The notes below the pieces were generated by a model that had not been told where the DNA came from, made no database searches, and saw only the letters and a program-made list of their open reading frames with translations. Below, in pieces: positions 1 through 35,548 of a stretch of 35,548 bases of DNA (within the stretch, counting starts at the first letter, position 1; each line of letters opens with the position of its first letter). Made by a program: the position numbers and the translations under genes. Source of the DNA: Cyclobacteriaceae bacterium (GTDB taxonomy: Bacteria > Bacteroidota > Bacteroidia > Cytophagales > Cyclobacteriaceae); the NCBI GenBank assembly GCA_947457095.1, contig CANGUK010000012.1, positions 1 through 35,548 of the forward strand, written 5' to 3'.

Positions 1-4
1 AAAA

Positions 5-77
<73 letters not shown>

Positions 78-78
78 C

Positions 79-103
79 AAAAGCCCTTGAAAAAGGGCTT
101 TTT
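79..103 (+). terminator. Rho-independent terminator-like hairpin after tRNA-Gly
   Basis: AAAAGCCCTTGAAAAAGGGCTTTTT: GC-containing stem followed by a T tract. Confidence 0.6.
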
Positions 104-152
104 CATTTCAGCTCAGGGAAACCTGACTGAAAACTCTACATCGGTAGAGGAA

Positions 153-236
153 GCCGGGATGGTGGAATAGGTAGACACGCAAGACTTAAAATCTTGTGGC
201 CATCTGGCCGTGCGGGTTCGATTCCCGCTCCTGGTA
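153..236 (+). tRNA. tRNA-Leu (anticodon TAA)
   Basis: Acceptor GCCGGGA/TCCTGGT, anticodon loop CTTAAAA, long class II variable arm, T arm GCGGG-TTCGATT-CCCGC. Confidence 0.95.
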
Positions 237-238
237 CA

Positions 239-271
239 AAAGCCCCGTAATGCTACGGGGCTTTTTGTTTT
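239..271 (+). terminator. Terminator hairpin after tRNA-Leu; may also serve the convergent phosphorylase gene
   Basis: AGCCCCGTA-ATGC-TACGGGGCT followed by TTTTGTTTTT. Confidence 0.75.
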
Positions 272-277
272 TAAGAC

Positions 278-1933
278 CTACTTGTAAATCAATTCGTAGT
301 ATTCTCTCGCCATGCGGTTGCTTTCAAAAGTGACCCGCACGTCTTGCATCCCTGCCTGAACAATGTCTCGCCATTTTCTCTTGTTGCTGTAGTAGAGCGG
401 GAGAATTTCACTGTTCAAAATTTGGTATAAGTTTTCCAAATCCTGATCATCCTGGTCTTCTATAGGCAGGTGGTGGTAGTCGCACTGGGGAACGATGAAA
501 CTGTTTTCTCCGTGACGAGCAAACTCACAAATCCAACCGTCATCCGTACTGAAGTTGACCGAGCCATTCATGGAGGCAGTCATTCCCGAGGTGCCCGAGG
601 CCTCTCGTGGTACTCGAGGGTTGTTGAGCCAGAGGTCGGAGGCCTGCTTCAATCGCTTGCTCAACGCCAATTCATAGCCTACACAGACGGCCACATTTTT
701 GTGGCGCTTGCTGAGATGTACTAGAGAATTGAACACGGAGATTGCTCCATAGTCCATGGGATAGGGCTTACCTGCCCAGATGATTTGAATTGGAAGCTGT
801 GAATTATTCACGAGGGCCTCGAATTTTTCCAAATCCCGGGTGATTAATTCTGGCCGTTTGTAGGAAGCAAAGCGTCTTGCCCAGACGATGGTTAGCACGT
901 CGGGATCAAAAATTTTGCCTGTTTGGTCGGCCACGATTTCAAAGGCCCGCTTCTTGAGGTACCGCTTGCGATCATCAAATGCCGCATTGTCTGCTTCTTC
1001 CATGAAGCGATACAATTGCTTGTCTGCCCAGTATTTCCAGTTTTGAGCGTTGGTGATCGATTGGATGGCAGGGATTCCAGCATAGTCCCCCCACATCTGT
1101 CTGCTCACCTCTCCATGAAGTTTGCTCACTCCATTCGCCGCTCGCGCAAAACGTAATGCGGCTAGACTGTGATTGAATTGGGAACCCTCCATTCCAGTAA
1201 GTTCTCTGACCTCCTCTACGGAATGTCCATAGAAGTAGCTCATCTTTTCACAGAGGTGGAAATCGTGTTTCTCATTACCTGCTTCTTCTGGAGTGTGTGT
1301 GGTGAATACCATTCGCTTTTGAACGTCTTCCTTCTTCCCATACTTTTTCATCAAGTAAAAGGCGCAACTGACTCCATGTGCTTCGTTGAGGTGGTAGACC
1401 TCAGGATTGAAGCCTAGGATATCGATTAGGGTAGCTCCGCCAATGCCCAAGAGCATCATTTGCGCCACTTTGGCGGCGGTATCCGAGTCGTACAAGCGAT
1501 GGGTGATCGTTTGGCTCAGGTAGTCATTTTCCGGGAGGTCGGTACTCAACAAAAATAGTGGCGCAGACTGGAAGGTCTCTGGAGCCAAGTAAAATGCCTT
1601 TACCCAGACCGGTTGGTTGTGAACAAGAATGGTAAACTTGATTCCGGTGTCCTCCAAAAAACTGTTGTTTTTCTCGTACCACTCCGGCTTTAAGGTTTGG
1701 TCCTGATTGCGAAGTTGATCGTAGTAGCCATACTTCCAAAGGATACCGATGCCAATCAGGTTTTGCTTGAGTTCGTAGGCGCTGCGCAAATGGGAGCCTG
1801 AAAGGAAGCCAAGCCCCCCGCTGTAGATCTTTAGCGGCTGGTGGATGGCAAATTCCATCGAAAAATAGGCTACCGATTTGGAATAGGCCTTTGCAGGGGT
1901 GTAGGGAACTGTATAGTTGTTGAACTTAGTCAT
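278..1933 (-). CDS. glgP: Alpha-glucan family phosphorylase (glycogen/maltodextrin phosphorylase-like, GT35), short form
   Basis: Protein has VAYFSMEFAIHQPLKIYSGGLGFLSG, HLNEAHG, FTTHTPEEAGNE and PREASGTSGMTASMNGSVNFSTDDGW motifs. The track ORF begins at 1969; the internal ATG at 1933 (MTKFNNY) is a likely start. Confidence 0.9.
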   Translation of the reverse strand: MTKFNNYTVPYTPAKAYSKSVAYFSMEFAIHQPLKIYSGGLGFLSGSHLRSAYELKQNLIGIGILWKYGYYDQLRNQDQTLKPEWYEKNNSFLEDTGIKFTILVHNQPVWVKAFYLAPETFQSAPLFLLSTDLPENDYLSQTITHRLYDSDTAAKVAQMMLLGIGGATLIDILGFNPEVYHLNEAHGVSCAFYLMKKYGKKEDVQKRMVFTTHTPEEAGNEKHDFHLCEKMSYFYGHSVEEVRELTGMEGSQFNHSLAALRFARAANGVSKLHGEVSRQMWGDYAGIPAIQSITNAQNWKYWADKQLYRFMEEADNAAFDDRKRYLKKRAFEIVADQTGKIFDPDVLTIVWARRFASYKRPELITRDLEKFEALVNNSQLPIQIIWAGKPYPMDYGAISVFNSLVHLSKRHKNVAVCVGYELALSKRLKQASDLWLNNPRVPREASGTSGMTASMNGSVNFSTDDGWICEFARHGENSFIVPQCDYHHLPIEDQDDQDLENLYQILNSEILPLYYSNKRKWRDIVQAGMQDVRVTFESNRMAREYYELIYK

Positions 1934-1976
1934 CTTGGTCGTCGATTTGAATCGGAAATTTACAACCAAATGAATG

Positions 1977-2031
1977 AAACAGGGGATAAGCCAAACTTTT
2001 TTAAAGAAAAAAGTCAGTTTATCCCCTGTTT
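1977..2031. repeat. Nested perfect inverted repeat (13-bp outer arm, 8-bp inner arm)
   Basis: AAACAGGGGATAA (1977-1989) / TTATCCCCTGTTT (2019-2031); inner ACTTTTTT (1995-2002) / AAAAAAGT (2007-2014). Confidence 0.85.
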
Positions 2032-2087
2032 ACCGTTCCTTGAATTATCGCGAAACAAACGAACCACGAATCATCAGCTCCCTAAAA

Positions 2088-3752
2088 TCAAGAGGTAGGT
2101 AGCGCGGTTCGTGCTGCTCGATCTGGATCGTTTTGAACCTCAGAGACATCGTTGAGCACCATGGTTTCTCCTTTTTCAACGCTGAATTTAGGCCAGGAAG
2201 GTAGCCCCGCCCCATTAGGATTGCCTGTTTTCATGAACGCGAGCAAGGAGGCAGACATTTTATCTGCAAGAGCTCGAGGCCGCTTTCCTCCACCCGTATG
2301 GGTATACATGCGGTCTGTATTGTCGTACCAAAAACAAATGTCAATGCAATGGAAAGCACGCATGCGGCCATTGTATAAATTGGGCTCCCAGCCAAACCAG
2401 GCCATGTAAACCGGCGCTTTTTGTTTGGATTTTGCGTTGCCACAAGCCACCGCATTCTGTCGGTTGGAAGCGGCCAAGGTCATGATTTCTGCAGGCTTTT
2501 TGCCAGGGAAATTGCTTTTGTAGGCTTCGTAAACCGCCGCTGCTTTGTCTGCAAATCGGGACTTCATGGCCTCAATGATTTCTGTTTCTCCGGCGGCTTC
2601 TAAAGTAGGGTTTGTACGTGTAGCTCCCCACTCGTGAAAGGTAGTGCAGATCATCAGTGGCATGTCATTGGTGTGATCGGAGGAACTACTAAAGAACTCC
2701 CCTTTTGGGACATTTACCCCGTCTGCTACTGGACCAAAGCCACCTCTAAATCCAGGCAAAGGGTTTTCCTTGCGCAAGCGATCTAGGGCTTTGTTGGCTA
2801 CATCAATGTACGTTCTCCAAGGTATATCTTGAAGTTTGTCCACCTCATTGGGAGCGAAGCCTGCTGCCTCTAGTACATAACTTCCCAGCTTTTTGCTGTA
2901 TTCTTGATCATTGGCTTTGAGCATACTTCCGCTCAAGGCAACGCCTTTGTGGACAAGTCCTTTGGCTGCCGGCATGGCCATTGTACACGTTACTTTTGCT
3001 CCCCCGCCAGATTGCCCCATGATGGTGACATTGCCGGGGTCGCCGCCAAAGTTGGCGATATTGTCTCGCACCCAATGCAGGGATGCGATGATGTCTAGCT
3101 GGCTGACATTTCCGGAAGCAGCATACTTTTCTCCTCCTACTCCAGAGAGGTCTGTAAATCCAATCGGCCCAAGTCGATGGTTGATGGATACAAATACGGC
3201 CTCTCCTTTTTTGGCAAAATTTTCTCCGTGGTAGCCATCTTGTTCAATCCCGTTTCCATTTGTAAATCCTCCCCCATGTAACCACACCAAGACGGGCCGT
3301 TTTTTTCCATCCGCAATGCCGGCAGTCCACAAGTTGAGCTTGAGACAATCTTCGGACACATCGTCGTAGTTCCAGTGGTCTGCAAAGGAAGCATGGGCAT
3401 TGGCGTAGCGTCGGTCCATGATTTGAGGAGCGGTATTTCCCCACCAAATGGTGTCTTTGACGCCTTCCCAAGGACTGGGTTTTTGTGGCGGCATGAAGCG
3501 ATTTTTTCCGGAGGTGTCTGCTCCATAGGGAACTCCGAGAAAGGTATAGACCCCATTGAGTTGGTAGCCTCTGATTTTACCAAAAGAAGTATTTGCTACG
3601 GCAATGTCATCCCCGATGTGGAGGTATTGCTCTTCTGAGTCTGCTGCTGGAGTAGAATTTGAAGAGGAGGCACTCACCGCTAAGGGAGCGGCAGCGAAAG
3701 CGGCGGATCCCAAGCCGATTTTTTGAAGGAAAGAACGTCTATTGGTTTTCAT
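2088..3752 (-). CDS. Type B carboxylesterase (para-nitrobenzyl esterase-like) with apparent Tat signal
   Basis: SEDCLKLNLWTAG, PVLVWLHGGGF and GQSGGG motifs; N-terminus MKTNRRSFLQKIGLGSAAFAAAPLAVSA if started at the ATG at 3752. Confidence 0.9.
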   Translation of the reverse strand: MKTNRRSFLQKIGLGSAAFAAAPLAVSASSSNSTPAADSEEQYLHIGDDIAVANTSFGKIRGYQLNGVYTFLGVPYGADTSGKNRFMPPQKPSPWEGVKDTIWWGNTAPQIMDRRYANAHASFADHWNYDDVSEDCLKLNLWTAGIADGKKRPVLVWLHGGGFTNGNGIEQDGYHGENFAKKGEAVFVSINHRLGPIGFTDLSGVGGEKYAASGNVSQLDIIASLHWVRDNIANFGGDPGNVTIMGQSGGGAKVTCTMAMPAAKGLVHKGVALSGSMLKANDQEYSKKLGSYVLEAAGFAPNEVDKLQDIPWRTYIDVANKALDRLRKENPLPGFRGGFGPVADGVNVPKGEFFSSSSDHTNDMPLMICTTFHEWGATRTNPTLEAAGETEIIEAMKSRFADKAAAVYEAYKSNFPGKKPAEIMTLAASNRQNAVACGNAKSKQKAPVYMAWFGWEPNLYNGRMRAFHCIDICFWYDNTDRMYTHTGGGKRPRALADKMSASLLAFMKTGNPNGAGLPSWPKFSVEKGETMVLNDVSEVQNDPDRAARTALPTS

Positions 3753-3919
3753 AGTGAGGGTATTTGATGTGCTAATTCCTTCAATATCAGCCCAAAGGAT
3801 TGGATTCACAAATAGATAGCCGCTTTTTTGGGGGGTGAAAAATGGGGGTGTTAAACGGAAAAAATTGGAGATTGAAGGGGATTTGGATTCATAGAAAAAC
3901 GCCTACAGGCCCACAAAAA

Positions 3920-3954
3920 CAAAAAAGCCGTTGAACAATTACTGTTCAACGGCT
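3920..3954 (-). terminator. Terminator of the M28 peptidase gene
   Basis: 12-bp stem AGCCGTTGAACA (3926-3937)/TGTTCAACGGCT (3943-3954) with a T tract on the minus strand. Confidence 0.75.
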
Positions 3955-3976
3955 ACTTAATTGTTGAGAAGAATTC

Positions 3977-5218
3977 TTAGAACTTGACCTTCGTCTCTAG
4001 TCGCTGTCCTGCGCGCTGAACGACCACCTGGGTAGAATCACCCTTTTTAAATATGCTCAAGGCACGCATGTAGCCCATCATGTCGTTGATCGTGGAATCT
4101 CCAAGCTGGATGACGATATCTCCTTTCATCAAGCCAGCAGCCTGGGCAGGCTTACCTTCTGATACGCCATCGACCCGCATCCCTTTGCCATCGTAGAGGT
4201 AGTCTGGCACTACCCCCATGGAAACGGTAAATCGAGGAGAATCACTGGAGTCTTTGGTTTTGGTAAAGGCCAACTTCGGCTCAGCATCTAGTCCTGCAAT
4301 CATCCGAGAAATGTAGCGTACTACCTTGACGAGTCCATCGTAGTTGATTTTTTCCGAATCATCACTAGGCTTGTGGTAATCGGCATGCTGACCTGTGAAG
4401 AAGTGGAGCACTGGCAGGTCCTGGAGGTAAAAAGAAGTATGATCCGATGGGCCTACGCCAGATTCTGAAGGAACCAGTTTGAGGCTGTCTGTATTGATGG
4501 GGTCTAGGACAGGGGAAAAACTAGGACTCGTGCCCACTCCATGAACAGCAAGGGATTTTTCTTCGTTTAGTCGACCCACCATGTCCATGTTGATCATGTA
4601 GTTGACCGTCTTCAGGTCTAGGGTTGGGTTTTTGACAAAATAATTGGAACCCCAAAGCCCATTTTCTTCACCAGAAAAAGCAATGAAGAGAATGTTGCTT
4701 TTCAATGTTTCGTACTTGAAAATCTTAGCAAGCGCCAAAAGCGCTGCGGTACCCGAGGCATTGTCGTCAGCACCATTGTGAATGGCGGAATCTCCTCGGT
4801 GGAGGGAGCCTTGTCCGCCCATGCCCAAGTGATCAAAGTGGGCGCCGATGACGATCGTTTTGTCTGCTTTTTTATCCAAATAGGCAATTACATTTCGACC
4901 GGTAACTCCCGCGCCATCCGTACCAATTACCGCCTCCTCGTGAGGATTGCTTGGTTTGGAAACGGTGAATTCCTGGAAAAACCCATCTGTACCCATGGGG
5001 GTTAGCCCTAACTTTTCAAACTCTTGGGCAAGGTAGTCAGCTGCCATTTGCTCGCCAGTGGTACCAATGGCTCTTCCTCCCAAGTCATCGGCAGCAAGAA
5101 AGTACACGTCTTTTTTCAGCGAAGCGTGTAATTCTTCGTCCGTAGGAGGCCCATCACAGGATCCAACGAGTAGCGCAAAGACAAGAAGGGGGAGAAATTT
5201 AAATAGTTGTAGTTTCAT
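3977..5218 (-). CDS. M28-family zinc aminopeptidase, lipoprotein, with C-terminal PDZ-like domain
   Basis: Lipobox-like LLVGSCDG; VIGAHFDHLG, NGADDNASGTAALLALAK, FSGEENGLWGS; C-terminal GKPAQAAGLMKGDIVIQLGD. Confidence 0.9.
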   Translation of the reverse strand: MKLQLFKFLPLLVFALLVGSCDGPPTDEELHASLKKDVYFLAADDLGGRAIGTTGEQMAADYLAQEFEKLGLTPMGTDGFFQEFTVSKPSNPHEEAVIGTDGAGVTGRNVIAYLDKKADKTIVIGAHFDHLGMGGQGSLHRGDSAIHNGADDNASGTAALLALAKIFKYETLKSNILFIAFSGEENGLWGSNYFVKNPTLDLKTVNYMINMDMVGRLNEEKSLAVHGVGTSPSFSPVLDPINTDSLKLVPSESGVGPSDHTSFYLQDLPVLHFFTGQHADYHKPSDDSEKINYDGLVKVVRYISRMIAGLDAEPKLAFTKTKDSSDSPRFTVSMGVVPDYLYDGKGMRVDGVSEGKPAQAAGLMKGDIVIQLGDSTINDMMGYMRALSIFKKGDSTQVVVQRAGQRLETKVKF

Positions 5219-5236
5219 TGGGAGGGATATTTAGCC

Positions 5237-5260
5237 CAAAGATAATAAGTAGTATCTTTG
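5237..5260. promoter_or_regulatory. Divergent promoter region: opposed -7 boxes as inverted repeat
   Basis: CAAAGATA-ATAAGTAG-TATCTTTG; each arm matches Bacteroidota -7 TAnnTTTG in its outward direction. Confidence 0.65.
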
Positions 5261-5290
5261 CCGGCACATTCTTTCTAGTCAAGATTACAG

Positions 5291-6388
5291 ATGAAAACTT
5301 TACGCCAGCTGGGAATTGTACTTCCCCTACTTATTACATCCCTTACCCTTGTAGCGCAAGAGAATCGATCCGCTTCGGATTCGGCGTTGCTTCATCCTGA
5401 GGAAATGAAATACCTCAAAAACATCAAGCAACTTACTTTTGGGGGCAACAATGCAGAGGCGTACTGGTCTTTTGATGATAGCAAGCTGGTATTTCAGTCG
5501 GACTTTGCCAAATGGGGAAATTCTTGCGATCAGATGTTTTACCTAGACTGGAAAAAGGATGATCTATCTAAAAACACTCCCGCAAGGCTTAGTACAGGAT
5601 TAGGCCGTACGACCTGCGCCTATTTTCTCCCGGGCGATAAAACGATTGTCTATGCATCTACCCACTTGGTAGACCCGGCCTGTCCGCCAGTTCCTGAGCG
5701 AAGAGCAGATGGCAAATACGTATGGCCAATCTACCCTAGCTTTGATATTTTCACGGCAGACATGAAGGGAAATATTCTTTCCCAATTGACAAAGGAGGAA
5801 GGCTACGATGCCGAAGCCACGGTATCTCCAAAAGGAGATAAAATCGTGTTTACTTCCATGCGTACAGGTGACTTGGAATTGTTTACCATGAATATTGATG
5901 GGAGCGACGTCAAACAAATCACTACCGAATTGGGCTATGATGGGGGCGCATTCTTCTCTCCCGATGGAACCAAGTTGGTCTGGAGAGCCTCTCGACCACA
6001 GACTCCGGAAGCGATCCAAGAATACAAAGACTTACTCAAAGAAGGATTGGTGAAGCCTACCGATATGGAACTGTATGTGTCCAATGTGGATGGCACAGAC
6101 ATCCGCAAGATTACCAGTTTGGGTAAGGCCAACTGGGCTCCATTTTTTCACCCATCTGGCAAGAAGTTGATTTTTGCCTCCAACCACCAAACGCAACGAG
6201 GCTATCCCTTCAACCTGTTTATGGTCAACCTAGACGGCACAGGGCTCACCCGAATTACGCATGATGGCACCTTTGATGCGTTTCCGGTATTTTCCAACAA
6301 TGGCAAGTACTTGGTATTTGCTTCCAATCGCAACAATGGCGGTACACGCGACACCAACCTATTTGTTGCGGAGTGGATTGGAGACTAA
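5291..6388 (+). CDS. TolB/PD40 beta-propeller protein, exported
   Basis: Repeated units such as DAEATVSPKGDKIVFTSMRTGDLELFTMNIDGSDVKQIT and DGGAFFSPDGTKLVWRASR; N-terminal signal peptide. Confidence 0.85.
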   Translation: MKTLRQLGIVLPLLITSLTLVAQENRSASDSALLHPEEMKYLKNIKQLTFGGNNAEAYWSFDDSKLVFQSDFAKWGNSCDQMFYLDWKKDDLSKNTPARLSTGLGRTTCAYFLPGDKTIVYASTHLVDPACPPVPERRADGKYVWPIYPSFDIFTADMKGNILSQLTKEEGYDAEATVSPKGDKIVFTSMRTGDLELFTMNIDGSDVKQITTELGYDGGAFFSPDGTKLVWRASRPQTPEAIQEYKDLLKEGLVKPTDMELYVSNVDGTDIRKITSLGKANWAPFFHPSGKKLIFASNHQTQRGYPFNLFMVNLDGTGLTRITHDGTFDAFPVFSNNGKYLVFASNRNNGGTRDTNLFVAEWIGD

Positions 6389-6419
6389 GCCACTTTAGAC
6401 AAGCAGTTCCTTTTAGAAA

Positions 6420-7949
6420 TTACAGTTGCTCAATATCGAGTAGGTAGGCCTCGGCTTGCGCGAGTATGGCCTGCTGATTACCCATCTTGTCCCAGGTGCG
6501 GTAGACCATGCCGATGCGTGGATTTTTCTCGAGCAGCTCTCGGTTGCGCGCATGAAAGTGCCAATAGAGGCTATTGAAGGGGCAGGACCCCTCTCCAGTT
6601 TTTTTGTCGGCCTGGTAGGCGCAGCTGCTGCAGTAGTTGCCCTGCTTTTTGATGTAGTTGGCTGAGGATACGTAGGGCTTGGTGCCGACGATGCCGCCGT
6701 CTGCGAATTGGCTCATGCCGCGGGTATTCGTGATTTCGACCCATTCGATGGCGTCGATGTAGATGCCTAAGTACCACCGATCGACCTCATCGGGATGGAT
6801 GCCCGCCAATAGGGAAAAGTTGCCCGTCACCATTAGTCGCTGGATGTGGTGGGCATAAGCCAAGTCCAAGGACTGGTGAATGGATTGGCTAAGGCAGTTC
6901 ATTTTTGTATTCCCCGTCCAAAACCAATCCGGAAGTTTCCGATCGTGACTAAAGTAATTGAGTTGGGCAAATTCAGGCATTTTTGCCCAGTAAATTCCCC
7001 GCATGTATTCCCGCCAGCCGATAATTTGCCGGATAAATCCTTCCACCTGGGCAATGCCAATTTGATCTTGGTGACTTGACCAGTAGGCCTCCACCGTCTG
7101 TACTACCTCCAAGGGGGAGATCATTTTGCAATTGAGGGAAAAGCTCAAGCGGGAATGGAAAAGGTAGGGGTCCCAGGTAGTGAGCGCGTCCTGGTAGGAG
7201 CCAAAGTGTACGAGTAAGTGTTCACAAAAATGGTCCAGGAGTTCAAGGCTTTCTTTTCGGGAGGTGGGCCAGACGAATGCTTCGGCATCTAGGGTGCCCA
7301 GCGTGCTCACCCCACAGCGATCCAGTAGGTCTAGTATCGGTCCAACTTGCTTGGGGTGGAGTCGGGGCGGGAGGAGGAGGGTCTTGTCTTTTAGGGCTTG
7401 GCGATTGTCTTGGTCGTAATTCCATTGGCCGGTCAGTGGCTGATTTCCTTCCATCAAGACCTGGTACTTGCGGCGCATTTCCCGATAGAAAGATTCCATT
7501 AAGAAGGTCTTTTTTCCTTTGAAAAAGGTCGTTAAAAACTCCCGGTCACTTAGAAAATGTTCGGTGTCTACTGCCTCGCAAGGGACGCCAAGGTCTGCAC
7601 AACAAGCCTTTAATTGCTGATCCAGTCGATATTCATCTGGGAGCAGGTATTCAAATCGAGTAAACCCTTCTTTGGTGACCAAGGTCTGAATTTGGGCAGG
7701 AAGGGATTGTTGATTTTGTGGGTCGTCAAGGGTCAGGTAGATGAATTGGTGTCCCTGCTCTTGGAGTTCCTTCGCGAATTGGCGCATGGACAAGAAAAAC
7801 CCAACCACTTTTTGGACGTGGTGGGTGACGTAATCGGTCTCCTGACGCATTTCCAGCATCAGGTAGGTGACGGAGGAGTTGGGTACAGCAAACCAGGAAT
7901 GCTTGCTATTGAGCTGGTCTCCCAGTACCAAACGGAGGGTCTTCGTCAT
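6420..7949 (-). CDS. Photolyase/cryptochrome family protein of the Fe-S (PhrB/CryB-like) class
   Basis: N-terminus TKTLRLVLGDQLNSKHSWF; WREYMRGIYW; IHPDEVDRWYLGIYIDAIEWVEITNTRGMSQFADGG; C-terminal CSSCAY..GEGSCPFN cysteines. Confidence 0.9.
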   Translation of the reverse strand: MTKTLRLVLGDQLNSKHSWFAVPNSSVTYLMLEMRQETDYVTHHVQKVVGFFLSMRQFAKELQEQGHQFIYLTLDDPQNQQSLPAQIQTLVTKEGFTRFEYLLPDEYRLDQQLKACCADLGVPCEAVDTEHFLSDREFLTTFFKGKKTFLMESFYREMRRKYQVLMEGNQPLTGQWNYDQDNRQALKDKTLLLPPRLHPKQVGPILDLLDRCGVSTLGTLDAEAFVWPTSRKESLELLDHFCEHLLVHFGSYQDALTTWDPYLFHSRLSFSLNCKMISPLEVVQTVEAYWSSHQDQIGIAQVEGFIRQIIGWREYMRGIYWAKMPEFAQLNYFSHDRKLPDWFWTGNTKMNCLSQSIHQSLDLAYAHHIQRLMVTGNFSLLAGIHPDEVDRWYLGIYIDAIEWVEITNTRGMSQFADGGIVGTKPYVSSANYIKKQGNYCSSCAYQADKKTGEGSCPFNSLYWHFHARNRELLEKNPRIGMVYRTWDKMGNQQAILAQAEAYLLDIEQL

Positions 7950-7983
7950 AAAAAAAGGGCTTTAGTAACTAAAGCCCTTTTTT
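7950..7983. terminator. Symmetric (bidirectional-looking) terminator between lysA and the photolyase gene
   Basis: AAAAAAGGGCTTTAG-TAA-CTAAAGCCCTTTTTT: 15-bp stem, 3-nt loop, T tracts on both strands. Confidence 0.8.
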
Positions 7984-8048
7984 GAAAAGAATGTTTGGCA
8001 ATGTGCAAGAATTGCTGATTTACTTTTAGCAGGATTCTAGGAACTCCT

Positions 8049-9302
8049 TTAGAGGTTGATAGAAACCTGGTTGCGGAGAAGGTCTTCAAAGCGCTCTCTT
8101 TCCCGAATGAGGAAAACTTTGCCTTCCCAAACCAGCACTTCGGCAGGCCGTAGTCGTGCGTTGTAATTGGAGGCCATGGTAAAGCCATAGGCTCCAGCAT
8201 TTTGGATTACCAGTAGGTCTCCTTCTTTCACCGTATTCAGTTCACGCTGTGACCCTAGGGTATCCGTCTCACAAATGTAGCCCACGATGGTGTAGGTATG
8301 TAGCTCGCCTGTAGGATTGCTGAGGTTGTAGATGTGGTGGTAGGCATCGTACATCATGGGGCGGATGAGGTGATTGAGCCCGGAATCCACCCCTACAAAG
8401 TTTAGTGTGGGGGTTTCCTTGACCACCGTTGTCTTGACCACCAAATAACCCGCCTCGCTGACCAAAAATTTTCCTGGCTCTATCCAAAGCTCTAGTTGTC
8501 GCCCGTATTTCGCACAAAATGCTTGAAAGGCCTGACCCACTATCCGTCCTACTTCTGCCACATCGGTAGCCTTGTCATCGGGATGGTATCCTACCTTGAA
8601 ACCCCCTCCAAAGTCTAAAAACTTGAGGTCTGGGAAGTGAAGGGCGGCTTCAAAAAGGACGTTTCCTCCCTTTAAAAACACGGAAGCATCCAAGATGTCT
8701 GAACCTGTGTGTAGGTGGAGGCCTACTACAGGGATCTGGTAACGCTGTACAAGTTCAAGAATTTGTGGAAGCTGTTCGATAGAGATTCCAAACTTACTGT
8801 CCTTGTGCCCTACCGAAATTTTCAGGTTGCCTCCCGCAAGAATGTGAGGGTTGATTCGAATGCACACGGGCACGGTGCTCCCGTACGTTTGTCCAAATCG
8901 TTCCAAAAGAGGCAAACTATCCAAGTTGATCATCACCCCGATTTGTGCGGCCTCCTGAATTTCTGCAAAGCTCACTCCGCTAGGGGTGTACATGATTTCA
9001 GCAGGAGTAGAGCCCGCAAGGAGGCCTAACTTCACTTCCTCGATGGATACGGCATCTAACTCAGCGCCTGCTTTGCGGATGAGGCGAAGAATTCCTAGGC
9101 TAGAAAGGGCCTTGGTAGCATATTTTATCCGAAGGGGAACGGCAGCAAATGCCTTCTGGAGAGCAGTGATTTGGTGAACAATTTTTTCCCCATCGTAGAG
9201 GTAAAGTGGAGTTCCAAATTGTGCAGCGAGGTCTTCTATGGAGACGCCTTGAATGTGCGTGGGCTTGAGCACGTGTTGAAGTGGGTTAGAACAGGAAGGC
9301 AA
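8049..9302 (-). CDS. lysA: Diaminopimelate decarboxylase
   Basis: FGTPLYLYDGEKI, KYATKALSS, GLHLHTGSDI, LDFGGGFKVGY, IEPGKFLVSEAGYLV, CETDTLG motifs. The track start is TTG; GTG at 9272 is an alternative. Confidence 0.95.
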   Translation of the reverse strand: MPSCSNPLQHVLKPTHIQGVSIEDLAAQFGTPLYLYDGEKIVHQITALQKAFAAVPLRIKYATKALSSLGILRLIRKAGAELDAVSIEEVKLGLLAGSTPAEIMYTPSGVSFAEIQEAAQIGVMINLDSLPLLERFGQTYGSTVPVCIRINPHILAGGNLKISVGHKDSKFGISIEQLPQILELVQRYQIPVVGLHLHTGSDILDASVFLKGGNVLFEAALHFPDLKFLDFGGGFKVGYHPDDKATDVAEVGRIVGQAFQAFCAKYGRQLELWIEPGKFLVSEAGYLVVKTTVVKETPTLNFVGVDSGLNHLIRPMMYDAYHHIYNLSNPTGELHTYTIVGYICETDTLGSQRELNTVKEGDLLVIQNAGAYGFTMASNYNARLRPAEVLVWEGKVFLIRERERFEDLLRNQVSINL

Positions 9303-9316
9303 AAATACCTAAACAA

Positions 9317-9349
9317 TAAAAAAGGAAGGCATAGAACCTTCCTTTTTTT
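9317..9349. terminator. Terminator-like hairpin in the lysA/histidine kinase divergent region
   Basis: AAAAAAGGAAGG-CATAGAA-CCTTCCTTTTTT. Confidence 0.6.
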
Positions 9350-9479
9350 GGGGTATGTAATTTAGAAAACCAACAAATTCAGAACGCTAGAATACGGGCA
9401 AAAAGGGGAATATGAAAGAAACTTCTTAAGATTACCCGTTAAAACTTGTTAAGAAGGGCTCCTCGCCCCCGTATCCGCT

Positions 9480-9487
9480 TAATTTTG
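9480..9487 (+). promoter_or_regulatory. Putative -7 box of the histidine kinase/response regulator operon
   Basis: TAATTTTG matches TAnnTTTG, 4 nt before ATG at 9492. Confidence 0.5.
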
Positions 9488-9491
9488 TAGC

Positions 9492-11207
9492 ATGTCCAAG
9501 AGTAGCATTACGTTGATTATTGTCTTGATGTCCCTGGCGAGCTTTGGCTTGATGGGCTTTCAATACTATTGGATACGAAATGCCATTCGGATCAACAAGG
9601 AGCGTTTTGACCAAAATGCACTGCAAGCATTGTCTGGTACCGTTTCGGAATTGGAGAAGGGAGAGACCTCGGATGTACTCCTCAATAAATTGATTAAGGA
9701 CCCAGAGTTAAAGGAGTCCATCTTCAAAAAAATTGATCCCATTGAATTGCAGGTTAACCCCACCCGAACCTATACTAGGCCTTCCCTAGTAGATACGCTA
9801 GTCCTATCCCCGGTACCTCAGGTGAGCAGTACCTTTCGTAGAATGCTACTTTCCCGAGGATTGGATGTGTCGATTATGTCGGAGTTGGAAAACTTTTTTG
9901 CCTACATGACTCCCGAGGTGGCCTCGTCCATGTTTACCCCGGACGAAATGCAGATTTTGCTTCAGGAAAAAGAGCGGCAGCTGGAGTATTTAACAAACAA
10001 ACAGCGATTTGCGAGGGAGCAGCCCAGGCCCTACACGGGGATTGTGCCTCAATTTGATACCGAGGTAAATCTTTCCGATGATGCCTTGGATAAAATCCGG
10101 AAGACCAACATCAAGATTGAGTTGATGAATCAGGCCTTTTCCGAACTCGCAGAAGGTCAGCAAGCGATCATGGATCGTCTCGACACAGCAAAGCTACGCC
10201 GCTTGTTGAAAAGCCAGTTGCTGGAAAAGGGAATCACGGAGGATTTTGAGTTGGGAATTAAGCCCGGTGAAGGAGAACTTATTGGTGTTGGACAGCTGCT
10301 TGACTCCCAGGTTTTGCTCCAGGAAGGGCTTCAATCCAAATTGTTTCCGAACGATATTCTGGGCAACGACAATTTCATTTACGTCTATTTTCCAGAGAAA
10401 AGCACACACGTATTTCGTCAGGTCTGGCTTCCGATTTCCAGTTCAATCCTATTTATTCTGGTCATCATTTTTTGTTTTTACTATGCGATACGGATCATTT
10501 TAAAGCAGAAAGCTCTTTCTGACATCAAAAATGACTTTATCAACAACATGACCCACGAGTTTAAAACTCCGCTTGCCACAGTAAGCCTAGCGGTGGAGGC
10601 CTTGCAGGATCCCGAGTTGAGCAATCAGGATACCTTCCGAAACAGGTACTTGGGAATCATTCGAGAAGAAAACACGCGTTTGGTGGAGCAGGTGGAAAAA
10701 GTTTTGCAGGCGGCAGCTCTGGATAGAAATGAGTTTAACCTCAAATTGGAGTCCATTCACCTCCCGGCCATGTTGCAGGCTTGCCTGGATCAGTTTGCGC
10801 TCCAAGTAGAAAATCGGGGAGGAAAATTGGAGTATAGCGGAGAAATGAAAGACCCCTACATCGTAGGAGATGTTTTTCACCTGACCCACCTTTTCAATAA
10901 CCTATTGGACAATGCCAACAAGTATTCTCCATCCAACCCTATGATCCGATTGGCCGTAAAAGAACAGGGCTCCGAAGTGCAGATCACCTTACAGGATCAG
11001 GGAATAGGCATGAGTCGGGATGCAGTAAAAAAGATTTTTGACAAATTCTACCGCGTTCCTACTGGCAACGTCCACGATGTAAAAGGCTTTGGCTTGGGTT
11101 TGTCCTATGTAAAAACGATGCTTGAGGCTCACCACGGCACGATCCAGGTGCAGTCCGAACTTGGAAAAGGGAGTATCTTCACCATTAACCTACCTAAAAA
11201 ACAATGA
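9492..11207 (+). CDS. Sensor histidine kinase with two TM segments and a large extracytoplasmic region
   Basis: H box FINNMTHEFKTPLATVSLAVEAL, N box HLFNNLLDNANKYS, G boxes DQGIGMS and GFGLGLSYVKTM; hydrophobic segments near both ends of the sensor region. Confidence 0.95.
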   Translation: MSKSSITLIIVLMSLASFGLMGFQYYWIRNAIRINKERFDQNALQALSGTVSELEKGETSDVLLNKLIKDPELKESIFKKIDPIELQVNPTRTYTRPSLVDTLVLSPVPQVSSTFRRMLLSRGLDVSIMSELENFFAYMTPEVASSMFTPDEMQILLQEKERQLEYLTNKQRFAREQPRPYTGIVPQFDTEVNLSDDALDKIRKTNIKIELMNQAFSELAEGQQAIMDRLDTAKLRRLLKSQLLEKGITEDFELGIKPGEGELIGVGQLLDSQVLLQEGLQSKLFPNDILGNDNFIYVYFPEKSTHVFRQVWLPISSSILFILVIIFCFYYAIRIILKQKALSDIKNDFINNMTHEFKTPLATVSLAVEALQDPELSNQDTFRNRYLGIIREENTRLVEQVEKVLQAAALDRNEFNLKLESIHLPAMLQACLDQFALQVENRGGKLEYSGEMKDPYIVGDVFHLTHLFNNLLDNANKYSPSNPMIRLAVKEQGSEVQITLQDQGIGMSRDAVKKIFDKFYRVPTGNVHDVKGFGLGLSYVKTMLEAHHGTIQVQSELGKGSIFTINLPKKQ

Positions 11208-11899
11208 GCAAGGCCAAACTATTAGTTGTAGAAGACGATCCCAACTTAGGAGACATCCTGCAGGAATACCTACAAATGAAGGGATACGATACCACGCTTT
11301 GTCGAGACGGAGAGGAGGGTTGGAATAAGTTTAAGAAAGACAAATTTGACTTGTGCCTGCTGGATGTGATGATGCCCAAAAAAGACGGCTTCACCTTGGC
11401 CAAAGAAATAAAGAAAGTACAGGAAGATCAACCGGTACTATTCCTTACCGCCAAAAATCAAAAAGAAGATGTAATCGATGGCTTAAAAATTGGAGCAGAC
11501 GATTACCTGACCAAGCCCTTTAGCATGGAGGAACTTTTGTTGCGAATATCCGCAATCCTCAAGCGTACGCAAAAAGGAGGGGCCGTAAGCCCATTAAAAA
11601 CGTACTCCTTTGGGGCATTTGTGCTGCACTACGATGAGCAATACATCGAAGGGCCAAAAGGAAAGCACAAGCTTACCTCCAAGGAAAACGAACTGATCAG
11701 ACTACTTGCCTCCGAAACAAACAAGCTAGTCAACCGAAGTCATGCCTTGAAGCAAATCTGGGGCGATGACAGTTACTTCAATGCACGTTCTATGGACGTG
11801 TACTTGAGCAAAATCCGTAAAATCTTGAAGGACGATCCTCGCGTGCAAATCATCACCGTTCATGGGGAAGGGTTTAAATTGATTGTGGGCGAAGCCTAA
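11204..11899 (+). CDS. OmpR/PhoB-family response regulator
   Basis: VVEDDPNLGDIL, LLDVMMPKKDGF, LTAKNQ, GADDYLTKPF; winged-helix SRSMDVYLSKIRKILKDDP-like end; 4-nt ATGA overlap with kinase. Confidence 0.95.
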   Translation: MSKAKLLVVEDDPNLGDILQEYLQMKGYDTTLCRDGEEGWNKFKKDKFDLCLLDVMMPKKDGFTLAKEIKKVQEDQPVLFLTAKNQKEDVIDGLKIGADDYLTKPFSMEELLLRISAILKRTQKGGAVSPLKTYSFGAFVLHYDEQYIEGPKGKHKLTSKENELIRLLASETNKLVNRSHALKQIWGDDSYFNARSMDVYLSKIRKILKDDPRVQIITVHGEGFKLIVGEA

Positions 11900-12909
11900 G
11901 AAACCAATTCCGCGCCGATTCCAGGTCCTGCTGGGAAGCGGACTTCCGTAGGAAAAATCTGTACGCCTCGCGCAGGATCCTTGGCCAACAGCATGGAACC
12001 ATCCATGTCTACATAATCTAGTAAGGGAGCGATATGAGCGATAGCGCTGATTCCCACCGAGGATTCGGTCATGCAGCCCACCATGGTTTTCAGCCCCAAG
12101 GATTTGGCATGTTGAATCATGCGTAGCGCAGGGGTGATTCCCCCGGCTTTGACTAGTTTGATGTTGATCCCATGAAATCTCCCCTGACATTTTTCAACAT
12201 CGCTTTCGTGGATGCAACTTTCATCCGCCATGAGGGGAAGTTTGGAATGGGCATACACCTCTTTCATTCCTTCTAGGTTGTCTTTTGCCAAAGGCTGCTC
12301 GATAAATTCGACTCCAAGGCGGGCTAGTTCTTCAGAATTGGTGATCGTTTGCTCTACCGTCCAGGCACAGTTGGCATCCACGCGGAAGACAGACTGGGTA
12401 TGCTTGCGGAGCTCTCGTACGATCTCCAAGTCATGTGCAGTGCCTAATTTTATCTTGTAAATAGGCCAATCCACTTCTTTCAACTTGGCACACATTTTTT
12501 CGACCGTGTCGATGCCGATGGTAAAGTTGGTAGTTGGAATTTGGGTCGGATTTAGGCCCAGGTATTCGTAAAGTTTTTTTCCCTGCTTTTTGGTGTACAA
12601 GTCCCAAGCGGCTAGATCAAGCGCACATTGTGCAAAGGGGTTGGCTTGAAAAACCTCTTTTCCCAGTTCCCACAATTCGGCCGGGGTACTCCATCCACCT
12701 CCCAAAAGAATAGGATTGAACTTTTCCAAGGTCTCCTGCATGTTGTCCAAGGTAATGCCGTAGAAGGGGTTGGTGGTAGACTCCCCTAGGCCATAGAGGC
12801 CGCCATCTTCTAGCCGGACGATTAAGGTTTCCTGTACCTCGCGGCTTTGATGGGCGATGGTAAAGCGGTGCTTCAAGGGTAGGTCAAAGCCTTGGACATG
12901 TAAATTCAT
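11896..12909 (-). CDS. Enolase-superfamily dipeptide (Ala-Glu type) epimerase
   Basis: YKIKLGT, FRVDANCAWT, EFIEQPLAKDNLEGM, LMADES, INIKLVKAGGI, GCMTESSVGISA motifs of the MLE/AE-epimerase group. Confidence 0.85.
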   Translation of the reverse strand: MNLHVQGFDLPLKHRFTIAHQSREVQETLIVRLEDGGLYGLGESTTNPFYGITLDNMQETLEKFNPILLGGGWSTPAELWELGKEVFQANPFAQCALDLAAWDLYTKKQGKKLYEYLGLNPTQIPTTNFTIGIDTVEKMCAKLKEVDWPIYKIKLGTAHDLEIVRELRKHTQSVFRVDANCAWTVEQTITNSEELARLGVEFIEQPLAKDNLEGMKEVYAHSKLPLMADESCIHESDVEKCQGRFHGINIKLVKAGGITPALRMIQHAKSLGLKTMVGCMTESSVGISAIAHIAPLLDYVDMDGSMLLAKDPARGVQIFPTEVRFPAGPGIGAELVS

Positions 12910-12993
12910 GGCATGATTTTTTTGGGTTTGACAAAAATAGGGGGAATTATTGCAGTCCTTTCCCTAGTTTTAATTCAAAATACCTGAAAAGAT

Positions 12994-14481
12994 ATGCATC
13001 ACCAGTGGATTGGTTTGAAAAAGAGGTTGTTTGTACCGCTACTTTTTCTTGGCATGGGCCTAAATTTTTCTCAAGCCCAAACGGGAGCTCCTCGCCTGAA
13101 AGCCGCAGATTTGGCCTCGGCTTATGAATCATACCGTGAACCGGCAATTACGCATCGGCGATTTACCCATGCTGACTTGCAGCCCTTGATTCAAAAGCAT
13201 GCTGCTCAATTTCAGGTCAACGCACTTGGAAATTCCGTCATGGGGAAGTCCATCAGTTCCTTGGACTGGGGAACCGGCGCGACCAAAGTGATGCTCTGGT
13301 CGCAGATGCATGGCAACGAAAGCACGGCAACGATGGCCTTGTTTGATCTTTTCAACTTTCTAGAGGGAAAAGGAGACGCACATCAAGAATTGCGGGATAT
13401 CCTTCGTTCCCAGCTGCAACTCAAGTTTATCCCCATGCTCAACCCGGATGGGGCAGATGCGTTTAAGCGGAGAAATGCCTTGGACATTGACCTCAATCGA
13501 GATGCGATTTCCTTGATTTCTCCAGAGGCAGTGATTTTGAAAAAAGCGAGGGATGACTTTGAGCCCGAGTTTGGCTTCAATCTTCACGATCAGCAGATCT
13601 ACTACAACGTGGTCAACACCCCAAAGCAAGCAACCATTTCCTTATTGGCCCCAGCATACAACGAAGCTACTGAGATCAATGAGGTTCGTGGAAGGGCCAT
13701 GCAGACCATTGCAGGGATGAACGAGCTCCTGCAGGAACTTATCCCAGGCCAGGTGGGCAAGTATGACGATGCCTTTGAGCCAAGAGCCTTTGGTGACAAC
13801 ATTCAGAAATGGGGAACAAGCACTATTCTGATTGAGTCAGGAGGCTTAGTAGGAGATACTGAAAAGCAAGAAATCCGCAAGATCAACTTTATGATTCTCT
13901 TGAATGCCCTGCATTCCATCGCCACTAAAAGTTATACCCAGTACCAGACGGCAGAATATTTTGCTATTCCTGACAATGGCTTTCAGTTGATGGATTTGGT
14001 GATCAACGAGGTGCAGATGCCCGTAAAAGGCAACTGGTATCCACTAGACCTAGCCATCCGAAGACGGGAAACAGAGTCTGCTGGAGGATATTTCCTCGCG
14101 GGCTCCGTGGAGGATCTAGGAGACATGCAAGTTTTTTATGGCATGGAGACACTAGATGCTACTGGCCTGAGGTATCAGGAAGGAAAAGTATATCCTACTC
14201 CTTTTGAAAGCGTAAAGGAGGTAACTCTTGAAAAAGCAATGGAACTCCTGCGTCAGGGCTTTATGGCCATTAAAGTGAAGCAAGGAAGCCCAAGACAGTT
14301 GCATGACCTTCCTTTGGTGGTGTTGAAAAGTAGCGACAAGTTTTCTGGAGGATGGACCACGGGGGCTGTACCCAACTTTTTCTTAACCCGAGAAGGAAAG
14401 CCAACCTATGCGGTGGTAAACGGCCACCTGATTCACTTGGATCGCCTTCCTTCTGAAATTTTCCGAAACCGCATCTTTTGA
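12994..14481 (+). CDS. M14-family zinc carboxypeptidase, exported
   Basis: Signal peptide; SQMHGNESTATMALFDL (HxxE); FIPMLNPDGADAFKRRNALDIDLNRD; FNLHDQ. Confidence 0.9.
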   Translation: MHHQWIGLKKRLFVPLLFLGMGLNFSQAQTGAPRLKAADLASAYESYREPAITHRRFTHADLQPLIQKHAAQFQVNALGNSVMGKSISSLDWGTGATKVMLWSQMHGNESTATMALFDLFNFLEGKGDAHQELRDILRSQLQLKFIPMLNPDGADAFKRRNALDIDLNRDAISLISPEAVILKKARDDFEPEFGFNLHDQQIYYNVVNTPKQATISLLAPAYNEATEINEVRGRAMQTIAGMNELLQELIPGQVGKYDDAFEPRAFGDNIQKWGTSTILIESGGLVGDTEKQEIRKINFMILLNALHSIATKSYTQYQTAEYFAIPDNGFQLMDLVINEVQMPVKGNWYPLDLAIRRRETESAGGYFLAGSVEDLGDMQVFYGMETLDATGLRYQEGKVYPTPFESVKEVTLEKAMELLRQGFMAIKVKQGSPRQLHDLPLVVLKSSDKFSGGWTTGAVPNFFLTREGKPTYAVVNGHLIHLDRLPSEIFRNRIF

Positions 14482-14509
14482 TGCGGTACGGTTCCTATAA
14501 TCAAAACCC

Positions 14510-15421
14510 ATGAAATCCAAAGAAAAAGGGGCTGGGCTCCACCCCCGAAATCTCCATCAAGGACGCTATGACCTCCCTGCATTGGCAGAGACGGTCCCGG
14601 AATTGAAGGAGGTCATTTTTACCAATGCGTATGGGCAACTTAGTATTGACTTTGCCAATCCAAGCGCGGTCAAGCTGCTCAATAAAGCCTTGCTTCTTCA
14701 TTTCTACGAGCTAAGTTACTGGGACATTCCGGAAGGATACCTCTGTCCGCCAATACCTGGTAGGGCAGATTATGTGCTTCATGTAGGAGATTTGCTCGCT
14801 CGGGATCACAACCGAAGAGTTCCTCAAGGCGCTGAAATACGGGTGCTAGACATAGGAACCGGTGCCAACCTGATTTATCCCATTTTGGGAACGAGTCTTT
14901 TTGGGTGGAGTTTTGTGGGCACTGAAATTGAGTTTCAGGCCCTATCCAATGCAGCAGAAATCATCGCTGCTAATTCGAGACTAGTGGATAAGGTGGCGCT
15001 GCGGTACCAATCAAATGTGGATGCTGTTTTCCAGACCGTCATTGAAGAAGGAGATTATTTTGACCTGAGTATGTGCAATCCTCCTTTTCATGAATCTGCA
15101 GAAGTGGCGCTTGAAGGCAGTCAACGGAAAATCAAAAACCTGAAAGGGAAAGCCCCTGCTGATCCAATACTGAATTTTGGAGGTCAGGCGACAGAATTGT
15201 GGACTGCGGGAGGAGATCTAGGATTTATTGGGCGTATGATTCATGAGAGCGTGGTATTCCAAAAGCAGGTTGGCTGGTTTACTGTATTGGTATCCAAAGT
15301 TACTCATCTCCCCTACTTCCAGGGGCAACTTGAAAAAGCAGGGGTTAAGTCTCAACGCGTAATCGAAATGGGACAAGGAAATAAGCGGAGCAGGATCTTG
15401 GCCTGGAGTTTTCTTCGTTAA
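14510..15421 (+). CDS. rlmF: 23S rRNA (adenine(1618)-N6)-methyltransferase
   Basis: LHPRNLHQGRYDLPAL, LDIGTGANLIYPILG, and DLSMCNPPFHES catalytic motif. Confidence 0.93.
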   Translation: MKSKEKGAGLHPRNLHQGRYDLPALAETVPELKEVIFTNAYGQLSIDFANPSAVKLLNKALLLHFYELSYWDIPEGYLCPPIPGRADYVLHVGDLLARDHNRRVPQGAEIRVLDIGTGANLIYPILGTSLFGWSFVGTEIEFQALSNAAEIIAANSRLVDKVALRYQSNVDAVFQTVIEEGDYFDLSMCNPPFHESAEVALEGSQRKIKNLKGKAPADPILNFGGQATELWTAGGDLGFIGRMIHESVVFQKQVGWFTVLVSKVTHLPYFQGQLEKAGVKSQRVIEMGQGNKRSRILAWSFLR

Positions 15422-15441
15422 TCCAATATAGAAAAGGTAGT

Positions 15442-15481
15442 TCCGCAGATTTTCGAAAAAAAAGAAACGCAGATCTGCGGA
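15442..15481. repeat. Intergenic inverted repeat with GCAGATCTGC palindrome
   Basis: TCCGCAGAT (15442-15450) / ATCTGCGGA (15473-15481); palindrome GCAGATCTGC at 15469-15478. Confidence 0.75.
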
Positions 15482-15514
15482 TATTTTTCTGTGGTAATCC
15501 GCGTGAAAAAAGGT

Positions 15515-16645
15515 TTATTTTTTGGCGAGCCTGTGGAAAACTTCCAGGTACTGCTCTGTTACACGATCCCAGGAGTATTTTGAAGTAAGGCCTTGACGGG
15601 CAGTTTTCCGGAGAGCATCCATTTTGATCGATTCCGTTTCTGCGAGTTCAACTAGGGATTTTACTCCTTCTATTGTTTTTTCGAAATACCACCCATGCTT
15701 TCCGTTTTGGAGCATCTCCTGGTTAAAAGGCGTGTTTAGGGCTAGAATGGCACAGCCATAGCCCAAGGCTTTGAGCATGGCCGGGTTGGTGCCGCCGAAT
15801 TCATGCCCATGAAAATATGCGTAACAATGTGAATAGAGGGAGGCAAGAATCAGCGGGTCGGTGACATAGCCGGTGAAAAGGACGCGGGGCCCCTCTTGGT
15901 TCTTCACTTTCTGGGCCCAGGCATCTGAAAAAGGAGCGTCTCCCACGATAACTAGGGGCTTGTTTGATTTGGATTGAAGGAACCCTTCAATGATGAGATC
16001 CGCATTGTTGTCTGGAATCAAGCGCCCTACGATCAGGTAATACTCCCGTGAGCGGAGATTCCAGGCTTGCAAAGGAGCATCCTCCACCTCATCCTTGGGA
16101 TTGGCTCCGTAGGCAATCACGACCGAATCTTTTTGAAATTCCTCCAGGTATACCCTTCTCATTTCATCGGAATCGTTGATGATCTGGTCAAAAGATTGGG
16201 TTGCCATCTTGGAAGCCCACTTAAAATAGCGGGCGCCCAAACCTTTCCACTTGGGTCGTAGCCATTCGAGACCGTCTACGTTGATGGCTGTAGGCTTGCC
16301 AAATAAGCGAGCAATCCACCCGAAAGGTCCGTTTCCAGAATTGACCACGAAAATCACATCCACATCCGAAAAGCAAGCATGGAGCATGGAAAAAAAGGTA
16401 TGACTCAGTTGCGTAAGGCTTTTGCTTTCTAGGGCAGGAGTGTAGATGCACTCGATACCATTGACGAATCTGGGGCGTGAGGTAAACAAGGACCGGTGGT
16501 TGTAGACCCGCACGGAGACTCCTTTTTCCACTAGGCGCTCGCCCAATTCCTTGACAAGGGTGTCGTAGCCCCCATACACATAGGGATAGCCTTTTGCACC
16601 CATGATGGCTACTTTTATATCACTAGGTGACGGCTTGCTTCCCAT
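15515..16645 (-). CDS. Glycosyltransferase, DUF1972/GT4-type (rhamnosyltransferase-like)
   Basis: VAIMGAKGYPYVYGGYDTLVKELGERL N-terminus and GHEFGGTNPAMLKALGYGCAILAL C-terminal sugar-nucleotide motif. Confidence 0.88.
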   Translation of the reverse strand: MGSKPSPSDIKVAIMGAKGYPYVYGGYDTLVKELGERLVEKGVSVRVYNHRSLFTSRPRFVNGIECIYTPALESKSLTQLSHTFFSMLHACFSDVDVIFVVNSGNGPFGWIARLFGKPTAINVDGLEWLRPKWKGLGARYFKWASKMATQSFDQIINDSDEMRRVYLEEFQKDSVVIAYGANPKDEVEDAPLQAWNLRSREYYLIVGRLIPDNNADLIIEGFLQSKSNKPLVIVGDAPFSDAWAQKVKNQEGPRVLFTGYVTDPLILASLYSHCYAYFHGHEFGGTNPAMLKALGYGCAILALNTPFNQEMLQNGKHGWYFEKTIEGVKSLVELAETESIKMDALRKTARQGLTSKYSWDRVTEQYLEVFHRLAKK

Positions 16646-16751
16646 TTATTCCCTCATTTTTAATAAAGGTTGCTACAATCTCCTTTAAATTTTTGATGTA
16701 ACGATCCTCAGAAAAGTATTCGATAATTCTTTTTCTTTCTTCTTCCCCCAT
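16623..16751 (-). pseudogene. Possible C-terminal remnant of a glycosyltransferase-like gene
   Basis: Minus-strand reading MGEEERKRIIEYFSEDRYIKNLKEIVATFIKNEGINGKQAVT*, overlapping the start of the next GT gene by 23 nt; fills the only large gap in the cluster. Confidence 0.5.
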
Positions 16752-16780
16752 TTCAAAAGCAGGGGGTTTTGCCGAGAAAA

Positions 16781-17917
16781 TTACCCCTTCAAAATTTCTA
16801 TAAAGGCCTGTTCCAAAGATAGGGAAAACTTCTCCGCGGAAAATTCCTGCAACCTGATTCTCCCTTTTTCCCCCAATTCCTTTCTTAGATCAGGATCATC
16901 CACCAAAAGCTTCATGGACTGAAAAAGTGATTCAACATCATTTTTTTCCAAAATCAAAGCAGCATCACCCGCCACTTCCATCAAAGCCCCCTGCCGTGAA
17001 ATGATGACTGGCAACCCAAAAGAGAAAGCCTCCAATACAGGCAATCCAAATCCTTCATTTGCCGAAGGAAAAGCATATCCCAAGGCATGCTGGAAATAAG
17101 AAGCCAATTGCTCATGGCTTACATAACCCGTGAAATCGACTTTATCAGTCAATCCCAGGATGTTTACCAATTCAATCAAATGATCGTAATCATCTAAAGT
17201 TTCTCTTGGACCCCTTTGTCCAACCAGCACCAGCCGGAGGCTTTCATAGCCCTCCATTTTTGTAAGTTTATCAAATGCCTGGATTAGTAAACCCAGGTTT
17301 TTCCTTTTTTCCAATACCCCAACATGAAGAAAATAGTCTGCTTGTGTAGCCGATGGTGAAACCGAAAGGGCTAAGCTTTCCGAAAGCCCAGAAGCCTGAT
17401 AAACCACCTTCATTGGAATAGATTTAAAAGGAGGCAATTCTTGTAACCGCATTTTAGAAAACTGGGTTATTGTGATGATTTCCCCGTTTTTTTGCAATCC
17501 TTTTTCTAAAAAATAGAGATAATACTTCAACCAAAGACTTTGGTAATGTTCAGGAGTATCCCAAAAACACGTGTCATGAATGACGGAAACTTTTTTCCCT
17601 TTTGCGAAAACCGGGCTTAAAATATCAGGACTGAAGACGATCGCTGCTTGGTGGTAATAAGAGAGTATCGGTAATGACACCTGTTTTCTGAAGAAATAGA
17701 GAAGCTGAAAAAGGAGGTTTTTCCACTTGGCTGTTTTTCCTCGGAAGAACTGATTTTGAATTACTTTCCGATAATTTGGGCTGATGACATAGTCGAAATC
17801 GCTGTTGTTTTTTTTGAGAATCTCATCGCAAAGAGTAACCATATAGGTTCTGATCCCTGTTTGTGCCACATACAGGTAAAAAACATCCACCACTACTTTT
17901 GGCCTATGCTTCTTCAT
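16781..17917 (-). CDS. Glycosyltransferase family 4
   Basis: FLHVGVLEKRKNLGLLIQAF, GYVSHEQLASYFQHALGYAFPSANEGFGLPVLEAFSFGLPVI, GDAALILEKNDVESL. Confidence 0.93.
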   Translation of the reverse strand: MKKHRPKVVVDVFYLYVAQTGIRTYMVTLCDEILKKNNSDFDYVISPNYRKVIQNQFFRGKTAKWKNLLFQLLYFFRKQVSLPILSYYHQAAIVFSPDILSPVFAKGKKVSVIHDTCFWDTPEHYQSLWLKYYLYFLEKGLQKNGEIITITQFSKMRLQELPPFKSIPMKVVYQASGLSESLALSVSPSATQADYFLHVGVLEKRKNLGLLIQAFDKLTKMEGYESLRLVLVGQRGPRETLDDYDHLIELVNILGLTDKVDFTGYVSHEQLASYFQHALGYAFPSANEGFGLPVLEAFSFGLPVIISRQGALMEVAGDAALILEKNDVESLFQSMKLLVDDPDLRKELGEKGRIRLQEFSAEKFSLSLEQAFIEILKG

Positions 17918-19295
17918 CTTTGATTTTGGAGTATTCGTTCATGGCATACCCTACCATCCACCAAGTGATCCAATTTACATAGGCAAACAGCTCTGCGTTG
18001 GACGTGAAAAGGGGTAGTAAAAGGCCTGTTTTGACCGCTGCAGCCGTAAAAGCAATCCTGGCCGTCATGACGTTTTCAGTTAGCCTGAAAACCTGAATAG
18101 ACCGGCTTATGGAAAAACCTAAAAGAAGGATGTATAAAAACATTCCTAAAAAGCCCATCTGCACCCCATAGATTAGAAATTGGTTTTCCCCTCCGATCCG
18201 CGCTTCATCGGTGACACTACCGGAATTGCCACTCGTGGCCAAACCTACACCTAAGGGATTTTGTATCATGGAGTCAAGGGCAGTTATCCATTCCAAAACA
18301 TGGCCTACGCTTGAAGCATTTTGGAATGTTAGCGTATCGATCACAAAATAATAGAAGTCTTCAGAGGCAAAGAATACAACGAAGATGACAAATGCGGCGA
18401 AAAGACCGAAACCAAATAAGATCAACCGATAGAGCTTAAAAATCACTGCAATAAAAAACAACATGAGAAAAAATGCTCCAAATGCAGCCCTTGAACTCGA
18501 GAAAAACAGACTTCCCATAGCGCAAAGCATGACTAGAATATATGGAAAACTTTCTTCTCTTTTAGAAGTCAAAAACCAGATTAGCCCTGCCGCAAAACCT
18601 AAAAGCACTGAACTGGCCAACTCCAAAGGATCTGCAAAAAACGAGGCCAGTCGCTTGGTCATGGCTTGGGTTTCGAATGTCCAGGATAACCCAAAATTGC
18701 CAGAAGGCTCTATATCGTAAACGCCATAATTGAATAGGGCATACCCCGTAAATATTTGTAAATGGGAACCGATTAATGCTTCAAAGAGATTGACCACCAA
18801 TGCAGAAATCGCAATTACAAAAATTATCTGAAACAATCTTTTGACTTCAAAATCCTCAAAATTGGTGTTTCTGCCCACAAAAAACACGAGGCCAGGAATG
18901 AGAATATTTTTGAAATAAATGGCTTTTTCCACAAAACTGGGCCCCTCTAGAGGTAATAAAAGAAAAATAAATGCCAATCCAATAAATGCTAAAAAGAGCC
19001 ACTCCACAAGTTGGAGGCGAATGGGATACTCAAAAATCTTTCGTCTATAGAGTACAAATATCAGCACAGACCCGATGACCACCAAGTCCTTGGCCAACTG
19101 GAAAAACGTGATTGGCAGTTTGGAGTTGGTGGCCTGAAATACAATACTCAAGAAGGTAATATGAAAGGGGAGGTAGGCCGCCAAAAAGAACACCAGGTAC
19201 TCCCACTTTCCATTGAAGGCCATGGCCTTCAGCGTGAAGTGCAGCAGCAGCGCGTAACCTAAAAGTGTTAAAATAAAAAGTGTTTGAGCGATCAA
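17904..19295 (-). CDS. O-antigen polymerase/ligase (Wzy/WaaL-like) membrane protein
   Basis: Many hydrophobic segments; large loop near the C-terminus; IGGENQFLIYGVQMGFLGMFLYILLL; position within polysaccharide cluster. Confidence 0.8.
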   Translation of the reverse strand: MIAQTLFILTLLGYALLLHFTLKAMAFNGKWEYLVFFLAAYLPFHITFLSIVFQATNSKLPITFFQLAKDLVVIGSVLIFVLYRRKIFEYPIRLQLVEWLFLAFIGLAFIFLLLPLEGPSFVEKAIYFKNILIPGLVFFVGRNTNFEDFEVKRLFQIIFVIAISALVVNLFEALIGSHLQIFTGYALFNYGVYDIEPSGNFGLSWTFETQAMTKRLASFFADPLELASSVLLGFAAGLIWFLTSKREESFPYILVMLCAMGSLFFSSSRAAFGAFFLMLFFIAVIFKLYRLILFGFGLFAAFVIFVVFFASEDFYYFVIDTLTFQNASSVGHVLEWITALDSMIQNPLGVGLATSGNSGSVTDEARIGGENQFLIYGVQMGFLGMFLYILLLGFSISRSIQVFRLTENVMTARIAFTAAAVKTGLLLPLFTSNAELFAYVNWITWWMVGYAMNEYSKIKDEEA

Positions 19296-20200
19296 TGCAG
19301 TTCAGGCTTTTGACAGATTAAGGTCACTGTAAACCTCACAGGACACCTTCCCTTGACTTTTATACCCCTGAATATATTCAATAAAAATTTACTTTGTTCA
19401 ATGCCTATGATCCAGTCCGTCTTTATCCTGTTGTTTTTAAACGTGCTGTATTTGAATTTTGGGATGGGTAGTACCGTTTGAAAATTGAAAAACCCAGTTT
19501 TGGTTAACGCTCCCACCATTTCATGGTAAGTGGACTCGTTGAGATGCCCCCCTTGTGCTCGTATGCGTCCCGAGCTTGAATTGTCAATTATCCGAGTCAC
19601 ATCCATCGGTCCAAAAAGCCGATTAGGCATCACCAAGATGAATTTTCCTCCAGGCACCAAGCTCTCATAGACTGATTGAAGATGATCCATCAAATCCAAT
19701 GGTGAAAGGTGCTCGATGACATTGTCTGAAAAGGCGACTTCAAATTTCTCTTCCGAATTGAAATTGATGATGCCAGAGGAAATGAACTGGATATTTGGAT
19801 GATTTTTGAGGGTTTCGGGAATAAAAACATCCACTCCAGTAAGTTTTTTATAGGAAACATTTTTTTGGATGTTCATTAGAAAATATCCTTCCCCACAACC
19901 AAAATCGATGATTGATTTTCCTTTCAGCTCTTTTTCAAACAGCGTAACCTGTGGATCTTTGGTTGCTATTCTTTCTTCAAGCGAACTGTCTTCCTTTGCT
20001 GTTCTACCGTAAAATTGAAGGAGGTTGGAATAGAACTCATCGTATAAGCCCTCTCTTTTTTTGGCATCTTCTTCAGCTACCAACAATTTATGGTAATGAT
20101 TTTCAAGCTTAAACGCCTCTTCAAGAACTTCAGGACTTAACCCGCTTTCTTTGGAGTAAGCTTCAATATCTGGGAATACTTGTGTGTTGGTACTTTTCAT
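19292..20200 (-). CDS. Class I SAM-dependent methyltransferase
   Basis: SIIDFGCGEGYFLMNIQ (motif I), FEVAFSDNVIEHLSPLDLMDHL, LVPGGKFILVMPN. Confidence 0.88.
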   Translation of the reverse strand: MKSTNTQVFPDIEAYSKESGLSPEVLEEAFKLENHYHKLLVAEEDAKKREGLYDEFYSNLLQFYGRTAKEDSSLEERIATKDPQVTLFEKELKGKSIIDFGCGEGYFLMNIQKNVSYKKLTGVDVFIPETLKNHPNIQFISSGIINFNSEEKFEVAFSDNVIEHLSPLDLMDHLQSVYESLVPGGKFILVMPNRLFGPMDVTRIIDNSSSGRIRAQGGHLNESTYHEMVGALTKTGFFNFQTVLPIPKFKYSTFKNNRIKTDWIIGIEQSKFLLNIFRGIKVKGRCPVRFTVTLICQKPELH

Positions 20201-20209
20201 TAAATGGAT

Positions 20210-21184
20210 TCATTTGGAAAAAAGACCTTCATAATGTCCTTTCAAAATTGCATTTACTTTTTGGAACCTACCATTTAATCCCAAATACAGGATGAAGGCA
20301 GCATTTTTTGCTGTTTGGTACAACAAACTTAATACAAAGGATACTGGATTTGCATGGCTTCGGATTAAAAAGAGGTGGTTTCTAGTCCGGTAATAGTGGA
20401 GGATTGGAGGGATGACGCCTTCTTTGGTTTTGATTTTTTTGGAGGATCCTCCCGCAACATGATAAATTTTGGATTGGGGAAGGTAACGAAGTCTGAACCC
20501 TGATTTTTTGATTCGAAATGACCACTCGACATCTTCGTAGTAGGCAAAAAACCGAGTGTCCAACATTCCTACCTTTCTGATTACAGCTGATCTCACAAGG
20601 ATGGCGCATCCTGTAATCCAGGGGGTGTCTTTTTCCTGATCGAATTGGCCCTCATCGGTTTTTCCTATGCCGATCGACCAAGTCATTTCCAACCAGTTGA
20701 AATATCCGCCACCGGCATTCCATAGTTTATCCCGTTCCGCCTCAAACATGATTTTGGGTTGCACCGCGCCATAATCTGGGTTTTGTTCTAAAAAAGAAAC
20801 CAATGGATCCAGAAAGTCAGGTTCTACAAGGGTGTCATTATTCAGCAAAAGCACTTGATCAAAAAAATGGTCCAATGCCCACTGTATTCCAAGGTTGTTG
20901 CCTCCTGTAAATCCAATATTCTCAGGACTGGTAAGCAGCGTAATGTCAGAAAATTCGGTTTTTAGTTTCTCGCCCGAACCGTCTACCGAACCATTGTCAA
21001 CCATCACTAATTGAAAATTGGAGTACCGCAGTTGTTTTAGGGACTCCAAGCAAGCCTTTGTCAGGTCATATCCATTCCAGTTGACGATGATGATGGCTAC
21101 TTTGGCAGGGCTGTTGGGCTCCTTGCTAACTTCTTCCAAATTTTCTCTGAATTGAGTCATCACCTCGTCTTTTTCAAGCTGCAT
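20210..21184 (-). CDS. Glycosyltransferase family 2 (rhamnosyltransferase-like)
   Basis: VAIIIVNWNGYDLTKACLESL, VDNGSVDGSG, LLLNNDTLVEPDFLDPLV, FFAYYEDVEWSFRI. Confidence 0.93.
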   Translation of the reverse strand: MQLEKDEVMTQFRENLEEVSKEPNSPAKVAIIIVNWNGYDLTKACLESLKQLRYSNFQLVMVDNGSVDGSGEKLKTEFSDITLLTSPENIGFTGGNNLGIQWALDHFFDQVLLLNNDTLVEPDFLDPLVSFLEQNPDYGAVQPKIMFEAERDKLWNAGGGYFNWLEMTWSIGIGKTDEGQFDQEKDTPWITGCAILVRSAVIRKVGMLDTRFFAYYEDVEWSFRIKKSGFRLRYLPQSKIYHVAGGSSKKIKTKEGVIPPILHYYRTRNHLFLIRSHANPVSFVLSLLYQTAKNAAFILYLGLNGRFQKVNAILKGHYEGLFSK

Positions 21185-22487
21185 TGGGTTTATTAGTTTT
21201 TAAGATAGCTAAAATCAATGGCCGATTATGTGCCCAATTCAATATGCAGCATATTAAAAAAACCACGATTTCGGTAGATAACATGGCATAGCAAAGCCCA
21301 ATCGCCCCATATTGGCTGGTAAGAAAGATTGAATTGGAAATCATAAATACACCCATCATCCAAGAAGATTTGAACATTAGGTTGTTTTGGCCATTGACTA
21401 GAAAAATGACCACATTCATGATATTGAGGCAGGCCAAAAAGGGGATAAATGCTAAAACTCTCAAATAGGAGATGGAATCTACAAATTCCGTTTTTGTAAA
21501 CACTTGAACAATCACTGGTGCCAAGCCAAAAACAGCCAAAGAAACAGTTAATCCAATCCCCAACGAAATGAAACTAACCTTCTTTAGGTAGCTACTAAAG
21601 GCGCTTAAATCTTCTTTCAACAGCTTTGAGGAATGAGGAAAAATAGAATGGATTACCATAGAAGGAAACATCCGAAGTACCATGGAGATTCTTTCTGCGA
21701 GACTAAATAGGCCTAAGGTAGTAGCGGAAGCAAAAAAACTCAACACCACCAACCCTCCATTGATTGAGAAATGAGTCACAATATTGGATAGCAAAAGCAG
21801 GCCAGTATTTTTTAATAAGGTAAATAGCTGTAGGAATTTGGGTTTGTAAAATTTGATTTCCAACGCAAAATGGATGTAAATCAGCAATAGGATATTGATT
21901 CCCAATCCTGATGCTCCTAGGATGAAGTTGACCCATTTGGACTGTTCCGGCTCCCGTATAAATAGGACAATGCCCAATAAATAAAGTAATTTGCTGAAGA
22001 CATTTGCCATGGAAATCAGCTTCATTTTTTCCATCCCTTGAAAAAACCAGAGCGGAAAGGTGGCTTCCGAAAAGAGCAGAAATACGGATAATACTAAAAC
22101 GGTTTGATACCCTTGGAAGAGATTCAGGCCATAGGCTCCGATCAAGATGAGGACTGTGGAAAAAACGGCAAGGAGGATTTTGGCTGAAAACACATTGGAA
22201 ACCAATTGCGAAAGCGCTTCCTTATTGGATTGATTGAGGGCCACTTCTCGAGGAGCATTCAAGTTGAACCCAAAGCCTACTAAAATATTGAATACAATAA
22301 TTACGGAAAAGGATAAGTTGACCCATCCAAATTGTTCCGCCCCAATACTTTGAATCAGTAGGGGCATGGAAATGAGTGAAATTAAGATCGTTGAGGACTG
22401 AATCAACGCCAGAAAAAGAAAGTTCTGGAGAGACTTATTCCGGATAAAATTCCCAAAAGGGATCAACAGATTGATTTTTTCAAACAT
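21174..22487 (-). CDS. Polysaccharide flippase (Wzx/MATE-like)
   Basis: Polytopic protein beginning FLFLALIQSSTILISLISMPLLIQSIGAEQFGWVNLS, typical of oligosaccharide flippases. Confidence 0.85.
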   Translation of the reverse strand: MFEKINLLIPFGNFIRNKSLQNFLFLALIQSSTILISLISMPLLIQSIGAEQFGWVNLSFSVIIVFNILVGFGFNLNAPREVALNQSNKEALSQLVSNVFSAKILLAVFSTVLILIGAYGLNLFQGYQTVLVLSVFLLFSEATFPLWFFQGMEKMKLISMANVFSKLLYLLGIVLFIREPEQSKWVNFILGASGLGINILLLIYIHFALEIKFYKPKFLQLFTLLKNTGLLLLSNIVTHFSINGGLVVLSFFASATTLGLFSLAERISMVLRMFPSMVIHSIFPHSSKLLKEDLSAFSSYLKKVSFISLGIGLTVSLAVFGLAPVIVQVFTKTEFVDSISYLRVLAFIPFLACLNIMNVVIFLVNGQNNLMFKSSWMMGVFMISNSIFLTSQYGAIGLCYAMLSTEIVVFLICCILNWAHNRPLILAILKTNKPNAA

Positions 22488-22499
22488 GGAAGCTTTGGT

Positions 22500-23567
22500 T
22501 TAGACTTCCTGCAAATGCTTTTGGTAAATTCTTCTCAGATATAAAAAGCTAAGGGCTAAGATTCCGAAGATGATGGCTCCATAAACCATCCCCTTCACCA
22601 ATCGAACTTCAGATCTTTTTAAGGGAAGCTTAGGAGAATCAATCAATTGAATTAATGGCGTATTGATGCGGTGGTTGATTTTAGCCATCTCCAGATTTTT
22701 CACAATTTCTTCAAAAACCGCACCACTAGTTTGTACATCAACTTGTCTGCGGCGTCCATTGACGGTGGCAGCACTCAGCAAAGGATTGGCATTGGGAACG
22801 CGATCTTGTTCGGCAGCCAAGGTCCCTAAACTTGCATCAAGTATTGCCCGAACCGAGTCTGCTTGAGCTTGTAAAATACGGAGGTTTTCCCCTGTTTTTT
22901 TGGTCTTAGTCTCCAAGTAAAAGGTATTTACCTTGCTTACCAGCGTTTCGTTGAAAAGCTTCGCATACTCCTCATCTTTAGAAGAGACATTCACCTGAAT
23001 AATGCTCAATTTCCTATCTGGCTTGACTACTACTAGCTGTTTTTCTCGGATGATCTTGGCGATTTCCTTGATTACTGAGTCCTGCTTGACTCCATGGTTC
23101 TCCTTGGAAGTTGAAAATGTCAGCGACGATAGGTCGATGTTGGAGGCCCATTTAGATTCCAGCTCTTCGAATTCAATAAACCGATCTATCAACAAACTTT
23201 CTTTGTCAAAGGGACTCAAGAGCGTTTCTTCTAGCATTCGGTCCGAGCGATACAGCTCCATGATGTTATCTCCTTGAAAAAGGCCATTCGTCCCCCCTAT
23301 GCCACCCAAATTAACACCGAGAAGGCTTGCAATCCCTGACATTTGACCAATACCTCCCATTCCTTCTTCCTCCAAAACGAAAGAAGTTTCAGCATGAAAA
23401 ACAGGGTCTTTTAGTTTGGAATATCCTGCGCCCATCCCGGCCCCTAATACGAAGGACAGCAGAAAAACTTTCCACTTGGAGCTGAAAAATCGTACCCAAT
23501 TGATCAAGTTTTGTACCACCTCTTTCAAGGTGAATTGGGAATTCGAAAAATGTGAGTTTCCGCTCAT
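22500..23567 (-). CDS. Wzz-type chain-length/polysaccharide co-polymerase without kinase domain
   Basis: Two terminal TM segments, KWKVFLLSFVLGAGMGAGYSKLKDPVFHAETSFVL, central coiled region; no Walker motifs or Tyr-rich tail. Confidence 0.82.
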   Translation of the reverse strand: MSGNSHFSNSQFTLKEVVQNLINWVRFFSSKWKVFLLSFVLGAGMGAGYSKLKDPVFHAETSFVLEEEGMGGIGQMSGIASLLGVNLGGIGGTNGLFQGDNIMELYRSDRMLEETLLSPFDKESLLIDRFIEFEELESKWASNIDLSSLTFSTSKENHGVKQDSVIKEIAKIIREKQLVVVKPDRKLSIIQVNVSSKDEEYAKLFNETLVSKVNTFYLETKTKKTGENLRILQAQADSVRAILDASLGTLAAEQDRVPNANPLLSAATVNGRRRQVDVQTSGAVFEEIVKNLEMAKINHRINTPLIQLIDSPKLPLKRSEVRLVKGMVYGAIIFGILALSFLYLRRIYQKHLQEV

Positions 23568-23572
23568 TGGGG

Positions 23573-26161
23573 TTATTGTTGGTTGATTTGAGAAATAACC
23601 AAAGCCAAGGTGGCCAGTCCAGTGGTGACGCCTACTAATTCTCCTAGACGAAGAGGTACCTTTGGTCCTTTACTTGGAATGATAACTTCAGCTCCGGGCT
23701 CTACGGCTGGGTAGGCTCGAACACCAAATGCTCCTTTTGTTCGTTTTACCGCACCATTTGCATAGACAACATAGGTTTGCTTGCGGTTGGCTCTTCGGTC
23801 AAACCCACCTGCGCCATTGATGTAAAACCGAAGGCTACGGCCCTGCTCGTGTCTTAAGGTAGTTGGATAGACTACATCTCCACGCAAACGAACGGTTTGC
23901 AAGAGCTTGGGCACATTTAGAATATCGCCTTCCTCGAGGACCAAATCTTCCTCAGATCCAGGATTGGCTAGTATTTTTTCTAGGTTGATGGCAACAGCCT
24001 CTGTTTCCTTGATTTTTACAGCCAATCCAGGGGTTTCTGCAGCAATTTGATCCAGTGACTCTCGTTTGGCATTATTGGCTGTAGAATCCTTTTTTTCCAC
24101 TTTTTCTTTTGGAAGATCTCTGAAAAGGCGAATAAGGAGTTCTTCCTGTGCTTCAGGATTGGTTGGATTGGTCTGAAGTTGAACTCGAAGTGCTTCCAAA
24201 TTTTTCTGTCTACGCACTTGCTCCGACTCGGTGTTAAAAAACTCTGTTTTACGAATCAAGGTAGCGCCTTTGGTGTAGGCAAATTGATTGACCCCTCCAG
24301 CTCTTTTTATCAAATCAGAGATTCGATCTACACTAGTTTGAATCGCAAAAATTCCAGGAGAATTGACCTGACCTTCTACAGATACGAGTCGCTGCATCGT
24401 AAAATTGGCTCGCTTTCGCACGATTACCTGATCGAAGGGAGCCAAAGAAATGGCATTCGGGTTGAAGGATAAGTCTGGATTGATGGAAGTGGTAATGATG
24501 TCCGAAAGCGTTCCTGAATCTGAATCTTCCAGCCTTCTGGCAATTTCAATGTCTTTTATGTTGGCAGATTCTTGCAAGCCACCGGCAATAAGAATCAATT
24601 CTTCAGGCGTCATTCCTGCCGCATAAGGATAGGTGCCTGGACGCTTTACCTCACCCAAGATCTGTATGTAGCGTTCGTTTTGAACGTCATAAATGCTAGA
24701 AATACGGATTACATCTTCACGCTGTAATACCACATCTTCTTGGCGGCCTTCCAATACCGCTTGAAGGTTCACTTCCAGTACTTCTGAACTGAGATCTCCT
24801 TTGGTTCGCAAGATGCTGGCTCGCTGCGTGTAGGCATCTCCTTTGAGGCCATCTGCATTTTTGATTAATTGGGTTAGTGTAAGCCCTTCTGTTAAGGAGA
24901 AGATTCCAGGCCTAAAGACCGCTCCTTTAATTTGAATTCGGTTGGTGTAGCGGTCAATAATTCTTCCTACCGTCACCTCATCGCCTCCTTTAAGGCTAAA
25001 AAGCCCCAGTTGGTTTTGATATACATCCGAGATAGAGCGTTGATTTCCACTGATGCGAGAGATGGAAATTCGATCCTTAAACGCCAAGTCGGTAAATCCC
25101 CCCGCAAAGCGAAGGATGTCCTCTAGGTTGTCCTCAGGGGTGACCTCAAAAACCAAGGGGCGCTTAACCTCACCCATCACCTTCACTCGAGCAAGATAAG
25201 GGTTGACAAGGATCACATCTTGATCTTGTAGCTGCACATCCAAATTGGCTGTTCCATTGATGAGCAGGTCATACACATCTATTTCAGCGATTTTTTTGTT
25301 GTTGCGGATCAGCTGGATTGCACGCAAGGTTCCCTTGTCTGAAGGGCCTCCAGCCGCATAGAGGGCATTGAATACCGTAGAAAAAGCGCTCAAGGTGAAG
25401 GTACCAGGCAAGCGTACTTCATTCAAAATATGCACCTTGATGGTTTTGACATTTCCTAAAGTGACTTGCAAAAATGTCTGAGGATTGGAGCCAGAAAGTC
25501 CGGTGTAAAAGGCAGCAACTCGGTTTTTGATGATTCCTTCTGCGGCCTCGATGGTTTTTCCAGACACCGCGATCAAGCCGATGTTATCTAGTAAAATGGA
25601 CCCTTCTGGGTTGACTGTTGCCTCGTAGTATTTCTCAGATTGTCCGTAGATATCCACATAGATCAGGTCGCCTGGTCCAAGGATGTAATTTTTTGGAGTA
25701 GCCTGGTTTAGGCTCGGCTCAAAACTTAGTTTTCGATTCTTCTGAAAAAACAACTTGCTGCCAAAAAGAAGGGAATCAGCTTTTTCTTCTTCCATCAACT
25801 CCTGTGTTTCCATCAGGCCCCTGGTGATGTCATTGATGTCTATTTGTTCTCGAGCAGCTCTTTTTGATGCATTCGTGGATCTGGACTTGCTTGATCCTTC
25901 AGTCAATCCTTCAATTCTGCTGCGGAGCTTTTCTACTTCGCCTGAAGGCATGCCCCGCATTTGGGCCATCATCAAGAAATCCGTACTGCTCAGCCCGGCA
26001 TCTTGCGCGCGCTTGACGAGTTCCTCGATTTGATCATCACTCAATTGATCTACTCTGATGGTGTTGAGGTCGACGTTTTGCTGCGCAAAAACGCTAGTTG
26101 GAGCAAGGGCCCAGAAGCAAAGTAGGACTAAAAAGTAGGTAATTTTTTGTATAGAGTTCAT
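23573..26161 (-). CDS. Wza-like polysaccharide export outer-membrane protein with multiple SLBB domains
   Basis: YILGPGDLIYVDIYGQSEKYYEATVNPEGSILLDNIGLIAVSGKT (Poly_export) followed by repeated VKGAV/VMGEVKRP/ILGEVKRPG/VEGQVNSPG SLBB units. Confidence 0.9.
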   Translation of the reverse strand: MNSIQKITYFLVLLCFWALAPTSVFAQQNVDLNTIRVDQLSDDQIEELVKRAQDAGLSSTDFLMMAQMRGMPSGEVEKLRSRIEGLTEGSSKSRSTNASKRAAREQIDINDITRGLMETQELMEEEKADSLLFGSKLFFQKNRKLSFEPSLNQATPKNYILGPGDLIYVDIYGQSEKYYEATVNPEGSILLDNIGLIAVSGKTIEAAEGIIKNRVAAFYTGLSGSNPQTFLQVTLGNVKTIKVHILNEVRLPGTFTLSAFSTVFNALYAAGGPSDKGTLRAIQLIRNNKKIAEIDVYDLLINGTANLDVQLQDQDVILVNPYLARVKVMGEVKRPLVFEVTPEDNLEDILRFAGGFTDLAFKDRISISRISGNQRSISDVYQNQLGLFSLKGGDEVTVGRIIDRYTNRIQIKGAVFRPGIFSLTEGLTLTQLIKNADGLKGDAYTQRASILRTKGDLSSEVLEVNLQAVLEGRQEDVVLQREDVIRISSIYDVQNERYIQILGEVKRPGTYPYAAGMTPEELILIAGGLQESANIKDIEIARRLEDSDSGTLSDIITTSINPDLSFNPNAISLAPFDQVIVRKRANFTMQRLVSVEGQVNSPGIFAIQTSVDRISDLIKRAGGVNQFAYTKGATLIRKTEFFNTESEQVRRQKNLEALRVQLQTNPTNPEAQEELLIRLFRDLPKEKVEKKDSTANNAKRESLDQIAAETPGLAVKIKETEAVAINLEKILANPGSEEDLVLEEGDILNVPKLLQTVRLRGDVVYPTTLRHEQGRSLRFYINGAGGFDRRANRKQTYVVYANGAVKRTKGAFGVRAYPAVEPGAEVIIPSKGPKVPLRLGELVGVTTGLATLALVISQINQQ

Positions 26162-26231
26162 TGTGAAATGGAAATTCCGTAGGGTATAGTAGAATCTAAT
26201 GGATAAAAATCCGTTTAATTCTTAATTATAC

Positions 26232-26239
26232 CAAATGTA
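26232..26239 (-). promoter_or_regulatory. Putative -7 box upstream of the polysaccharide operon
   Basis: Minus-strand TACATTTG matches TAnnTTTG about 70 nt before the first gene of the cluster; no clear -33 box. Confidence 0.35.
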
Positions 26240-26389
26240 TTGACAGATTTGACGGAAAGAGACTCCGTTTTGTGGCCTCATTTCAAACCAATTACGCCAA
26301 GTTTTGGGGTTGAACTGCTGACACTAACCTAGCCCCCTCGGCCGATACAGATTTGTCTTGCATTGGTTAACTTGCAAAAAATTCCATTC

Positions 26390-27394
26390 ATGTACCTTCG
26401 ATTCCTCATTCTAGCAGTATTTCTAGGTCTTTTTTCTTGTCAATCTTCCGACCCAACCTGTACCTTGGATGAGAATCGGTTGGAGGGGCTAGCAAACGTA
26501 GAAATTCATCGTTTGGAACAGGAATTTTTCGCAGCGACTAGTGCTGATGAGCTTCGGGTCCTCCTTGAAAAATACCCTGACATAGCAGACAAGGTAATGG
26601 AACAAGGAACCTACCCCAATGCAGACTCCTTGGCGCAGGAACTGCTGCGCGCAAATCAGGATTCTAATTTTCAGGCCTTAAATGCAGCGGTGGCCAAAGA
26701 GTTTGCAGATGTATCTGATATCAAACAGGAGCTGGAACAGGCATTTGCCTATTTGAAAAGTTATTACCCAAACTTTAAGGCCCCTAAGGTGTACACCTAC
26801 GTCTCTGGGTTTGGCCTCGATCTTCTGGTGGAAGAAGACATCTTGGTGATAGGTTTGGACTATTTTTTACCTAGTGATCATGAATTCCAACCTGATTTGC
26901 CTAAGTACATCGCTTCCCGATACACACGAAAGTACCTTGTACCCATGATTGTGTTGGCGATCTCATCGCGCTACAACGAAATCGACACCAAAGACAACAC
27001 CCTTTTGGCAGAAATGGTCTACTACGGGAAGGCCTACCATTTTGTCAAATCGATCCTTCCCTGCACTTCAGATCAATACCTGATTGGGTATACTCCTGAA
27101 CAAATTCAGGCCTGCTGGGACAATGAAGACCTCATTTGGACACATTTTATTGAGAATGAACTCTTGTTTGATACCAACCCCTTTGAGATTCGGAAGTACA
27201 TCGGCGAGGCCCCAAGCACGGATGCGATCAGTATGGATGCTCCCGGTAGGATTGGCCGCTGGATTGGTTGGAATATCGTGGAGGAATATGCGATTCAGCA
27301 GGAGCTATCCCTGCCCGAACTGATGCGTGAATCGGATGCAAAAAAATTGTTTAGAGATTCCGGGTACCGGCCTCGGAATGGAGAAGAAAACTAG
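26390..27394 (+). CDS. gldB: Gliding motility lipoprotein GldB homologue
   Basis: Lipobox-like LGLFSCQSS; KVYTYVSGFGLDLLVEEDILVIGLDYFLPSDHEFQPDLPKYIASRYTRKYLVP resembles the GldB family. ATG at 26390 preferred over track start 26363. Confidence 0.82.
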   Translation: MYLRFLILAVFLGLFSCQSSDPTCTLDENRLEGLANVEIHRLEQEFFAATSADELRVLLEKYPDIADKVMEQGTYPNADSLAQELLRANQDSNFQALNAAVAKEFADVSDIKQELEQAFAYLKSYYPNFKAPKVYTYVSGFGLDLLVEEDILVIGLDYFLPSDHEFQPDLPKYIASRYTRKYLVPMIVLAISSRYNEIDTKDNTLLAEMVYYGKAYHFVKSILPCTSDQYLIGYTPEQIQACWDNEDLIWTHFIENELLFDTNPFEIRKYIGEAPSTDAISMDAPGRIGRWIGWNIVEEYAIQQELSLPELMRESDAKKLFRDSGYRPRNGEEN

Positions 27395-28071
27395 GTTTTA
27401 GCCTCGCGTCTTTCAGGATCTTCCTCAGTTTTTCGCATTTTTTCGTTGTATTTGCACAGGTGGGTGATTGCACAAGCACTGCATTTTGGGCTTCTGGCCA
27501 GGCAAGTATACCGCCCGTGAAGGATCAGCCAATGGTGGGCCTTGTGAATGTGTTCCTTGGGCAGGTGTTTAACCAATTGCTTTTCCACTTCTAAGGGGGT
27601 CTTGGCGGTAAGCGGAACCAATCCCAAACGTCTAGATACTCGATACACATGCGTATCTACCGCCATATTTGGTTGTTGCCAGATCACGGAAGTGATCACA
27701 TTGGCCGTTTTTCTCCCTACCCCAGGCAGCTTGACTAGTTCTTCAACCGTTGAAGGGATTTCCCCGCCAAAATCTGAGAGCAGCATTTTTCCAAGCCCAA
27801 TGAGGTGTTTGGTTTTGTTGTTGGGATAGGATACCGTACGGATGTACGGAAAAAGTTCGTCAAAGTGTGTCGCCGCGAGGTGTTCGGCTGTTGGAAAGTG
27901 TTTGAACAGTTCTCGGGTCACGATATTGACCCGCTTGTCAGTACATTGGGCGGAAAGCACTACGGCTACCAAAAGCTGAAAAGGATTTTCGTAGTGCAGC
28001 TCGGTCTCTGCCACGGGCATGTTTTCAGAAAAATGCTGGATAAAGGCTTCGTATCGCTGTTTTTTAAGCAT
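27391..28071 (-). CDS. nth: Endonuclease III
   Basis: LLVAVVLSAQCTDKRVN, LPGVGRKTANVITS, VDTHVYRVSRRLGLV, and C-x6-C-x2-C-x5-C-like cluster CLARSPKCSACAITHLC. Confidence 0.96.
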   Translation of the reverse strand: MLKKQRYEAFIQHFSENMPVAETELHYENPFQLLVAVVLSAQCTDKRVNIVTRELFKHFPTAEHLAATHFDELFPYIRTVSYPNNKTKHLIGLGKMLLSDFGGEIPSTVEELVKLPGVGRKTANVITSVIWQQPNMAVDTHVYRVSRRLGLVPLTAKTPLEVEKQLVKHLPKEHIHKAHHWLILHGRYTCLARSPKCSACAITHLCKYNEKMRKTEEDPERREAKT

Positions 28072-28185
28072 GGAATCTGTGGCGTTGAACTAGACTTCTA
28101 AGTTAGGAAGAGCATCGCTCTTCTAGACTCTTGGGCTGAAAATAATTTCAGAAGGCGCTCTTTTGGTTTAAAGACTACGGAGAAT

Positions 28186-29562
28186 TCAGTTTCGAATCCG
28201 CCATTCTTTAGGGTAATAGTTGTTTACCCGGTTACCCAAATTCTTAATCCATCCCAAAGGAAGTTTCTGATAAGTAAGTAGTACCCATCCTAGCGGGAGA
28301 TCATCAAAAACCTGGTCTTTTTTCCGCAAAAAATCCAAGGCTTCCTCTGTGGATAACTCTTGCTGAGGAAACCCGTTTTTGGGCAGCGTAGACAGGGCCC
28401 ACTCGTGGCTGGGGATCCATTCCTTTCCTTGTTTTTTGCCAAGTTCTACCCCAAAATACCGGACACTCAGCACCTGGGCTAATTTTTCCAGTTCACGCGT
28501 ATAGTCCCCATGCATTCGGAAGAAAGCATCTTGTAGCAGGTAAAATCTGCCAAACCCATCTCCTCCTACCTCTTGCTCGAGTGCAGCGGATTCCTTTTCT
28601 CCCACGCGCTTCAGGCTGTGGTGCTTGAATTCTTTGGTGGTCGGAGCTACTTGTGAATAGGCTCCTTCTGGTCTTCGCAATACCGTGATGAAAAACCCCT
28701 CTCCCGCGACCTTGTGTGGAAAAAACCGGTATCCAAAAAAAGTGCCCTCTTCGGTACTCACTTCCGTTTCCACGATACCCCAGTTCGGATCGAGTGGAAT
28801 GCGTACGGGTTCGAACGCAAATTCCTCGGTTAAAAAACGAAGGATCTCTTCGTTTTCCTTTTCGTTGAAGGTGCAGGTGGAGTAAAGTAAATACCCTCCC
28901 CCTTTGACCAATTCCCCAGCCTTGTCTACAATGCGCTTTTGTCGAGCAGAACAAAGGTTGACGTGTTCGGGAGACCACTCAGCCCGGGCCTGGGGATCTT
29001 TGCGGAACATCCCTTCTCCGGAACACGGGGCATCCACCAGTACTAGGTCAAAAAATCCATCCAGAGGAGAAAAATGCTCCGGATCGTTGTTGCTTACAAG
29101 CGTATTTCCTAATCCCCATTTTATTACATTTTCTTTGAGTATTTGCGTACGGGCAGCAATCACTTCATTGGCCACCAAAAGTCCTTCTTCACCCAGATAA
29201 CTGGAGAGCAAGGTACTTTTTCCTCCGGGTGCAGCCGCCAAATCCAAATAGACTCCTTTGGGAATTTGCAGGGATTCGAGAATGTGGGAAATAAACATGG
29301 ATGAAGCCTCTTGTACATAGTAGGCCCCCGCATGAAAGCTAGGGTCTCCAGTGAAGCTTGGCCGCTCTTCCAAAAAATAGCCGTCTTTCGCCCAGGGAAT
29401 GGGTCGTTTTGGGAAGCAAATGTCTGCCGGCTTCTTCCGATTGAGCCGAATGGAGGTTTGCGATGGGCGCTCCAATCCTTCCTTAAACAGAACAAATTCT
29501 GCAGGCCCAAGTAGCGCCTGCATTTGTACTTCAAACGCCTCCGGAAGTTGATTTTCGGCCAT
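28186..29562 (-). CDS. NOL1/NOP2/Sun (RsmF/RsmB-like) RNA cytosine methyltransferase
   Basis: YLDLAAAPGGKSTLLSSYL, LVLVDAPCSGEGMFRKDP, LLYSTCTFNEKENEEIL. Confidence 0.92.
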   Translation of the reverse strand: MAENQLPEAFEVQMQALLGPAEFVLFKEGLERPSQTSIRLNRKKPADICFPKRPIPWAKDGYFLEERPSFTGDPSFHAGAYYVQEASSMFISHILESLQIPKGVYLDLAAAPGGKSTLLSSYLGEEGLLVANEVIAARTQILKENVIKWGLGNTLVSNNDPEHFSPLDGFFDLVLVDAPCSGEGMFRKDPQARAEWSPEHVNLCSARQKRIVDKAGELVKGGGYLLYSTCTFNEKENEEILRFLTEEFAFEPVRIPLDPNWGIVETEVSTEEGTFFGYRFFPHKVAGEGFFITVLRRPEGAYSQVAPTTKEFKHHSLKRVGEKESAALEQEVGGDGFGRFYLLQDAFFRMHGDYTRELEKLAQVLSVRYFGVELGKKQGKEWIPSHEWALSTLPKNGFPQQELSTEEALDFLRKKDQVFDDLPLGWVLLTYQKLPLGWIKNLGNRVNNYYPKEWRIRN

Positions 29563-29566
29563 CTGA

Positions 29567-29574
29567 CAAATATA
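29567..29574 (-). promoter_or_regulatory. Putative -7 box of the RsmF-like gene
   Basis: Minus-strand TATATTTG matches TAnnTTTG, 4 nt before ATG at 29562. Confidence 0.5.
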
Positions 29575-29578
29575 GCGA

Positions 29579-29610
29579 ATCTAGCAGCAGATCTGCGATT
29601 GCTGCTAGAT
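29579..29610. repeat. 11-bp perfect inverted repeat between the AAA ATPase gene and the RsmF-like gene
   Basis: ATCTAGCAGCA-GATCTGCGAT-TGCTGCTAGAT; could terminate the ATPase/VWA transcript. Confidence 0.75.
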
Positions 29611-29636
29611 CCGAAAAGAATTCCATGATTTCGTAC

Positions 29637-31166
29637 TTAGGAATCGTCCTCCTCCTCTTCAAAATCATCGTCATCTTCCTCTCCCATTTCAAACATGGAG
29701 CTGAATAGGTCCTTAAATTGGAGCCCAGTGTCAAGCAATTTTTTGCTCAATTGGGAGTATTCTGCCAAGCCATGGAGTGCAAACTCCATATAGAATTCCT
29801 TTTCGTTTTCAGGTAGGGCTCCCACCAATTGGGTCACTACTTCTTCCAAACCAGGGACGCCATGCAAACCGCTTTTGTAGGCTTTGTCGCTGAGGTCACT
29901 CAAGAGGTCTAGTTCATTTCCCTCTCCAAACCAGGCCAATGGAATCACATAGGGATTGCCAGCCTTCTCCTTTTTCTTTTGCTCTGGAGATGGGAAGTAT
30001 TCTACAAATTGACTGCGGATCGCTTTACCGATCAGGTTGTAGGCCACCAATCCAGCCCCCTCTTGTTCTCCTTCGTAGACAAGTTCCACTTTTCCAGTAA
30101 TGGCAGGGATCACGCCAATCAAATCGGATATCCGAATGACTGTTGTTGACTCATTGTTTCGATACATCCGTCTCTCTGCTGCGGAAATCAAATTCTCGTA
30201 GGCAGAAATTGTCAATCGTGCAGACACGCCGCTTTTTTCATCCACAAACTCCGAATGACGAGCTTCGATAGCGATTTGTTCGATCAGGTCTTTCATCAAC
30301 TCCGGCACATGAATGCTTGCTACTGGCTTTCCTTCTAGTCGAGCTTCTTGTCCCGTGATTTTTTTGCCAATGTCAATTGACTTGGGATAGTGCGTGATGA
30401 TTTGGCTTTCAATACGGTCCTTGAGCGGCGTGACAATGCTCCCCCGGTTGGTGTAATCTTCTGGGTTGGCCGTGAAGATAAACTGGATGTCTAAGGGCAG
30501 ACGTAGTTTGAACCCACGGATTTGGATATCCCCTTCCTGTAGGATGTTAAACAACGCCACCTGAATTCGTGCTTGGAGATCTGGAAGTTCGTTGATCACA
30601 AAAATGCAGCGGTGAGAACGCGGAACGAGCCCATAGTGAATCACTCGCTCGTCGTTGTAATTTAACTTTAGCGTGGCAGCTTTGATCGGATCTACATCGC
30701 CGATCAAGTCAGCTACGGATACATCGGGTGTAGCTAATTTTTCGGCATAGCGCTCGGATCGTGGCAACCAGGAGATGGGGCATTGGTCCCCTTTTTCCTC
30801 GATCAGGTTCTTGCCAAAAGTAGTAAGCGGAAGAAGCGGATCCTCATTGAGCTCCGATCCGTAGAGAACGGGCACATACTCGTCCAAGAGAAAGGTCATC
30901 ATCCGCGCAATGCGGGTTTTGGCCTGTCCCCGCAATCCGAGCAAGTTGATGTTGTGTCGGGAAAGAATCGCCCGTTCGATGTCTGGAATGACCGTGTCTT
31001 CGTATCCCCAAACACCCTCAAATACGTTTTCCTTAGTTTTGATCTTCCGGATCAGGTTGTCTCGAAGCTCCTCTTTGATGGACTTCGGGCTGTAGCCTGC
31101 TGCCTTCAGTTGGCCAAGAGTTTTGATTTGAAGGAGCTGCTCTCCTTTAAGTTGTGCGTAATCCAT
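29637..31166 (-). CDS. MoxR/magnesium-chelatase-like AAA+ ATPase
   Basis: LLGLRGQAKTRIARM (Walker A), CIFVINELPDLQARIQVALFNILQEGDIQIRG (Walker B region), FIFTANPEDYTNRGSIVTPLKDRI; acidic C-terminus. ATG at 31166 directly follows the VWA stop. Confidence 0.88.
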   Translation of the reverse strand: MDYAQLKGEQLLQIKTLGQLKAAGYSPKSIKEELRDNLIRKIKTKENVFEGVWGYEDTVIPDIERAILSRHNINLLGLRGQAKTRIARMMTFLLDEYVPVLYGSELNEDPLLPLTTFGKNLIEEKGDQCPISWLPRSERYAEKLATPDVSVADLIGDVDPIKAATLKLNYNDERVIHYGLVPRSHRCIFVINELPDLQARIQVALFNILQEGDIQIRGFKLRLPLDIQFIFTANPEDYTNRGSIVTPLKDRIESQIITHYPKSIDIGKKITGQEARLEGKPVASIHVPELMKDLIEQIAIEARHSEFVDEKSGVSARLTISAYENLISAAERRMYRNNESTTVIRISDLIGVIPAITGKVELVYEGEQEGAGLVAYNLIGKAIRSQFVEYFPSPEQKKKEKAGNPYVIPLAWFGEGNELDLLSDLSDKAYKSGLHGVPGLEEVVTQLVGALPENEKEFYMEFALHGLAEYSQLSKKLLDTGLQFKDLFSSMFEMGEEDDDDFEEEEDDS

Positions 31167-31167
31167 G

Positions 31168-32268
31168 CTAAAAGCGTTTGGTTCGGTTTCGTCTGTAATC
31201 TTCAAAAATTAAATTGCCTAGCCCTTTCAAGCTGCTGTAATAAGCATTGCCATTGTTGACCTGCGTAAATTCTTTGACAAACTCTTTCAGGTACGGGTCT
31301 GAAGCAATCATAAAGGTGGTTACGGGTATTTTCAGTTTCCTGCATTGAGCGGCAAGCTTCAGGGTTTCTGCCAAAATCTTACTGTCAATGCCAAAGGCAT
31401 TTTTGTAGTACTTAATGCCCACCTTCAGGCAAGTAGGCTTGCCATCCGTGATCATAAAAATCTGCTTGTTGGGGTTTTTTCTTCGTCGAAGTAAATCCAT
31501 GGCGAGTTCAAGTCCAGCCACGGTATTGGTGTGGTAAGGCCCCACTTGCAGGTAGGGCAAATCCTTGATTTCAATTTGCCACGCATCATTTCCAAAGACG
31601 ATGATGTCTAGGGTATCCTTGGGGTAACGGGTTTTGATCAATTCGGCCAAGGCCATTGCCACCTTCTTGGCAGGGGTAATTCGGTCCTCTCCATATAGAA
31701 TCATGGAGTGGGAAATGTCAATCATCAAAACCGTGGAGGTTTGGGTACGCTGCTCATTTTCGACCACTTCCAAGTCATCCTCGGTCAACAGAAAATCCCC
31801 ACCAATGCCTCGATTGGCTTGGGCATTACGAAGGGAGTCAGTAAGCGCGATTTGATCGAGGTTATCTCCAAACTCATAGGCACGCCGCTCAGTACCCTGC
31901 TCCTCACCAGGCCCAGAAATATGGGTGCGGTGCTGTCCTGACTTGCTCTTTTTCAACTTCCCAAAAATCTCCTCTAGCGCACTTTTTCGGATGGTTTGTT
32001 CTGCCTTTCCGGTGATTTCAAATTTGCCCTGTTGATTTTCCTCGCTGATGTATCCCTTGGACTTGAGGTCTTCAATAAAATTGCCGATGCCATAGTCTGG
32101 ACTGGTCAGCTGGTAGCGTTTGTCCAGGTTGGTCAGCCAGCTTAGCGCTTCGGATACATCCCCACCAGTCATGGTAACTAGCTGCAAAAAAATGTCCAAT
32201 AGGCTATCAAACCGATTTTTTTCTGGATCGAGCGTGGGAATGAATTTAGTAAAGCGAAACCCTTTCAT
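31168..32268 (-). CDS. VWA-domain protein paired with the AAA+ ATPase
   Basis: MIDISHSM (DxSxS MIDAS) and FMITDGKPT. The track start at 32277 is a TTG; ATG at 32268 is preferred. Confidence 0.88.
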   Translation of the reverse strand: MKGFRFTKFIPTLDPEKNRFDSLLDIFLQLVTMTGGDVSEALSWLTNLDKRYQLTSPDYGIGNFIEDLKSKGYISEENQQGKFEITGKAEQTIRKSALEEIFGKLKKSKSGQHRTHISGPGEEQGTERRAYEFGDNLDQIALTDSLRNAQANRGIGGDFLLTEDDLEVVENEQRTQTSTVLMIDISHSMILYGEDRITPAKKVAMALAELIKTRYPKDTLDIIVFGNDAWQIEIKDLPYLQVGPYHTNTVAGLELAMDLLRRRKNPNKQIFMITDGKPTCLKVGIKYYKNAFGIDSKILAETLKLAAQCRKLKIPVTTFMIASDPYLKEFVKEFTQVNNGNAYYSSLKGLGNLIFEDYRRNRTKRF

Positions 32269-32515
32269 GGACTGCAATTAGGTAAACAAGATTCCCAAAA
32301 ATAGGGATGACCGGTACTTTCGATAGTACAACACGCAATTGGGGCATTGAGTTTTGCGGTTGGAAAAAATTTAGGCAAAAATCAGAATAGATCTTTCTCC
32401 AAGCTGCGTGAGGACCTTCTCGGATACGATTTTGGTGGCAGAAAGTTTGGAAGCAATCTGTCCTATCCTCAAGATTCACTAGCAAAAAAAGGGGAAATCT
32501 CCCTATTTTCGGGGA

Positions 32516-33466
32516 ATGATGACTGCTTCCGATCGGCATGCCCAACTACTCAAATCCACAGCCAAGCGCTTGGGCTTTGATTTTTGTGGAATTGCCAAAG
32601 CAGATTTTTTGGCGGAAGAAGCACCCAAACTCGAGGAATGGCTGCGCCGCGATTACCAAGGCCGTATGGGTTACCTCGCCAATCATTTTGATAAGCGACT
32701 CGATCCACGAAAGTTGGTGGAAGGCGCAAAGACGGTCGTTTCCCTGGTGTACAATTACTACCCAGAACGTGCACTTCCACAAGGTACTGAGGACATCAAG
32801 TTGGCCAAGTATGCCTATGGTCAGGATTACCATGACGTCATTCAAGAAAAGCTCCGGGAGTTTTTGGCTTGCCTTAGAGATGAGATAGGAGATATCCAGG
32901 GTCGTAGTTTTGTGGATTCCGCACCGATACTCGAGCGGCAATGGGCACAGCGCGCAGGGCTGGGTTGGATAGGAAAAAATAGCCTCCTTCTAAACAAGTC
33001 TATGGGTAGTTTCTTCTTTTTGGCCGAGTTGGTAATCGATCTAGAAGCAACTCCAGATCTTCCTTTGGCCAAGGACTATTGTGGCACCTGTACCGCCTGC
33101 ATGGATGCTTGTCCTACCGAGGCCATTGTAGCCCCTGGAGTAGTGGACGGTTCCCGCTGCATTTCCTACCTCACAATCGAATTGAAGGATGCCATCCCCA
33201 GCTCCTTTTCGGGAAAGATGGACAATTGGGTGTTTGGTTGCGATGTATGTCAGGACGTCTGCCCTTGGAATCGTTTTTCAAAACCAAATCAAGAGCCTGC
33301 ATTCAGCCCTTCTTCGGACTTGGAAACCTTGGCAGCACAAGATTGGAAAGAACTCACAGAAGAAACCTTCAAACGTGTTTTTGCCGGTTCGGCCGTCACA
33401 CGCACCAAGTTTAAAGGAATCAAACGAAACTTGGAGTTTATCGCCAAAGACAAATCTTCCGACTGA
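32516..33466 (+). CDS. queG: Epoxyqueuosine reductase
   Basis: GFDFCGIAKADFL, WAQRAGLGWIGKNSLLLN, CGTCTACMDACPTEAI and CDVCQDVCPWN ferredoxin motifs. Confidence 0.95.
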   Translation: MMTASDRHAQLLKSTAKRLGFDFCGIAKADFLAEEAPKLEEWLRRDYQGRMGYLANHFDKRLDPRKLVEGAKTVVSLVYNYYPERALPQGTEDIKLAKYAYGQDYHDVIQEKLREFLACLRDEIGDIQGRSFVDSAPILERQWAQRAGLGWIGKNSLLLNKSMGSFFFLAELVIDLEATPDLPLAKDYCGTCTACMDACPTEAIVAPGVVDGSRCISYLTIELKDAIPSSFSGKMDNWVFGCDVCQDVCPWNRFSKPNQEPAFSPSSDLETLAAQDWKELTEETFKRVFAGSAVTRTKFKGIKRNLEFIAKDKSSD

Positions 33467-33651
33467 GTAGTCGGTGAAAACCGAAGACCCAAGGTTGGGA
33501 TTTTGTTCCGAATTGGTCCACGAATTTTCTTCCCCTGTTTGTACCCGTTATCCAGAAAGGGACTTGGAATTTTCTTTGTTCAGGAGGAAAAAATGCAGTT
33601 TTACAGCACATTTTCACAACCTTTCCTCCCCAATTTTTGTTTCAATTGTAC

Positions 33652-33659
33652 TATATTTG
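33652..33659 (+). promoter_or_regulatory. Putative -7 box of gpmI
   Basis: TATATTTG matches TAnnTTTG, 4 nt before ATG at 33664. Confidence 0.55.
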
Positions 33660-33663
33660 CGGC

Positions 33664-35187
33664 ATGAATAAGAACGTTTTATTACTGATTTTAGATGGTT
33701 GGGGACTTGCCACCAATCCTGCAGTTTCTGCCATCGACAAGGCCAACACCCCCTTTATAGACAGCTTATTCAAAACCTATCCACATGCCAAGTTGGAGGC
33801 TTCCGGACTTGCGGTGGGCCTTCCAGAAGGCCAAATGGGCAACTCGGAAGTGGGGCACATGAACATTGGCGCGGGAAGGGTAGTCTACCAGGACTTGGTA
33901 AAAATCAATCTGGCGGTTCAGCAGGGTGAATTACTCACTCATCCTGTCTTGAGTGCAGCTTTTGCCCGAGCCAAAGCAGGAAAGAAAAAAGTGCATTTTT
34001 TAGGATTGGTATCCGATGGAGGAGTGCATGCACACATCGAGCACCTCAAGGGGCTTTGTGATGCAGCCAAACACCATGGGATGGAGGATGTATTTATCCA
34101 TGCCTTTACCGATGGCCGCGATACCGACCCTAAGGGAGGATTAGCCTACCTCGGAGACCTTCAATCTCATTTGGACCATTCGGTTGGAAAAATTGCATCC
34201 GTGATTGGCCGTTACTATGCCATGGATCGTGACAATCGATGGGAGCGCGTAAAGCTTGCTTACGACGCCATGGTTCAGGGTGAAGGAGAAAAATCGAAAA
34301 ACATACTGTCTTCCATCAAGAAGTCTTACAGCAATCAAGTAACCGACGAATTTATCCGTCCTATCATTCAAGTGGGAGAGGACAATAAACCCCTTGCAAC
34401 CATTCAAGAGGGGGATATGGTTCTCTGCTTCAATTTCCGTACGGACCGGGGTAGAGAGATTACCCAAGCGCTAAGCCAGCGAGATTTTCCGGATTTCAAC
34501 ATGAAAAAGTTGGACTTGGACTACTTGACATTGACTACCTACGACGAAACATTCACTGGGGTACAGGTTCTATTTGAAAAGGACAAGCTCAACAATACCC
34601 TTGGAGAAGTTTTGGAGAAAGCAGGGAAGAAACAAATCCGAATTGCGGAAACAGAAAAATACCCGCACGTGACCTTCTTTTTCTCTGGAGGAAGGGAAAA
34701 AGAATTTATCGGAGAAAGCAGGATTCTTTGCCCTTCACCCAAGGTGGCTACCTACGATTTGATGCCTGAAATGAGTGCTGGAGAAATCGCTCTCAAGATC
34801 ACAGGGGAGCTCAACAAGAAAAGCGCAAACTTCATCTGTCTCAATTTTGCAAACGCAGATATGGTGGGACATACCGGTGATTTTGACGCGGCCGTAAAGG
34901 CTTGTGAAGCAGTAGATGCATCGGCTGAAAAAGTGGTCAAAGCAGCTCTTGCCAATGAGTATACGGTCCTTGTAATTGCGGATCATGGCAACTCTGACGT
35001 GATGATTAACGAGGATGGTACGCCGAATACAGCGCACACGACCAACTTGGTGCCGTTTATCGTGGTAGACAAACAAAAATTTTCAGTGAAAGACGGGAAA
35101 TTGGGGGACTTAGCACCCACTATCCTTCAGTTGATGGGGGTAGGTATTCCCGAAGAAATGACGGGAGACATACTACTAGAATCATGA
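33664..35187 (+). CDS. gpmI: 2,3-bisphosphoglycerate-independent phosphoglycerate mutase
   Basis: LLILDGWGLATNP, GNSEVGHMNIGAGRVVYQDL, HAFTDGRDTDP, NFANADMVGHTGDF, VLVIADHGNSDVM. Start set at MNKNV. Confidence 0.97.
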   Translation: MNKNVLLLILDGWGLATNPAVSAIDKANTPFIDSLFKTYPHAKLEASGLAVGLPEGQMGNSEVGHMNIGAGRVVYQDLVKINLAVQQGELLTHPVLSAAFARAKAGKKKVHFLGLVSDGGVHAHIEHLKGLCDAAKHHGMEDVFIHAFTDGRDTDPKGGLAYLGDLQSHLDHSVGKIASVIGRYYAMDRDNRWERVKLAYDAMVQGEGEKSKNILSSIKKSYSNQVTDEFIRPIIQVGEDNKPLATIQEGDMVLCFNFRTDRGREITQALSQRDFPDFNMKKLDLDYLTLTTYDETFTGVQVLFEKDKLNNTLGEVLEKAGKKQIRIAETEKYPHVTFFFSGGREKEFIGESRILCPSPKVATYDLMPEMSAGEIALKITGELNKKSANFICLNFANADMVGHTGDFDAAVKACEAVDASAEKVVKAALANEYTVLVIADHGNSDVMINEDGTPNTAHTTNLVPFIVVDKQKFSVKDGKLGDLAPTILQLMGVGIPEEMTGDILLES

Positions 35188-35548
35188 AACTAAAAAACAT
35201 CTTTGCAGTACTGCTTTTAGGGATAACGCTTGCTTGCTCACCAAACCAGCAAGAACCGGCCCTAGAAAAGCTTCCATACTTTGATTTGAAAAGTTTTATC
35301 AACCTGGAGCTAAGTAAAATCGAAGGGGATTCGGTATTAAAAACCTCTGAAATTAATGGCGAGGAGCAATTAGTGGATTTGCTGTATACCTCTGAGGATT
35401 GGAAGGAAGAGCTGGCAGCATTTTACGAAGCGGACATCAATGTACCAGCCCTTGCCACTTCTTATTCTACCCGCACCACCCCCGACCAGCTCATTCACGA
35501 GCTGCTCCCTGAGTCAAAAGGCAAGGTGAAGGAGATTTCGATTCGCTA
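35184..35548 (+). CDS. Putative lipoprotein, truncated by the window end
   Basis: ATGA overlap with gpmI stop; MKLKNIFAVLLLGITLACSPNQQEP has a lipobox; open to the window end. Confidence 0.75.
   Translation, partial: MKLKNIFAVLLLGITLACSPNQQEPALEKLPYFDLKSFINLELSKIEGDSVLKTSEINGEEQLVDLLYTSEDWKEELAAFYEADINVPALATSYSTRTTPDQLIHELLPESKGKVKEISIR

Follow-up and report, generated by a model that had tools for sequence, protein, structure and literature searches.

Two glycosyltransferase (GT) genes in a bacterial surface-polysaccharide cluster are separated by 135 nt in which a 42-codon open reading frame (ORF) can be read. Is this ORF a small gene, or what is left of a larger one? The window, by which we mean the whole 35,548-nt stretch of DNA that was analysed, corresponds to a single contig from an Algoriphagus-type MAG (~84% complete, 2.47 Mb, 157 contigs), and two tRNA genes open the contig (5-77 and 153-236). 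Both flanking genes lie on the minus strand and are intact: the upstream GT4 gene, GTup (16781-17917), encodes 378 residues (Pfam Glycos_transf_1, E 1.3e-33), and the downstream gene, GTdown (15515-16645), encodes 376 residues with Pfam DUF1972 and Glycos_transf_1 domains. Measuring the gap (16646-16780) confirms the length given in a preliminary description of this DNA, and the other elements described there can also be read: a minus-strand ORF of 42 codons with an ATG start (16623-16751), a longer reading between the two genes, AFEMGEEERKRIIEYFSEDRYIKNLKEIVATFIKNEGINGKQAVT (AFEMGEEER...AVT), and an open frame that runs 88 codons from stop to stop and enters GTup out of phase. The ORF ends 23 nt inside GTdown and matched no Pfam family. 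The gap is almost certainly a deletion scar, from which an acyltransferase gene and a second GT4 gene have been lost while the flanking GTs were kept.

Gene order in related genomes

Using the conserved GTdown as an anchor, we fetched 77 loci. The gene order in relatives is GTup, a hexapeptide-repeat acyltransferase, a second GT4 and a DUF1972-type GT, with ~2.0 kb between GTup and GTdown. In two loci, L028 and L091, these GTs enclose two more genes, one for a hexapeptide-repeat acyltransferase of 235 aa and one for a GT4 of 390 aa; the acyltransferase of L028 contains the Pfam Hexapep repeat, and the distance from GTup to GTdown is 2,036 nt in L028 versus 135 nt in the window. An intact acyltransferase and GT4 are also present on contig C95 of a further MAG, G011, where the contig ends within GTdown, and in L035 a GT4 of the same kind lies immediately upstream of GTdown. 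The intact GT4 proteins of L091 and G011 C95 are 88-91% identical to that of L028. Comparison of sister loci shows that L028, L091, G011 C95 and L035 each have a full-length GT4 whose end falls at this junction, as expected from the earlier reading that a deletion had removed most of a GT gene and left its tail; the 42-codon ORF, by comparison, is not conserved. A search for the lost genes elsewhere in the window's genome gave no acyltransferase match, and its only GT4 match was a flanking GT; since the MAG is incomplete, both genes could sit on missing contigs.

Two further features of the relatives' loci were observed. In L028, 159 nt without a listed gene separate the acyltransferase from the GT4 (L028:4644-4802) in an otherwise tight operon, and L091 has a similar gap of 158 nt. 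In one related MAG (L031:4789-7119) a single 776-aa ORF runs in frame through both the GT4 and the DUF1972 GT; this may be a genuine two-domain fusion or the result of a sequencing error where the genes overlap.

Two gene ends in the gap

Most of the gap is occupied by a minus-strand segment, AFEMGEEERKRIIEYFSEDRYIKNLKEIVATFIKNE (16653-16760), that aligns with the last 36 codons of GT4 genes (profile positions 352-384 of 385); it includes the stretch RKRIIEYFSEDRYIKNLKEI. Scored with an HMM of 13 homologues from the GT4 family that occupies this position in relatives, the peptide reaches 24.5 bits (E 1.9e-6 over the six frames of the window), a score attained by none of 5000 shuffled sequences, the best of which reached 6.8. 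The match is confined to the extreme C-terminus of the profile (positions 351/352-384 of 385), and the only other frames of the window with meaningful scores are GTup and GTdown; a broader profile of 66 GT4s gave 16.9 for the tail vs 11.7. Outside the genus, the best family-wide tblastn matches are 38-45% identical and belong for the most part to C-termini of this GT4 family. Judged by these alignments, the peptide is a C-terminal remnant of a GT4 and not a chance look-alike, which bears out its preliminary assignment to a GT C-terminus. It holds no catalytic GT-B domains, comprising only 36 codons without a Pfam match.

The remnant shares its place in the operon with the GT4 of Algoriphagus polysaccharide clusters (Pfam Glycos_transf_1 / Glyco_transf_4; L028:4803-5975), and the two have in common the C-terminal motif MG..G..RV..YF..E.Y..N and a layout in which a stop codon, 4 nt and an ATG lead into the next gene. 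Unlike that gene, the window keeps only the last 36 codons, and these are divergent in sequence. Given that the GT4 proteins of L091 and G011 C95 are so close to that of L028, whereas the window tail has only ~61% DNA identity to it over 64 nt, the lost GT4 was probably a divergent variant at the same place, unlike the one retained by intact relatives. Searches of 59 relatives, 297 genomes of the family and 391 of the order (overlapping sets) turned up no intact gene closely like the tail; family-level matches were at most 45% identical, so the exact parent gene is one that we infer.

The other end of the gap derives from a different gene. A segment that overlaps the end of GTup (16761-16788, minus strand) aligns with the first ~9 codons of the hexapeptide-repeat acyltransferase, its ATG start now AGG: the window sequence AGGGGTAATTTTCTCGGCAAAACCCCCT (16788-16761) matches ATGGGTAATTTTCTCGGCAACACCCTCT (L028:3936-3963) at the DNA level without gaps. 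The ungapped match between the window and L028 extends another 20 nt beyond the GTup stop, into the acyltransferase, which argues that the scar joins the start of the acyltransferase to the GT4 tail. By this alignment the scar holds the ends of two genes, the acyltransferase as well as the GT4. The preliminary reading of a single-gene remnant thus stands as regards the GT4 tail and has to be widened to a second lost gene. The scar of G011 is longer by ~60 nt, and a 13-nt exact acyltransferase match within the extra sequence (AAAGATTGGGATT; 3 of 300 shuffles reach the L028 score) is suggestive of acyltransferase DNA there; the same ~60 nt gave no signal against the L091 acyltransferase.

From these observations, we propose that ~1.9 kb was deleted in an ancestor of this branch. 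That deletion would have taken out the acyltransferase and the second GT4 almost entirely; the alignment shows the first codons of the former joined to the last ~36 codons of the latter. As the alignments also show, the remnant has since been worn by base changes, short insertions and deletions, and renewed larger losses: in the window the acyltransferase no longer has its start codon nor the GT4 its stop codon, in G011 the frame is damaged, and in other members 27-37 nt are left. The flanking GTs remain intact. The polymer made by such a cluster likely lacks one sugar and one acyl group, and the remnant would serve solely as a spacer, with no function of its own.

Erosion and spread of the scar

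The scar is found at several lengths: ~196 nt in G011, 135 nt in the window, 36-37 nt in L023, L024, L025, L029, L084 and L097, and 27 nt in L022. In G011 the tail frame has no ATG; it opens directly behind a TAG and is cut short by a shifted TGA. The other deletion-bearing relatives retain at most ~11 codons of it. Within the 36-nt group, the alignment reads as a junction at a short shared TGAAG, with the scar now providing the GTup stop codon. All nine deletion-bearing sequences fall into a single clade of the GTup protein tree (support 97/94; one change), in which the window branches first, and a single ancestral deletion is therefore the simplest reading. No such grouping of these loci appears in the GTdown tree, so that a single origin rests on GTup and on the shared scar sequence; the discord is probably due to recombination in GTdown.

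These same trees bear on how the scar came to be here, since a whole version of the cluster, already deleted, may have been exchanged by recombination instead of being deleted in this lineage. We regard such an import as a possibility of real but lesser weight. It is favoured by the grouping of deletion-bearing loci in the GTup tree and not in the GTdown tree, and by the presence of both versions in the G011 MAG: contig C106 (L131) carries the deleted version together with a methyltransferase, and C95 (L130), in which no methyltransferase match was found, carries the intact acyltransferase and GT4. Identity between the two contigs is ~90% across their first 932 nt and across a stretch of 1.9 kb, and it reaches 99.4% in the final 154 nt, which lie within GTdown, where each contig ends. 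G011 looks like two strains or two species binned together, with a recently shared GTdown segment; MAG binning may thus have mixed two organisms, which weakens this argument for import. We stress that import is no rival to the deletion itself and bears only on how it spread.

The wear of the tail also speaks for the deletion. Between the window and G011 the tail has a dN of 0.18, a dS of 0.49 and a dN/dS of 0.37, measured over 27 codons only and possibly including divergence that preceded the deletion; for GTup in the same pair the values are 0.048, 0.29 and 0.16, and no 27-codon stretch of GTup has a dN above 0.163. Evolution of the tail is relaxed, on a length too short to prove neutrality, and a ratio below 1 could reflect divergence before the deletion or slight constraint.

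Also in this cluster, the Wzy gene of L084 (L084:4031-4843) matches that of the window over no more than 128 residues at its start and 109 at its end, with ~100 nt between the matches; this is either a large internal deletion in the polymerase gene or an assembly fault, and possibly another decay event in the same cluster.

Origin of the 42-codon ORF

The position of the former GT4 stop codon (16650-16652, minus strand) reads GGA in the window and TGA in the eight deletion-bearing relatives of the junction alignment. Most of these have TGA ATAA ATG at the junction (L022 has TGA ATAC ATG and L097 TGA GAA ATG), and the intact relatives have TAA CAAA ATG (L028) and TAG CGAA ATG (L091). Because GGA has replaced the stop codon, the frame in the window runs on into GTdown, giving the 23-nt overlap. 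That overlap, taken in the preliminary description for a normal operon junction, does exist, but it is derived: in the ancestor the stop preceded the next ATG by 4 nt, an arrangement that intact relatives still have.

The same description offered a functional 42-aa protein as its alternative; on that reading, the GT4 tail would have been retained, or newly taken up, as an independent small gene. The frame is indeed open and starts with ATG, and the tail dN/dS of 0.37 would fit some constraint; however, the ATG corresponds to a conserved internal Met-Gly of GT4 tails, the last residues are an out-of-frame reading of GTdown, and the whole belongs to no Pfam family. An ATG-started counterpart is absent from all eight other deletion-bearing relatives, the frame being broken in G011 and eroded to at most ~11 codons in the rest, so that the ORF is confined to the window. 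We consider a functional protein highly improbable, and it would be similarly surprising if the GT4 tail persisted for some other role, be it that of a small helical peptide or that of a leader to which translation of the next GT gene is coupled. By its sequence make-up, the ORF arose through decay and is no new small gene, and in annotation it should be marked as a remnant rather than a gene. Sequencing or assembly error, in a MAG fragmented into 157 contigs, might have collapsed or frame-shifted an intact gene to give the gap, but this can be practically dismissed, because the same scar occurs at various stages in eight other sequences from independent assemblies and ~1.9 kb is missing, not one or two bases.

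The literature on remnants in polysaccharide clusters offers only general parallels for the scar. A remnant gene, itrB2, is present in the surface-polysaccharide loci KL8 and KL9 of Acinetobacter (PMC3628348), and Streptococcus thermophilus LMD-9 has an inactivated EPS gene and deleted glycosyltransferase genes (PMC3231929). Like the scar in the window, these are leftovers of polysaccharide-cluster rearrangement; they differ in being longer or whole genes, or linked to transposases, whereas the window holds two fused gene ends, at which no mobile element was seen. The scar is ordinary gene loss, an instance of polysaccharide-locus turnover of an already known kind, and as such it raises no new question. 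It provides a clean example of gene loss in bacterial surface-polysaccharide clusters, with apparently one deletion seen at several stages of erosion across related Algoriphagus-type MAGs, one of which contains the intact version beside the deleted one.
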